Below are positions 1-44,987 of a stretch of 44,987 bases of DNA, piece after piece. The number at the start of each line of letters is the position of its first letter. The stretch's first letter is position 1. The stretch covers positions 1-44,987 of IMG/VR virus record IMGVR_UViG_3300025073_000081; one strand, 5' to 3'. Origin of the DNA: a virus. A program made the position numbers and the translations under genes. Under the pieces are notes generated by a model. That model saw only the letters and a list, made by a program, of their open reading frames with translations. It was not told where the DNA came from and did no database searches.

Positions 1-126
1 ACTTCGCAGTAATGGTACTGGAGGCAATTATGAGCCTCCGAGGAAACGACCAGCCGCATTATAGCCAGCCTGACGAATAGCAGGTTCAAGACTACGGACA
101 GCTTTTTTAGTAGTTCCTAGGCTTTG
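1..126. repeat. Terminal direct repeat, left copy
   Basis: This stretch is identical, base for base, to 44856-44981. It shows that the window is a complete circular, circularly permuted or terminally redundant genome of about 44,855 bp. A length of about 126 bp is what a k-mer assembler leaves when it closes a circle, so it need not be a physical terminal repeat. The repeat carries the end of the plus-strand membrane gene and the end of the minus-strand ART-domain gene. Confidence 0.95.
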
Positions 127-2232
127 TTTTACCTGCTCTTTTATAATTCTTAGTGCTTCAGCACCAGATACCTTACCGTCAGTAGATCGTATGTGGAACT
201 TATCTGGATTAAGTATTTCTAGTTCGTTACCAAAGTCCACCGCATCGTAACCCATTGACTTTAACTTGGCCCGAGCAGCTATAGATTCTTTGCTAGACAT
301 GCTTTTACCAGCAATTTCATACCACACCTTACCAGTGCTCGGTAATATCTTAGCATCCTCCTTGGGTTTTATCTTTATGAAACTATTGCCATACCAACTA
401 GCGTCCTCCTTACTTCTTGCAGCATAAAAAGCATCTGGGGCTTCTGCTGTTGCTGCTGCACGAGAACTCTTAGAAGGATCAAATCCAGTTCTAGCAATAG
501 ACTGAGCATTTTCCTTTGAAGTTCCATGAAAAAACATCTCGCCAGCTTTTGGGCCAATAGCTTCAGGTAAAGATCGGTTAGAGCCAATTATCTTTCGAGC
601 AAGTCTTTCTGTATCGGGCAGCGTTAGCTTAGTAGCAGCATCTCCAGCTACTCGGAGAGTTCTTCCAACAATACCCCCCCCTCCCATAACTCCTGTTTCA
701 ATAGCCTGTTGGAGTAGGGTCTTTTGAGCCTTATCACCAAACTGCTCAACTGCAAGACGAGCAAGTACAGCGTCTTGTACCAGGTCTTTTCCAGTATATT
801 TCTTAATTACGTCTAATACGTCCAAGGCTTCTCGACTCTTATCACCTGAAAAGACACGTCGTAGAAGTAGCTCACCTCTTCCAAGGTCTTTACCTGCGGT
901 ACTAGCAACAAACTTCTCTGCATCTTTAAGAGCAGAAAATATATCATTTGCCTCCGCTAGACTTGGAGACGCCTCACGCATTTTTTCATTGATAGAATGC
1001 CTTGTGGATTTAAGGACACCTTCTAATGGGTCACGAACAACACCAAACTGGTCAGCCTTTGAGTAGTCAACCAATTCATCTAAGTTAGAGAGTACATCAG
1101 AAGCTCTGCGTACAGTTCCTCCTTTCTGAAGCTTAATGAGGTCTTTATACGCATTAACAATACGTTTCTTATCTCCTGCGTCTACTGCTCTTTGCGTACC
1201 AGGAATAGTGCGAGCACCAACGCCACCTTTTCTTATAGAGAGCTGTACACCAAAACGACTAGCAATATCATCTTCGAAAGAGTGAATAACATCATTGAGA
1301 TCAGGCATTTCTACCTTTGCAGCAGCCTTTTTAGCTTCACCCACAGCCGTACCAGCAGTTCTGATCTGCTTTTTAAGTTCAGTACCAGCAGACTCAAGTT
1401 CTTGAGCAGCAATACCGAGCGGAGAGTTCTGGCGAATGTCTAGGTTACGAGCCTTAGCCGACTCTACATACTTATTAAACTTCGTAGGGTCTGGCAATTC
1501 TTCCAAGATGGTACGAGTTTGAGGATTGATACCTACCAACTCTTCACGATATTTCTGAAAACCTTGTAGACCTTTTGCTCCAGCCATAAACAATCCAGCA
1601 GTACCAGCTCCAAGAGCACCGCCGAGTACAGCAGAAGTAGCGATACCTCCAAGGTCTTGTCCTTCGTTAGCACCACCAGCAGCTCCAAACGCAGCTCCAA
1701 CACCAGCAGCCTTACCTAGTTTTGCAGCAGTGCTTCCAGCAGCTAGAGCTTTTCCAGCAAAAGGAAGAGCCACGTTCAAGCCAACATTAGCAATGGAGCC
1801 GACAAGTTCACGATTAGACACACCTCCTCTAGACATCTGTGTTGCTGTCTCTGGTGTGATTTCCCCGAGTTCAGTAGCTTGTCGTACATTCTTTTGGTAT
1901 TCAGGGTCAAAGGACGCAAGTTTAGAGCCTATAAAGCGACCAGCCTTTTCAATACCGAGAAAGCGAGCTGCACCTCCCACAAGTCCAGGGGTTTCGTAGT
2001 CACTTTCGTTATATGAAGTACCTGTTTTTACAGGGAGTTCAAGAATATCACTCACTGCCTTTGCCGAGGCTCCAGATACCTTAGCGTCTTTAAGAATCTT
2101 CTTAGCTTCTGGAGGAAGAGTAGGTAGGTTCATCAAAGAATCAACAATATAATCGTCTTTTTTACCGACACTTCTAAGAGCAGTTGCTCGTGCCTGAGCT
2201 GCCCTGAATGCATTTACTGTGTTTTCGTCCAT
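28..2232 (-). CDS. Large virion or ejection protein with C-terminal ADP-ribosyltransferase-like domain
   Basis: The protein has 734 aa from ATG at 2232; an in-frame start 30 codons upstream lies inside the previous gene and is less likely. Residues about 144-220 form a long Gly/Ala-rich hydrophobic stretch of the kind seen in phage ejection (internal virion) proteins. Residues about 290-540 are helical and charged. Residues about 566-685 resemble an ADP-ribosyltransferase fold: FHGTS (H569), FYAARSKEDASWYG (Y603), then GYDAV and NELEILNP (E670/E672), giving an H-Y-E order. It is the last gene of the late operon, 4 bp after the previous stop. By analogy with T4 Alt, it may be injected with DNA to modify host proteins. 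The ART call is by motif only. The gene end overlaps the convergent plus-strand gene by 53 bp across the circle junction. Confidence 0.6.
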   Translation of the reverse strand: MDENTVNAFRAAQARATALRSVGKKDDYIVDSLMNLPTLPPEAKKILKDAKVSGASAKAVSDILELPVKTGTSYNESDYETPGLVGGAARFLGIEKAGRFIGSKLASFDPEYQKNVRQATELGEITPETATQMSRGGVSNRELVGSIANVGLNVALPFAGKALAAGSTAAKLGKAAGVGAAFGAAGGANEGQDLGGIATSAVLGGALGAGTAGLFMAGAKGLQGFQKYREELVGINPQTRTILEELPDPTKFNKYVESAKARNLDIRQNSPLGIAAQELESAGTELKKQIRTAGTAVGEAKKAAAKVEMPDLNDVIHSFEDDIASRFGVQLSIRKGGVGARTIPGTQRAVDAGDKKRIVNAYKDLIKLQKGGTVRRASDVLSNLDELVDYSKADQFGVVRDPLEGVLKSTRHSINEKMREASPSLAEANDIFSALKDAEKFVASTAGKDLGRGELLLRRVFSGDKSREALDVLDVIKKYTGKDLVQDAVLARLAVEQFGDKAQKTLLQQAIETGVMGGGGIVGRTLRVAGDAATKLTLPDTERLARKIIGSNRSLPEAIGPKAGEMFFHGTSKENAQSIARTGFDPSKSSRAAATAEAPDAFYAARSKEDASWYGNSFIKIKPKEDAKILPSTGKVWYEIAGKSMSSKESIAARAKLKSMGYDAVDFGNELEILNPDKFHIRSTDGKVSGAEALRIIKEQVKQSLGTTKKAVRSLEPAIRQAGYNAAGRFLGGS

Positions 2233-2236
2233 AAGA

Positions 2237-3817
2237 TTATTTGTTAAAGAAACCTGAGAATAGGTTGACTGGAGCAATTGTAGTTGGCCCCGTAGGTAGA
2301 CTTCGTTGACCTCCAGCAGCACCGCTTGGTGTTACGGGTACATTTGTTGCTCCGAATACGGTATCGTAGTTATTACCTCCAAGAGCACTGCGGTAGAAGT
2401 TATCTTGGTTTGCCTGGATAGCTCCTATAGCACCAGATACTTTCGCAGCATTGAGTTCTTCGTTAGAGAACAAGCTAGGGAAAATATCACGGTATTCCGC
2501 AGCTTCTTGAGTAGAGAAAGCAGCTCCAGATACAGCCTTTCGATACTGCTGAACGGCGAGTTTAATTTCTGCACCAATTGAAGCCAGCTTAGGATCACTA
2601 GTTCTACCAATCTTGTTAGAAACAGACTCAAGAGTTCCTTTAAGGAGTCCCGTCTTTCCTCCAGAAGCCTCATATTGTCCCAAGAGGCCATTGATACGGT
2701 TAAGGGCAGCCACGGCAGACTCACTAGCATCAAGTCGTGCCTGAGCATCGGCTGGTTGTCCAGATTTAACCAAAGTCTTTAGGTAGGTCTTGGCCTGTTC
2801 AATCTGTCCTGTATTAACCAGATTATTAAACTGCTTAGTTGCATTATCCACCTGAAACTTACTTCCGAAACGGGCTACAACATTCTGGAATGCGTTGTTT
2901 AATTCCTGTGCATTCTGTACTCCAGTAACACCAGACGTACTTCCAAGAAGAGAACGCTCTGTAGCTGTCTTCGCAGCAGAGGCTCTTGAAGAAGCGGCAG
3001 AAGCAAGAGACTGTTCAATGTTTGCTTTTACGAGACTAAGCTCAAGTTCACCCTTGGTTGTATTACGCTTGTAAGTAGGAGAGTTGCGGTACTTCTCAAT
3101 AGCCTGATCGTAGGTATCAGTAGACTTAATCTGTGCATCTGGAGCAACCTGCTGTAGCTGAAGTACACCCTGCTGCTGTGTTGTCTGAAGCTCACGAGTT
3201 GCCTTCTGGGTAGGAGTTTCGAATGCTGCAATCTCTCTTTCAGCCTGTCCGACAGCACGCTTTTCTGCGGACAAAGCCAAGAGGCTATCTACCCAACTCT
3301 TGCGGGCAGTAGTAATAGCAGCCTCTTCATCAGAAATAAGAGAATCAATCCTAGAAGCTTGAGCTACTTTGTTTTGAAGCAAAAGTTCATCTCTCGCTTT
3401 CTCCAGGGAACGGATACGCTTAGCTCCTGTATCTTGGATTTGCTTTACAAAAGCAGAGTTAATAGCAAAGCCTCTTCGAGATTCTGACTCAGCAGTAAGT
3501 TCACGTTCACCAGTCTGAGTAGCTTCTTCGAGGGCGGTTCCAGCCTCACTTTTAATAAGCTGTTCTTGTGCAGTACCAGCCTCTTGAGCAAGTTGTCGTC
3601 GAGAAGCAAACTTCTCCATAATAGTCTTCTCCTGATTACCAACAGAGTTACTGTTTAGATATGAAGTGAGAGAATCAGCAGCTTCTGTACTTGCTTTCGA
3701 AACAGCAGGGTTAGCTTGTTCTGGAGTGGGAAGAGTCCTGTAATTTGCAGCAATAGAGCTTGCAGTTTTCTGTGCCTCTTCTAGACCACGAGCGATTTGA
3801 GATAGATCAGGTGCCAT
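2237..3817 (-). CDS. Putative internal virion or tail protein, coiled-coil rich
   Basis: A 526-aa protein rich in Ala, Gln and Glu. Long helical heptad-like segments (about residues 60-290) contain many charged residues and no membrane segment, and the short C-terminal tail is rich in Pro, Gly and Thr (about 490-526). I do not recognise a named family. Its place between tail proteins and the ART-domain protein, and its composition, fit a structural or ejection protein of a short-tailed phage. The ATG at 3817 has no Shine-Dalgarno sequence, like most late genes here. The stop lies 4 bp before the next start, so translation is probably coupled. Confidence 0.55.
   Translation of the reverse strand: MAPDLSQIARGLEEAQKTASSIAANYRTLPTPEQANPAVSKASTEAADSLTSYLNSNSVGNQEKTIMEKFASRRQLAQEAGTAQEQLIKSEAGTALEEATQTGERELTAESESRRGFAINSAFVKQIQDTGAKRIRSLEKARDELLLQNKVAQASRIDSLISDEEAAITTARKSWVDSLLALSAEKRAVGQAEREIAAFETPTQKATRELQTTQQQGVLQLQQVAPDAQIKSTDTYDQAIEKYRNSPTYKRNTTKGELELSLVKANIEQSLASAASSRASAAKTATERSLLGSTSGVTGVQNAQELNNAFQNVVARFGSKFQVDNATKQFNNLVNTGQIEQAKTYLKTLVKSGQPADAQARLDASESAVAALNRINGLLGQYEASGGKTGLLKGTLESVSNKIGRTSDPKLASIGAEIKLAVQQYRKAVSGAAFSTQEAAEYRDIFPSLFSNEELNAAKVSGAIGAIQANQDNFYRSALGGNNYDTVFGATNVPVTPSGAAGGQRSLPTGPTTIAPVNLFSGFFNK
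3399..3410. repeat. Dispersed palindrome TTCTCCAGGGAA, copy 1
   Basis: Inside the coiled-coil virion gene (2237-3817), codons S-L-E-K. Member of the eight-copy dispersed family. Confidence 0.7.
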
Positions 3818-3837
3818 AAGCGTATAGTATCATTTTA

Positions 3838-5073
3838 TTAACCTCTAGGACCGTAAAAGAACCTGCGTCTTCCCGTCACGGCTGGTCCAGGCCCAGGCCC
3901 GTTTAGGTCAGGACTCATCGCCATTTCTGCGTATCTCCGCTTTGAAGGAAGGCGAGATTTAATAGGCTCCACATATCCTTGGATACGTTGGATAGCCACG
4001 TTCCTATCGTTCATTTCACCAGTCATCCATGAGACTATCTCCATGACTGAGTTCACAAACGCTTCGTTCACATAGTCCCAGGTACCAGTCCATGTCGTTG
4101 TATCAGAGGTTGCAGCAGAGTCGTTGAAAATCTGTCCCTTTGCGTTACTCGCAGATACATCAACCGTCATGTTGGTCGAATAGTAATCGAGAAGCATAGG
4201 TACGTCTTCTGAAATAAAGAAGTTTTCTATGCGGTTTGAGACAGTAGATGGGTTTGAACTATAAGCTATGGTTGCTTGAATGTAAGCGAAAGATGAGGTA
4301 TCTAGGGTACCCACAACAGTCGTACTACCGTTCCACTGGAGTTTAAACTTGTTCCATCCAACAACTGGGGTGTTACCTAGATAGTCAGTGGTCATTGAAC
4401 CTGTGATGTAGTTTGAAGAGTCAGTACCTGCCTTTAGGGTAATAGACGTAAAGTTCGTCACACTTTGTAGAAAAACATTAAAGTAAATCGTACTTCTTTG
4501 AGCATACCGAGATACATCAACAGCATTCATTGTTGAGTTGGTGATTGTTCCGGAGGTACCCGAGTAGTCGAACTTTACAGAAGCCGTTTCATCAAGAAAC
4601 TCGTACTGGTCAGTAGCGACGTTCGATATAGCGGTTGCTCCAACCCAAGTACCGTTACCCGATAGTGAGGTCGCCTGGTTGAGAGGAGTAGACCATCCAT
4701 CATATCGAATACGGATGTACTGCTGTTGTGCCTCATTATGAAGGGCAAACTTCCAAGAATGGATATTATCCGAGTCAAACTTACTTCCAGAGATATAGTA
4801 CAGCTCGTTTCTTATTTCATCTGTTCTTGTAGGTTTAAGGTCAATAATTGCCTTAAAGTTTAGAGATGAAGAAATAGGGTAGTAAGTGATACCAGGATTA
4901 TAGTTGATGGCAAGTTTCTCCTGCTGCCACGGCCAATCATGCTGCTGTGTCCAGACTTGGAGAGCACCATTCACAGCACGAAACCCGTCACCAGTCATAT
5001 CAATGACATTGTTCGACGTGTCTCTACGACGGTCATTAACGAGACTATTTATTGTTGCGAGTGTAGTTGCCAT
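3838..5073 (-). CDS. Putative tail or capsid-attached structural protein with beta-sandwich middle
   Basis: A 411-aa protein beginning MATTLATINS. I chose ATG 5073 because it directly follows the upstream stop; an in-frame ATG seven codons earlier overlaps that gene. The N-terminal 100 residues include a Trp-rich part (QQHDWPWQQE). The middle (about 140-310) is rich in Ser, Thr, Gly and Asn in beta-type patterns resembling carbohydrate-binding sandwiches. The C-terminus is basic and Pro/Gly-rich and ends RRRFFYGPRG. Late position and composition suggest a virion protein, perhaps a head-tail adaptor or tail component. No specific family is recognised. Confidence 0.55.
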   Translation of the reverse strand: MATTLATINSLVNDRRRDTSNNVIDMTGDGFRAVNGALQVWTQQHDWPWQQEKLAINYNPGITYYPISSSLNFKAIIDLKPTRTDEIRNELYYISGSKFDSDNIHSWKFALHNEAQQQYIRIRYDGWSTPLNQATSLSGNGTWVGATAISNVATDQYEFLDETASVKFDYSGTSGTITNSTMNAVDVSRYAQRSTIYFNVFLQSVTNFTSITLKAGTDSSNYITGSMTTDYLGNTPVVGWNKFKLQWNGSTTVVGTLDTSSFAYIQATIAYSSNPSTVSNRIENFFISEDVPMLLDYYSTNMTVDVSASNAKGQIFNDSAATSDTTTWTGTWDYVNEAFVNSVMEIVSWMTGEMNDRNVAIQRIQGYVEPIKSRLPSKRRYAEMAMSPDLNGPGPGPAVTGRRRFFYGPRG

Positions 5074-5077
5074 ATTA

Positions 5078-6733
5078 TTATTTAATCTTATCACTAACCG
5101 TGTAATCTATCTCTAGGAGGTGCGGAGCAAAGTCATAGGTACCGAGATTTTGCCCTGTACTGAATTGCGTGAGCATTTGTACCGAAAATACCCCAGCTAT
5201 TCCTGCTGGAACAAAGATGTATCCCTTCTCTAGTTCCTGTCTTGTAAGAGACTGACTGATTGATTCAGTAGTAGAACCGTTGATGTAAAACTTGATAGTC
5301 GCTACAACTGTAGAACCAGAGGTAACAGAGCTTAGAAGAGGAGCAAAGTAGACTCTCATATAGTTCACTGTCGATACGGTAGGGAGAAACTTAATAGGTG
5401 AATATACGTTACCAGTATTGGCTATCTGATTTTGACTGTTGATAGTCGAGGTACCGTGTATATACCATTTATTGTTCACAAAAGCGGTTGTATCGCCATT
5501 GAACCAAGTGATAGTCAGTGCCTCCATATCACCCTTCATTCCAGATACTGCATAGGTGTTACTACCTCCATAAACAATAGCTCCAACAGAAGCAGTGGTT
5601 ATAGCGGTAAATTGTCCTAGTTTGAAGATACCCTCTGGATCACCAGGATTCACTGAACCGTGTGCATAAATGTACCCGTCTCGGGCAATCCAAACAGTCA
5701 TATTTCCAGCAACTGCCATAGAGTCTTTGAAGCGTGGAGCAGTGTTCAGGCCCATCTCTTCGATAACTTCAAAGGTCGCACCATTAAACTCACGAAGTTG
5801 AACAAAGCGGTTAGCTCCAATAGTCCACAAACGTACTGTGCCCTTTGGAGATACATACGCCCACAAAATCTCTCGAACACCCTGAATAGGTATATAGTCA
5901 CGCATATTCACCTGAGTACTTTGTCTATCCCAGATATACACACCACACTCTGTTACGAAATCGTTAGTTGAGTTTAGAGAAATAGGGTCAAAAACTCGTT
6001 GAACCAAAGGGATAAATATCTGTCCTCGGTAGTCAAGAACATCCACAAGACTAAAGGTGGCTGGGAACACCAGTACGTTTGCAGTGACCGTACCGTTTGC
6101 ACCTCCGTTGGTAGTTCCATCTACCTTGTGTAGAAAGGCTCCACAAATTACATACATAAAACCGTTATCAGCGTTAGTCATTCTGATTTCTGCTGTACCT
6201 GTTGTATCGATATTAAATGCTCCCGTTGCGTCAGCACTCAACCAGTCATCGTTTTGACTTGCAAAGGGAAGTGTTGCATAGCCAATATCACTACCACTTC
6301 CACTTGTTTTACGGTAGGCATAGAAAATCTTCTTCACTCCGTTTATCTGATAGATGTTCATGTCAGTCACCTGCACAGCAGTACCTGAGATTGCAGAACC
6401 TACTGCGTCTATTGAGGTATCGTCGAGTCCATCACCTTTAAAGATAGTGGTGCCTCTTTCGGCCAAATAGAAGTCATCGTTCACCTCATCGTAAAGAGAA
6501 GAACCCATAATGGCTGCCTGTGCTCCTGTTCCAACAGTCATTGTTTTAAAAGCATCGTTCGCTGGGGAAAGAAAACCATAACGGACAAATGGGTTATAAA
6601 CACCATCTGCTGCTTCTCCATCTTTAGCGAGAATACGCCAAGAAGGAGTGCCCGAAGCACGGTTAATATCCCCATAAAACTTTGAAGTCAGGCCGAGGCG
6701 TCCACTGATGTCTAGATATTCTTTCGCTGCCAT
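5078..6733 (-). CDS. Putative tail or receptor-interaction protein
   Basis: A 551-aa protein starting MAAKEYLDISGRLGL. It contains repeated beta-rich blocks with Trp/Tyr-Gly patterns (for example IWDRQ, ILWAYVSPKG, VWIARDGYIYAHG), which suggest a propeller-like or multi-sheet fold. It has no signal peptide or membrane segment. It sits 3 bp after the previous gene in the late operon and 4 bp before the next start. It could be a tail hub, nozzle or adhesion protein; that is inferred from composition and context only. Confidence 0.5.
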   Translation of the reverse strand: MAAKEYLDISGRLGLTSKFYGDINRASGTPSWRILAKDGEAADGVYNPFVRYGFLSPANDAFKTMTVGTGAQAAIMGSSLYDEVNDDFYLAERGTTIFKGDGLDDTSIDAVGSAISGTAVQVTDMNIYQINGVKKIFYAYRKTSGSGSDIGYATLPFASQNDDWLSADATGAFNIDTTGTAEIRMTNADNGFMYVICGAFLHKVDGTTNGGANGTVTANVLVFPATFSLVDVLDYRGQIFIPLVQRVFDPISLNSTNDFVTECGVYIWDRQSTQVNMRDYIPIQGVREILWAYVSPKGTVRLWTIGANRFVQLREFNGATFEVIEEMGLNTAPRFKDSMAVAGNMTVWIARDGYIYAHGSVNPGDPEGIFKLGQFTAITTASVGAIVYGGSNTYAVSGMKGDMEALTITWFNGDTTAFVNNKWYIHGTSTINSQNQIANTGNVYSPIKFLPTVSTVNYMRVYFAPLLSSVTSGSTVVATIKFYINGSTTESISQSLTRQELEKGYIFVPAGIAGVFSVQMLTQFSTGQNLGTYDFAPHLLEIDYTVSDKIK

Positions 6734-6736
6734 AAG

Positions 6737-7243
6737 TTAAATTGGTTTAAGATAAACAGTGACTGCTAAATTGGCGACGTCTGTGAGAGTTCCTGCGTCT
6801 TTTAATGCAAGCCTGTCTCCTTTGAAAATCTGATTAGTACCATCTGTCTTAGGCTCTCCGTATTGTGTTGTGTTGATAGTACCTTTTAAATCGAAGGCAG
6901 TCTTTAGTATCTCGTCTCCCGAGTTTAGAGCCTCTGTTCCTTGTAGCCTTTCAATTTGAAGAGTGACGGCACCAGCGTCAGTACCCTTGGTTCCATGCGT
7001 TTGAGCTGCGGAGACAAACACATAAGCTCTGTCAGCAACAAAGAACACACCGTAGTTTGCTGCGGTAGCAGGATCAGTGTTCTTTAATCTCGTTGATACA
7101 GGAATGGGCAAAATATCGTAGATGATTTTCTTTGAGGTAGGGTCAATAGGCATACTCAAAGGCTGGAGACTCTTCGTTGAAAGTCGAGCCACCTCTCTTG
7201 TAAGACTGTCTATCTGACGCTGTAATATAACCTTGTCGTTCAT
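6737..7243 (-). CDS. Small structural protein with N-terminal coiled coil
   Basis: A 168-aa protein. Residues 1-25 form a short coiled coil (NDKVILQRQIDSLTREVARL) and the rest is beta-type sequence. Its ATG overlaps the stop of the upstream holin in an ATGA arrangement (7240-7243), which implies translational coupling. I do not recognise the family. The position among tail genes suggests a minor virion protein or fibre base. Confidence 0.5.
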   Translation of the reverse strand: MNDKVILQRQIDSLTREVARLSTKSLQPLSMPIDPTSKKIIYDILPIPVSTRLKNTDPATAANYGVFFVADRAYVFVSAAQTHGTKGTDAGAVTLQIERLQGTEALNSGDEILKTAFDLKGTINTTQYGEPKTDGTNQIFKGDRLALKDAGTLTDVANLAVTVYLKPI

Positions 7244-7692
7244 AGTTCTTTTCTTAATTCTCGCAGTTTATTAAGCATCTTCAAAGGCATCTGGTACCCC
7301 ATTTTTCCTATGTTCTCCATGATAGAGATGAGTTCAGTGATAGCCAGGAAAGAAATCGTAGCATTGTCCAAGAATGTCTCTCCTGGGATTGTTTGTTCTG
7401 TAAGGTACGCTGCCGAAATAAACAAGCCATAGAATACAAACTTTAGGACGGTCTTTATAGCTTTTCTACTCTCAATAGCCTCACCACACTTCCTAGCAGC
7501 AGACACACCAGTTAAGAAGTCAATGACCATAATTGAGATGAGTGCCCAGATAACCTGAGTGTTTTCAACTCCAAAGAACCAAGCAAAGCCTCCAATAAAA
7601 ATAGCTGCTGGTATTTTTGAGAGACAAGAAAAACAAATAGAAGCAACTATTTCTTGAGTTAGAGACATGAGATGTTGTGTGTAGCTAGCCAT
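7240..7692 (-). CDS. Holin, phage_holin_4 type
   Basis: A 150-aa membrane protein with two or three hydrophobic segments (about residues 28-45, 47-64 and 85-105). The family signature is visible: DFLTGVSAARK, then S..AIKT.LK, and near the end ITELISIMENIGKMGYQMP. This matches the holin family PF05105 (toxin-secretion/phage-lysis holin), which permeabilises the inner membrane at lysis. That family is most often seen in phages of Gram-positive hosts. It lies among tail genes, far from the lysozyme at 43.5-44.6 kb, which has its own holin-like partner, so the genome may carry two holins. Confidence 0.75.
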   Translation of the reverse strand: MASYTQHLMSLTQEIVASICFSCLSKIPAAIFIGGFAWFFGVENTQVIWALISIMVIDFLTGVSAARKCGEAIESRKAIKTVLKFVFYGLFISAAYLTEQTIPGETFLDNATISFLAITELISIMENIGKMGYQMPLKMLNKLRELRKEL

Positions 7693-7703
7693 AATATGTA
7701 GGT

Positions 7704-8432
7704 TTAAGTTGCTCCATTTACTGATTTCGTAGTGGCAGTAGAAGCAACACCATAAGTTTTAATGCCTGTTGACTGGGTGACACTATCTTTTGTCTTTACT
7801 GTTGTAGGACCTGCTGCAACTGCCGGAGCAATAGACATAGTAACTACATTCCATGTCTGAGAATTACCAGCAAAAGAAACTGTGTTTGACCCCGTTGATA
7901 CAGTTCCGTTTGAGTCCCAGTACATAGGACCTGGGTTACCGCCTCGTGAAGTTCCAGTAACACCACTGTTGTTCGTTACATCGTTTCCACCCGCTCTATT
8001 TCTAACAAAAGCAATTACCCATGAGTTTTCTGCTACAACACTTAGAGCAGGACTAGCTGTTACCGTAGTAGACACTGTTGTTTCTTGACCAGTCGCCGTA
8101 GCATCGGGCTGTCCCGTTTGTTTTGCACCCGAGAATGAAGCAACACGCAACGTGTTATTTGCTCCCGCAGTTCCTTGTGTGACTAAGGTATTTGCACCTG
8201 AATCTGGGTTAACTAGATACCAGAGCGAACATCTCTGGTTCGCACCAGAAAGTGTCTGGTCATTGAACACTCCTTCTGTCAGAGCAACACCATTATACGT
8301 AATACCCGTAAATGTCCCGTCACCAGAGTTTGAAAGAACCCCAACAACCAAAATACGGTCAGAACCCGATCCTACCGTATAAGAGAATCCTCCTCCATCT
8401 CCTGCTGCTGCGTTGTCAAATGCAATTGCCAT
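7704..8432 (-). CDS. Putative fibre or surface protein, beta-sandwich
   Basis: A 242-aa protein rich in Gly, Ser, Thr, Asn and Val. Patterns such as RILVVGVLSNSG, YNGVALTEG, LWYLVNP and NSWVIAFVRN recur in phage and surface proteins with jelly-roll-like folds. The last 35 residues are a Thr/Ser/Val-rich tail. There is no signal peptide. It lies 3 bp after the fibre-like gene at 8436-10229 and probably belongs to the same appendage. Function is inferred from composition and position. Confidence 0.5.
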   Translation of the reverse strand: MAIAFDNAAAGDGGGFSYTVGSGSDRILVVGVLSNSGDGTFTGITYNGVALTEGVFNDQTLSGANQRCSLWYLVNPDSGANTLVTQGTAGANNTLRVASFSGAKQTGQPDATATGQETTVSTTVTASPALSVVAENSWVIAFVRNRAGGNDVTNNSGVTGTSRGGNPGPMYWDSNGTVSTGSNTVSFAGNSQTWNVVTMSIAPAVAAGPTTVKTKDSVTQSTGIKTYGVASTATTKSVNGAT

Positions 8433-8435
8433 ATT

Positions 8436-10229
8436 TTATACTCTAGTTATCCAGTCATTCGATGGGTTCCAGAAGATAACATCCGCAGTGTAGGCGTGTG
8501 CAACTATACGGACCACATCATCTGTACCTGATGGGGCTGTTGCCGTAAGTCCTCCCGGAGTAGCCGTATCAAGATAAAGAGGTGCTCCAGGTGTCCAGTT
8601 CCAAGCATCATTTCTCACAAATGAACCTGGAAGAATAACTCGAAGTGGATTTGTGTTTGTTCCAGCTTCAGCAGCCATCTGTACAGGCACGCTTCCAGCC
8701 GTTGTTACAGTATCAGCATCTGTTAGAAGCCATGTACTCGAAGATGAGAGATACACACAGTCAAACTGAGCGATAGTCGCCCCAGCATTAAAGGTGTTCG
8801 TAGATTGACCGTTCCATGTATCGTCAGTATTAGGAGTACCATCTACCTGCACATCTCCTGATAGAGTCGCTCCGTTAATAATTGGAGCCGTAAGGGTCTT
8901 GTTGGAAAGTGTCTCTGAACCAGCAAGAGTAGCAAGTGTTCCCGTGGTTGGAAGAGTTACATTAGTTGCTCCCGTTGTTGTAAGAGTCAAAGAGTTTGCT
9001 CCTGATGTAATAAACGCTCCAGCAAGGGTAAGTGTCTGTCCTTGTACACTTGTAAGGTTTGCCAATGTATCAATAGCAGCTTCGATAGTAGCCTCAGTAG
9101 TAGCGTCTAGGGCATCGACATTTGAAAGTGTGAGAGTACCCGAAGAATCAGACAAGATAGCTGTACCAGCAAATCCAATAGCGGTACTTGCTGCAAGATC
9201 AAGTCTGAGTGTTGGGGTGACTCCGATACCGACGTTACCAGCATTAGTGATACGCATTCTTTCCGTTGGAGAACCAGCACCATCAGCCGTTGTAAAGAAA
9301 ATGATACGTCCTGGCATATCGTTGTTTCCCGGCGTCCCATCAACTTCGTATTTTATTTCTGCCAGGATTGCATAGTCCGTACCATCGAAGGCAGCTCCAG
9401 CAAAACGTACAACGTCATCTCCATCAACAACAATAGAAGGGGAGGCATGAGTGCCATTTGAGCGAAGACCAAGGAAGTTTGCTCCAAAAGCAGCAGTATC
9501 AGTGTGTCTATGTACTGTAAGTGCTCCAATATCAGAGGCACCCTCCGAGTGAACCTCAACACTAGAAGTCACGGTACTTCCTGCAATGGTGTGGGATAGG
9601 TTTCCTCCATTAACATTCAAAGAGGTTGCAGCAGCTACACCAAGAGTAGGTGTGACAAGCGTTGGAGAGGTGGCAAGTACCACAGAACCAGTACCAGTTA
9701 CAGCAGTGATTCCAGTACCGTTAATTTGAAGTACGTTACCCGTACCAGCCGTATCGAAGGTCTTGTTTGTAAATGTGTCAGTTGTAGCCTTTCCAACCAA
9801 AGTATCTGTAGCAGCAGGAAGAGTGAGTGTTGTGGTACCCGCAATAGCAGTAGGAACAAGTGCTGTAGTACCAGAAGTAGCTCCACTAAAGGTAACTCCT
9901 TGAGTCCCTGAAATAACACCAGTTGTGTCAGCTATGAGGACAACTGAGTTCTGAATAAGCTTGCCAGTCGTAGTATCAAATCGAGCAATAGCATTATCCG
10001 TTGCAGAAGCAGGTCCAACTACGTCCCCAGTTCCACTACCAGTAGCCGTTATAGTGGTATCTGTAATAGTAAGTCCACTTCCTACCGTAAGGAATGCATA
10101 ACTATTCGCTGATTCATCCCAGAAAAGAATACGATCAGCACCAGGGTCGCCCAAGGCACTTATCTGTTGTACTAACAACACCTCTGCGGTGGTTAGTTGG
10201 GAGAGCAATTGTACAGGTTCCAGTGCCAT
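8436..10229 (-). CDS. Tail-fibre-like protein
   Basis: A 597-aa protein with short repeats typical of tail fibres: TLTLPAATDTLVGKATTDTFTNKTF and later TNVTLPTTGTLATLAGSETLSNKTLTAP, the TLP...TL..K.T.DTLTNKT pattern common in trimeric fibres. The last 150 residues form a compact domain ending IFWNPSNDWITRV. A spike or fibre role in host binding is likely. The ATG at 10229 is preceded by TAAGCCT, the same upstream bases as the head gene at 15749, with no Shine-Dalgarno sequence. Confidence 0.7.
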   Translation of the reverse strand: MALEPVQLLSQLTTAEVLLVQQISALGDPGADRILFWDESANSYAFLTVGSGLTITDTTITATGSGTGDVVGPASATDNAIARFDTTTGKLIQNSVVLIADTTGVISGTQGVTFSGATSGTTALVPTAIAGTTTLTLPAATDTLVGKATTDTFTNKTFDTAGTGNVLQINGTGITAVTGTGSVVLATSPTLVTPTLGVAAATSLNVNGGNLSHTIAGSTVTSSVEVHSEGASDIGALTVHRHTDTAAFGANFLGLRSNGTHASPSIVVDGDDVVRFAGAAFDGTDYAILAEIKYEVDGTPGNNDMPGRIIFFTTADGAGSPTERMRITNAGNVGIGVTPTLRLDLAASTAIGFAGTAILSDSSGTLTLSNVDALDATTEATIEAAIDTLANLTSVQGQTLTLAGAFITSGANSLTLTTTGATNVTLPTTGTLATLAGSETLSNKTLTAPIINGATLSGDVQVDGTPNTDDTWNGQSTNTFNAGATIAQFDCVYLSSSSTWLLTDADTVTTAGSVPVQMAAEAGTNTNPLRVILPGSFVRNDAWNWTPGAPLYLDTATPGGLTATAPSGTDDVVRIVAHAYTADVIFWNPSNDWITRV

Positions 10230-10236
10230 AGGCTTA

Positions 10237-10956
10237 TTATTTAATCTTACCGACCTTCATTGTTAATCCTGGGAAAGCCTCGTTAAACTTAGCTTCCGTT
10301 CGTGCCTCGATTATAGCTAGATCGCTAATAATCTTAGTTTTTTCATTTCGAGCTTCTTCTAAGTCTGACACAGCCTTTTCTGTCTCTTTAAGAGCCTCTA
10401 CAAGCTCTATTTTGGCCCTCTCAGAGACTTCTTTGTGCCTCTTTGCATCTATCTCCGCATTGTCTAGCAAGAGTCGTACCTCGACCTGCGTGTCTAGTAA
10501 GAGGGATCGAGTATCGTTCAACTCTGTGTAAAGAGCTAACAGTTCTTCTTTGACTTTTTCTTTTTCATGGATTTGTTGGTTTAGATTTGCAACTATCTCA
10601 GTGAGGGACTTTTTCTCGTTTTCTGCGGTGAAAATCCACTCATTTATACGAGCAAGTTCTGTCATAGCAGCAGATTTCTGCTTTTCAACAGTCCTCTTTT
10701 CTTCAGTTATACGAACGACAGCCTTTTCCTGACGTTCTCGATCACTGCGTAGTTCAGCACGTTCACTTTCAAGCTGTTTTTGGGCCTCAGCAACGGCTTC
10801 TTGTTCCTTCTCAAGCTCTGCTCTTTTCTCAGAAACCTCTAAGAGAACAGAATCTCGCTCTTTGTAAAGGAGAGATAGGGCTTCGGACTCCGTAATGATG
10901 TCACTACGAATTGAAGCGAGGGTTACTTGTGCATTTTTTACCTCAACTTCGTCCAT
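10237..10956 (-). CDS. Coiled-coil protein of the late operon
   Basis: A 239-aa protein that is almost entirely alpha-helical heptads rich in Glu, Lys, Leu and Ala (about residues 5-215), with a short globular end (FNEAFPGLTMKVGKIK). There is no membrane segment. Flanked by fibre and decoration-like genes, it could be a fibre shaft, a chaperone for fibre assembly, or a minor tail protein. No family is recognised. Confidence 0.5.
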   Translation of the reverse strand: MDEVEVKNAQVTLASIRSDIITESEALSLLYKERDSVLLEVSEKRAELEKEQEAVAEAQKQLESERAELRSDRERQEKAVVRITEEKRTVEKQKSAAMTELARINEWIFTAENEKKSLTEIVANLNQQIHEKEKVKEELLALYTELNDTRSLLLDTQVEVRLLLDNAEIDAKRHKEVSERAKIELVEALKETEKAVSDLEEARNEKTKIISDLAIIEARTEAKFNEAFPGLTMKVGKIK

Positions 10957-10963
10957 AAATGCT

Positions 10964-11377
10964 TTATACCCAACCAGTTATCAATTCAGCAGCAACGGTG
11001 CCTGTTGGAGTACCACCAGTTGCCTTGAAACTTACTCTTAATTGACCTTTATCAGACGTATCTGAAGAAGGAACCTTGATAGGACTGACTACCGTAGAGT
11101 AGTTCCCCGTTGCAGTGTACTTTCTTTCGCCAAGTGCGACTGAGATTTCTCCTCCCGAGACTGTTTCAGTAGTCTGTTGGTACCAAGTCGTACCACCGTC
11201 GGTAGATACCTCCACCTTCATAGACATAGAGGTTTCATCTCCTTTTGTATACGCAAGGTTGATACCAAGGAAGTTGTGCTCATCAACCGTGATTACGGAG
11301 GCAGCAACATAGGCACTGGTCAATACAGCACTCGCTCGTACTGTTTTGACTGAACCTTTAAGTGGAAGCATTCCCAT
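10964..11377 (-). CDS. Small beta-rich virion protein
   Basis: A 137-aa protein containing VEVSTDGGTTWYQQT, a motif common in phage and bacterial beta-sandwich domains, and a C-terminal beta stretch ending AELITGWV. It is probably a minor structural or decoration protein; this is inferred from its place between the coiled-coil protein and the large fibre protein. A gap of 80 bp separates it from the upstream gene. Confidence 0.5.
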   Translation of the reverse strand: MGMLPLKGSVKTVRASAVLTSAYVAASVITVDEHNFLGINLAYTKGDETSMSMKVEVSTDGGTTWYQQTTETVSGGEISVALGERKYTATGNYSTVVSPIKVPSSDTSDKGQLRVSFKATGGTPTGTVAAELITGWV

Positions 11378-11457
11378 ATTGTTGTTTTTAATTTAGTAGT
11401 AACTTTCGCTCCTCATCTCCACCCCGTAGGGCAGAGTGAAGAGCCAAAGGCGTGTAA

Positions 11458-13920
11458 CTAGGTAGCGTCGTAGTACGGAACCCATTGGTCAGTACCACCA
11501 ATACCAATCTTGAAGAATCCAACAGGTGCATTGGTCTGCGGAGCAGCCGTTGAACCAGCAGATGCGTTCATGTTGAAGTTCTGCTTAGTTGCAGCGATAC
11601 CAGTCGTGTCGATTGCAGCACCAGTCGTAAGACCAGCGAGTACAAACTTAAGACCAATACCCGAAGTAAGTGAAGCAGATGTAATCAACATCAGAGTTGC
11701 GGAAGTTGCAGCCGTAGCAGCGAGATCGAGGAGAACACCAGTTGTAGTACCTGTGTCGATTGACGTTGAGGTAATACGAAGCATTGAGTTACCAGCTCCC
11801 AAGACAGAAGTCGTGTGAGAGAGGTTCAACAGAGTAGATGTACCAGCAACGAGAGCGTTGTTGACAATCTTTACTGTATCTCCTGCCGTAGTGTTAACAC
11901 CAGTGACGCCGAGTGCATTACCAGCACCAGTTGTTGACGAACCAGTGATACTGACGAGTGAACCAGTAAACCCAGTGGTTGTACCTGACTGAGTAACCAA
12001 GATCGCTGATCCAGTAGTCTGTGATGAACCCGATACGTTGATTACGAGAGCACTACCGCTTGTTCCAGCAGATGCGGTAATCAATGCAATGTGACCAGTT
12101 GTAGCCGTTGAAGCCAAGTCGAGAAGGGTACCTGTCGTTGTGCCAGTGTCTACCGAGGTAGAGGTGAGGCGGAGAAGTGAAGTACCAGCCCCAAGAACTG
12201 AGGTTGTGTGACTGATGTTGAGAGCAGTACCAGTACCGTTTGTAAGTGCATTACTTACAATCTTGAATGCATCTCCAGCAGTAGTGTTAACAGCATTAAC
12301 TTGAATGATGTTTCCAGAGCCAGTCGTTGAAGAACTGGTGAAGGTCGCAACACTACCTGTGTAGCCTGTGGTGAAGCCAGAAGCGTCAACACGGAATACT
12401 TCAGTAGCAGTTTGACCTGCTGCGGTAGAAGCAACACGGAATACGGTACCTGCGGTAGTCGCAGAAGCTAGAACGTCCACATAACCAACATTTGAGGTCG
12501 AAGTGAAGGCTCCAGTTGCTCGGATAGAGACAGCACCGTTTGTAGCAATTGCTCCAGCAGTTGAAGAGGTAGCTCGAAGCAACGAACCTGACGTAAGGCC
12601 AGTTGTTGAGATAAGAGATACCAATACACCTGTGGTTGCAGCTCCCGCCGTTACCAAGATCATTCCAGTGCCTGTGTAGGCTCCAGTAGTCGTTGCAGTA
12701 AGGAGGTTTCCAGCTACAGCAGCAGTTGACGTAAGTTCGATCAACTTTCCACCAGTGGTGAAGTTTGCCGTTGCTGAAGTAATCCTGAGTGCAGAACCTG
12801 ATGTAAGACCAGCTACAGCAAGGTCAACTACAGCAACCGAAGTGGTAGCAGCAGCAGCAGCGATGTAGAGAGCCGTTCCAGTCGTAAGACCAGAAGGAGT
12901 CAAAGTCATCCATGAGGTGGTCGTGGTTCCCGTAAAGGTTCCAGAACCAGCCAAGACAACAACTGAAGCTGAAGTTGCAGTGTTGTTCGTGACCGTGAAG
13001 GTAGCAGCGTTATCAGCGTCTGTAATTGCAACAGAGCCGTCCGACATAATCATGTCTCCTGCTGTGATGGTGAACTCAGTGTTTCCACCAGCTCCAGCAA
13101 TCGTAGTTGCTCCATCCTCACCAATCGTAAATACGTTTGCAGAACCAGTCACATCACGAGCCGTAAGGTAGAAACCTCCGTTCAAAGTACCTTCAGTAAG
13201 TTGAAGTTGGAGAAGTGAACCAGTCGTAAGTGATGTTGAGCGGAATACTACAACTCCAGCAGAGTTAGCATCAGCACCGAATGTAGTAGCAGTGTTGTTG
13301 GTAACTCGAAGGCCAGAAATAGTGTTTGAAGTCTGAATGAACTCTGCAAGACCAGCAGTAATCTGGAAGGTAAGAGCAGATGTCTTAAGAACCTCGGCAC
13401 TGTTTGTGGTATCGAACTCAAGCATTCCTGCCAAACCAGCAGCATCAAAGCTGAGGGCTGAGGCATTGTTGTCGATTAGGTCCCAGTCAATTGCTGTTGA
13501 CGTAGAAGTAATATCTCCACCAGGGGTAACGCCAACGAAAGTTGCAGCACCAGCCTTAGTTACAAACCAGGTGCTTGATGTACCGTTGATGTCCTTTCCA
13601 GAACCAGATTGTGTGATCTGAATTGCGTCTCCAGAAGAGCCAGCGTCCTTCGTAATCGTGAGAGTATCGTTCGCACTAGCAGAAGTATCTGCAATAGTGA
13701 AACCGTTACCAGCAGTGATATTGAAGGTGTTGTCGTTAGCGTAGAGTTGTTCCCATGTGGAACCTCCACCCCCTCCTGAGCCGAGAACAGACCACTGAGT
13801 ACCATCCCAGTACACGAGCGTAGCGTTGACCGCAGCCAACATACGTTGTGTAGAACCAGGAGTCTCGGGATTACCTGTGAACTTTGTTAGTTCAAGGTAG
13901 TCAATATGTGTTGAACTCAT
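11458..13920 (-). CDS. Large repetitive tail-fibre-like protein
   Basis: An 820-aa protein extremely rich in Thr, Ser, Gly, Ala and Val. It is built of short beta repeats (for example TTTGTLLDLAST and TAGDAFKIVSNALTNG), as expected of a beta-helical or triple-stranded fibre. Two long blocks of about 130 residues are clearly duplicated, encoded near 12080-12345 and 11690-11950 at roughly 390 bp spacing. They share NTTAGD..KIV.NAL and SHTTSVLGAG. A C-terminal tip (residues about 785-820) ends GGTDQWVPYYDAT. It probably forms the main host-recognition fibre. The start overlaps the upstream nuclease stop by 4 bp (13917-13920). Confidence 0.7.
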   Translation of the reverse strand: MSSTHIDYLELTKFTGNPETPGSTQRMLAAVNATLVYWDGTQWSVLGSGGGGGSTWEQLYANDNTFNITAGNGFTIADTSASANDTLTITKDAGSSGDAIQITQSGSGKDINGTSSTWFVTKAGAATFVGVTPGGDITSTSTAIDWDLIDNNASALSFDAAGLAGMLEFDTTNSAEVLKTSALTFQITAGLAEFIQTSNTISGLRVTNNTATTFGADANSAGVVVFRSTSLTTGSLLQLQLTEGTLNGGFYLTARDVTGSANVFTIGEDGATTIAGAGGNTEFTITAGDMIMSDGSVAITDADNAATFTVTNNTATSASVVVLAGSGTFTGTTTTSWMTLTPSGLTTGTALYIAAAAATTSVAVVDLAVAGLTSGSALRITSATANFTTGGKLIELTSTAAVAGNLLTATTTGAYTGTGMILVTAGAATTGVLVSLISTTGLTSGSLLRATSSTAGAIATNGAVSIRATGAFTSTSNVGYVDVLASATTAGTVFRVASTAAGQTATEVFRVDASGFTTGYTGSVATFTSSSTTGSGNIIQVNAVNTTAGDAFKIVSNALTNGTGTALNISHTTSVLGAGTSLLRLTSTSVDTGTTTGTLLDLASTATTGHIALITASAGTSGSALVINVSGSSQTTGSAILVTQSGTTTGFTGSLVSITGSSTTGAGNALGVTGVNTTAGDTVKIVNNALVAGTSTLLNLSHTTSVLGAGNSMLRITSTSIDTGTTTGVLLDLAATAATSATLMLITSASLTSGIGLKFVLAGLTTGAAIDTTGIAATKQNFNMNASAGSTAAPQTNAPVGFFKIGIGGTDQWVPYYDAT

Positions 13921-14210
13921 ATTTTATTTAACCAATTTGCGAGTAATCGTTGCTCGATAAGTTCAGGGTTTGTATAAAGTTCTATGTTAGTTATGAAGAA
14001 TAGTGAGTAGCCAGCTTCGAGAATATGTTTGTTTTTCAACGTATTCTGTGGATGATTACCTATTTCTATTGCGTTCTTTCCTATCAAGAAGTCTATTTCT
14101 CGTCCCTCTATAACTACTTTAGCTCGAAATGATATGTGGTTCTTCTTTAAGATTTCTCCGAATATCCTTTCTGCTTTTGTGTAGTGTTTCTTATCAAGGT
14201 TGACTCTCAT
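13917..14210 (-). CDS. Small Vsr/DUF559-like endonuclease
   Basis: A 97-aa protein from ATG 14210; a longer TTG-initiated form would begin at 14243. It contains GREIDFLIGKNAIEIGNHPQ, which resembles the D...ExK-like core of very-short-patch-repair or DUF559 nucleases. LFFITNIELYTNPELIEQRL follows, matching the usual final helix. The usual lysine after the Glu is not obvious, so activity is uncertain. It is a lone nuclease between capsid and fibre genes, the kind of place where free-standing homing-type endonucleases sit. It is coupled to the fibre gene by an ATGA overlap. Confidence 0.6.
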   Translation of the reverse strand: MRVNLDKKHYTKAERIFGEILKKNHISFRAKVVIEGREIDFLIGKNAIEIGNHPQNTLKNKHILEAGYSLFFITNIELYTNPELIEQRLLANWLNKI

Positions 14211-14253
14211 TTCCTTAGTTTTCCTGCTCGGAGAGTAGAGCAAGGAGCCAGTG

Positions 14254-14283
14254 TTGGAGAGGGTTTTTCATAGAACCCTCCAA
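14254..14283 (-). terminator. Stem-loop after the capsid gene, partial terminator or processing site
   Basis: On the transcribed strand TTGG..AGGGTT pairs with AACCCT..CCAA, about 10 bp with a 2-nt bulge and an 8-nt loop, starting 10 bp after the capsid stop. No T tract follows, so it is more likely a stabilising or attenuating hairpin that sets capsid mRNA levels above those of the fibre genes. Confidence 0.5.
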
Positions 14284-14293
14284 AACTATTCAA

Positions 14294-15289
14294 CTAAGCG
14301 TTAGCTCCTGTTGAGAATACCCAGTTTCGAACATCGTTGAAACCGAAGGCAAAGTCCATACCAGCAGAGTACTTGATTTCCTTTGTATCGTAGTCAACAA
14401 ACTGCTCATCGAGCTGAAGGTCCATACCCATCTTGACTTGGAAGCCAAACTTAGGTCCGATCTTAGAGCTGTCAACGAAACCGTACTGAAGGTCAGAGGT
14501 AAGATAAGGATTGGCTGCAATCTCAAACGCATTATCAATGACACCATCACGGTTAGCAGTAGTAGGCTTCTCACCCTTCTTCATAGCGGTGAGTACCTCC
14601 ATTGCCCTGTGATGAACAGAAGAGTTCTTCTTACATACCAAGCGATCAAGCTGGATGTCGAGGATTTCTCCAACTCCACCCTTGATAGCCTGAGCAGTCT
14701 TGAGAGCTGCCTTCCAAGCATCGTAGTCGAAGTCCATGTTCACCGTAGTACCGTCAGTAAGCTGGTTGTTCCAGTCTGAACCACCGTCTTCACGAGTGTG
14801 AGAGGTTGAGTTCGGAGCATCGCCATCACCACCAGAGTTGGTAACGGTGAAGGCCAGAGCACCAGTCGTATCAGAGTACGAGGTAGAAGTCATGTTGTTA
14901 ATCTGGTTTGCAAGGATAGTCTCACGGAAACGAATAGCATCGTTCTTGAGTTCCTTAACCAAACCTTCCAGCTTGCGAGCCTGGATACCGTATCGCCACA
15001 TAGGACGAGTGATACGAAGCATACCTGAGAAGAAACTCTGGGTATAAGTCTTATCAAATCCCTGGTAAGGAGACGCTGCTGGGATACTTCCGTTCTCAGC
15101 AATCTTTGAAAAGGCCTTTACTGCCGTAACAGATGAGTCCTTAACAATATAGTCAGAAACTGGTTCGACGTAAGCGTAGTCAGTGTGGTACTGCTGCAAA
15201 TCAGCAGGACTCTTAAGCCAGATTTCCTGGATGGAAAGGTCTGTAAGGTCTGCTGCTGCCGCTAGGTCGAAAGGTACGTTTGTACTCAT
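14294..15289 (-). CDS. Major capsid protein
   Basis: A 331-aa protein directly downstream of the scaffold and a small head protein. This gene order and size are typical of HK97-fold major capsid proteins. Features include an N-terminal helix region (SIQEIWLKSPADLQQY), a long helix with KLEGLVKELKNDAIRFRETILANQINNM, and a C-terminal segment with GMDFAFGFNDVRNWVFSTGANA. No protease domain is fused. The ATG at 15289 has no Shine-Dalgarno sequence (GATAATATG), which is striking for what should be the most highly made protein and suggests host translation is independent of it. A stable hairpin follows the stop. Confidence 0.75.
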   Translation of the reverse strand: MSTNVPFDLAAAADLTDLSIQEIWLKSPADLQQYHTDYAYVEPVSDYIVKDSSVTAVKAFSKIAENGSIPAASPYQGFDKTYTQSFFSGMLRITRPMWRYGIQARKLEGLVKELKNDAIRFRETILANQINNMTSTSYSDTTGALAFTVTNSGGDGDAPNSTSHTREDGGSDWNNQLTDGTTVNMDFDYDAWKAALKTAQAIKGGVGEILDIQLDRLVCKKNSSVHHRAMEVLTAMKKGEKPTTANRDGVIDNAFEIAANPYLTSDLQYGFVDSSKIGPKFGFQVKMGMDLQLDEQFVDYDTKEIKYSAGMDFAFGFNDVRNWVFSTGANA

Positions 15290-15308
15290 ATTATCTAGTG
15301 GTTATAGG

Positions 15309-15749
15309 TTAGGCAGTTACCTGTCCTAGCTTAGCAATGTATCCAATCAACTTCTTATCAGTCGTAGCACCTGCAATAGCAAGAGCAATAAAGACTGCAT
15401 TGATGTCTGTTGAATGTGTCGAAGTGTTGTTGACAGTTCGAGCGTCGGTGAGTAGATGAGCCTTGTTGAGCTGATCTGCTGCGGTGTTATTTGTACAATC
15501 TACAATCCACATTTGACCAGGAATGATGACATACCCGTCAATGGTTGGATTAGTTGCTGCCGAAGTCACGGTCTGTGCGATAACACATTCCACGTTCGTG
15601 GCGTCACCAACAGTGCTAGTTGCCTCTTTAATTTCACCAGTAGAAGTGTCTCGGTAGCCGAGTGAACCCTGTGTGAAAGAAGTAGAAGCATCCGCAGTGT
15701 AGGTGAACTTAGGTAGGTTCGGAGAACCTGTGAATGGTGTAAATGCCAT
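15309..15749 (-). CDS. Putative head decoration or stabilisation protein
   Basis: A 146-aa beta-rich protein between scaffold and capsid genes, a place where decoration proteins or DUF2190-like head proteins often lie. Visible features are FTYTADASTSFTQGSLGYRD near the start, GYVIIPGQMWIVDC in the middle, and DINAVFIALAIAGATTDKKLIGYI at the end. It has no membrane segment. The assignment rests mainly on position and fold-like pattern. Confidence 0.55.
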   Translation of the reverse strand: MAFTPFTGSPNLPKFTYTADASTSFTQGSLGYRDTSTGEIKEATSTVGDATNVECVIAQTVTSAATNPTIDGYVIIPGQMWIVDCTNNTAADQLNKAHLLTDARTVNNTSTHSTDINAVFIALAIAGATTDKKLIGYIAKLGQVTA

Positions 15750-15753
15750 AGGC

Positions 15754-16473
15754 TTACTTCTTCTGTTGTGATGGGAGAGCGTTTATCTCTGAAAGACGTT
15801 CCTGAATCTGCTCACGAGAGAGATTAGGATACCTCTTTTGCAGACTATCAATGGCTTGTGCATCGGGGTCGTTACCTGAACCACCCTGATGTCCACCACC
15901 TAGGGATAGACGCTTTCTCTTAATAATGTCTGCTTGTGCCTCTTGTTTGCCCTTTTCCTTTTCTGAGGATGAGCCGCCAAGTGACTTATGTACTCTTTCG
16001 AGTAGTGCTCGATAACCAGGTAGGTCGGTTGGTGTTCGGTAGAGCATAAACTCTGCCTGTACCACGTCCCACTTCTCGTCATCATCGTACTCCGGGTGTT
16101 TTTCAAGAAACTCAGATACGGCAGTCTTAGCTATATCTGTTGCCGATTGAGAGGCGATTTTTATTCGCTCTGCTTCAAGGTCGTCTTTGGAGACAAAACC
16201 CTGTCTAGCAGCCCAAGCATCAAACTTCTTCTGGTCTTCAGGAGTGAGTTCAACATCGTCAAACTTACTTTCCTTTATGCTTTTAGCCATTTCATCTATC
16301 TTTTCGATAGCAGCCTTAGCGACCTCGTTTGCGTTCTTTGCTTCGTCTCTGTAGGTAGCAATTCCTTTGTTGAGATTAGCCACCTGTTCACTCAGCTTGG
16401 CAATAGTCTCGTCACGAGTGTCGGCTTCCCCACCCTCGTCGCCCTTTAGGTCTTTCTTTACTTCTTCTGTCAT
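15754..16473 (-). CDS. Scaffolding protein
   Basis: A 239-aa acidic, helical protein at the head of the capsid operon. Residues about 20-70 form a coiled coil (DETIAKLSEQVANLNKGIATYRD). A low-complexity Gly/Ser/Lys-rich stretch lies at about 165-200 and a helical C-terminus at about 205-239. Such acidic coiled-coil proteins immediately before the capsid gene are scaffolds that guide procapsid assembly. It has a 170-nt untranslated leader carrying a perfect hairpin and a copy of the dispersed palindrome. Confidence 0.65.
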   Translation of the reverse strand: MTEEVKKDLKGDEGGEADTRDETIAKLSEQVANLNKGIATYRDEAKNANEVAKAAIEKIDEMAKSIKESKFDDVELTPEDQKKFDAWAARQGFVSKDDLEAERIKIASQSATDIAKTAVSEFLEKHPEYDDDEKWDVVQAEFMLYRTPTDLPGYRALLERVHKSLGGSSSEKEKGKQEAQADIIKRKRLSLGGGHQGGSGNDPDAQAIDSLQKRYPNLSREQIQERLSEINALPSQQKK

Positions 16474-16543
16474 GGTTCTAGTGCTTGTTTACAACTTTTT
16501 ATTTACAGGGTGCAGCGACCACCCGAACAAGTCCTCTAGAACT

Positions 16544-16561
16544 CCCTCGAAAGGTCGAGGG
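16544..16561 (-). promoter_or_regulatory. Perfect hairpin in capsid-operon leader
   Basis: Seven base pairs (CCCTCGA/TCGAGGG) close a four-base loop, within the leader between the promoter at 16651-16677 and the scaffold ATG. No T tract follows. It may stabilise the mRNA or regulate translation. Confidence 0.5.
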
Positions 16562-16573
16562 CTGTACTCTTGT

Positions 16574-16585
16574 TTCTCTGGGGAA
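16574..16585. repeat. Dispersed palindrome, one-base variant TTCTCTGGGGAA
   Basis: In the capsid-operon leader, about 60-70 bases downstream of the predicted start. One mismatch from the consensus. Confidence 0.6.
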
Positions 16586-16650
16586 AAACGAGGGTACAAC
16601 CATCAACCGGAGTTTGTTCTATTCGGATTTCAAAGAATGTTACTGAGTGC

Positions 16651-16677
16651 AGTATACCACCCTTTTCTTGTTGTCAA
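16651..16677 (-). promoter_or_regulatory. Late promoter for scaffold-capsid-fibre operon
   Basis: On the minus strand TTGACA (16672-16677) is followed after 15 bases by TATACT (16651-16656), which is preceded by TGG, giving an extended -10 (TGGTATACT). The spacer is short, but the extended -10 compensates. It sits in the only large gap of the capsid operon and would drive everything from 16473 down to base 28. Confidence 0.65.
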
Positions 16678-16691
16678 CACTGTTAATCAAC

Positions 16692-17177
16692 CTAGTCACC
16701 CAATTCAAGAGCCTCGAAAGCCTTGCACCACTCTTCGTAGTCGTTTGCTTCTCGAATCTTGCGGATTTTATCTACGTTAGAGTCATCTTCTGACGGCCCA
16801 AACAAGAAGTCGGTATTAAGCACAATATCCCTTACAGCCTTAATTTTAGCGAGGTGTTCCTCTCCAATATCAAGAACAAAGTCCTCCTGGTATAGCTCTA
16901 ATACGTCCTTGTTGAGATCAGCTTCAAGGTCAGCAGGTACATCCCATCGCTCAAGACCATCACTATCAACAATCTTCTGCCACTCGTTGTTTTCATCCTT
17001 CGTAACGTACTTTTCAATGATCGAAACACGCTCTGCGTCGATAGTCTTAAGTTCATCAGCAAGAATAGACACAAATCGAGTGCGTTCTCGTGAATCACGA
17101 CCACCTAGTTGTAATGCGTTTAGCCAAGTAGCTAGGCCATTAACGTATGCTTTTTGGATTTTGAATGCTTTAGTCAT
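16692..17177 (-). CDS. Acidic phage protein of unknown function
   Basis: A 161-aa protein with many Asp and Glu residues. The N-terminus (KIQKAYVNGLATWLNALQLGGRDSRERTRFVS) is reminiscent of the small phage protein family DUF1617, but I cannot confirm that. There is no membrane segment. It is the last gene of the portal operon, ending 15 bp before the late promoter. Confidence 0.45.
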   Translation of the reverse strand: MTKAFKIQKAYVNGLATWLNALQLGGRDSRERTRFVSILADELKTIDAERVSIIEKYVTKDENNEWQKIVDSDGLERWDVPADLEADLNKDVLELYQEDFVLDIGEEHLAKIKAVRDIVLNTDFLFGPSEDDSNVDKIRKIREANDYEEWCKAFEALELGD

Positions 17178-17186
17178 AAATCATCA

Positions 17187-17774
17187 TTATTTAACTCGAA
17201 ACTCTGGTAATGGCTTAGCTGTCTTCTGGAAGTAAGCCACAATGTATGCACGAACACGCTCACAATGCTTTTGAATAGAATCGTAGCTATCTGTTGAGGA
17301 AATGATACGACTTCGGCGATCTTCAGGAATATAGTCCTCAAAAATCACCTCATCCGCAGCATTTCTCTTGTATTCTCCAGTCTTAGGGTCCTTTGAAGGA
17401 CGCTTATCCTGGACATTATCAGACAATCGGTGAGGTACGATTAGTGTAAATCGAAATCCAGGCCTATCTCCAAGAGGTTTTACTTCTCTTCCGAAATCAG
17501 TGCCTAGCATTTCATCAACTATCTCGTTAATCCTTGGATCAACTAAGTTTCTTCCTTCACTAGCAGCCTGAATGTCTTCTACGTTGGCTTCTGCCTTAAA
17601 GCGTTCCTTGCCTCCTGTTTCAATGTCCTTAACACGTTTGTCGATACTACCAATCTGTTCACTAAGACTGGCAATACCTGTGGACATACTCTTCATGAGG
17701 TTGAGAAGCTCATTGTCTGGATTTTCGTCCACTACTGTAGGAACCTTGTCCTTTTCTGGTTTGTTTGGTGCCAT
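17187..17774 (-). CDS. Hypothetical protein with coiled-coil N-terminus
   Basis: A 195-aa protein. Residues about 25-55 form a coiled coil (LLNLMKSMSTGIASLSEQIG) and the C-terminal two-thirds is a charged globular domain. Of unknown function; it lies in the portal-to-scaffold interval, 9 bp from the next gene. Confidence 0.5.
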   Translation of the reverse strand: MAPNKPEKDKVPTVVDENPDNELLNLMKSMSTGIASLSEQIGSIDKRVKDIETGGKERFKAEANVEDIQAASEGRNLVDPRINEIVDEMLGTDFGREVKPLGDRPGFRFTLIVPHRLSDNVQDKRPSKDPKTGEYKRNAADEVIFEDYIPEDRRSRIISSTDSYDSIQKHCERVRAYIVAYFQKTAKPLPEFRVK

Positions 17775-17785
17775 AGTTTTGTTAA

Positions 17786-18262
17786 TTATTTCTTCTTATA
17801 TCTCATCTGCGTAAGTTTCGACGGGTCATTACGCATGAGAATCTTGTACGCCTCGTTCCTTGCAATAGCCATAGTGAGTTCATCGACAGGCAACTCAACC
17901 CTACGTTTGGCAATTCCCGAGGCCTTTTCTTCGGCTGATAATTGTAGTGTCACATCATATGGGATGTGGTTGATTTGTCGTTCGTAGCGAGCTGCAAGCT
18001 GTCTGCGAAGCTCTTCATTAGACGTGAAGTACACGAACATGTATATATCGAGCCAGTTAAACGTAAAGGTCTTTTCTTTACCCTTATCATCCGTAAAACT
18101 GAGTTTCAAATATCTAGCTTCGATGTCTCCACTGTCTTTATTTGCTTCAAAGATAGTATAAAAATCCAGTAGGCTGTTCTCCAAAGAAGAAATACGCCAC
18201 CTTTTCTTTGCGTGTCCTTTTGTCTCTACTTCTGCTTCTGTTTTACTTTTATCGGGCTGCAT
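17786..18262 (-). CDS. Hypothetical protein
   Basis: A 158-aa protein, basic at the N-terminus (KRRWRISSLENSLLDFY-type sequence) with an alternating hydrophobic and acidic middle and a basic C-terminus ending RYKKK. It overlaps the previous gene by 14 bp in another frame, consistent with coupled translation. No recognised motif. Its place after the portal suggests a head-completion or packaging accessory role, which is a guess from context. Confidence 0.45.
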   Translation of the reverse strand: MQPDKSKTEAEVETKGHAKKRWRISSLENSLLDFYTIFEANKDSGDIEARYLKLSFTDDKGKEKTFTFNWLDIYMFVYFTSNEELRRQLAARYERQINHIPYDVTLQLSAEEKASGIAKRRVELPVDELTMAIARNEAYKILMRNDPSKLTQMRYKKK

Positions 18263-18473
18263 ACCTGTTTAGCTTTTGCTGAAATCTACTAATACCCTCC
18301 CTGATTCCTTCTTTTCTGATGGTTTTTTTAGCGTATTCAAACGCTGTATCTCCTATAATCCTTTCGTTATCAATCTCTGTAGTGACTTCTTTAGCAATAA
18401 ACTCAAGTAAATCACCATATTCAGTCAACATATTACGAGTCCTAGACTGGATTATTTTGTTTTCTATCATCAT
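18249..18473 (-). CDS. Small helical protein
   Basis: A 74-aa charged helical protein (MMIENKIIQSRTRNMLTEYG...) 6 bp after the portal stop and overlapping the next gene by 14 bp. Unknown function. Confidence 0.45.
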   Translation of the reverse strand: MMIENKIIQSRTRNMLTEYGDLLEFIAKEVTTEIDNERIIGDTAFEYAKKTIRKEGIREGISRFQQKLNRYAAR

Positions 18474-18479
18474 TTGTTA

Positions 18480-20576
18480 TTACGGATTCTTAAATGCATT
18501 GAACGCTGCCCCCATTCTTGAGCCAAGAGACTGTTTTCCTTCCAGTTCTGCTTGGGGGACTACTGACTCGGGAGTTTCAAGACGACCTGCCTTGGCTGCC
18601 TCTGTCGGCATAGCTCCTTCTCCCATATTCTCCTGTGACATACCCATTTCTCGTGGTTTCTTTTCTTTTTCTGCCCCAAGTTTACCAGCCTGGTTAATTT
18701 GATTGAGCCATTCATCAGGGAGCCACTTCCTGGGGTCTTTATTGAAAGCCAAGAGTATCTGCTTAACAGGACGACCAACCATTGTAGGATCGCCTTCCTG
18801 AATCAAAGGAATAAGGATGTTCGCCATACGGAGTGTGTCTGCCTTTTCCAATTCCTCTGATTGAATGAGGATAGAGTTAGCATCCACAATGACGTCACCT
18901 TCAAACGATAGGAAAGATGGCTTAATCTTGAAGAACTTCTTGTGTTCAGTCTCTACGAAGTTACCCTTTTCGTCTTGTTCGACGTTTAGCTGTTCTTCAC
19001 GATACTGCTTAGCAAAGAACTCTTCTTCACCAGGCTTTCCTTCATTTTCGATAAAGAAGTAATCTGGGTCAGCACCAACCTCTTCAAGATAATTCATTAC
19101 ATCCTCTGGATCAGCGAGATGTTCAACCTGGAAGTCTGTGTATACCTGCTTAATAAGGTCAATACGGTTCCTGAACTCCCAATCAAGGGCATACTGGATG
19201 GACTTTAGAGGCAAACGAAGGCGTTTAAGACCAGCCTCTCTGTTGATACCTGTCTCGAATGCAGTTGCATTCTTATCAGAAGTATCCCCCTCAAGGGTCT
19301 TAGTGACTCCTGTTCTCTGGTCTTCCTTGTTTTCAATGCGGTCAATCCAGCCTGGACCATCCTTATTACCTTCTGGGATTTGTAGCCAGGTAATTGATTT
19401 AGGATCGAGAATACGACGAAGGACACCAGCTTTGTATTTAAGGTTCTCGTCCTCCATTTCTTCTTGACCTGTATAGAAACCAGGAGGCGAAATAGTCAAA
19501 AGAAGCTGCCTCATAGTCATATTCTGAATACGGTCTAGTAGGGACTCATCCCGTTCGATAGCCTCCATAACGCCAATACCGTAGATAGTCTCTGCTCCAC
19601 GAAGACTCCAGTATCCATAAGTACAAGAAAGACGCTTGCTGTTTTGTGGCAATGGCTCCCAAACAACCATAACTCCATTGATTTCAACAATAAACCAGTC
19701 ATCGTATTGGTTTTCATAGAAGAAAATCTCAGTCATGCCTTTCTTAGTTTCCTTTGCTTCGTTAGCAGAGTTAGAAAAGCTAGAGCCTTGGTCTGAACTA
19801 CCCTCAATAGTCTCCCGAGTATCTCCACCAGCCTTCACATACTTCATATTAGGAAACTCATCCTCTGGGAAAGCTGCCTTTATATCGTCTATGTACCAAA
19901 CCTCACGCCACATCCAGTCACGAGTTGAGTAGAAATCTTCTGGTACTGTTTGTTCATCAAGCCACGCATTGTAGTTGTTGATATTCATGTAGGCGATGTC
20001 GTCTACCTTGGTAATTTCCTTAGTTTCGTAAATCTTAGTTTCTTTACCAGTTTTCTCGTCCTTTTCAATGCGTTCTAGGAAACGAGCATCGTGTTTGAGG
20101 CAACGGTGGAATGTCCTACCCACAAACCAACCTCTTTTAGCACAGTTAAATATAGAAAGTTTAAGTTGTCCGAGGGAATTAGTGTTCCTCCAAGAACTTT
20201 GAGCGAGTCCCTTAATAAGTTCTCGGTTAGCAGAATACTTAGGGTTCTTCTCTTCAAGGGTAATTTCTGGGTTGCGGTCAATAAGGATACTGAGTGCAGT
20301 CAAAACCTTACCGTAGCCATTGTTCACAGCAATAGGTGTCTGGTCTGGGTCAAGTTCAGAAGCAGGGATGTCAGCGTTTCTATTAAAATACTGCTGATCC
20401 ATACGACGCATCATATCGTCTATGTTCAAACCATAGATATTCTTACGAGAGTTCAATAGCTCCTGCTTACGACGCTTGTATTGTTCGTACACTTTAAGCT
20501 CATCTCCTAAAGGAAAGTATCCCTTGACCACCTTTGGCTTGTCATCGAGAGGTTTAAGATTTTCTTTTGCTGCCAT
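18480..20576 (-). CDS. Portal protein
   Basis: A 698-aa protein immediately downstream of the large terminase, the usual portal position. The N-terminal region has the charged helical entry seen in podovirus-type portals (YEQYKRRKQELL, then MMRRMDQQYFNRNADIPASE). The central region has long alternating helices and ...GVMEAIERDESLLDRIQNMTMRQLLL, resembling the portal stem. The C-terminal 80 residues are flexible and rich in Lys, Glu and Gly. The size fits large portals of short-tailed phages. It forms the dodecameric DNA channel at one capsid vertex. Confidence 0.75.
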   Translation of the reverse strand: MAAKENLKPLDDKPKVVKGYFPLGDELKVYEQYKRRKQELLNSRKNIYGLNIDDMMRRMDQQYFNRNADIPASELDPDQTPIAVNNGYGKVLTALSILIDRNPEITLEEKNPKYSANRELIKGLAQSSWRNTNSLGQLKLSIFNCAKRGWFVGRTFHRCLKHDARFLERIEKDEKTGKETKIYETKEITKVDDIAYMNINNYNAWLDEQTVPEDFYSTRDWMWREVWYIDDIKAAFPEDEFPNMKYVKAGGDTRETIEGSSDQGSSFSNSANEAKETKKGMTEIFFYENQYDDWFIVEINGVMVVWEPLPQNSKRLSCTYGYWSLRGAETIYGIGVMEAIERDESLLDRIQNMTMRQLLLTISPPGFYTGQEEMEDENLKYKAGVLRRILDPKSITWLQIPEGNKDGPGWIDRIENKEDQRTGVTKTLEGDTSDKNATAFETGINREAGLKRLRLPLKSIQYALDWEFRNRIDLIKQVYTDFQVEHLADPEDVMNYLEEVGADPDYFFIENEGKPGEEEFFAKQYREEQLNVEQDEKGNFVETEHKKFFKIKPSFLSFEGDVIVDANSILIQSEELEKADTLRMANILIPLIQEGDPTMVGRPVKQILLAFNKDPRKWLPDEWLNQINQAGKLGAEKEKKPREMGMSQENMGEGAMPTEAAKAGRLETPESVVPQAELEGKQSLGSRMGAAFNAFKNP

Positions 20577-20589
20577 AGTTTGAAATTGT

Positions 20590-20636
20590 TACAACCATAG
20601 TATCACCACACATGTCAAATATCTACAATACTGTGG
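20590..20636 (-). promoter_or_regulatory. Weak candidate promoter upstream of portal
   Basis: The 61-bp gap between terminase and portal holds AATCCACAG (DnaA-box-like), a consensus TTGACA, and GTGGTGATACT, similar to the GTGGTATACT of other promoters but with one extra base. No -10 hexamer sits at the ideal spacing from TTGACA, so this is tentative. Confidence 0.35.
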
Positions 20637-20637
20637 A

Positions 20638-22245
20638 TTACTTACTCCTCAGCATATATTTCTTACGTCTCTCTTTAATAATACTCTCAACTTTAGCTTC
20701 TGGAAACTGTGTAGACAGAGACTGTCTTTGAATGTACTCACGGAGTTTCTGCTGTGCGATACTCTCTGGTTTCTTCATACGAGGCATGAACTTAATACCC
20801 TGGTATGCCAAACCAAGTGCAATCACCCTGTCGTCCTTATTAGAACCTTCAGCACCGTATCCCTGCTTACCCTGGTCATCTGTTCTCACAAAAGTCTGCA
20901 TTTCTTTCAGAGCTTCTACAGAGTTTATGTTGATGTACTCCTCTCTTGTGGCCTCTTCCAAGGAATTAACGAGAAGTGGCTTCGTTGTACCCGTGGTACG
21001 CCATCCAAGTACCTCACGAGTCTCTCGGGTTCTCTTATCCAAGACTTCTCGCTTATAGATGTTGTTGTATTTAAGCTTCAAGTGGTCTACCAAAGAAATA
21101 CCAGAGCTGTTGATCTCAGGAACTACAAAAGCCCTGTTATACCACTTAGCAATGTCTATAACATAGGTGGCGAGCTGGTCTGGGGCTACGTTAGGAGAGG
21201 CAAACTCAGCAGCCTGATTCCCCGTATGTGCATTCAATACCTGGATACAAGCATTATCCCCTCCAATGCCCTCAGAAGAGTCAACACCAACAACATACTT
21301 GAAACCCTCCAATGGCTCCTCCCAAATCATACAGTCCTGCCATTTTCGCTGAATAGGAGCCTGTGGGATGTGCTTAGCAAGATCGGTAGAGCTGAACACT
21401 CCCAATCCAGAAGAAATAAAGGCTTCGATGTCGTTAAATGGGTACTCCTGGAGCACCAGTTTCTTGTGTCGCTTTACCTTACTGATGTAAAAGGCCAACT
21501 GCTCCCTGTCTATGTTGTACATATTCACAGGGTCTTCACAGAGTCCATACTGAAGAGCAAGGGGTCGATATTCATTCATTAACTCTTCAAGAGAGCGGTC
21601 TGTCTCCAAACGATACTCAGGGTCCCAAAGCCAGTTGTAAAAGAACTTATTGTACTCTGAATTAGAGTCATTCCACTCGGTAAAAGCCATATTAGCCATA
21701 CCATTAGCTGTGGTTTCAAAGGTGATTTTGCAGTCTTTAGGAACAGACTCAAGGATTGCTGCCATACGAATCTCGGCGTTGCGTATAAAGGCCAACTCAG
21801 AGACATGAAGATTGTGGACTGTCTCTCCACGAGTATCCATAGTGACGTATATTTTGCTGTCTATATCAGGGAAGTACAGCTCGTTCCTATTCTCCAGGGA
21901 AACTCTAGGTTTAAGAGCAGGTGGAAGGTTTTCAAAGCCTCTTTTTACTATTTCAAATAGCTTGACCACCTTTTGTTTCTCATGGGCAACAATAGCAGAA
22001 CTGGTGTTTCTATTGAAAATAGTCTCATCCAACAGGTCTAGTAGACAGAAGGTTGAGAACCCGAGTTGTCGAGCCTTCAGAATAAAGTTCATCTTCCCTC
22101 TACGACGTAGGTAATCTATCTGTGCCTCGTTCAATTCCAAAGGTTCAAAGGTCTTTTCCTTTGTATTGATAAAGTAGAGGTTGTTCATTCTCCACTCTTT
22201 AGAGGCTAGCTTGCCTTCCAAATCGCTAAGACTACTCGCTGCCAT
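20638..22245 (-). CDS. terL: Terminase large subunit
   Basis: A 535-aa packaging ATPase-nuclease. The ATPase half shows an atypical Walker A typical of terminases, KARQLGFST (residues 57-65), a Walker B segment LHVSE (146-150) and the coupling segment FETTANG (176-182). The nuclease half begins YVVGVDSSEG (D322) and continues with VVPEINSSG (E377) and a late SNKDDRVIALGLAY block, consistent with an RNase H-like fold. Length and motif order are normal. It overlaps the small upstream gene by 14 bp. A tmRNA gene lies at the 5' end of what is probably the same transcript. Confidence 0.9.
   Translation of the reverse strand: MAASSLSDLEGKLASKEWRMNNLYFINTKEKTFEPLELNEAQIDYLRRRGKMNFILKARQLGFSTFCLLDLLDETIFNRNTSSAIVAHEKQKVVKLFEIVKRGFENLPPALKPRVSLENRNELYFPDIDSKIYVTMDTRGETVHNLHVSELAFIRNAEIRMAAILESVPKDCKITFETTANGMANMAFTEWNDSNSEYNKFFYNWLWDPEYRLETDRSLEELMNEYRPLALQYGLCEDPVNMYNIDREQLAFYISKVKRHKKLVLQEYPFNDIEAFISSGLGVFSSTDLAKHIPQAPIQRKWQDCMIWEEPLEGFKYVVGVDSSEGIGGDNACIQVLNAHTGNQAAEFASPNVAPDQLATYVIDIAKWYNRAFVVPEINSSGISLVDHLKLKYNNIYKREVLDKRTRETREVLGWRTTGTTKPLLVNSLEEATREEYININSVEALKEMQTFVRTDDQGKQGYGAEGSNKDDRVIALGLAYQGIKFMPRMKKPESIAQQKLREYIQRQSLSTQFPEAKVESIIKERRKKYMLRSK
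21890..21901. repeat. Dispersed palindrome TTCTCCAGGGAA, copy 2
   Basis: Inside terL, codons V-S-L-E-N. Confidence 0.7.
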
Positions 22246-22420
22246 TTTTCTTAAATCCTAGGGACCTACTACTGTCTTCTCTCTCATTCTCTCTGCTCCA
22301 GTTTTCGTCTACCCAAACATCGTCAACAGGGGTCTTTTTATCAAGTCTAATAGCATCAAGGGCCGAAACAGCTTTGATACGTTTACGCACAATAAACATC
22401 TTTTCAGGTTTCTTTTTCAT
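22232..22420 (-). CDS. Small protein upstream of terminase
   Basis: A 62-aa highly charged protein (MKKKPEKMFIVRKRIKAVSA...). Its ATG lies 8 bp after the mature 3' end of the tmRNA, and its end overlaps terL by 14 bp. It is too small and featureless to call as a small terminase. Unknown function. Confidence 0.5.
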   Translation of the reverse strand: MKKKPEKMFIVRKRIKAVSALDAIRLDKKTPVDDVWVDENWSRENEREDSSRSLGFKKNGSE

Positions 22421-22428
22421 TAAAAATG

Positions 22429-22797
22429 TGGAGGTGGGGGGAATCGAACCCCCGTCCTAAATACGTTCACCTATAACGTCTACAAAGACTATCTTGTTTT
22501 GCTCCCACGAGCGGTATACAAGCATACCAAATTAGAATGTGTGACCAGCGACTTGCCCTCAGAGTGGGTATGTAGTTTGCCAGGTCCTGATATTTCAGAG
22601 TATCCAAGCGACCTGGCGTTCTTAGTACTCCGCCATATCTAGGCGTTTACGAGTTCTTCAGAGAAGAAGGCAAAGGCGAGATACGGGCTTGGGATAGAAT
22701 CCTCAGCAGATTTTTTTACTTGAGATTTAAGGTGTTCTCAAGCATTCACCTCTTTGCAGTTGTAAATGAACTATATCAGTCAAAACCTAGCACCCCC
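22429..22797 (-). ncRNA. ssrA: Phage-encoded transfer-messenger RNA (tmRNA)
   Basis: A full-length tmRNA of 369 nt. The 5' end GGGGGTGCTAGGTTTTGAC pairs with the 3' end CACCTCC plus discriminator A; the T arm is GGGGG-TTCGATT-CCCCC. CCA is not encoded (CAT follows). The tag frame most likely resumes at GCT, nucleotides 91-93 (22705-22707), close to the E. coli position, and ends at TAG 22639-22641. The tag is 22 aa, AEDSIPSPYL... ending EELVNA. Several pseudoknot-forming segments follow. With SmpB and alanine it rescues stalled ribosomes. The tag end LVNA differs from the usual LAA. A dedicated promoter lies 7 bp upstream of the mature 5' end. Confidence 0.92.
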
Positions 22798-22903
22798 ATT
22801 TACAATAATACACCATACAAGGGCCTATCAGCAATAAGAAAGAAAGAAAGACCCCCAAGTATGAGGGTCCAGTGTGAGGAGTGGATAACTCCCCGTTAGA
22901 CAA
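22787..22903 (-). CDS. Possible TTG-initiated 38-aa membrane peptide
   Basis: A TTG at 22901-22903 sits six bases after a perfect Shine-Dalgarno (AAAGGAGGTGATC). The frame encodes MSNGELSTPHTGP followed by a hydrophobic stretch (YLGVFLSFLLLIGPCMVYYC) and stops inside the tmRNA 5' end. It runs through the terminator hairpin and the tmRNA promoter, so it may be accidental. Kept only because the ribosome-binding site is the best in the genome. Confidence 0.2.
   Translation of the reverse strand: MSNGELSTPHTGPSYLGVFLSFLLLIGPCMVYYCKWGC
22805..22834 (-). promoter_or_regulatory. tmRNA promoter
   Basis: On the minus strand TTGCTG (22829-22834), an 18-nt spacer containing CCTTGTATGG, then TATTAT (22805-22810). 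Seven bases separate the -10 from the tmRNA 5' G, so transcription should start at or next to the mature end. The upstream box of this promoter family, GTTATCCACTCC, is at about 22880-22891, beyond a terminator. Confidence 0.7.
22837..22869 (-). terminator. Rho-independent terminator
   Basis: GACCCTCA-TACT-TGGGGGTC forms an 8-bp stem with one G-U pair (22850-22869), followed by TTTCTTTCTTTCTT. It ends the zinc-ribbon operon and insulates the tmRNA promoter, whose -35 begins right at the T tract. Confidence 0.75.
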
Positions 22904-22916
22904 GGATCACCTCCTT

Positions 22917-23054
22917 TCAAAGATGGAGCTTGAGTTGGTGCGGTTCGTGGTACAAAACACGGAAATAAAGCTTTTTACACTTCTCCGAGCAATACTTCTC
23001 GCCTGGCTTGCATCCACCGCCGCATTTGAAGCACCTCCATAGCATAGGGGTCAT
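22917..23054 (-). CDS. 45-aa zinc-ribbon protein
   Basis: A small gene with a good Shine-Dalgarno (AAGGAGAGTGTGTC then ATG). The protein MTPMLWRCFKCGGG... contains CxxC (C8, C11) and CxxxC (C22, C26) in CFKCGGGCKPGEKYCSEKC, a compact Cys4 zinc ribbon. It is the last gene of a run of tiny Cys-rich proteins and is followed by a terminator. Its stop codon is merged with the sequence TGAAAGGAGGTGATCC. Possible roles are nucleic-acid or protein binding; no family name can be given. Confidence 0.65.
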   Translation of the reverse strand: MTPMLWRCFKCGGGCKPGEKYCSEKCKKLYFRVLYHEPHQLKLHL

Positions 23055-23088
23055 GACACACTCTCCTTCTGATTGAAATTATATACCC

Positions 23089-23280
23089 CTATATCTCTCC
23101 TGTCTTGCCTTTTTCCACAGCCTTATTAAAACAGTCCTCGTTGTCGTTACAGTACTTCCAGTTTCTTGTGGCTCCAGGCAGGTCTTTCAAGTAGTACGAG
23201 TAGACTGATATAGCCTCGTCTGGCCTCTCTGCCTTACAAGAGTCACACTTCCAGGTAAAATTATTGACTGGTTTCTTCAT
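23089..23280 (-). CDS. Small Cys-rich zinc-binding protein
   Basis: A 63-aa protein with CDSCKAERPDEA (CxxC) and a second pair YCNDNEDC. The spacing fits a treble-clef or zinc-ribbon-like site. It overlaps the upstream gene by 20 bp in another frame. Unknown role. Confidence 0.6.
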   Translation of the reverse strand: MKKPVNNFTWKCDSCKAERPDEAISVYSYYLKDLPGATRNWKYCNDNEDCFNKAVEKGKTGEI

Positions 23281-23458
23281 CCTGTTTTGCCTTTAAAAGT
23301 GCCTCTCTCTGGTATCTTCGTAGCATAATAGCACGCTGGTCGTAGTGCTTAGTGCATAAACCAACGGTGTATATGTTTCTACGACACCCAAGGATAGAAC
23401 AAAGGCCCAGCTTAGCGGCTCTTCCTGCTCTCCCTGGACCTCCTGATGTAGAACGCAT
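23261..23458 (-). CDS. Small zinc-knuckle protein, paralogue of 23461-23760
   Basis: A 65-aa protein with a Gly/Arg-rich start and CSILGCRRNIYTVGLCTKHYD. The CxxxxC...GLCTKHYD pattern is shared with the C-terminal half of the neighbouring 99-aa protein, so the two are probably related by duplication. GLC..HY motifs occur in HNH-associated and phage zinc-finger proteins. It lies 2 bp from the upstream gene. Confidence 0.6.
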   Translation of the reverse strand: MRSTSGGPGRAGRAAKLGLCSILGCRRNIYTVGLCTKHYDQRAIMLRRYQREALLKAKQDEETSQ

Positions 23459-23460
23459 AA

Positions 23461-23760
23461 CTATACCTCGTTTAAATATCCACCTATAACTAGCTCTTCT
23501 TCTGTTCTGATACCAACCTTTATGAGTCTTTTAATCATATCGTAGTGTTTAGTACACAAGCCTCTTGAATAAATACTCTTTTCTTCTCCGCAGAAGTTAC
23601 ACTTTCCTATGTTGGGGCCTCTATTGGGACCTCTCAATCTATACTGACGTGTATATGCGTAATTATAATTAGCAGCCCTACATACCTTACAACGACAGTA
23701 GTAATTGTTGTAACCACTCAGTCCATGCTTAAAAACCTTTGGTACGGGCTTACCCTTCAT
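23461..23760 (-). CDS. Two-zinc-finger phage protein
   Basis: A 99-aa basic protein with an N-terminal YCRCKVCRAANYNYA unit (CxC..C) and a second CNFCGEEKSIYSRGLCTKHYD unit (CxxC...C..H). The first half resembles small phage proteins beginning with HG...Y....CRC..C; the second is the module shared with 23261-23458. Probably DNA- or RNA-binding. Its start overlaps the end of the 41-aa membrane peptide gene. Confidence 0.6.
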   Translation of the reverse strand: MKGKPVPKVFKHGLSGYNNYYCRCKVCRAANYNYAYTRQYRLRGPNRGPNIGKCNFCGEEKSIYSRGLCTKHYDMIKRLIKVGIRTEEELVIGGYLNEV

Positions 23761-23875
23761 TCTTCTTTCTAAAAAGACTGGTAAAGATACGATACGGAAC
23801 TAATGTAGCTATCAAGAACAACACAAAAAATGTCTTTAGAACCAAGCCACCCAAGTACTCTATCTTCTTTTTCAT
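23750..23875 (-). CDS. 41-aa single-pass membrane peptide
   Basis: A short gene starting MKKKIEYLGG with one hydrophobic segment (about residues 8-28, LGGLVLKTFFVLFLIATLV) between basic ends, so probably an inner-membrane peptide. It is first in its operon. Its ATG lies only six bases after the -10 box of the promoter at 23882, so the mRNA is probably leaderless. Unknown role; toxin-like or regulatory membrane peptides look similar. Confidence 0.55.
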   Translation of the reverse strand: MKKKIEYLGGLVLKTFFVLFLIATLVPYRIFTSLFRKKNEG

Positions 23876-23881
23876 ATCCCT

Positions 23882-23930
23882 ATTATCCCTTGTATAAGCT
23901 ATTAAAGACAATAAGAGCTATCAACAACTA
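23882..23930 (-). promoter_or_regulatory. Repeat-family promoter for zinc-ribbon operon
   Basis: Minus strand: box GTTGTTGATAG (reverse orientation), TTGTCT (23906-23911), an 18-nt spacer ending CTTATACAAGG, then GATAAT (23882-23887). Predicted start at or next to the ATG at 23875. Confidence 0.7.
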
Positions 23931-24146
23931 GCGAGATATGATGGCTTTATACTGCTTGCGATTCCTCCTGCACTCCTTGTGGTAGAAAGCAATTTGTCCG
24001 ACAGACACCTTCATGGGCTTCTTACATATCTTGCAGCCTTGTTCCATAGTTGGAGCTGCTGGCAGTGTCTTATAACGCTTTACCAGATTACCCTTGGGGT
24101 CTTTAACATAGCGTCTTTCTATCTTTGTTTGTGTGGCTTTAGTCAT
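23928..24146 (-). CDS. Small Cys-rich protein
   Basis: A 72-aa basic protein from ATG 24146, which has AGAAGG nine bases upstream; an in-frame ATG 17 codons earlier overlaps the previous gene. The C-terminal half holds CKICKKPMKVSVGQIAFYHKEC, a CxxC...HxxxC zinc-finger-like site. Last gene of its operon, next to the following promoter. Confidence 0.6.
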   Translation of the reverse strand: MTKATQTKIERRYVKDPKGNLVKRYKTLPAAPTMEQGCKICKKPMKVSVGQIAFYHKECRRNRKQYKAIISR

Positions 24147-24150
24147 GTTT

Positions 24151-24411
24151 CTATACCTTCTTTTCAAAAGCACAGTTAGGGTCTTCACACCATCCAATTG
24201 CGTGTGTCTTATCGGAAAGTTGGCCGAGAAGACTGCTCATAGCATCCTTAGCATCTAACTCATTGATATTAAAGATAAACGTATCCCTGTTTTCTTCCAT
24301 CATGGCAATCTGAAAAAGGATATTTAAAACCTTATCTTGTTTCTTAGTGAGTGTGATAGTCACCGTTTCTTCCGGCATCTTGTCACTTAGTTTCTTTCCA
24401 ATATCAAACAT
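24151..24411 (-). CDS. Hypothetical protein
   Basis: An 86-aa helical, acidic protein ending with a CEDPNC pair. Four bp separate it from the next start. Unknown function. Confidence 0.45.
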   Translation of the reverse strand: MFDIGKKLSDKMPEETVTITLTKKQDKVLNILFQIAMMEENRDTFIFNINELDAKDAMSSLLGQLSDKTHAIGWCEDPNCAFEKKV

Positions 24412-24424
24412 ATGTTTTTTAAGA

Positions 24425-24691
24425 TTAAAGTTCTTCTAAAATACTTTTTGACACAATTCCTATCACCGTACCTCCAGGCATACGATACGAAGAGCGGTAC
24501 CGTTTAATGAATCTTATAGCCTCGATAGAACGGAGAAGGTAGTCCTTCTTATTTATCTCAAGCGTTAGTTCATCATTGTTATGTAATGCTTCGATAGAAA
24601 CGCCCACACCGTTTACGTCTAAACCATCTCTTTCCCATCCGTACTTAGTTCCAGCCGTGTAATACCATGATTTTTCTATCCGTATCTTCAT
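24425..24691 (-). CDS. Hypothetical protein
   Basis: An 88-aa mixed alpha/beta protein (MKIRIEKSWYYTAGTKYGWE...). Its ATG overlaps the stop of the exported 3D-domain gene (ATGA), indicating coupled expression. Unknown function. Confidence 0.45.
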   Translation of the reverse strand: MKIRIEKSWYYTAGTKYGWERDGLDVNGVGVSIEALHNNDELTLEINKKDYLLRSIEAIRFIKRYRSSYRMPGGTVIGIVSKSILEEL

Positions 24692-25077
24692 TCGTAGATT
24701 TTTACCTGTAATTCTTGCCTACCAAATGCATAGGCTTCACTTTTTGAAGCAAAGAATATATCGAAGTTGTTCTTATCACGGTATCTGAGGTTCATTCTGT
24801 CCTCACATACCAACTTCCTACCATTTATCTCGATCTCAGTGCCGAAAGCATAGCGAGAAGGACAAGCCACCATACCTATTGCAACCTTTTTACCAGAAGC
24901 AACTATGTCAGGAGTATCATCAGTCTCGTCAGGAGAGGCAGTATAGCCCGATACAGAGGCAGTTATAACCTCTACGGGCATCCGTTCGGGAACCTCGTCA
25001 TCCAGTCCGTAGACATACGTTGATGGGACGAGAGGGACTATCGCTGCAATCACAGCACCAAGTACCAGAGATTTCAT
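24688..25077 (-). CDS. Exported 3D-domain (double-psi beta-barrel) protein, cell-wall active
   Basis: A 129-aa protein with a signal peptide or membrane anchor (residues 1-24). A 3D domain follows (about 38-127): SGYTASPDETDDTPDIVASG, VAIGMVACPSRYAFGTEIEI, LVCEDRMN and NNFDIFFASKSEAYAFG, including the conserved aspartates D93 and D105. This domain occurs in MltA- and Rpf-type peptidoglycan lytic transglycosylases. It may remodel the host wall during infection or assist lysis. It is unusual away from the lysis genes and it heads its own operon under the promoter at 25137. Confidence 0.7.
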   Translation of the reverse strand: MKSLVLGAVIAAIVPLVPSTYVYGLDDEVPERMPVEVITASVSGYTASPDETDDTPDIVASGKKVAIGMVACPSRYAFGTEIEINGRKLVCEDRMNLRYRDKNNFDIFFASKSEAYAFGRQELQVKIYE

Positions 25078-25136
25078 AGAGATATTGTATCTTACTTTTT
25101 AAGCTACTCAAGAGGTTTTCTTTCCCTCCTATATTT

Positions 25137-25182
25137 ATTATCCCTTATACAAGGGGAAACGACAATAAAGGTTATCCCCAAC
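25137..25182 (-). promoter_or_regulatory. Repeat-family promoter for 3D-domain operon
   Basis: Minus strand: box GTTGGGGATAAC (25171-25182), TTGTCG (25060-position equivalents 25160-25165), a 17-nt spacer containing CTTGTATAAGG, then GATAAT (25137-25142). The leader of about 53 nt contains AGGAGGG near its start. Confidence 0.75.
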
Positions 25183-25728
25183 CTATTCTTTTTGTCTAAT
25201 CTTGGCGTTCCTAGCCTCAATATCAGCCACCAGGTCAGCAGGTGTCATGTTTATGTTCAAGTTGGCATTGACTGTCTTCTCAGTCCAGCCTTCAAAGAGT
25301 TGTTTCCATAACTTCATTCTATGGGCATCTCCATGTCGGATAGTCTTTTGAGTAAAGCTAAAGTCCACGTCCTTCTTAAACTTCATCACATGTTCATTCA
25401 CAGACACTTGATGAATCTTAGCCACGAACTCTGGGTCTTCCTCCCATCTACCAGGTTGGTTAATACCAATCTTAAAGGCTTCGCAGAACTCTCGGCGAGT
25501 TTTTATACGAACCAACCTCATAAATATAGGGTCATCCACGTTGTATCCCATCCTAGACATTTCCTTTTCATCAAGTGTTCTCAACAATGCAGGGATACCT
25601 CGCCACATCAAGTACAAGTCCCTGTCTTTCTTACCTTTTTCCTGCAAGGTCTTGACACCTGCACGAACCATAGCCTTAGCTTGAGGACTTTGTTCCTTCT
25701 CTGTGATTTTACTAGATGTATCAGTCAT
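25183..25728 (-). CDS. Possible terminase small subunit or HTH protein
   Basis: A 181-aa basic protein. The segment TRREFCEAFKIGINQPGRWEEDPEFVAKI looks like the helix-turn-helix of phage small terminases (FC...G....W..DP.F), and the C-terminal part (PADLVADIEARNAKI) is helical as in oligomerisation tails. It is far from terL, at the end of the DNA-modification operon, so the call is tentative. Alternative: another phage DNA-binding protein. Confidence 0.45.
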   Translation of the reverse strand: MTDTSSKITEKEQSPQAKAMVRAGVKTLQEKGKKDRDLYLMWRGIPALLRTLDEKEMSRMGYNVDDPIFMRLVRIKTRREFCEAFKIGINQPGRWEEDPEFVAKIHQVSVNEHVMKFKKDVDFSFTQKTIRHGDAHRMKLWKQLFEGWTEKTVNANLNINMTPADLVADIEARNAKIRQKE

Positions 25729-25757
25729 ACTTGGATTGTACTCCCTATGGTGATATT

Positions 25758-25991
25758 TTACGCAGTCCCTTGTGAATAAAAGCTGGTATCAGAGTATTCA
25801 TTTCCCTCCAATACAAGGGCATTATCCAGTAATGCGTCCACTACTTGGCGGACATATTCTGGTCTTAAAAAGCTATAGGCCAGGCACTGAATGGTGTCCT
25901 CCTTTCCGTATAACTCTACTGAGCGTAGTACTTCATCTCTGTTCCAAGTGATTTTAGGTCCCTGGATAGGAAGTGGTGTTTCTTCTGTCAT
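25758..25991 (-). CDS. Hypothetical protein
   Basis: A 77-aa protein from ATG 25991 (MTEETPLPIQG...), chosen because it lies 4 bp after the preceding stop; an in-frame start at 26072 would overlap that gene. Acidic and helical, with LRSVELYGKEDTIQCLAYSF and RQVVDALLDNA. Unknown function. Confidence 0.45.
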   Translation of the reverse strand: MTEETPLPIQGPKITWNRDEVLRSVELYGKEDTIQCLAYSFLRPEYVRQVVDALLDNALVLEGNEYSDTSFYSQGTA

Positions 25992-25995
25992 TTTT

Positions 25996-26157
25996 TTATA
26001 TTGGTGTTCTTTTAGTTCTAACCTTTCTCTTGCTTGGCTTCCATCTAGCATGTCCATCAGGTGAAGGAACATCAGTGTGGTACATCCAAGATTTCTTATT
26101 GCCTCTCTTTTTTGCCAATTTCTTCAAAAGCTTCCGTTTTCGTAGCCAGTTTGCCAT
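25996..26157 (-). CDS. Small basic protein
   Basis: A 53-aa, very basic protein (MANWLRKRKLLKKLAKKRGN...). It overlaps the end of the metallopeptidase gene by 62 bp in another frame, more than is usual here, but its stop is placed 4 bp before the next ATG, which supports it. Nucleic-acid binding is possible from charge alone. Confidence 0.4.
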   Translation of the reverse strand: MANWLRKRKLLKKLAKKRGNKKSWMYHTDVPSPDGHARWKPSKRKVRTKRTPI

Positions 26158-26536
26158 ACATTTCACTTGATAGAATCGTGGCGATAGCCAGTCTATATTC
26201 AAACTTATCCTTGTAAGTTACCTGTTGTGTGTTGCAATACCATTCGTATTGTGCCCTATACGCTTCTAGCTCTTGGGAGTAGCGAAACTTTTTATCGAAG
26301 TAGTATCGTACCCACCAAAGTATAGCTTTTCTATAGGAGAATCCATGTTGTCTCAAGTGGATGAGTTCATGTACCTGCATATCCATAGGAAGTTCCTTTC
26401 CCCGGGGAATATAAATACGCCTTCCAAATGCTAGATACATATTGTTTAAGTCTGCCTTGGGGAAGAGTAGGAGCCAGAGTTTCCACAAAGGAGATAGTCT
26501 CATGTGCACTGTGTACGGATGTTTTGGTTGTTTCAT
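26096..26536 (-). CDS. Putative small zinc metallopeptidase (HELIH)
   Basis: A 146-aa protein with a zinc-binding HELIH motif (residues 56-60) followed by RQHG and a downstream ELEAYRAQYEWYC helix that could supply the third ligand, as in small gluzincin-type proteins. No signal peptide. It overlaps the glycosyltransferase gene by ATGA (26533-26536), so it belongs to the DNA-modification operon. The target is unknown. Confidence 0.55.
   Translation of the reverse strand: MKQPKHPYTVHMRLSPLWKLWLLLFPKADLNNMYLAFGRRIYIPRGKELPMDMQVHELIHLRQHGFSYRKAILWWVRYYFDKKFRYSQELEAYRAQYEWYCNTQQVTYKDKFEYRLAIATILSSEMYGKLATKTEAFEEIGKKERQ
26398..26409. repeat. Dispersed palindrome, perfect form TTCCCCGGGGAA
   Basis: Inside the HELIH protein gene, in a third codon frame (I-P-R-G-K). 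Fully symmetrical variant. Confidence 0.6.
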
Positions 26537-27366
26537 GTATTGTTCTTAATCCTCATAAAAGCACGCCATTTCTCTACTTGTTCTAGAGAATTGAATCTTA
26601 TTATCAGTTCTCCCTTTGGATCAGTACCCTTTTTCTGGTTATACCTGAACAGACCAGGGTACTTTTCCATGAGCACTACAGAGTCTCGTATCTTGGCAGG
26701 GAGTCTCTCGGCATAAGTACCTATCCCTCCCTTCTCATAATGCCCAGCAATGGGGAAAACATAGTTGTTGATAAGCACTTTACCGTAGCGTAGAAGAGTT
26801 TCTGCTGTATAGGCATAGTCCTCCATACTTTGGGCCTTTAATTCGAAAGGAATACCCAGGTTCTTTCGAACACATGCCTTTGAGATTACATACCCTACAT
26901 AGCGGTACTTTTTACCTCGGAAGAAGAAGTTAGGAGTTGTTCCAAAGCCTATGTTGTATGCCCTGTTCTTTTCTCCTAGCTCTGCAAGTTCCTGACATAC
27001 CTCTAAGAACCTCTCAGTTGAGCCAGGTTCATCGAAAACTGCCTTTAATGAGGAATCCTCTTGTACTGGTAATTCCTCTTCGTCATAGTGGCTTTTTGAG
27101 ACAATCTGGAAGCCTCTGATATTGTCGTCCAAGGATATGTACCACTCTCCGTAGGGTACTAAGTTGTCTTGTATCCACTGTCTTTGGTTAGCCACTCCCA
27201 ATGGAGCATTAGATACAACGATTTTCTCCGGGGAAACTGTAGGATTTTTCAGATACTCTTCCCTTTCCTTCTCTGAATGAAGAACAATAGTGTAGTCATA
27301 CCCCTCAAATAGCTTGTGGGTAGATATAGTATCCGCACGACCTTTAGAAAGTATGATTATCTTCAT
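26533..27366 (-). CDS. Glycosyltransferase, TET/JBP-associated (base-J-GT-like) type
   Basis: A 277-aa GT-A-like enzyme: nucleotide-binding strand KIIILSKGRADTIST at the start, VSNAPLGVANQRQWI (about 51-65), and a DxD-like metal site SLDDNIRGF (D80/D81), followed by SMEDYAYTAETL, where E/D could act in catalysis. This matches the pattern I recall for the TET/JBP-associated glycosyltransferases described by Iyer and colleagues (2013), relatives of the base-J glucosyltransferase. It overlaps the dioxygenase gene by 4 bp (27363-27366). The likely role is to add a sugar to an oxidised base in phage DNA. The sugar and base are unknown. Confidence 0.65.
   Translation of the reverse strand: MKIIILSKGRADTISTHKLFEGYDYTIVLHSEKEREEYLKNPTVSPEKIVVSNAPLGVANQRQWIQDNLVPYGEWYISLDDNIRGFQIVSKSHYDEEELPVQEDSSLKAVFDEPGSTERFLEVCQELAELGEKNRAYNIGFGTTPNFFFRGKKYRYVGYVISKACVRKNLGIPFELKAQSMEDYAYTAETLLRYGKVLINNYVFPIAGHYEKGGIGTYAERLPAKIRDSVVLMEKYPGLFRYNQKKGTDPKGELIIRFNSLEQVEKWRAFMRIKNNT
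27224..27235. repeat. Dispersed palindrome TTCTCCGGGGAA, copy 3
   Basis: Inside the glycosyltransferase gene, codons V-S-P-E-K. Confidence 0.7.
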
Positions 27367-28244
27367 TGTTTCCCTATTCTAGCTCGTAATGACGCCTCTT
27401 TAGTTTCCTTTAGTTTGGCATCTTCTTCGTTCAAGGGGGTGTCTAACCTAGTACGCTCTCTTGTTGTCTTTGTTTGGCGTATTCTTGCTATTTCCTCAGT
27501 GATTTCAAGGCACTGCCACATACGCTTCAAGGTGTAGTACACCACTGAATAACGGTGTCCAAGAGGAGAAGTGTATTTAATAGGCGTAACTCCATGAAGG
27601 ATACTCTGCCCATCAAATAACAAGATACTGTTGTTCGGGAGTTTGAAGGCAATATCGTACTCGGGACACGAAAGGTATCCACCCTCAACACCTTGTTTGA
27701 ATACCACCATCATAGAGAACACATCAGTAAAGTTCCCTGTATCGAAGTGGTACTTCAATGGATTGTTCTTGTTGATAATACCTGAAGTAAACAAAGAGCT
27801 TTTTTCGATACGCCACTCGTTCTTAACCTTTTCTTCCGAAAGAGACTTATGGTTTTCGTACCCCTTTGGGTTGTACTTCTTGTAATAGTCCTCAAGTTTT
27901 AATGCGAAAGAGGCGATGAGATTGTGCTCTCTAGGTGATTCTCCTGCCAAAGACGTAGAAGAACAGTAGTCTTGACGCATTTCATTCCTGGGCCTGAAAC
28001 CAAAGATACGAGACGTTGAAACCAGACCACGAGAACGCTTCCCCGTAGTGTACTTAATCTTTTTAAGAGCACTGGTAATATCTTCAGTACTGAAATCGAG
28101 AATATCGAAGATAATCTTGACCTCGCCATCTACCATCACAACAGTTGGCTCTTCAATCAACACAGAATAGTCGTCCTCCTTAGCAGAACGCTTGATGTAT
28201 TCTTTGAGGTTTAACTCCTTCTTAGTCAGCTCTAGAACCTTCAT
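27363..28244 (-). CDS. TET/JBP-like 2-oxoglutarate/Fe(II) DNA dioxygenase
   Basis: A 293-aa protein with the full double-stranded beta-helix signature. Iron ligands H166xD168 lie in KYHFDTGNF and H217 in ILHGVTPI; R231 for 2-oxoglutarate lies in HRYSVVYYT. GGYLSCPEYDIAFKLP and NSILLFDGQ lie between them, with GFRPRNE..QDYC upstream. This order (HxD, GG.L..PEY, LLFD...LHG, R.S...YT) is characteristic of TET/JBP enzymes, which oxidise 5-methylpyrimidines in DNA. No DNA methyltransferase is seen in the genome, so the substrate may be thymine, or 5-methylcytosine made by the host. The charged C-terminal 40 residues are extra. It is coupled to the glycosyltransferase and to the ParB-like gene. Confidence 0.75.
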   Translation of the reverse strand: MKVLELTKKELNLKEYIKRSAKEDDYSVLIEEPTVVMVDGEVKIIFDILDFSTEDITSALKKIKYTTGKRSRGLVSTSRIFGFRPRNEMRQDYCSSTSLAGESPREHNLIASFALKLEDYYKKYNPKGYENHKSLSEEKVKNEWRIEKSSLFTSGIINKNNPLKYHFDTGNFTDVFSMMVVFKQGVEGGYLSCPEYDIAFKLPNNSILLFDGQSILHGVTPIKYTSPLGHRYSVVYYTLKRMWQCLEITEEIARIRQTKTTRERTRLDTPLNEEDAKLKETKEASLRARIGKQ

Positions 28245-28833
28245 AGCGTTTTAATAGTTCAAGCACTGCCTCCGTATGAGACGTAGTACCAGTCTCTTCC
28301 ATTACCCTGTCTATTCGAGGGACAACATCCTCAAACTCTTCAGAAGAGAAGTAAAGGACAATCTGCTTCACGTTGCCGCCAAGATACGTCTCCATCGAAG
28401 AGCCTAGAGTATCTGTATCCTGTCCATCTTGTTCACGAGAAGTAGCAAAACCAAGCTCGAAGTCTTTGAAACCAGACTCATAGAGCGATTCAATACCGAA
28501 ACCGTTGGCTAGTGCATCGAAATCAAACTCTCCACGATGGCGGTTACTCTCCAATGCAATGACCTCTTTTTCCTCTTCCGTAAGTTCACGGTTGGGGTAC
28601 AAGACAAAGACTTCTTCGACACCCAATTCCTTAAGGGCACGCTTTCTCTGGTGTCCTGAGAGGATAGTCCCATCAGTATCAACCTTTAGCACGTCATGGA
28701 AACCTCGTTTAACTATCCCAGCCTTTAGCTTTTCAAACTCTTCAGAAGAAATCTTCCTAGGGTTCTTAGGCCATTCTTTAAGGTCAGCGACCTTCCTTTT
28801 TTCAGAGGTCCAAACGATATTAAGCATCTCCAT
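28222..28833 (-). CDS. ParB-like nuclease-domain protein
   Basis: A 203-aa protein with a ParB N-terminal domain (about residues 15-125): DLKEWPKNPRKISSEEFEKL, then TILSGHQRKRALKELG (the GHQR motif at 60-63). The C-terminal 75 residues are a separate acidic domain with a helix ending RYEGSRAD. In phages such ParB-like domains are often encoded beside or fused to DNA-modifying enzymes, and they have been noted beside TET/JBP genes. It overlaps the dioxygenase gene by 23 bp and the HU-like gene by 14 bp. It may bind DNA or a nucleotide to guide modification. Partition is unlikely because no ParA is present. Confidence 0.75.
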   Translation of the reverse strand: MEMLNIVWTSEKRKVADLKEWPKNPRKISSEEFEKLKAGIVKRGFHDVLKVDTDGTILSGHQRKRALKELGVEEVFVLYPNRELTEEEKEVIALESNRHRGEFDFDALANGFGIESLYESGFKDFELGFATSREQDGQDTDTLGSSMETYLGGNVKQIVLYFSSEEFEDVVPRIDRVMEETGTTSHTEAVLELLKRYEGSRAD

Positions 28834-29074
28834 ATTCTTGTGCTAGGTCTTTTAGTTTTTGATTAGGTCGGAAGGATACTTTATTGTGTTCTGGAATAAT
28901 AAACCGCTCTCCAGTACCCACGTTGTACCCTTCTCTCGCTGGGATTCTCTTTATCTCGAAGATACCAAGTCCCACAATCTTAACCTTCCCAGCCTTTAAA
29001 AGAAGGGAGGTGAGGTGCGAGACAAAGCTATCGTCTTTAAACTTTAGGATGACTTTCTGTTTTACGTTACTCAT
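28820..29074 (-). CDS. HU/IHF-like DNA-bending protein
   Basis: An 84-aa protein. The C-terminal two-thirds follow the HU pattern: VKIVGLGIFEIKRIPAREGYN, GERFIIPEHNKVSFRPNQKLKDLA. The N-terminal helical body is about ten residues shorter than in typical HU, and the usual NP.TG arm is NVGTG here. It probably bends phage DNA for packaging, replication or modification. It sits between the DUF1064 and ParB-like genes with overlapping ends. Confidence 0.75.
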   Translation of the reverse strand: MSNVKQKVILKFKDDSFVSHLTSLLLKAGKVKIVGLGIFEIKRIPAREGYNVGTGERFIIPEHNKVSFRPNQKLKDLAQEYGDA

Positions 29075-29568
29075 AGTTCTTTGATTATTATTCCGTGGAA
29101 AGCCTTTACCAGTTTACTTTTGAGCTTATACACATCAGTTCTAACCCCCTTAGTATCCTCGTACTCCACTCGTCCATCAGGGTATGTAACCCGAAAGTCG
29201 GCGTAGTACGAGCAGATTTTTACTCCGTTGTGTTCAATCGGAATCTTAAATTGTGGAATCCAAGAATGAATTGCACCTACCCGTTGCAGAACATCTAGTT
29301 CAGATGCTCGGGTAGCTTCTTTTTTAGAAGCGTACCAACGACCTCCGTAGAGAGTACGTTGATTTCTAAACTTACTCTGCCGATTGGCTTGCTGTTGGGG
29401 TAGAAGGTTCAACTTCCTCGCCTCCTCCAAGCTCATCCGTTGGGGTAACGACTTCCTCGTCCTCTCCTTCGAGTGCTTCTGCAAGTTCTTCTTCAGGAGT
29501 AACGGGTACTGTTTCGTTTTCGTCCATAATTTTTTTGATTTAGGTTTTGACAATTTGCCACTTGGCAT
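29071..29568 (-). CDS. DUF1064-type PD-(D/E)XK nuclease
   Basis: A 165-aa protein. I chose ATG 29568 because the promoter -10 (29575-29580) lies just upstream; an in-frame ATG at 29586 would be inside the promoter. The C-terminal 100 residues match the phage family DUF1064: YGGRWYASKKEATRASELDVLQ, IPQFKIPI, CSYYADFRVTYPDGRVEYEDTKGV, VYKLKSKLV. The D..., E-x-K-like segment (ADFRV...VEYEDTKG) is the probable nuclease core, suggesting junction or branched-DNA cleavage. The basic N-terminus (to about 65) is extra. First gene of the modification operon, probably leaderless. Confidence 0.7.
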   Translation of the reverse strand: MPSGKLSKPKSKKLWTKTKQYPLLLKKNLQKHSKERTRKSLPQRMSLEEARKLNLLPQQQANRQSKFRNQRTLYGGRWYASKKEATRASELDVLQRVGAIHSWIPQFKIPIEHNGVKICSYYADFRVTYPDGRVEYEDTKGVRTDVYKLKSKLVKAFHGIIIKEL

Positions 29569-29574
29569 GTCTTG

Positions 29575-29620
29575 AGTATACCACAAAACATACTATACAA
29601 GGGCTTTATACACAGTTAGC
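29575..29620 (-). promoter_or_regulatory. Promoter of the DNA-modification operon
   Basis: Minus strand: CCCTTGTATAGTATG resembling the shared spacer block, then extended -10 TGGTATACT with TATACT at 29575-29580. A perfect DnaA-box sequence TTATACACA is on the plus strand at 29606-29614. The first ATG (29568) is six bases beyond the -10, so the mRNA is probably leaderless. No clear -35. Confidence 0.6.
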
Positions 29621-29801
29621 TCAGCTCGGATACGTTAGGCACATCGGGTAGTGCTCCTGCTTGAATACGAGGGTCATCTAGGTCAGCAATCTCGTACTCC
29701 TCAATACCTTCAGCGTTGGCCCAGTTCACAAGGTCAGCCTCAGTATCGGCCAAACAAACAATGTTCTTATCGACGATGAGATAGAATCTTTCCTCGGGCA
29801 T
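29616..29801 (-). CDS. Small acidic protein
   Basis: A 61-aa acidic protein (MPEERFYLIVDKNIVCLADTE...), last gene of the HNH operon, with its stop touching the next promoter region. Acidic small early proteins can be DNA mimics, but nothing specific supports that here. Confidence 0.5.
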   Translation of the reverse strand: MPEERFYLIVDKNIVCLADTEADLVNWANAEGIEEYEIADLDDPRIQAGALPDVPNVSELS

Positions 29802-29802
29802 A

Positions 29803-30330
29803 TTAGCTAGACTTCTTAGTCTTTTTAGCAGCCTTGGTAGTGCCCTTTTTGTTGTATGCCCTCTTTGGCTTTGGGGTGTTTACTGCTCCAGTGGTCTCAA
29901 CCGCCAGCTTAGTAACCTCTCCAGCTACCGTGTCCATAATAAGATTGAGCATCTCCTGTTGTGACTTTAGTACACCTAACATACCTAGAGCGTGCTTCAT
30001 ACCTTCGATTTCTCCATCCATACTCTGAGAGAGAATGTCGATAACATTGTTGAGATTCTTAGAGTTCATAATCTCCTGTAACAACACAATGCCACACCAC
30101 ATAGCAGCTAAAATAGTTAGTACAAATATATCAGGGTTGTTGAAAGGATCGTTCGATAGTCCAATAAATCCAATCAATACAATACTGAGTATTACAGTGA
30201 TGTAGCTCCATACAGGTACACGAGCTAGCTTACGCAATCTGCCAAGTGTTAACTTGTTAGAATCCTTGCTCTTCAGGAGTAGTTCTTGCAACTTTGAAAT
30301 GAGTTTTTCATCAACCTGAGGGGTCATCAT
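29803..30330 (-). CDS. Two-pass membrane protein with basic tail
   Basis: A 175-aa protein from ATG 30330 (MMTPQVDEKL), chosen because it lies 4 bp after the previous stop. Two hydrophobic segments (about residues 43-60 and 70-90) are followed by an amphipathic helical region and a Lys-rich tail (KPKRAYNKKGTTKAAKKTKK) that could bind DNA or phospholipid on the cytoplasmic side. Unknown function; it might tether phage DNA or a replication complex to the membrane. Confidence 0.55.
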   Translation of the reverse strand: MMTPQVDEKLISKLQELLLKSKDSNKLTLGRLRKLARVPVWSYITVILSIVLIGFIGLSNDPFNNPDIFVLTILAAMWCGIVLLQEIMNSKNLNNVIDILSQSMDGEIEGMKHALGMLGVLKSQQEMLNLIMDTVAGEVTKLAVETTGAVNTPKPKRAYNKKGTTKAAKKTKKSS

Positions 30331-30334
30331 ATGT

Positions 30335-30760
30335 TTATTTATTAACCTTTTTAGTCTTAGTAATATCTGCCATCTTATCTTCAAGGTACCGCAGTTCCTC
30401 CTTTGAGAAGGTAGACTTATTTTTCTCTAGGAGTTTGCGGTCCTTACTGTCTATGATTCTTTGCATGAGCTGGTTTCTATCTTCCTCTTTTTCTGTTTCC
30501 TCAAGAGATACCTCTGTGAATTGAGAGAAAAGAACACCAATATCCTTATGAGTAAAGATTTCTATTTTAGAGTCGTTGATATTCCAATTGGGATTATCCT
30601 TCTTAAACTCAACACTAGCATATCCGTATGCCTCTTCTAGAGAGAAAGCAGCTTGGAGGCTCACGAATGAACCACTACCCGTCTTTACCAAGAGTGCATA
30701 TACCTTGGGCTTTATGAATTGAGACTTAATCGAAGCGACAAACTTATATACAGGGTTCAT
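30335..30760 (-). CDS. Hypothetical protein
   Basis: A 141-aa protein. N-terminal residues 15-50 resemble a small beta domain (YALLVKTGSGSFVSLQAAFSLEEAYGYASVEFK); the second half is helical and charged. It is 21 bp from the HNH gene and 4 bp from the membrane-protein gene. Unknown function. Confidence 0.5.
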   Translation of the reverse strand: MNPVYKFVASIKSQFIKPKVYALLVKTGSGSFVSLQAAFSLEEAYGYASVEFKKDNPNWNINDSKIEIFTHKDIGVLFSQFTEVSLEETEKEEDRNQLMQRIIDSKDRKLLEKNKSTFSKEELRYLEDKMADITKTKKVNK

Positions 30761-30781
30761 AGAGTTGGCTTATTAAACACA

Positions 30782-31123
30782 TTATAGCAGTTCGAGCAGT
30801 TGGTTTTTGTTGTTTCCCACAAGTTCTTTAATATGTTCTTCCAGGAACGCCCAGTCTTTTTCACTAGGCTTGTAATTGATTGATTTAAGATAAGTAAGCG
30901 TTTGGAAGAAGATTGTTTGATGTTCTCCGTCGTTGTGACATATACCTGCATGGCATTGTCTACATAGACAAGATGAATTGAAGGCTGAGTCGGAAACTCT
31001 TCCAAGGATATGATGGATTTCAAGGCCACCTTTTGTAGTTCCGTTAGAGCCACATAGGAAACATCTCCAATGTCCAAGGTACAAGAGTCGTACTTCTTTA
31101 GGGAAATCATACTTTAACTTCAT
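30782..31123 (-). CDS. HNH endonuclease
   Basis: A 113-aa protein with a classic HNH zinc motif: CFLCG, GGLEIHHILGR (HH pair), then CLCRQCHAGIC and a last H. This reads as a treble-clef HNH nuclease, often next to packaging or recombination genes. The only in-frame ATG (31121-31123) overlaps the -10 of the promoter at 31122-31127, so with that promoter the mRNA could not contain it; a TTG at codon 13 or a promoter further upstream may be used. The overlapping 117-aa frame at 30757-31110 is rejected because only this frame has the motif. Confidence 0.65.
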   Translation of the reverse strand: MKLKYDFPKEVRLLYLGHWRCFLCGSNGTTKGGLEIHHILGRVSDSAFNSSCLCRQCHAGICHNDGEHQTIFFQTLTYLKSINYKPSEKDWAFLEEHIKELVGNNKNQLLELL

Positions 31124-31169
31124 TATGGCTTGTATAAGGCATTTTAGCAATAATCAGATTGTTGATAAC
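31122..31169 (-). promoter_or_regulatory. Repeat-family promoter before HNH operon
   Basis: Minus strand: box GTTATCAACAAT (31158-31169), TTGCTA (31145-31150), a 17-nt spacer ending CTTATACAAGC, then CATAAT (31122-31127). Strong match to the family. Confidence 0.75.
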
Positions 31170-31170
31170 C

Positions 31171-31701
31171 TCAGTGTGGCTTCTCATGGTATTCCTGGCA
31201 AACAGGACACCATACTGGAGCTGGCTCTTCTTTTGGTGGCTCTATCTTTGCCTCAGGATTCACTAATTCATTAGTCTCAGGGTCGATAAGTCCAGTGCCA
31301 ATTGTTGTAGTTCCAGGTGTAACAATAGGTGTAATAAGTGCTGAATAGTCATATATACCCATACCTAGCTTCTTTTCTACCTCAGCTAGACTTTTCATAG
31401 CCTCACCAAGACTCTTTGCACTTAATTCTCCTGACCCTTTCCTTGGCTTCTTTTTCTTGGCTTCTTTTTCTTCCTCAGAACCGTCACCATCTTCCTTATC
31501 TTCACTGTCACCAGCAGAGTCATCATTTTCATCCTCTCCACCATCTTGTTTTTCTTCTTCAAGAAACTTAAGAATATCCTCCATAAAGGTATCTATCGCT
31601 TTTTCTTCCTCTTCTTTTCGAATCTTTAACCAACGGAGAAGCTCCATTGATTTAATAAGGTATTCGAGTAGTTCATCTGCCGTTTTTGTTGTCTTTGCCA
31701 T
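31171..31701 (-). CDS. Acidic linker protein of the MoxR-VWA locus
   Basis: A 176-aa protein: helical N-terminus (residues 1-50), an extremely acidic tract (about 51-85, EEEKQDGGEDENDDSAGDSE), then a basic patch, and a C-terminal zinc motif CPVCQEYHEKPH (CxxC..H). Acidic tracts of this kind occur in CobT-like proteins before the VWA domain; here the tract is on a separate protein encoded 4 bp after the VWA gene. It may be the substrate-recruiting or adaptor part of the complex. Confidence 0.55.
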   Translation of the reverse strand: MAKTTKTADELLEYLIKSMELLRWLKIRKEEEEKAIDTFMEDILKFLEEEKQDGGEDENDDSAGDSEDKEDGDGSEEEKEAKKKKPRKGSGELSAKSLGEAMKSLAEVEKKLGMGIYDYSALITPIVTPGTTTIGTGLIDPETNELVNPEAKIEPPKEEPAPVWCPVCQEYHEKPH

Positions 31702-31705
31702 ATTT

Positions 31706-32617
31706 TTAGCCTCTACGAAGATTAAGCCGTATCAATTTAATAATGTGTGGGTAAAGCTGTTTAATGTCGTTAATCACACATGTCCTTCTCTGTGGGTAAT
31801 ATTTCTGTACAGAAGAATCCATAATTCCAATTGAGTACAGTTCAATACCCGAGGCAATCGTCATATCCACCTCTTGCTTCAAGTTAAAGTCATGTTGTGA
31901 ATACCCAGGATTTATAGGACTTTCCCACCCAGAAGGAACGGGAGCAGGTTGTCCATCGGACAAGAAAATCATAATCTTCTTTCCTGTTTGTTTTAGCAGT
32001 CTTTCCCTGGAGAAACGAAGTGCCTCAGCATCGGAGTTCCAGTTTGGACTACTACCAATCTCAATATCCACTCCTGCGGTTGCCATTGCAGTGACAGTCT
32101 CATAATATTCACTGTAGCTAATACTTTTCATAAAAGGATAAAGCATAGAACCACCTTTTTTCTTAGATGGAATCGTTTTACCCTTATTCCAAAGCAGGTA
32201 AATATCGTATTTCCGATTCATAGGCGAAGAACCGCATCCAAGTTCAGCTAGGATTTTATCTTCAATTTGCTTGTCCTCCTTGGCAGAAAAGTTTTTAAGC
32301 TCATCAACATGCCCAGCAAAGGCTATTACATTATGTGGAATACCTATCTTAGACAGATGGTGAGATATTCTCTGTACAGACTGAGCAGCCATTTTTATCT
32401 TTTCTTCAAGCATAGAGCCTGAACAGTCCACAACTAAAGAGATTGCATAGTGTTTATTCTGTCTTGCCTCTCTCCTTTTGAAGAGTTTCGAAGAAATATC
32501 TACCTTGTATAGACTACGAGTATCTAACTTGCCAGTACGTTTGTTTTTAACAAAACGGTCGTACTTATTATCAAGCATTATCGACTGTAGAGTTCTTTGG
32601 AAGGTTACGTCATTCAT
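31706..32617 (-). CDS. VWA-domain protein (CobT-like MIDAS)
   Basis: A 303-aa protein with a von Willebrand factor A domain (about residues 55-300). The MIDAS motif DxSxS is at D64-S66-S68 (VVDCSGSM), followed by a threonine-containing helix (ETVTAMATAG) and FLSDGQP (D221). The N-terminus is short and basic. VWA proteins of this kind act as partners of MoxR/CobS AAA+ ATPases, binding the target through a metal site. The ATPase gene is 2 bp upstream, so they almost certainly form one machine. Confidence 0.75.
   Translation of the reverse strand: MNDVTFQRTLQSIMLDNKYDRFVKNKRTGKLDTRSLYKVDISSKLFKRREARQNKHYAISLVVDCSGSMLEEKIKMAAQSVQRISHHLSKIGIPHNVIAFAGHVDELKNFSAKEDKQIEDKILAELGCGSSPMNRKYDIYLLWNKGKTIPSKKKGGSMLYPFMKSISYSEYYETVTAMATAGVDIEIGSSPNWNSDAEALRFSRERLLKQTGKKIMIFLSDGQPAPVPSGWESPINPGYSQHDFNLKQEVDMTIASGIELYSIGIMDSSVQKYYPQRRTCVINDIKQLYPHIIKLIRLNLRRG
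32003..32014. repeat. Dispersed palindrome TTCCCTGGAGAA, copy 4
   Basis: Inside the VWA gene, reverse orientation and different codon frame (F-S-R-E-R). Confidence 0.7.
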
Positions 32618-32619
32618 GG

Positions 32620-33696
32620 CTAATCCTTAGCAAGCTCCTTAATCCGATTGATAAAGTCGTCGTGCACAATACTTCCTGATCTTGAAGAAAGACTTCTAAT
32701 CTCATCTTCCATTTGCGAGATTTTAGCATCGTGGTCTAGCTTAAGGGCATCTATCTTAGCGTCAAAACCAGCAACAAGATCAAGTAATTCCTGAATAGTT
32801 TTAACAGGAAGGCTGAGAATACTACCGATTATTTTTTCAAAGTCGCTTTTGACCACTTCAAACTCTTTTGGAGTCATCTTGTTTACAATAGAACCAACGG
32901 CTGCATCAGTTAGAGAAACCCCACAAAGAATCAAGTGAGCTGTTTGTACTAGGTCACGAGTAGAACAGAAATAGAAAATATCGTCCTTCTTTTTGTATTC
33001 TCGTAGCTTTGTAGCTAACAATACCAGCTTAGTAGCAGTCTCAAAATCAGTGCCCTTGTCTTGTAGAAGACGTATCTCATCTGTGTTCGATAGGACATCA
33101 ATGTAAAGGACAGCAGTAAAACGAGACATAAGGGCCTTGTTCATATCCTTGGTTCCTGCGTATTCCTCTGGAGGGTTCATGGTACCGAAGAAACGGAAAC
33201 CTTCTGCTGGATACACAATCTCGTTGTCCTTCTCAGGCAACACAATCTTTCTATCATCGTCGAGAAGAGAGTGAAGGGTAAACAAAATCTCTGGTAGAGC
33301 TGCGTTGATTTCGTCCATAACAACCCAGTGACCAGAACGGAGAGCAGCAGTCAAGATACCGTCTTGCCACACAGTAGTTCCCTTGTTTACAAGCCACTTT
33401 CCAAGGATTTCTTCCACACCCATAGAACCGTTAACAGAAATACGGATGAGGGTCTTTTCCTTTTCCTTAGCCATCTCTCGAATGAGAGTTGTCTTTCCAG
33501 TACCCGTCTCTCCAATCAAAAGAACAGGCTCATCACTTTCAACACAAGCATTCAAAAGCCTTATATTTGTATCAGAGACAAAGTAGGGTTTAGATACCTC
33601 TTCTTCAGATACTACTCCCCAAGCTTCTTCAAGTGTTACCTCTCCTACAGCTTCTCCTACAATTTCTTCTTCATTTGTTTTTACCTTCTTCGCCAT
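32620..33696 (-). CDS. MoxR/CobS-family AAA+ ATPase
   Basis: A 358-aa protein with Walker A IGETGTGKTT (residues 61-70), Walker B VVMDE (125-129), the helix insert NAALPEILFTLHSLLDDDRKI and sensor region FGTMNPPEEYAGTKDMNKALMSRF. This is the MoxR/CobS group, chaperone-like ATPases that remodel or insert cofactors into a partner with a VWA protein. The C-terminal coiled coil (about 315-358) is extra. First gene of an operon with the VWA and acidic proteins; no metal-chelatase large subunit is present, so a chelatase role is unlikely. Confidence 0.8.
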   Translation of the reverse strand: MAKKVKTNEEEIVGEAVGEVTLEEAWGVVSEEEVSKPYFVSDTNIRLLNACVESDEPVLLIGETGTGKTTLIREMAKEKEKTLIRISVNGSMGVEEILGKWLVNKGTTVWQDGILTAALRSGHWVVMDEINAALPEILFTLHSLLDDDRKIVLPEKDNEIVYPAEGFRFFGTMNPPEEYAGTKDMNKALMSRFTAVLYIDVLSNTDEIRLLQDKGTDFETATKLVLLATKLREYKKKDDIFYFCSTRDLVQTAHLILCGVSLTDAAVGSIVNKMTPKEFEVVKSDFEKIIGSILSLPVKTIQELLDLVAGFDAKIDALKLDHDAKISQMEDEIRSLSSRSGSIVHDDFINRIKELAKD

Positions 33697-33718
33697 ACTT
33701 TTTATTTATTACTTTTTT

Positions 33719-33766
33719 ATTATCCCTTATACAAGCCATTAGAGCAATAAGAACATTGTGGATAAA
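33719..33766 (-). promoter_or_regulatory. Repeat-family promoter for MoxR-VWA operon
   Basis: Minus strand: box TTATCCACAAT (a perfect DnaA-box TTATCCACA, about 33755-33765), TTGCTC (33742-33747), a 17-nt spacer containing CTTGTATAAGG, then GATAAT (33719-33724). Best-formed member of the family. Confidence 0.8.
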
Positions 33767-33768
33767 CC

Positions 33769-34254
33769 TTAAAACACTCGTTCCTTATCTCCACAATCAG
33801 CACAAACACGAATCATGTAGGTGTTTTCATGAGAACACTCAGTCATATCAACTCCAGTCTTAGCTTCGATGAGATGCTTCTCTAGGTCTTGACGAGTCTG
33901 ATCTTTAGCAGTAGCAAGCCACTTAATAGCGTCTTCTTTATCCTTAACGAAGCGAGAAATCTGATACAACTTTGTCCAACCTCCAGAGTCTGCAAGCTCT
34001 TCTGTAGTAAAACCAAGTTTCAGTACAAACAATTCATACACAGCGATTACTTTAGAAATTGAGGCAGGGGACAGGTCTTTAAACTCCATACAGTATTCTC
34101 CCCAAGAACTCCAGAATGGTTCATAGAGTCTCTGGTGACGTATGTTGTACAAGCGTTCACCAAGCATGAGATAGAGCATTCTTGCTCCCTTCTCCATTTC
34201 AAGAGTCTTATTACAGTATTTGTGCTTACTGGTTTCCGACATTGAGTTACTCAT
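33769..34254 (-). CDS. Phage protein with C-terminal zinc ribbon
   Basis: A 161-aa protein. The N-terminal 120 residues are helical with aromatic residues (EPFWSSWGEYCMEFKDLSPASI...), resembling small plasmid or phage regulatory proteins. The C-terminus ends CSHENTYMIRVCADCGDK, a CxH...CxxC zinc ribbon. It overlaps the upstream gene by ATGA. Unknown function; DNA binding is plausible. Confidence 0.5.
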   Translation of the reverse strand: MSNSMSETSKHKYCNKTLEMEKGARMLYLMLGERLYNIRHQRLYEPFWSSWGEYCMEFKDLSPASISKVIAVYELFVLKLGFTTEELADSGGWTKLYQISRFVKDKEDAIKWLATAKDQTRQDLEKHLIEAKTGVDMTECSHENTYMIRVCADCGDKERVF

Positions 34255-34853
34255 ATTGTCCTTGCTAGTGCCTCTAATCGTTCAGTTTCCTTCTTTTCTA
34301 TGTACTCAGCCTCCTTCTTAGCGTAGTGAATGTCAGTAGACACCATGTTGGCTACGAGCCTCAGAGCTGCAATAGACCAGTCAAACCTTTTGTCTCCTCC
34401 GATATACGAAGGAGCATGGTGCATAACGATATTCTTGAGCTGTCCTGCGTCCGCATGAATCCTTCTTGGGTTTGCTCTAAAGAACTCTAGCTGTAATGCC
34501 ACTACTTCCTCCAAAACAGGCTCAGGTGGAGACTTCTCCCCTGTTTGTGCCCACCATAAGGTTTTAAAGATTTCTACATCCTTAGCCTTAATTTCAGGCG
34601 ATTGCTTGAGTATCCTGTTTCTATCAGTGAGATAGTCAGTCTCAGTATCAGAGACAACTGTAGATACATAAGATTCCTTTTCAAAAAGAACATACCGCAT
34701 ATCAGACTTGTGCCCACTCCATACACCTTCGATAGCAAACGGAGTATCTTTTGATCGGTAGTTATCGTTGATGAGTGCCTGAGCCGCCACCCCTTCTCCT
34801 TCCTCTAATTCCACTGGCTCAGAGAGTCCACGAATATATAGCTTTGCTTTCAT
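34251..34853 (-). CDS. Hypothetical protein
   Basis: A 200-aa protein with a beta-type N-terminus (KAKLYIRGLSEPVELEEGEG) and a helical C-terminus. No motif recognised. It lies near the SSB-like and nuclease genes, so a role in DNA metabolism is possible but unproven. Confidence 0.5.
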   Translation of the reverse strand: MKAKLYIRGLSEPVELEEGEGVAAQALINDNYRSKDTPFAIEGVWSGHKSDMRYVLFEKESYVSTVVSDTETDYLTDRNRILKQSPEIKAKDVEIFKTLWWAQTGEKSPPEPVLEEVVALQLEFFRANPRRIHADAGQLKNIVMHHAPSYIGGDKRFDWSIAALRLVANMVSTDIHYAKKEAEYIEKKETERLEALARTI

Positions 34854-34861
34854 TAAATTGG

Positions 34862-35212
34862 TTACTTTTTTCTGGTAAACACCACAGCTTCTGGAGTATC
34901 CAAGTTTTGCCTTCGTAGGTAGTTACTTGGTTCTTGTCCATCAAACTTCTTAACCCCTCGTTGAAGAAACTCCCACAGGTTCCACTTGTATGTCCAGAAA
35001 TACTTCTTGTCTCGTTCTGGCACACCTGGTTCAAGGATAGTGGCGTAGAAATCTATTAAGTCTTGAAGCTCTTTAAGAGAATAGTAGCCAAGGGTTCTTG
35101 TTATAGCTTGGTCTAGAAAAGGAGTAATTTTGCGATGTATTGTTATCTTTTTAGAGTTCCAATAGGTCATCACAGCCATCTTCTCTTCCATCGTTATAGT
35201 CCTTGCAGCCAT
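34862..35212 (-). CDS. Hypothetical protein, possible DNA-metabolism role
   Basis: A 116-aa protein with a basic helical body and an aromatic-rich core (KYFWTYKWNLWEFLQRGVKKF) that resembles helical domains of phage replication accessory proteins. It has one of the few Shine-Dalgarno-like sequences in the region (GAGGAT). First gene of a three-gene operon. Function not established. Confidence 0.5.
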   Translation of the reverse strand: MAARTITMEEKMAVMTYWNSKKITIHRKITPFLDQAITRTLGYYSLKELQDLIDFYATILEPGVPERDKKYFWTYKWNLWEFLQRGVKKFDGQEPSNYLRRQNLDTPEAVVFTRKK

Positions 35213-35225
35213 ATCCTCAATTTTT

Positions 35226-35273
35226 ATTATCCCTTATATAAGCCTTTCAACGCAAATATACGTTGTGGAAAAG
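35226..35273 (-). promoter_or_regulatory. Repeat-family promoter
   Basis: Minus strand: box CTTTTCCACAAC (35262-35273), TTGCGT (35050-equivalent 35250-35255), an 18-nt spacer ending CTTATATAAGG (perfect palindrome CTTATATAAG), then GATAAT (35226-35231). The ATG at 35212 is 13 bases beyond the -10. Confidence 0.7.
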
Positions 35274-35453
35274 CTAACCAATAACTCTTTTTTTCTTACT
35301 TGCAAGCTCTCGCTTTTTAACCAAAGTACGGTAGTACGTCTTCCTTCTCTCTATCTTGCATGGATAGCAGGTAAACTTCCTGTCGGCACGGTTAGTGATG
35401 GCTCGTTGTATCGATGTTCCGCAATGCTGACACTTTTTCTCAAGATACAACAT
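35274..35453 (-). CDS. Small zinc-ribbon protein
   Basis: A 59-aa basic protein from ATG 35453 (MLYLEKKCQHCGTSIQ...), with CQHCG and CYPCK pairs forming a Cys4 ribbon and a Lys/Arg-rich tail. Longer in-frame starts run through the structured intergenic element and are unlikely. Probably binds nucleic acid. Confidence 0.6.
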   Translation of the reverse strand: MLYLEKKCQHCGTSIQRAITNRADRKFTCYPCKIERRKTYYRTLVKKRELASKKKRVIG

Positions 35454-35473
35454 AGATAATTTGTTTATGCTGC

Positions 35474-35567
35474 CGAACCTCCGAAGTTGTGGGGTGGTAA
35501 TTGGGTACCATGTCAGGGAAAAGTATAACCTGACCAACCACGGAGGGTCGGAAGCACAAACTTCCGA
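35474..35567 (-). promoter_or_regulatory. Structured intergenic RNA element
   Basis: The 124-bp gap after the SSB-like gene holds nested inverted repeats: CCGA-CCTCCG (35474-35484) with CGGAGG-TCGG (35541-35551), an inner GTCAGG/CCTGAC hairpin (35513-35518 with 35529-35534), and a separate perfect 7-bp hairpin TCGGAAG/CTTCCGA (35548-35554 with 35561-35567). The last shares bases with the outer stem, so the two folds exclude each other. This looks like a switch or attenuator in the transcript leading to the zinc-ribbon gene. No T tract and no known riboswitch class recognised. Confidence 0.5.
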
Positions 35568-35577
35568 TTATTTACTG

Positions 35578-36204
35578 CTAAAAAGGAATATCTTCTGGAC
35601 TAATATCATCTGTTGGGTAAGCAACAGAGTCAGGGGTGCCTCGCTTTTCAGATAGCTCGTCTTTCAACTTAGCTCGCCTTTCTTGTTCAGCTTGAAAAGA
35701 ACCATCAGCCATATGCTCTGCTTTCTTAGCTTCTTTCATCTTTGTGATGACTTCAAGCATAGGCTTTTTTGCATTCAGTTCATCTAATACCTTGTTTTCA
35801 ACAGGCTCACGAACTGGCCTTGGTACCACAGTGTACTCAACCTCTTTAGTACCAGCACCGACAGCGTTTACTCGAATGTCGTAAGGCATTGGAAAACCCT
35901 CAAAAGCATAGTCTTCGTTACTCTCAAAGCTAACAATTGTAGTACCTACGGTATAAGGCAGTTTAGCAATCTTGACCTTGCCATCCTTTCTATCAAGTAC
36001 ATAACACATCAACTTAGGACTACCTTCGTAACCACAATCTGTATAACAGATACCTGTATTATGTTTCTCAAAAATCATCTCAGGTTCAGAGATAACTCGA
36101 AAGAGGTTGCCTCCTTCTACAAACTTAAACCATCCGCCTCCTGACTTAAACCCTTCTTTTCGAGCCTCTTCTTCTTGTTGTTTAAACTTGTCTGCAAAAC
36201 TCAT
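35578..36204 (-). CDS. Single-stranded-DNA-binding-like protein with SSB tip
   Basis: A 208-aa protein. The first 130 residues look like a beta-barrel ssDNA-binding core (GGGWFKFVEGGNLFRVISEP, then CYVLDRKDGKVKIAKLPYTVG), similar to phage SSB-like proteins. A charged helical linker follows and the last residues are ISPEDIPF. This acidic tip ending in DIPF is the hallmark of bacterial SSB, used to recruit replication and repair proteins. It is next to a RecB/Cas4-like nuclease and lies 7 bp after it. It probably protects phage ssDNA and recruits host replication proteins, since no phage polymerase is present. Confidence 0.7.
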   Translation of the reverse strand: MSFADKFKQQEEEARKEGFKSGGGWFKFVEGGNLFRVISEPEMIFEKHNTGICYTDCGYEGSPKLMCYVLDRKDGKVKIAKLPYTVGTTIVSFESNEDYAFEGFPMPYDIRVNAVGAGTKEVEYTVVPRPVREPVENKVLDELNAKKPMLEVITKMKEAKKAEHMADGSFQAEQERRAKLKDELSEKRGTPDSVAYPTDDISPEDIPF

Positions 36205-36211
36205 ATGTTTT

Positions 36212-37243
36212 TTATTCAGCTACTGTTTCTAATTCTTCCTCCTCAGCACTTCCGATAAACTTGGCTGACAGAATGGCGGGGTCAAACCCTGCCTCAGCTA
36301 TCTCGGCTAAAATCTCGATGTTCTTTTTAGTCATCTTGTCGCCATTCTTAACACGGTTCATCACACGGTTCCACTTACCTACATCCTTTCTATACATATC
36401 GTCGAACTCCTTCTGGTCTTTCAATCCATATAACATGGTGAGATAACCAGAGTACGCTACGTTGAAGTTGGCCGAGAAACGTCCGCTGTCCTCATCAAAT
36501 ATGATAGGGTTCTCTAGTGGTGGCTGCTTACCTGAATTATAGAAGTCAGTCATAGTCTTGATAAATGCGAAGTATTCCTTTTCTATCTCAGTTTCTGGAC
36601 CGTGATTGAATACGGGGAACTCCATCATCCTCAAGTCGTCACGACAGATATAGATTATGCTACCTCGTTCGTAGTCCTCTGCTTTTAGATAGTGGAACAA
36701 CTGGAGCCTATGTATCTTTTGTGGCTTCTTCGCTCGTTCAATAGCCTCGAACATGAAGGAACTGACACTTTTAATCTCAATGGGTTTCTTTACCAGTCCT
36801 TCTGGGTATTCCCTGTCAAAGTATTCTTGAATAGCCTTAGCTGCCCGAACAAACACTTCTGGTAAATCAAGCTGCTCCATCTCCTCTACAGCCTTCTTAA
36901 AATCAGGTGTACCTCCAGCAATGAAGTCTGCCTTGCCTGTTACTTTCAACATCCCTGGGTACTGGAACACACAATACGTTTGTGCGTCATCCAAGATACC
37001 TGCCCTCTTCAGAATTAGAGAAACAATCCACTCAAATACATTACCAGCCTCGAACTTTCTTAGAGAGCGTGGATTAGGTGGGTTTGTTGCTTCCACACCG
37101 CTCATTCTCAAGTATATATCTATTGGTGCCTTACCCAATTCAGATGCCCACAAATAGTCACGAGGAACTACTGTACGTGTCTCTGCATTGAGTAGAGAAG
37201 CATTCCATACACCTACAAAACTCCAATCTTTTACCTCCTTCAT
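36212..37243 (-). CDS. PD-(D/E)XK exonuclease, Cas4/RecB-like
   Basis: A 343-aa protein with the RecB-family nuclease core: FEAGNVFEW (about residues 64-72), GKADFIAGG (D106), KPIEIKS (E156, K158) and HRLQLFHYL (Q181). This order (motif I, D, ExK, QxxxY) is typical of Cas4/RecB-type exonucleases used in phage recombination. With the SSB-like protein it probably forms a recombination pair; no annealing protein is evident. The ATG at 37243 lies seven bases after the -10 box, so the mRNA is probably leaderless. The cysteines of an iron-sulfur Cas4 are not evident. Confidence 0.7.
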   Translation of the reverse strand: MKEVKDWSFVGVWNASLLNAETRTVVPRDYLWASELGKAPIDIYLRMSGVEATNPPNPRSLRKFEAGNVFEWIVSLILKRAGILDDAQTYCVFQYPGMLKVTGKADFIAGGTPDFKKAVEEMEQLDLPEVFVRAAKAIQEYFDREYPEGLVKKPIEIKSVSSFMFEAIERAKKPQKIHRLQLFHYLKAEDYERGSIIYICRDDLRMMEFPVFNHGPETEIEKEYFAFIKTMTDFYNSGKQPPLENPIIFDEDSGRFSANFNVAYSGYLTMLYGLKDQKEFDDMYRKDVGKWNRVMNRVKNGDKMTKKNIEILAEIAEAGFDPAILSAKFIGSAEEEELETVAE

Positions 37244-37250
37244 TCTTTAT

Positions 37251-37298
37251 ATTATGCCTTATACAAGCGATTTAAGCAATAAAACTGTTGTGGATAAA
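37251..37298 (-). promoter_or_regulatory. Repeat-family promoter for nuclease-SSB operon
   Basis: Minus strand: box TTTATCCACAAC (37287-37298, contains TTATCCACA), TTGCTT (37274-37279), a 17-nt spacer containing CTTGTATAAGG, then CATAAT (37251-37256). Confidence 0.8.
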
Positions 37299-37302
37299 TC
37301 CT

Positions 37303-37707
37303 TCATACAGTCTCCTCAGGGTTGGTAGTAGCACGTTTCTTCCCACACTTTCTACAGAAGTTACTGTTAGCGATTTGTTCATCTTTACAAGAGTCACAAA
37401 TATCCCACGGTCCCCAGTATTCATCTTTACCAGGGAGTGCTGTAAATGTAGTTGTCTCTGCTTCTCGGGTGGTGAGAATGTTGTGAGTATAGGTATTTAT
37501 GTACGCAACTGCACTATCTAACACAAGCACTCTCCACTCTGGACTATCTCTGCTGTCGTTGTACTGAATACCACTAAGTAGAGTCTCTGCGAGTTTTCGT
37601 GCCTCCTTCTCCCAAGTTTTCTTGGGTGTGGACATATTATGTGCCGGTTCTCCACAGCCATCTCCATAATAGTGCGTAGTTCCTTCTGAACTGTCTTTGA
37701 ATGTCAT
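37303..37707 (-). CDS. Small protein with C-terminal zinc ribbon
   Basis: A 134-aa protein: a helical middle (EKEARKLAETLL..., VLVLDSAVAYINTYTHNIL) and a C-terminal CDSCKDEQIANSNFCRKCGKK zinc ribbon (two CxxC). Last gene of the long accessory operon. Unknown function. Confidence 0.55.
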   Translation of the reverse strand: MTFKDSSEGTTHYYGDGCGEPAHNMSTPKKTWEKEARKLAETLLSGIQYNDSRDSPEWRVLVLDSAVAYINTYTHNILTTREAETTTFTALPGKDEYWGPWDICDSCKDEQIANSNFCRKCGKKRATTNPEETV

Positions 37708-37724
37708 ATACTTTCCATTGAGTA

Positions 37725-37817
37725 TTATTTAATATACCAAGCACACCTATGGCACCAGTTTAACCCGTCACGGTGTTTGCGATGTCCAACTATCCAGCAA
37801 AGCCAGTGTTTTTTCAT
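37725..37817 (-). CDS. 30-aa Cys/His-rich peptide
   Basis: A tiny gene, MKKHWLCWIVGHRKHRDGLN... with C7, H12, C23 and C26 (WCHRC), a compact zinc-site candidate resembling short phage proteins that begin C..VGH and end C.RC. Upstream bases lack a Shine-Dalgarno sequence like the neighbours. Confidence 0.5.
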   Translation of the reverse strand: MKKHWLCWIVGHRKHRDGLNWCHRCAWYIK

Positions 37818-37846
37818 GTTCTAGTCTTTATTAGTTGGTAGTGGTG

Positions 37847-38002
37847 TCATGATGGGTGGTCGAATTGATAAACTGTCTTACACGAATCACATTGAGCAAT
37901 CCCCGTGTTTCCAACTGGTTCTATAGAGCCTCCGCAAACTACCCATCCTGGGTATCCATCGCCAGTGTCATCACTCCATACCTTTTCTGTGCAATTCTCC
38001 AT
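37847..38002 (-). CDS. 51-aa zinc-ribbon-like protein
   Basis: A small gene, MENCTEKVWSDDTGDGYPGW..., with cysteines at 4, 23, 38 and 41 (CDSC), likely a zinc site. Its ATG is 4 bp after the upstream stop, the standard spacing in this operon. Confidence 0.55.
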   Translation of the reverse strand: MENCTEKVWSDDTGDGYPGWVVCGGSIEPVGNTGIAQCDSCKTVYQFDHPS

Positions 38003-38006
38003 ACCA

Positions 38007-38321
38007 CTATTCAGTTACCTCACCTCCTAATGTTGCTAGAAACTCTTCGATGGTTTTGCCTTTAACCAGAGCGTCTATCATGTGGTGCATGTAGAACTCC
38101 CACCCCGCCATCTCCTTCATGGGAGTATCAATTCGCTCAGGCCACCCCTCCGTTTTGGATACTGCCTGCCATGCGAGGGGGTCTAGAAGTGTCGAATGAA
38201 GATGGGAGCCTTTAATATAATGCACTTTTTGGTAATCCACGCTCCACTCCGCATTCCGTCTTGCATAAAAGGGTCGCCATCCCCCTGCAATTGCTTTTTC
38301 AATAAACTGTTGAATTGTCAT
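38007..38321 (-). CDS. Hypothetical protein
   Basis: A 104-aa protein with many Trp and His residues (GGWRPFYARRNAEWSVDYQKVHYIKGSH). It resembles uncharacterised small phage proteins of accessory blocks (a conserved GW-type N-terminus). Three bp from the upstream gene. Unknown function. Confidence 0.5.
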   Translation of the reverse strand: MTIQQFIEKAIAGGWRPFYARRNAEWSVDYQKVHYIKGSHLHSTLLDPLAWQAVSKTEGWPERIDTPMKEMAGWEFYMHHMIDALVKGKTIEEFLATLGGEVTE

Positions 38322-38324
38322 ACG

Positions 38325-38606
38325 TTACTTTGTTACCTCACTAGGGACTGGTAGGAGGGAGAGGATACGTTTCTTTGAGATAACAACCATGTCTTCCCCA
38401 TCTAACTGTTCAACGTATCTAACTGGCATACTCTCAATCTCTTCCCTCAACTCCTCCTCACGCTTCTGTACTGCGAGGGTGATTTCTTCTTCTATGAAGG
38501 CAACAATATCATCATTGAGTGACTGATCTCCTGCTCGTACAGCCATGTCGGGTACTGTTGGGAATCTTTCGTTAAAGCGATCTCTCATCGTGCTTGGTTG
38601 TGTCAT
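38325..38606 (-). CDS. Hypothetical protein
   Basis: A 93-aa acidic helical protein (MTQPSTMRDRFNERFP...) of the accessory block, one base after the next upstream stop. Unknown function. Confidence 0.45.
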   Translation of the reverse strand: MTQPSTMRDRFNERFPTVPDMAVRAGDQSLNDDIVAFIEEEITLAVQKREEELREEIESMPVRYVEQLDGEDMVVISKKRILSLLPVPSEVTK

Positions 38607-38607
38607 G

Positions 38608-38865
38608 TTACTTTTTAACGTAGTAGCTTGCGAGCTTCGGCAGGTTGTCGAGAATCGTTTGAATATCGGTTCTGCTAACTGTGGTACCGACGCTTGGCAT
38701 GCCTTGAAGGAGAATAATTATGGCTCGCTGTGTGAGCCCTTGGTTCGTCAACTCCTTAAATCCGTCAGATATTCTAATAATAGACTCTGCCAACACTTCT
38801 GGTGTTTCTGGTTTTTCTTCGTTCTTAATGACTCGAACATTCTGTGCTTTTAGTGATGTTTTCAT
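38608..38865 (-). CDS. Hypothetical protein
   Basis: An 85-aa basic helical protein. Residues 45-60 (GLTQRAIIILLQGMPSVG) could be part of a helix-turn-helix, but this is not firm. Unknown function. Confidence 0.45.
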   Translation of the reverse strand: MKTSLKAQNVRVIKNEEKPETPEVLAESIIRISDGFKELTNQGLTQRAIIILLQGMPSVGTTVSRTDIQTILDNLPKLASYYVKK

Positions 38866-38866
38866 G

Positions 38867-39229
38867 TTAGGTGTTGTTGGTGGGTTCCTTAGAGATTGCT
38901 AGTAAGTGAACAATCTCAAGCCATTGAGTGATGGTGAGGTACCCAATCGGGTCTTCACTCCCGTCGTTGTACTTCTTCAAGATACGTTTCTTTAGCTTAG
39001 GCCCACAGTCAAACATGATTTCAACAGTGTCACTTTCAATAACGGGCATACTGCGGTTTCTTTCTGTATTGCCGTTTCTTATTAAGAGAAAGTCTGTGAC
39101 AGTCATGCTCATGTTGTTTTCCGTATACGTTCCATCAGCCCATACTGTTGATAGGTGATTCCCGTTGGGGAAGTTGATGTGCAGCCTTCCAGGTGCCCAG
39201 TTTCTTATTGCTTTTTTCTTGGGTTCCAT
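38867..39229 (-). CDS. Hypothetical protein
   Basis: A 120-aa protein, basic at the start (MEPKKKAIRNWAPGRLHINFPNGNHL), with beta-type middle and helical end. Unknown function; one base from its neighbours' ends. Confidence 0.45.
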   Translation of the reverse strand: MEPKKKAIRNWAPGRLHINFPNGNHLSTVWADGTYTENNMSMTVTDFLLIRNGNTERNRSMPVIESDTVEIMFDCGPKLKKRILKKYNDGSEDPIGYLTITQWLEIVHLLAISKEPTNNT

Positions 39230-39230
39230 A

Positions 39231-39563
39231 CTATTGTTGGTTAGGGAGGGTTATTAAGTTGTTCTCTAAGAGGTAGGTGAGTTCTTCTGCCAACATATCA
39301 GCACTACCTTCTGCGGGAGCAATTCTCGGCTCCCCAATAAGGGAAAGAAGCTCGGCTACGGTGAAGGCGGAATAGGTGTCTTGTTCCCCTCCAAGTTCCC
39401 AATGGCTATCCGATAGAGTGTTGGTTGGCACTACCCTGTCCCGTGTACCATCTGTTAACGGTGCTTCTGTATAAATCCAAGAAAACAAACTCTCCTGCTT
39501 CACTCCAAGCCCTTTCAGTTTCTTGCTCAATTCGAGCGATGTTACTTGTTTTGAGAGTTCCAT
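39231..39563 (-). CDS. Hypothetical protein
   Basis: A 110-aa acidic protein with KKLKGLGVKQESLFSW and ELLSLIGEP motifs seen in uncharacterised phage accessory proteins. Unknown function. Confidence 0.5.
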   Translation of the reverse strand: MELSKQVTSLELSKKLKGLGVKQESLFSWIYTEAPLTDGTRDRVVPTNTLSDSHWELGGEQDTYSAFTVAELLSLIGEPRIAPAEGSADMLAEELTYLLENNLITLPNQQ

Positions 39564-39564
39564 A

Positions 39565-39945
39565 CTACTTCTCCAACTCCCTTAGTTTCTCGTCTCGGTA
39601 TGCGTTTGCGTCTCCTCGTGAGGGGAATACGTTGTTTGTTGCACGCAACCATTTGTCGTCAAAGCCGCCTGCCCAACTGCTAGTATGTGCATTCCCCCGA
39701 GCATCGAGATACCAATAATCGTCTCCTATTTCAGGCACCCACCTCCCATTCTCATCAACAGGTTGGAGGACACCGAGACGGGTGTAGATGTCGAGTTCAA
39801 CCTTAGTGAGTCTCGTATTTCCTACCTGGATACATGTAGGTTCGCTGCTAGGATTCATGAGTGTGTCGAATACATTGGTCGACCCGTCTTCAACAACCTC
39901 TCCCTTCTTGAGATCGAATAGGTCTTGATTTAGGCGGTATTTCAT
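39565..39945 (-). CDS. Phage accessory protein of unknown function
   Basis: A 126-aa protein. The C-terminal half has the pattern PEIGDDYWYLDARGN...W....DD..R..TNNVFPSRGDANAYRDEKL, a widespread module in phage and phage-like genomes in which a YW-containing strand pair precedes a N.F.T...A helix. Function unknown in all cases I know of. Confidence 0.55.
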   Translation of the reverse strand: MKYRLNQDLFDLKKGEVVEDGSTNVFDTLMNPSSEPTCIQVGNTRLTKVELDIYTRLGVLQPVDENGRWVPEIGDDYWYLDARGNAHTSSWAGGFDDKWLRATNNVFPSRGDANAYRDEKLRELEK

Positions 39946-39946
39946 G

Positions 39947-40315
39947 TTACTTAGTTTCAGCTCTTAATAGCTCACAAAAGTTGACTAGTTTCCCTATCGA
40001 ACGGCTGCCATCTTTTTGACACGATCGGAGCCAGTCGGCTGTTGGCTCAACGTGTATATAACCAGAAGGCATGACCACAGCAACGTAATCGCTCTTAGGG
40101 TGGGGTTTCGTGACTCTATTGACTCCACGACTACGGATCACAGTCTTTACTTCTACCGATATTCCTGTGCCATTTTTGATAGCCAGTATATCTATGCCAT
40201 TGGCTGTAACACCTTTCACTTCGGCTACTACAAACCCGTTTTCTTCAAGCCACGACCTGACTCGGGTCTGACCGCTCTGTGCTTTCTCGTGCGATGGATG
40301 CTGTCTCCTTTTCAT
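39947..40315 (-). CDS. PD-(D/E)XK endonuclease or resolvase-like protein
   Basis: A 122-aa protein with the core AEVKGVTANGIDILAIKNGTGISVEVKT: the D of GIDILAI and the E-V-K pair fit a PD-(D/E)XK site as in Holliday-junction resolvase and Mrr-type folds. The size suits a small resolvase-like enzyme. It lies between accessory genes and the SPFH gene. Substrate unknown. Confidence 0.65.
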   Translation of the reverse strand: MKRRQHPSHEKAQSGQTRVRSWLEENGFVVAEVKGVTANGIDILAIKNGTGISVEVKTVIRSRGVNRVTKPHPKSDYVAVVMPSGYIHVEPTADWLRSCQKDGSRSIGKLVNFCELLRAETK

Positions 40316-40354
40316 ATATTTGTTAGTTAATCACCTGAGCTAGTAATGGAGGTG

Positions 40355-41170
40355 TTACTTAATGTTAATGAAGGGTACGTTGGCACCAGTGACTTGTGGT
40401 AACTGACCATCCCACTTCTCAATTGCTCTGAGCTCAAGAACTCGTGGGTTTGAACTGATAGCGACTGACTCTACACGGAGTGCCTCTGCTCGTCCTTTTG
40501 CCGACTCAATTGCTTGCTGTGCCTCGTACTCAACCTGTGCGAGCTTGTTCTTTGCAGCGAGGGCGTTTTGTTCTGCTGTAACCTTGGCCTCGATAGCAGC
40601 ATTGAAGCTCGGCGAGAAGTCGAAGTTGATGATCGAGAAGTTCTCAACCACAATTCCATTAGAGGCTAATCGCTCTGCAAGGGCAGCTCGTATCTCTTCT
40701 TTTACCTCTTCACGCTTAGTAATGAGTTCTTCGGCGGTGAATCGTGCCGTTGATGCCTTAACGCTCTCTTGAATAGCTGGGTCAATGAGGCGTACTTTGT
40801 AGTCGATACCGACCTCTTGGAAGAGTCGGGCCACTGCCTCGTGGTTAATCGAATATTGGAATGCTACCTGACTATTGACTGTTTGAAGGTCCTTTGAAGC
40901 TGCACTGGCCTGAGTTTCGTCCTTCTGTGTCTTGACGTCCATTCGTACAACCTTCTGGACGAAAGGAATCTTTACATACAAACCTTCGCTCAACACCTCA
41001 CCAGTTACAGCACCAAACTGAGTCCTAACACCTCGTTCTCCGGCATTGACCGTACCAAAGATGTTGAAGAGCAATATAATACCCACAAAACCTAGAACTA
41101 CGTGAGCCACAATCTTTGCATAATTGTAATCACTGTAACCTGACTCTGACTTAATGATGTAATTGAACAT
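40355..41170 (-). CDS. SPFH/prohibitin-family membrane protein
   Basis: A 271-aa protein with one N-terminal membrane segment (about residues 22-42), then a band 7/SPFH domain: NAGERGVRTQFGAVTGEVLSEGLYVKIPFVQKVV, RLIDPAIQESVKASTARFTAEELITKREEV, and FDFSPSFNAAIEAKVTAEQNAL. A coiled coil and a C-terminal segment (LRAIEKWDGQLPQV) complete it, as in HflC/prohibitin. Host relatives scaffold membrane domains and inhibit FtsH. In a phage it might protect phage proteins from FtsH or organise the infected membrane; that is inference. Complete, with no truncation. Confidence 0.8.
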   Translation of the reverse strand: MFNYIIKSESGYSDYNYAKIVAHVVLGFVGIILLFNIFGTVNAGERGVRTQFGAVTGEVLSEGLYVKIPFVQKVVRMDVKTQKDETQASAASKDLQTVNSQVAFQYSINHEAVARLFQEVGIDYKVRLIDPAIQESVKASTARFTAEELITKREEVKEEIRAALAERLASNGIVVENFSIINFDFSPSFNAAIEAKVTAEQNALAAKNKLAQVEYEAQQAIESAKGRAEALRVESVAISSNPRVLELRAIEKWDGQLPQVTGANVPFINIK

Positions 41171-41177
41171 ATATTTT

Positions 41178-41369
41178 TTAATTTATTAGTTGAGCTAGTA
41201 AGAGGAGGATTAGTGCGACACAGGTCGGGAAGCCAAACAGCCACAGGAAACCTAAAAAGGTGTTGTCCTCAGGAATTACGGCAGCTACTTCGATCCACGT
41301 AACCAATACTCCACCAAGACAAACGAGTGCGAAAATTAGGATCCCTACAAATGTAAGTACCTCTGTCAT
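41178..41369 (-). CDS. Small two-pass membrane protein
   Basis: A 63-aa protein from ATG 41369 (MTEVLTF...), which follows the previous stop by 4 bp. Two hydrophobic segments (about residues 4-28 and 38-60). It lies 7 bp from the SPFH gene, so the two may act together at the membrane. Confidence 0.55.
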   Translation of the reverse strand: MTEVLTFVGILIFALVCLGGVLVTWIEVAAVIPEDNTFLGFLWLFGFPTCVALILLLLAQLIN

Positions 41370-41373
41370 ACGA

Positions 41374-41496
41374 TTATTCGATACTGCATACGCAGCGTTT
41401 ATCTCCCCATTCCTCTTCCGTATACCCAGAACCATCACAGATACCTTCTGGACATTCTGGGATTTCAAGTTCTTTATTTTCCATTTGAGCAGTCAT
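41374..41496 (-). CDS. 40-aa Cys-rich peptide
   Basis: A small gene from ATG 41496 or an inner ATG at 41484. CPEGICDGSGYTEEEWGDKRCVC resembles a DnaJ-type zinc-finger half (CxxxxCxGxG ... CxC). It overlaps the end of the upstream gene by 23 bp, or 11 bp with the inner start, and ends 4 bp before the next start. Confidence 0.5.
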   Translation of the reverse strand: MTAQMENKELEIPECPEGICDGSGYTEEEWGDKRCVCSIE

Positions 41497-41680
41497 TAGC
41501 GAACATGTTCCAAGCCTCACCAGGGGTACCCTCAAACCCTGAAACTTCAACCATACGAGAGACGCAGTCACCCACATCCGTTATCTCTTTAGTTCGAGAA
41601 TCAGCCCAAAAGAGCACGAGTCCAATCAGGAGAATTGCGATTCCCCAAGCACCCATAGCTAAACGGTATTCTTTACTCAT
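41474..41680 (-). CDS. Single-pass membrane protein
   Basis: A 68-aa protein with one membrane helix (about residues 8-26, MGAWGIAILLIGLVLFWA) and an outward segment with two cysteines (VGDCV, NDCSN) that could form a disulfide. Unknown role; membrane-exclusion proteins look alike, but nothing specific supports that. Confidence 0.5.
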   Translation of the reverse strand: MSKEYRLAMGAWGIAILLIGLVLFWADSRTKEITDVGDCVSRMVEVSGFEGTPGEAWNMFANDCSNGK

Positions 41681-41685
41681 AAGCT

Positions 41686-41895
41686 TTATACCGTTTGAAA
41701 TCTTAGGCTGTTAAATACTTCGTCAAGATCACGACTCGTAACCATAAAATCCGAGTACTCGCCTTCGTCCGCACACATCTTCTTCCAGAACAAATCTTGG
41801 ATGAGAGCAGAAAATAGAGTACCTTCCGCCTCGCTAAGCATTTCAAGCTTCTCGACGAAATCTTTTTCTACCTTCCTGTCTTTGAATATCTTCAT
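41686..41895 (-). CDS. Hypothetical protein
   Basis: A 69-aa charged helical protein (MKIFKDRKVEKDFVEKLEML...), first gene of the long accessory operon, about 38 bp from the -10. Unknown function. Confidence 0.5.
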   Translation of the reverse strand: MKIFKDRKVEKDFVEKLEMLSEAEGTLFSALIQDLFWKKMCADEGEYSDFMVTSRDLDEVFNSLRFQTV

Positions 41896-41933
41896 AACTT
41901 TTTACTTTTTATTTATTAACCCCTTACCTATAT

Positions 41934-41988
41934 ATTATGCCTTATATAAGGGGGTTTTGCAATAAGATTCTAGGTAGTTGGGGATAAC
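41934..41988 (-). promoter_or_regulatory. Repeat-family promoter for accessory operon
   Basis: Minus strand: box GTTATCCCCAAC (41977-41988), TTGCAA (41957-41962), a 17-nt spacer ending CTTATATAAGG (palindrome), then CATAAT (41934-41939). Leader contains AGGTAAGGGG. Confidence 0.75.
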
Positions 41989-42006
41989 TTTCCAGCCTAC
42001 CCTGCC

Positions 42007-42255
42007 TCACCATTTGAATGACGTCTTAGGCCGAACAACCTTCTTTGCTTCGACTTCTGCGTCAGCCTGTTCCTTCCTCGCTTTTTCGAGTGCCTTTCTA
42101 GCATCCTTAACAATTCCTTCGAGGTCGTTAATTAAGAAATCAACACTCATTTTGTACTGAGGTTTCCCTTCAACGATACTCCCTACAAGGAAAAGTCTGT
42201 CACTAAACCCTTTGACCTTTAACTTGAGTAGAGTTCTTATACGATTTTCCGTCAT
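42007..42255 (-). CDS. Small coiled-coil protein
   Basis: An 82-aa protein from ATG 42255 (MTENRIRTLL...), chosen because it lies 4 bp after the upstream stop. The C-terminal half is a charged helix (EGIVKDARKALEKARKEQADAE). Unknown function. Confidence 0.5.
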   Translation of the reverse strand: MTENRIRTLLKLKVKGFSDRLFLVGSIVEGKPQYKMSVDFLINDLEGIVKDARKALEKARKEQADAEVEAKKVVRPKTSFKW

Positions 42256-42259
42256 ACAA

Positions 42260-42715
42260 CTACCAGCTAGAATGATAATAAATCGAACCACCTTCTGGCT
42301 CTGCGAGAATATCCTTCAACAATTTCTCCGTGTGCTTCAAGTCCTCGAAATAGTACTCATCATAATCGGTACTTCCAAAGAAAAACCCAGACTCAGTAGG
42401 TAGAACATTGGGAGCAATCTCTGGCTCTCGTAAAACTTGCTGCACTTTTCCAAGCAAAACACGCAAGGCATCACGTTCAACGTAGTATTCCTTGCAGTCA
42501 TCTAAACCATTTTGCACGTTGTCAACGAACCACTTATGAATAGCGTTCGCCTTTCTCCAGTATCCGATGTCTTCGACAACTTCAGATATACGTTTTGTCT
42601 GAATGTGTGTTGATTTCTTGTTTTTCTTCACAGAAATACTGTACTTTTCTTCTGGCTTCATGTGATTCCAGTTTTTAACGACAGTCTTCTTGTAAAGGTA
42701 CATATCTAGTCCCAT
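42260..42715 (-). CDS. Conserved phage protein of unknown function (MGLDMYLY family)
   Basis: A 151-aa protein with patterns I recall as widespread in phages and some bacteria: MGLDMYLYK at the start, YWRKANAIHKWFVDNV in the middle, and LPTESGFFFGSTDYDEYYFEDL followed by a final YYHSSW. The conservation suggests a specific but unestablished function. No catalytic motif is evident. Confidence 0.65.
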   Translation of the reverse strand: MGLDMYLYKKTVVKNWNHMKPEEKYSISVKKNKKSTHIQTKRISEVVEDIGYWRKANAIHKWFVDNVQNGLDDCKEYYVERDALRVLLGKVQQVLREPEIAPNVLPTESGFFFGSTDYDEYYFEDLKHTEKLLKDILAEPEGGSIYYHSSW

Positions 42716-42721
42716 ACTTTT

Positions 42722-42946
42722 TTAGTTATTGTTTTTAATTGTTGTATTTTGATTTTTAAGTATTTTCAGATTTAGGGGAGCAATTATGCTCCTTCTTCTG
42801 AAGAACCTATCTAGGTCTAATTTTGTATCAAAGTCTGATTGCAGTACAACTACTTCCACCTCGTCTGACATCCAGTAGTGGGACACGGTAGACCCCGTGT
42901 TGTTTCGTTGCTTGTCTTTTCTGTCGCCTACCAAGTAGCACTGCAA
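42722..42946 (-). CDS. Hypothetical protein, TTG start
   Basis: A 74-aa frame starting at TTG 42946 (MQCYLVGDRKDKQ...), acidic in the middle (VSHYWMSDEVEVVVLQSDF) with a basic stretch near the end. No ATG is available upstream in frame. It overlaps the 30-aa gene by 19 bp. Plausible but not certain. Confidence 0.4.
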   Translation of the reverse strand: MQCYLVGDRKDKQRNNTGSTVSHYWMSDEVEVVVLQSDFDTKLDLDRFFRRRSIIAPLNLKILKNQNTTIKNNN

Positions 42947-43020
42947 TATGCATCTCGGTGTGTGGGGTGCTTCTCAGCATTGCCCTTACGATTGGCTACC
43001 TTAACGAGCGATTGATACAT
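42928..43020 (-). CDS. 30-aa peptide gene, putative target of the antisense RNA
   Basis: MYQSLVKVANRKGNAEKHPT... ends HRDAYCSATW. The ATG (43018-43020) directly follows AAGGAG, a strong but very close ribosome-binding site. The 13 bases covering that site and the start (43011-43023) are perfectly complementary to the predicted small RNA encoded just upstream. A 17-aa frame (MKIAPEIKHEG...) in the leader overlaps its start. Protein function unknown; the regulation suggests it matters or is toxic. Confidence 0.45.
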   Translation of the reverse strand: MYQSLVKVANRKGNAEKHPTHRDAYCSATW

Positions 43021-43052
43021 CTCCTTCGTGTTTAATCTCGGGAGCTATCTTC

Positions 43053-43095
43053 ATTATGCCTCAAAAAAGAAAAAGCAAATAAAGTTATCAACAAC
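43053..43095 (-). promoter_or_regulatory. Divergent member of the repeat-promoter family
   Basis: Minus strand: box GTTGTTGATAAC (43084-43095), TTTGCT-like -35, then CATAAT (43053-43058). The middle block is replaced by TTTTTTGAGG and the -35 spacing is irregular, so it is probably weaker. It begins at the end of the upstream terminator. Confidence 0.5.
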
Positions 43096-43096
43096 T

Positions 43097-43122
43097 AAAA
43101 AACCTCCCAGGAGACTGAGAGG
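43097..43122 (-). terminator. Rho-independent terminator of the small RNA and lysis operon
   Basis: CCTCTCAG-TCTC-CTGGGAGG, an 8-bp stem with one G-U pair, followed by TTTTTT (43097-43102). On the plus strand the run is weaker. Confidence 0.8.
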
Positions 43123-43181
43123 CTTTTAGCTAAGAGATGTATCAATTCTTTAGGTATTATCTGGTGGATGTCGTACCAGAC
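43097..43181 (-). ncRNA. Predicted 85-nt small RNA with antisense seed
   Basis: An extended -10 promoter (TGGTATAAT) predicts a start at about 43181 and the terminator ends at 43097. The RNA has a 5' hairpin TCTGGT/ACCAGA (43175-43180 with 43160-43165, 9-nt loop), an unpaired stretch of about 36 nt, and the terminator stem: the standard layout of a trans-acting small RNA. The unpaired stretch contains ATTGATACATCTC (43134-43146), the exact complement of the Shine-Dalgarno and start region of the downstream 30-aa gene. A short frame (MSGTTSTR) begins near the 5' end but is trivial. Confidence 0.5.
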
Positions 43182-43187
43182 ATAGCT

Positions 43188-43229
43188 ATTATACCACAAA
43201 CTGACCTAGTTTCTCCGGGGAATGGGGAT
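43188..43229 (-). promoter_or_regulatory. Small-RNA promoter with palindromic operator
   Basis: Minus strand: GTTATCCCC box, then TTCCCCGGAGAA (43211-43222) lying exactly where the -35 should be, then extended -10 TGGTATAAT (TATAAT at 43188-43193). There is no -35 consensus, so a protein bound to the palindrome could activate or block it. Confidence 0.6.
43211..43222. repeat. Dispersed palindrome TTCTCCGGGGAA, copy 5
   Basis: Intergenic, occupying the -35 position of the small-RNA promoter. The copy most likely to be an operator. Confidence 0.75.
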
Positions 43230-43231
43230 AA

Positions 43232-43486
43232 CTATTCACTCATCATCTTAGAGATTGCCGAACCTGGCATAAATCTCTGAACAATGAACGCATAGAACGC
43301 TCCAGCAACGATTAGTACGTTACCAAACGTCTCCCAAAGTCCAGCAGATACTAGGTAGGTATAGACAGCAGCAGCGAGTAATGAGATTACCAAGAGAATA
43401 CCAAGTGTCGTATACTCTCCAGTTTTAAGCTGATTCTTTAGAAACTGAATAAGTAAAGAAACACCAGCACCAAGGATAAGTTCCAT
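43232..43486 (-). CDS. Holin-like membrane protein
   Basis: An 84-aa protein with three hydrophobic segments (about residues 3-17, 27-47 and 54-70), an amphipathic link and a short charged tail. Size, topology and the position 6 bp after the lysozyme-domain gene fit a holin. A second holin of another family is at 7240-7692. Not assignable to a named family by eye. Confidence 0.6.
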   Translation of the reverse strand: MELILGAGVSLLIQFLKNQLKTGEYTTLGILLVISLLAAAVYTYLVSAGLWETFGNVLIVAGAFYAFIVQRFMPGSAISKMMSE

Positions 43487-43492
43487 AGTTTT

Positions 43493-44608
43493 TTAGATTA
43501 AGTTTTTAAGCTGTGTATTGATAGATACTCCCATGTATTTAGCAACCTCTTTTGCATAGGCATCAGGGTTATTATTATCACTAGATGGGGCATATATCTG
43601 GAAAAACTGTGCAATCGTAAGATCAGCAGAAGAGTTCAGATTAAACCGTTTTCGTGCTTCTGCCTTATATACTGGACTTGTCCCCTTTGCCACAATAGTT
43701 ACCTGATGGATAAGGGCCTTCCAGCCAGTCGCATAGTCTTTGAAGAGTGCGAATCTTCCCGAAGTTCCACATATTCCATATCCTATCTTGAACGGAGAAT
43801 CCCTGAGATTGCCTGGGTTATTATTGCGATAAGAACATGAGCCAACCTTCCAGCCTTCGTGGATTTTCATACCCTCGGCCATTATCTCTATTGAAGACTT
43901 CTTTTCACTCTTTTGAAGAGCAGCTATCTGTTTCTTGATAGCTTCTATTTGAGCCAAAATGGTAGCTATGAGAGCACTTTGGTTAAAAGACACAATCCTA
44001 TCCACATAGGGGGTCAATATAGCGTTCTGAGCTGCCCTGTTGCCGTCTAGGGCATCTATCTCGTACTCTTTATGGTACGGAGTACAGGTGCCTTGGGTAT
44101 TAGGAGTGCAATCCATCACATCTATGACTGGTATTCCCTGCTTCCTTAGTCTATGTACATACTGATGGCGTATTTCATGAGTAAATATGCGGTATAAGTC
44201 GTCAGAGAAATCACCTGCTGGTGATGTGTATACCTCAGTAAACTGAGTACCTGGATACAGCTCATCAAAATAAGTGAAATTACCCATCTGCTTTCCTGGA
44301 TGGAGTAAAGAGAAGTTTGTCTTCGTGAAATCGTATAAAAAGAATACAGCGTGGTATTTCCCCGGAGAAACAACCTTACGCACCTGGTCTTTGATACCAT
44401 CGAGGCCATACAACTCTTGCTCAACTCCATCAAACATTTTATATACGGCAAAAGACTTCCACTTCAGAGGTAGGTCAACGTCCTGGACAGTATATTTCAG
44501 GTCAATACCAAGAGTTTTAGCCTCATACTGGGCCGTTTTTAACAGGTCATCCTCTGCTTGGATGTTGTTATTGTTTCTTAAAATCAGAACATTGTACGTC
44601 TTAGTCAT
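43493..44608 (-). CDS. Endolysin-like fusion: HExxH metalloprotease domain plus lysozyme-like domain
   Basis: A 371-aa protein. Residues about 1-205 form a domain with a zinc motif HEIRHQYVH (H144, E145, H148) and conserved FTYFDELYP upstream and EIDALDGNRAAQN downstream. A linker helix (about 210-240) leads to a C-terminal domain (about 243-371) with MKIHEGW (E251, possible catalytic acid) and RNNNPGNLR (262-269), FALFKDYATGW and FFQIYAPSSDNNNPDAYA, the pattern of phage lysozyme-like hydrolases. It probably cleaves peptidoglycan sugars and, unusually, protein or peptide bonds. No signal peptide; release would depend on the adjacent holin. Confidence 0.7.
   Translation of the reverse strand: MTKTYNVLILRNNNNIQAEDDLLKTAQYEAKTLGIDLKYTVQDVDLPLKWKSFAVYKMFDGVEQELYGLDGIKDQVRKVVSPGKYHAVFFLYDFTKTNFSLLHPGKQMGNFTYFDELYPGTQFTEVYTSPAGDFSDDLYRIFTHEIRHQYVHRLRKQGIPVIDVMDCTPNTQGTCTPYHKEYEIDALDGNRAAQNAILTPYVDRIVSFNQSALIATILAQIEAIKKQIAALQKSEKKSSIEIMAEGMKIHEGWKVGSCSYRNNNPGNLRDSPFKIGYGICGTSGRFALFKDYATGWKALIHQVTIVAKGTSPVYKAEARKRFNLNSSADLTIAQFFQIYAPSSDNNNPDAYAKEVAKYMGVSINTQLKNLI
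44358..44369. repeat. Dispersed palindrome TTCCCCGGAGAA, copy 6
   Basis: Inside the endolysin-like gene, codons V-S-P-G-K, reverse orientation. Confidence 0.7.
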
Positions 44609-44624
44609 AGGCTAGCTTATTGCT

Positions 44625-44633
44625 ATTATAGCA
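44625..44633 (-). promoter_or_regulatory. Extended -10 promoter for the lysis operon
   Basis: Minus strand TGCTATAAT is a perfect extended -10 (TATAAT at 44625-44630), giving a leader of only about 9-10 nt before ATG 44608. The sequence GCTATAATAGC is palindromic, so a weak plus-strand -10 (TATTAT) also exists, which may start the divergent plus-strand gene. Confidence 0.6.
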
Positions 44634-44653
44634 TTTAGGAGGATAATCACGGT

Positions 44654-44935
44654 ATGAGTCTAACATCAGAAGATATAAGGACTTGGCCCACAAGGGATGA
44701 TTTAACAGTCACAAGTTTGAAGCTCTTAGCACTAATTCTGTTCTTCTTCATTCCAGTAGGTATCCTAGCTATCTTAGCTATTGTGATATTCATTGCTGCG
44801 TTTACTGAGCTGTTTATGGGTTTCGTCTATTTTCTCTTTATTATCGGAGTTTTATACTTCGCAGTAATGGTACTGGAGGCAATTATGAGCCTCCGAGGAA
44901 ACGACCAGCCGCATTATAGCCAGCCTGACGAATAG
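44654..44935 (+). CDS. Small membrane protein, only plus-strand gene
   Basis: A 93-aa protein with two closely spaced long hydrophobic segments (about residues 22-50 and 54-74) and a polar tail. It has a textbook ribosome-binding site (AGGAGG, ten bases before ATG 44654), unlike almost all other genes here. The end crosses into the terminal repeat and overlaps the convergent ART-domain gene by 53 bp. Different orientation and translation signals suggest separate control or origin. It might be a superinfection-exclusion or lysis-control protein; that is speculative. Confidence 0.6.
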   Translation: MSLTSEDIRTWPTRDDLTVTSLKLLALILFFFIPVGILAILAIVIFIAAFTELFMGFVYFLFIIGVLYFAVMVLEAIMSLRGNDQPHYSQPDE

Positions 44936-44981
44936 CAGGTTCAAGACTACGGACAGCTTTTTTAGTAGTTCCTAGGCTTTG
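44856..44981. repeat. Terminal direct repeat, right copy
   Basis: Exact copy of bases 1-126. The last six bases of the window (44982-44987) do not continue the repeat. Together with the preceding bases they form tgaacctg, the reverse complement of caggttca at 44936-44943, which looks like a fold-back artefact at the contig end. Confidence 0.95.
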
Positions 44982-44987
44982 AACCTG

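Follow-up and report, generated by a model that had tools for sequence, protein, structure and literature searches.

Which base does a phage modify when it encodes a TET/JBP oxygenase and a glycosyltransferase, and no enzyme that would prime the base? The question is raised by an operon in a viral genome (IMG/VR record IMGVR_UViG_3300025073_000081), which was analysed as one stretch of 44,987 nucleotides, called the window hereafter. Base J has been found in kinetoplastids and in some organisms related to them. In kinetoplastids it is made by a thymidine hydroxylase, JBP1/JBP2, and the base-J glucosyltransferase. TET/JBP enzymes have been suggested to stem from phage–bacterium conflict. An earlier note on this DNA offered two routes for the operon, i.e., oxidation and glycosylation of thymine in DNA, amounting to a phage base J, or reliance on 5-methylcytosine of the host. 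The comparative evidence favours the former, with a predicted product: the module is likely to be a post-replicative thymine hypermodification system that yields a base-J-type glycosyl-5-hydroxymethyluracil.

Organization of the operon

The genes of the operon are listed in Table 1. As proposed in the earlier note, the three core genes overlap. They are read on the minus strand in the order ParB, TET/JBP, glycosyltransferase, with an overlap of 23 nt between the first two (28222-28244) and of 4 nt between the last two (27363-27366).

Table 1. Genes of the proposed modification operon and its neighbours in the window
Feature	Position	Strand	Assignment based on
ParB-like gene (203 aa), first of the core	28222..28833	-	phrog_620; Pfam weak
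TET/JBP Fe(II)/2-oxoglutarate dioxygenase gene (293 aa)	27363..28244	-	Pfam Tet_JBP; fold
TAGT glycosyltransferase gene (277 aa)	26533..27366	-	Pfam TAGT; phrog_842
HU-like DNA-binding protein, same operon	28820..29074	-	Bac_DNA_binding PF00216, E 6e-16
DUF1064 protein, operon neighbour	29071..29586	-	PF06356, E 3.6e-9; phrog_190 (Holliday-junction-resolvase-like), E 4.8e-27
HELIH-motif ORF, directly downstream of TAGT	26096..26536	-	motif in sequence

At least the initial 120 bases of the window (fewer than 133) recur at 44856-44987. Because of this direct terminal repeat the phage genome is probably complete and terminally redundant, as the note had assumed. No tRNA was found in the window, and neither the oxygenase nor the terminase had a relative in the genome collection searched.

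The neighbouring genes differ in how closely they seem to be tied to the core. The HU-like and DUF1064 assignments of the note are genuine by their Pfam matches. A homologue of the HU gene lies two genes ahead of the TET gene in four relatives (L021, L022, L024, L025), so its position is kept in the nearest relatives; a role in modification is putative. The DUF1064 homologue is kept upstream in L022 and L024, and the protein probably stands outside the modification chemistry. The ORF downstream of the glycosyltransferase gene does carry the HELIH motif and has no family match in Pfam or PHROGs. In the nearest IMG/VR relative, L002, its homologue has the motif HEMVH and is found at 12005-12427, two genes past TAGT. 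It is unlikely to be part of the pathway.

The TET/JBP oxygenase

The oxygenase belongs to the Tet_JBP family (PF12851; E 1.1e-14, 54.4 bits against a curated Pfam cut-off of 34.9). The residues that had been singled out as iron ligands (H166, D168, and H217) and as 2-oxoglutarate contact (R231) do not vary among 14 diverse phage homologues, nor among 46 closer ones. An AlphaFold model built from a 46-sequence input has a mean pLDDT of 93.3. When it was compared with the PDB by Foldseek, the top 26 matches were all TET-family structures (CMD1, NgTET1, CcTet, TET2) with E-values from 3e-11 to 2e-9, while other 2-oxoglutarate oxygenases and AlkB/FTO proteins ranked next, at 2.5e-7 or weaker. The closest viral structure models are phage JBP1/TET proteins. 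Since the fold is matched far better by TET enzymes than by any of these others, the objection foreseen in the earlier note, that the protein might be an unrelated dioxygenase, fails. The J-binding domain of JBP1 is absent, as a scan of the 293-aa protein against the whole of Pfam gives Tet_JBP only.

The residue three positions past the iron-ligand Asp was considered as a marker of base specificity and dropped. It is Asn (Asn171 in the window) throughout the ParB clade and Asp in Melnitz, Nonlabens, HTVC112P, and NgTET1; human TET2 has Asn too, which makes Asn171 indecisive for the identity of the base.

The TAGT glycosyltransferase

The glycosyltransferase matches TAGT (PF20691) in Pfam with an E-value of 9.8e-9 and 35.9 bits, above the cut-off of 27.5, and additionally phrog_842, a beta-glucosyl-HMC-alpha-glucosyltransferase family (E 4.1e-10). 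It contains the acidic motif S78-L-D80-D81, of which D81 is invariant among 20 homologues. On these grounds the protein is assigned to TAGT, the TET/JBP-associated type that the note had recognized, and glycosyl transfer to DNA is predicted. No cell-wall glycosyltransferase family, the other objection that the note had foreseen, is found among its Pfam and PHROGs matches. A profile search of the PDB gave no significant match, a single-sequence structure model (pLDDT 45) was too poor for use, and a short-peptide search for close TAGT relatives returned one contig only. TAGT enzymes accompany TETs outside the ParB clade as well, for example in a Nonlabens phage, and for this reason the presence of TAGT does not report which base is modified.

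The ParB-like partner

Pfam gives a weak match of the first core protein to ParB (E 0.01), whereas PHROGs gives a clear one (phrog_620, E 6.7e-21), and the identification of this protein as ParB-like holds. The protein moreover matches the ParB part of ParB–DNA-methyltransferase fusions (phrog_498, E 2.9e-20; PADLOC MTase_II, residues 11-131). Among the best 80 of 372 relatives obtained in a search of viral contigs, 69 loci had at least 700 bases of sequence upstream; a ParB gene lies at most three genes from the oxygenase gene in 63 of these 69 and immediately ahead of it in 44. This constant neighbourhood, together with the match to methyltransferase fusions, suggests that the ParB-like protein may act as a DNA-targeting partner of the oxygenase. 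By tree placement and by its adjoining ParB gene, the window oxygenase belongs to the clade with a ParB-TET/JBP core.

Absence of base-priming enzymes

Dedicated searches of the window for a C5-methyltransferase (C5-MTase, PF00145), a thymidylate synthase (TS) or dUMP hydroxymethylase (PF00303), and ThyX (PF02511) were all negative, and Pfam scans of its predicted genes gave no methyltransferase family. This bears out the statement in the note that no such enzymes are visible. As a control, the PF00145 search was positive in 10 of 14 genomes and in Melnitz. Priming enzymes are rare in the whole clade: a C5-MTase is present in 3 of 42 related contigs, in one of which (L028) it lies close to the oxygenase gene, and both the TS fold and ThyX are missing from all of the same 44 related contigs. 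From 17 phage records, Melnitz alone has a C5-MTase, an HhaI-like enzyme that adjoins the TET gene, and this phage falls outside the ParB clade. The reverse pattern is found in M6, ViI, and phiW-14, which have a TS-fold enzyme (PF00303) and no Tet_JBP.

These counts bear on the cytosine route, in which 5-methylcytosine made by the host or its restriction-modification system would be oxidized to 5hmC and then glycosylated by TAGT. To our knowledge, the characterized phage TETs all act on 5-methylcytosine made by a C5-MTase, and a published summary agrees (PMC12730594). Besides this precedent, the occurrence of TAGT beside TETs outside the clade and the C5-MTase genes of three relatives speak for cytosine. 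However, the C5-MTase is missing from the window, from 39 of the 42 related contigs and from the actinophages of the ParB clade, and methylation that a host happens to provide would be poor ground for an operon of such wide occurrence. Moreover, relatives, among them the closely related L025 described below, have the same core tied to thymidine-tailoring genes (ADDT and kinase). Altogether, the cytosine route is considered unlikely. Oxidation of thymine would dispense with priming: no methyltransferase or hydroxymethylase is needed if the methyl group of thymine is oxidized directly in DNA.

Exchange of tailoring enzymes among relatives

Each of the best 80 of the 372 relatives was assigned a tailoring gene where one was recognized. 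TAGT was found in 27 loci and, together with ADDT and a kinase, in one more; FkbM in 10, ADDT with a kinase in five, PIG-L in five, a kinase in three, ADDT in two, and a C5-MTase in one. The remaining 26, about one third, had none assigned. Pfam searches of 50 records detected TAGT in 21, ADDT in nine, and the P-loop kinase family PF18751 in eight. ADDT is an amino-acid:DNA transferase. In cultured actinophages it occurs on the ParB-TET core of Tonitrus, CloverMinnie, Prince, and MO526, and PF18751 does so in Tonitrus, Prince, Kharcho, Terij, and MO526. The window has neither ADDT (PF18724) nor the PF18751 kinase.

In the tree, the window groups with four TAGT relatives, and L025 is their sister (branch support 99/93). 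Among the relatives outside the TAGT group for which a tailoring gene was assigned, L025 is the nearest. Its oxygenase is 57% identical to that of the window, its genes are ordered ParB-TET-ADDT, and a P-loop protein is encoded two genes beyond ADDT. At least eight label changes are needed on the tree for TAGT and at least seven for ADDT/kinase. Read in this way, the tree indicates that tailoring enzymes are swapped repeatedly over a constant ParB-TET core, and this repeated exchange is most easily explained by a single oxidized base that both TAGT and ADDT accept. As ADDT sits on the ParB-TET core in genomes with no TS-fold enzyme or ThyX, the oxygenase is the sole visible source of 5-hydroxymethyluracil there. 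ADDT and the other thymine-tailoring genes of the close relatives thus point to thymine, not cytosine.

In phage M6, where 5hmdU is the substrate, the ADDT is gp51 (E 1.4e-46), and it lies beside 5-hmdU DNA kinases and a TS-fold enzyme. The M6 kinases belong to PF18748/PF18723. An identification of PF18751 as the M6/ViI kinase was rejected; PF18751 was undetected in M6, ViI, and phiW-14, so the equivalence of the kinases in the TET phages rests on genomic context. The annotators of Tonitrus named its gene set a thymidine hypermodification system (PMC11955845).

Thymine may also be oxidized and then tailored beyond monoglycosylation, with a host enzyme or an unrecognized phage enzyme altering the TAGT product, for example to a deacetylated amino sugar. 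Such a pathway would fit Arthrobacter phage Bolt007, in which the order is ParB-TET-GT-PIG-L deacetylase, as well as the PIG-L homologues near the TET gene in six related loci (L048, L053, L055, L068, L069, L085). The window, however, has no additional recognizable tailoring gene beside its TAGT, which makes this elaboration quite improbable here.

Proposed pathway and comparison with known systems

In the pathway proposed here, the ParB-like protein would bring the enzymes to DNA. TET/JBP would then hydroxylate the 5-methyl group of thymine in the phage DNA, giving 5-hydroxymethyluracil, after which TAGT would move a sugar from a host nucleotide-sugar onto the hydroxymethyl group to form glycosyl-5-hydroxymethyluracil. 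On comparative grounds, the most likely assignment is formation of 5-hydroxymethyluracil in DNA by TET/JBP, with TAGT adding the sugar to this very base; thymine as the substrate, the order of the steps, and the nature of the sugar are inferred. The purpose would most likely be to shield the phage DNA from some of the host's nucleases.

The closest analogy is kinetoplastid base J, where TET/JBP likewise oxidizes thymine in DNA without a priming enzyme and a separate glycosyltransferase follows, as is predicted for the phage. Unlike JBP1, the phage protein consists of the oxygenase domain only, its partner is a ParB-like protein, and its glycosyltransferase is of the TAGT family. As no J-binding domain was found and the product is a prediction, the module is not placed in the kinetoplastid base J pathway. 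Tonitrus and related actinophages have a ParB-TET/JBP core of the same clade and, like the window, no C5-MTase, TS fold, or ThyX. Where the window has TAGT, these phages have ADDT together with a P-loop kinase, and an addition of the amino-acid type is predicted for them.

Cytosine hypermodification by a C5-MTase, a TET, and a glycosyltransferase has reportedly been described in phages by Burke et al. in 2021. Those phages share with the window a TET oxygenase and a glycosyltransferase that act on a 5-methylpyrimidine in DNA, which for the window is a prediction, but they need a phage C5-MTase and the window has none; Melnitz, moreover, falls outside its clade. M6, ViI, and phiW-14 also modify the 5-position of thymidine via 5-hydroxymethyluracil, as predicted for the window, and ADDT is common to them and the window's relatives. 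In these phages, however, a TS-fold dUMP hydroxymethylase produces the 5hmdU ahead of replication. They have no TET/JBP, so that their gene content is the reverse of that of the window.

Avoidance of restriction sites

Short palindromes are strongly depleted in the window, with 0 CGCG observed against 23 expected, 0 GCGC against 31, 13 CCGG against 46, and 53 GATC against 156; T-free palindromes are the most depleted class. GATC is absent from six related contigs or fragments where about 50-170 copies are expected, and several relatives are wholly without GATC or CATG. The trend in lambda is similar. Palindrome depletion was therefore rejected as evidence for thymine modification: with like depletion in lambda and the relatives, these statistics cannot separate T from C. 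The strong avoidance argues against modification as a blanket shield. As sites are still avoided, protection would be partial, late, or aimed at other defences.

This observation could also be taken to mean that phage DNA is not modified in bulk, and that the target of the oxygenase/glycosyltransferase pair is the host DNA or a small number of sites selected by ParB. The counter-selection of restriction sites in the window and its relatives and the standing of ParB as the most constant partner would both agree with such a role. Site avoidance occurs, however, in phages at large, lambda included, and it may reflect restriction of DNA that is modified after replication or only partly; a role of this kind is thus highly improbable. 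A variant that keeps the direct oxidation of thymine has the base-J-type nucleoside placed sparsely, at sites chosen by ParB, for marking or selective protection and not for blanket anti-restriction. It is put forward tentatively, as rather doubtful.

Relation to earlier work

Phage TET/JBP-glycosyltransferase operons are of a kind already known as a prediction. According to a 2019 paper, glucosylated 5hmdU was unreported in phages (PMC6449724), and no report of glycosylated 5hmU made by a phage was found in the accessible part of the open-access literature. What is new is the clade-wide case for the ParB-TET core as a thymine-oxidizing platform with exchangeable tailoring, of which this phage appears to carry the glycosyl version. 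If this is true, a ParB-TET core that feeds sugar, amino-acid, and other tailoring onto thymine would be the missing prokaryotic counterpart of base J. It would account for the many phage TETs that occur without a methyltransferase, and it would supply enzymes able to place hydroxymethyluracil or glycosyl-uracil in ordinary DNA. As to naming, some GenBank annotations already read 'Tet-like J-binding protein' or 'thymidine hydroxylase'.

Candidate tailoring genes beside the ParB-TET core

Among the related phages, the locus of Arthrobacter phage Bolt007 (L009) has a PIG-L deacetylase gene immediately 3' of its glycosyltransferase gene, and deacetylase genes of the GlcNAc type are also located near TET, the Tet_JBP dioxygenase gene, in L048, L053, L055, L068, L069 and L085. 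The proximity of these genes to TET suggests a DNA modification of the amino-sugar type. An FkbM-type methyltransferase gene adjoins ParB-TET in 10 of 80 loci (the best 80 of 372 viral-contig relatives of the window's oxygenase), including L026, L030, L065, L071 and L087, and possibly plays a part in base tailoring. Three related contigs bearing a cytosine-C5 methyltransferase (L028, L040 and L044) group together as a single small clade when the TET sequences are placed on a tree. The methyltransferase gene of L028 is found two genes 3' of TET and a second ParB gene.

Coordinates of features in the window and in a related phage
Feature	Sequence	Position	Basis
Locus with GlcNAc-type PIG-L deacetylase gene near TET	L009 (Arthrobacter phage Bolt007)	5758-9071	
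CobS/MoxR-like AAA ATPase (AAA_5, CbbQ_C), then CobT/VWA-domain protein	Window	31706-33696	Domain matches
ParB	Window	28222-28833	
Direct terminal repeat	Window	1-132 and 44856-44987	

In several phage GenBank records (H8, H37 and H116), TET/JBP proteins are misannotated as queuine tRNA-ribosyltransferase, DpdA-like or SNF2 repair protein. The protein labelled 'DNA methylase' in cyanophage MED4-117 (L011, 5464-6105) is likewise misannotated, its sole match being ParB_N.

Other features of the window

The ParB proteins of the near relatives L021-L025 contain an extra inserted segment that is absent from the window's ParB, whereas the C-terminal part (..YLGGNVKQIVLYFSSEEFEDV..) is common to all of them. 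The AAA ATPase and CobT/VWA pair is similar to cobaltochelatase or MoxR-VWA systems. The direct terminal repeat, identical over at least 120 but fewer than 133 bases, points to a complete or circularly permuted genome.

Some palindromes are extremely avoided across the whole window: CGCG and GCGC do not occur (23 and 31 expected, respectively), and GATC occurs 53 times (156 expected). The sites lost differ among the related contigs L109-L128, six of which, fragments included, have no GATC at all (expected 137, 96, 121, 52, 170 and 50).

Follow-up and report, generated by a model that had tools for sequence, protein, structure and literature searches.

We propose that the gap between the lysis-type and early genes of this phage holds a two-RNA module, in which an antisense-type RNA (RNA1) would compete with the stem that closes a structured domain in an early leader. 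We regard this as quite possible, if somewhat short of probable. Computation directly gives the promoter and terminator motifs, the complementarity, a target that is noncoding and a conserved domain with compensatory changes. The existence of both RNAs, their pairing and the direction of its effect are what we infer. The original prediction had RNA1 pair with the start of a 30-aa gene. We agree that an RNA-RNA contact is plausible, but we believe that it would involve a structured leader and not the start of a gene.

The window analysed here is the virus record IMGVR_UViG_3300025073_000081 over all of its 44,987 bases. Its first 126 bases are repeated exactly near its other end (1-126 versus 44856-44981). 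We therefore take it for a terminally repeated, probably near-complete genome. Nearly every called gene is on the minus strand. The proposed module lies at 42716-43231, a noncoding gap of 516 bp that is the window's longest, with lysis-type genes on one side and early genes on the other. On the lysis side are an 84-aa holin-like protein, a name given by inference, and a 371-aa protein whose C-terminal third matches endolysin-type and tail-type PHROGs. It is important to realize that "early" is here a label taken from a repeated promoter. The 151-aa protein encoded just after the leader is of unassigned function; it has 286 confirmed relatives in viral contigs, and a Pfam search gave no match. 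A GC-skew origin at the gap was considered and dropped, since the skew has no local extremum there.

The features that the argument needs are these.

43188-43196, minus: P1, an extended -10 promoter by motif match, TGGTATAAT
43097-43181, minus: RNA1, a predicted noncoding RNA of about 85 nt, delimited as a promoter-terminator unit by motif
43181-43159, minus: 5' hairpin of RNA1, predicted fold
43132-43146, minus: segment A of RNA1, AUUGAUACAUCUCUU, which can pair with 43025-43011 over 15 continuous positions
43098-43127, minus: T1, an intrinsic terminator with a 13-bp stem followed by T6
43053-43094, minus: P2, a weak member of the early-promoter family, -10 CATAAT at 43058-43053, inferred start of transcription about 43046
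42716-43046, minus: noncoding leader with which the early operon would begin; the 151-aa gene follows at 42715
43011-43025, minus: target B in the leader, complementary to segment A
43012-43019, minus: 5' strand of the closing stem, UGUAUCAA, pairing with 42831-42824
42928-43020, minus: the 30-aa ORF of the earlier reader, which we judge not to be a gene
42846-42992, minus: structured RNA core, a three-way junction plus hairpins, with a homologue in the related locus L176
42824-42831, minus: segment C, 3' strand of the closing stem, UUGAUACA, the same letters as part of segment A
42260-42715: gene of the 151-aa protein, first after the leader

Promoters, terminator and complementarity

An extended -10 promoter and a strong terminator had been said to bracket an RNA of about 85 nt, and both motifs are indeed present on the minus strand. 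Exact TGNTATAAT occurs three times in the window, always on the minus strand, and the other two copies lie 17 and 21 nt upstream of called gene starts. With at least 5 of 6 matches there are 12 such sites on the minus strand versus 5 on the plus strand. Five of those 12 are intergenic, compared with 6.3% of bases, and one of the five (31149) overlaps an early promoter. No hairpin+T5 site on the minus strand is stronger than T1 (-14.8 kcal/mol), and the runner-up (-12.9) ends the phage tmRNA. RNA1 would thus have the promoter of its own and the intrinsic terminator that mark a trans-acting sRNA, both as motifs. Its fold (z -3.95) owes most of its stability to the terminator. The 5' hairpin holds up as a predicted fold, but the centre, which had been described as unpaired, is weakly structured rather than fully open, with pair probabilities up to about 0.9 at some bases.

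A near-palindrome, TTCCCCRGAGAAAC, which is possibly an operator, lies at 16572-16585, 43209-43222 and 44358-44371 and at six weaker sites (9 sites at up to 2 mismatches versus 0.52 expected), and a site of this type is also found directly upstream of the P1 counterpart in the related contig L170. The noncoding gap at 16474-16691 likewise has an extended -10 (16659-16651) and a leader of about 170 nt apparently rich in self-complementary stretches.

The early-promoter element, TTATTG(C/T)..CTTRTAYAAGGSATAAT with a palindrome in its spacer, stands ahead of other genes in seven closely similar minus-strand copies (23876-23913, 25131-25168, 31116-31153, 33713-33750, 35220-35257, 37245-37282 and 41928-41965). 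Upstream of several copies there is a TTATCCACA-like box, which we take to be DnaA-box-like. A two-block score built from these seven and scanned over the window gives two further good sites on the minus strand, P2 in the gap (12.4, reached by 0/300 shuffles of the gap) and a stronger one directly upstream of the tmRNA gene. Plus-strand sites scoring 13.0 to 23.8 come from known copies, whose palindromes also score on the opposite strand. The tmRNA gene is complete (22426-22797, Rfam 81.9 bits), although ARAGORN did not report it, and the early-type promoter directly before it is also weak. The P2 sequence, TTGAGGCATAAT, recurs in L170 at the same locus. Because of the family score at 43094-43053, a downstream RNA very likely starts near 43046, which would place B about 22 nt into it. 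Two RNAs from one strand with separate promoters had been proposed, and P1 and the downstream P2 bear this out by motif. The leader has a fold z of -2.83 (1/100 shuffles), and the frames within the gap have coding scores mostly under the in-frame range.

The perfect complementarity of 13 nt between 43134-43146 and 43011-43023 is exact, as claimed. The extended helix with a G-U pair is also there, but it is longer than the 14 pairs first counted: 43146-43132 and 43025-43011 form 15 continuous pairs with one G-U. The longest perfect run of 13 is reached by 0/4000 shuffles of either partner, and the best target of segment A in the window, its own complement aside, is B. This is the sole inverted repeat of its kind in the window (13 nt, loop of at most 200). 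Chance had been put at one in several thousand. That figure depends on the area picked, since under a first-order Markov model the chance is 0.12 for the whole window, 0.0028 for the 516-bp gap and 1.5e-5 for the RNA1 centre against the start region. Inside the gap the complementarity is too good for chance. The RNA1-leader cofold energy of -18.7 is matched by 0/498 other 331-nt windows and by 4/250 other 85-nt windows, and the A:B duplex energy has p 0.006/0.011. The exact two-arm pattern had 0 matches in viral_contigs and genome_contigs.

A noncoding target and a conserved domain

The 30-aa ORF is very unlikely to be a gene. Its codon score is -7.0 bits; the 5th percentile of in-frame sequence lies at -2.0 and the 95th percentile of off-frame sequence at -3.4. 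In this phage a Shine-Dalgarno-like motif lies 3-13 nt upstream of just 7 of the 58 called minus-strand starts, and the usual start context in those 58 genes is A-rich sequence, then T at -1 (69%), with G at -1 rare (3%). This near-absence of Shine-Dalgarno motifs, together with the A-rich/T/ATG starts, should be a pointer to the host group. The ATG of the 30-aa ORF has G at -1 and is abutted by AAGGAG with zero spacer. We therefore reject a translation start as the target, since Shine-Dalgarno-led starts are few here, the -1 base is wrong, the spacer is missing and the score is noncoding. The ATG is not conserved either; the homologous site in L176 reads AAGGCGGTTTTTTCG. Over the following 147 nt the mismatches to L176 fall 19/23/20 by codon position, a lack of periodicity on which we also reject stop-codon read-through of the 30-aa frame. 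BLASTP of the 30-aa peptide against a nearby 29-aa ORF of L170 gave no alignment. The helix was also said to cover both AAGGAG and the ATG. It covers the ATG, but of AAGGAG the perfect 13-mer takes in GAG only.

Two other short frames were rejected. A 17-aa ORF starting at 43054 has an ATG that overlaps the P2 -10, and a 74-aa ORF (42946-42722) scores -14.7 bits. Within the latter one 90-nt stretch at 42898 scores +3.1, inside the in-frame range, so a short coding remnant there is not fully excluded.

What the leader does contain is a domain conserved with compensatory changes between the window and L176. Positions 42992-42846 align with 8231-8377 of L176 over 147 nt, gap-free, at 58% identity, and nhmmer gave 1.1e-6 with the domain as query and 5e-10 with the whole gap. 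The even mismatches by codon position argue that the domain is not coding. All 25 named pairs are kept in both sequences and 8/25 are altered on both sides, versus 0-1 double changes when the partners are slid by 1-3 columns. The structure was drawn from these two sequences, which biases the percentage of paired positions but leaves the count of double changes informative. A covariance model of the domain, run on 81 and 80 sources, found the window and L176 and no third member. The tmRNA was the sole Rfam match of the whole window, with none in the gap. At a lax threshold the best match of 42600-43300 was RNAI (18.4 bits versus a gathering score of 47, E 0.71), below the gathering score that a covariance-model hit must reach for Rfam 15 membership.

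Around this domain the window has a closing stem of 8 bp (43019-43012:42831-42824, p 0.016/0.018), L176 one of 10 bp (8194-8203:8396-8405, p 0.020/0.015) and L180 one of 15 bp (7899-7913:8116-8130, 0/5000). The three stems are unrelated in sequence. Their position around the domain is equal in the window and L176, and in L180 it corresponds by layout only. Helices A:B and B:C are mutually exclusive, because B shares bases with the 5' strand of the stem, and the eight letters of C recur in RNA1 as part of a longer stretch.

Relatives and the weighing of alternatives

Close relatives were sought in viral_contigs with the lysin and the holin-like protein, and none were found. A terminase search gave distant matches only, and a nucleotide similarity search of phages and plasmids gave none or chance-level ones. 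The early-promoter pattern led to L170 (IMGVR_UViG_3300025018_000037; L172 is the same contig and is not counted separately) in viral contigs and to 0 in genome_contigs. L170 is 72% identical to the window in the terminase, 76% in the portal and 63% in the exonuclease. A two-sequence exonuclease alignment search confirmed 117/146 candidate stretches; the best 80 loci were used, including L176 (IMGVR_UViG_3300047496_000063) and L180 (IMGVR_UViG_3300020045_006075).

By eye, L170 and L176 share the layout of a terminator, a P2-like element, a second RNA with its own terminator and structured sequence, between lysis-type and early genes. L176 has a T1-like terminator at the same place (CCTCTCAG..TGGGAGGTTTT), and L170 has one there of different sequence. 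L180 has P2, the second terminator and the closing stem, but its RNA1 is not clearly recognisable. No such module was seen by eye in L173, L174, L175, L178, L185, L188 and L192, at stretches picked by a terminator scan. In L177 and L179 the holin is followed by a terminator and then an SD-led gene, and the module is absent. The remaining loci of the best 80 were covered by the covariance model and the P2 pattern only.

The RNA1:leader pairing sequences in L176 and L170 differ from those of the window. The longest perfect run in L176 is 9 at the homologous site (p 0.014/0.0055); at its RNA2 start the run is 7, an alternative site that is not significant (p 0.13/0.15). L170 has a perfect 10-mer (p 0.046/0.037), plus a second partner of 8 nt downstream, and its alternative site has p 0.53-0.56; the L170 pairing falls on the 5' end of RNA2, whereas L176 uses the terminator/domain strand. 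These p-values are about twofold weaker than they look, because two sites were tried in each relative. L180 has no RNA1:leader run above 7. By duplex energy only the window is clear; L176 is not significant (p 0.15/0.30) and L170 has 0.026/0.055. The test set beforehand, that complementarity persists through changed sequence, thus came out suggestive in two relatives and found nothing in the third. We consider its retention in relatives suggestive, not shown.

The gap could be a boundary element and nothing more, in which the terminator ends the lysis transcript, P1-T1 gives a by-product RNA or is an attenuated promoter opened by antitermination, as is lambda pR'-tR', and the 13-mer is a coincidence. 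We hold this possible, though on the unlikely side. The gap does separate lysis from early genes, it contains T1, the strongest hairpin+T site that the minus strand has, a like repeat somewhere in the window has a chance of 0.12, and L177 and L179 have the terminator without the module. Coincidence fits poorly with a chance of 0.0028 within the gap, with the 0/4000 shuffles in which RNA1 and the leader start match as well, and with segments in L176 and L170 that have changed and are still complementary. A fold in cis, with transcription from P1 continuing past T1 so that one long leader contains both arms of the 15-pair helix and no trans RNA is involved, seems improbable to us. The sequence 43181-42820 does fold well (z -4.4 to -4.7, and -3.8 with the terminator held fixed) and is closed by long-range helices of 5, 7 and 6 pairs. 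But T1 is strong, P2 gives the leader its own start, and once RNA1 and the 13-mer are held fixed the remainder has z -1.9 (3/150). When RNA1 is folded together with downstream sequence, the long-range gain is unexceptional (98/1488 windows are equally good). This counts against our own proposal, and a single 345-nt RNA as the sole explanation is rejected on that ground.

That RNA1 blocks translation initiation of the 30-aa ORF, as first proposed, we find very improbable. The helix covers GAG and the ATG, and the complementarity in L170 begins at the ATG of its 29-aa ORF. Against this stand an SD-less phage, a bad -1 base, no spacer, a noncoding score, an ATG absent from L176, no codon periodicity and two peptides that fail to align. 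The inverted repeat could instead be a pair of DNA-binding sites for a regulator of P1 and P2, each arm lying a few tens of bases downstream of its promoter. This is hardly to be expected of arms that are not palindromic, have no further copies in the window (18 found versus 14.4 expected at up to 3 mismatches) and differ from the repeated operator-like motifs of the phage.

The two-RNA module that we favour would work as follows. P1 would give the terminated RNA1 of about 85 nt, and P2, an early-type promoter, would give a leader with a structured noncoding domain, preceding the 151-aa gene and the early operon. B would be common to two alternative helices, pairing either with C (8 bp, closing the domain) or with segment A (15 pairs). 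RNA1, acting in trans or by P1 read-through of T1, would open the base of the domain, and this may alter elongation, stability or translation of the early operon. Late accumulation of RNA1 would let it bind the early leader and open that base.

Comparison with known phage RNAs

The gene of the c4 RNA lies upstream of that of its target and in the same orientation; c4, isrK and similar RNAs are among the Rfam families. GOLLD and ROOL are associated with phages. In a P4 CI-type system, pairing is expected to end early transcription prematurely. The best reading is a layout that is P4 CI- or c4-like, while the sequence is unrelated. According to PMC4825925, a segment of the P4 CI RNA can pair with two sequences of an untranslated early leader (seqA and seqC), the one upstream and the other downstream. 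Similarly, B is complementary to A upstream (13 nt) and to C downstream (8 nt), with 10 and 8 nt in L170. Unlike here, the P4 antisense RNA in that text is processed from the leader itself and holds the middle segment (PMC4825925); our segment A would be carried, judging by motif, by a separately promoted, terminated upstream RNA.

The P1/P7 c4 RNA is, according to PMC12197685, a short structured antisense RNA that pairs with a phage leader, and RNA1 is likewise short, structured and predicted to pair with one. But c4 in that account pairs around the ribosome-binding site (PMC12197685), whereas the target here is noncoding and RNA1 has no Rfam match to antisense families. The c4-type criterion is pairing with the ribosome-binding site of a translated ORF, and our target ORF is unsupported. 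The same source describes the lambda OOP RNA as antisense to cII and the P22 sar RNA as a small phage RNA acting by pairing (PMC12197685). RNA1 is a candidate of that kind, unlike OOP in lying on the same strand as its target. GOLLD and ROOL are large structured noncoding RNAs (PMC12286853). The leader domain resembles them as a predicted structured RNA of a phage, but it has no Rfam match and its core is 147 nt.

A broader version of our idea is more doubtful still: a fast-evolving A-B-C switch between the lysis and early genes of an SD-poor phage group. The seed of a terminated antisense RNA would copy the 3' strand of the closing stem in a new structured leader RNA. A, B and C would be rewritten together in each lineage, leaving each phage a private pairing code, possibly for late shut-off of early genes or for immunity against sister phages. 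A few model phages are known to control their early leaders by antisense RNA. If our interpretation is true, such control would reach uncultivated phages that barely use Shine-Dalgarno sequences, and A-B-C triplets in the gap between lysis and early genes would serve as a rule for finding it. There would then also be an unclassified structured leader RNA whose pairing segments change together between relatives.
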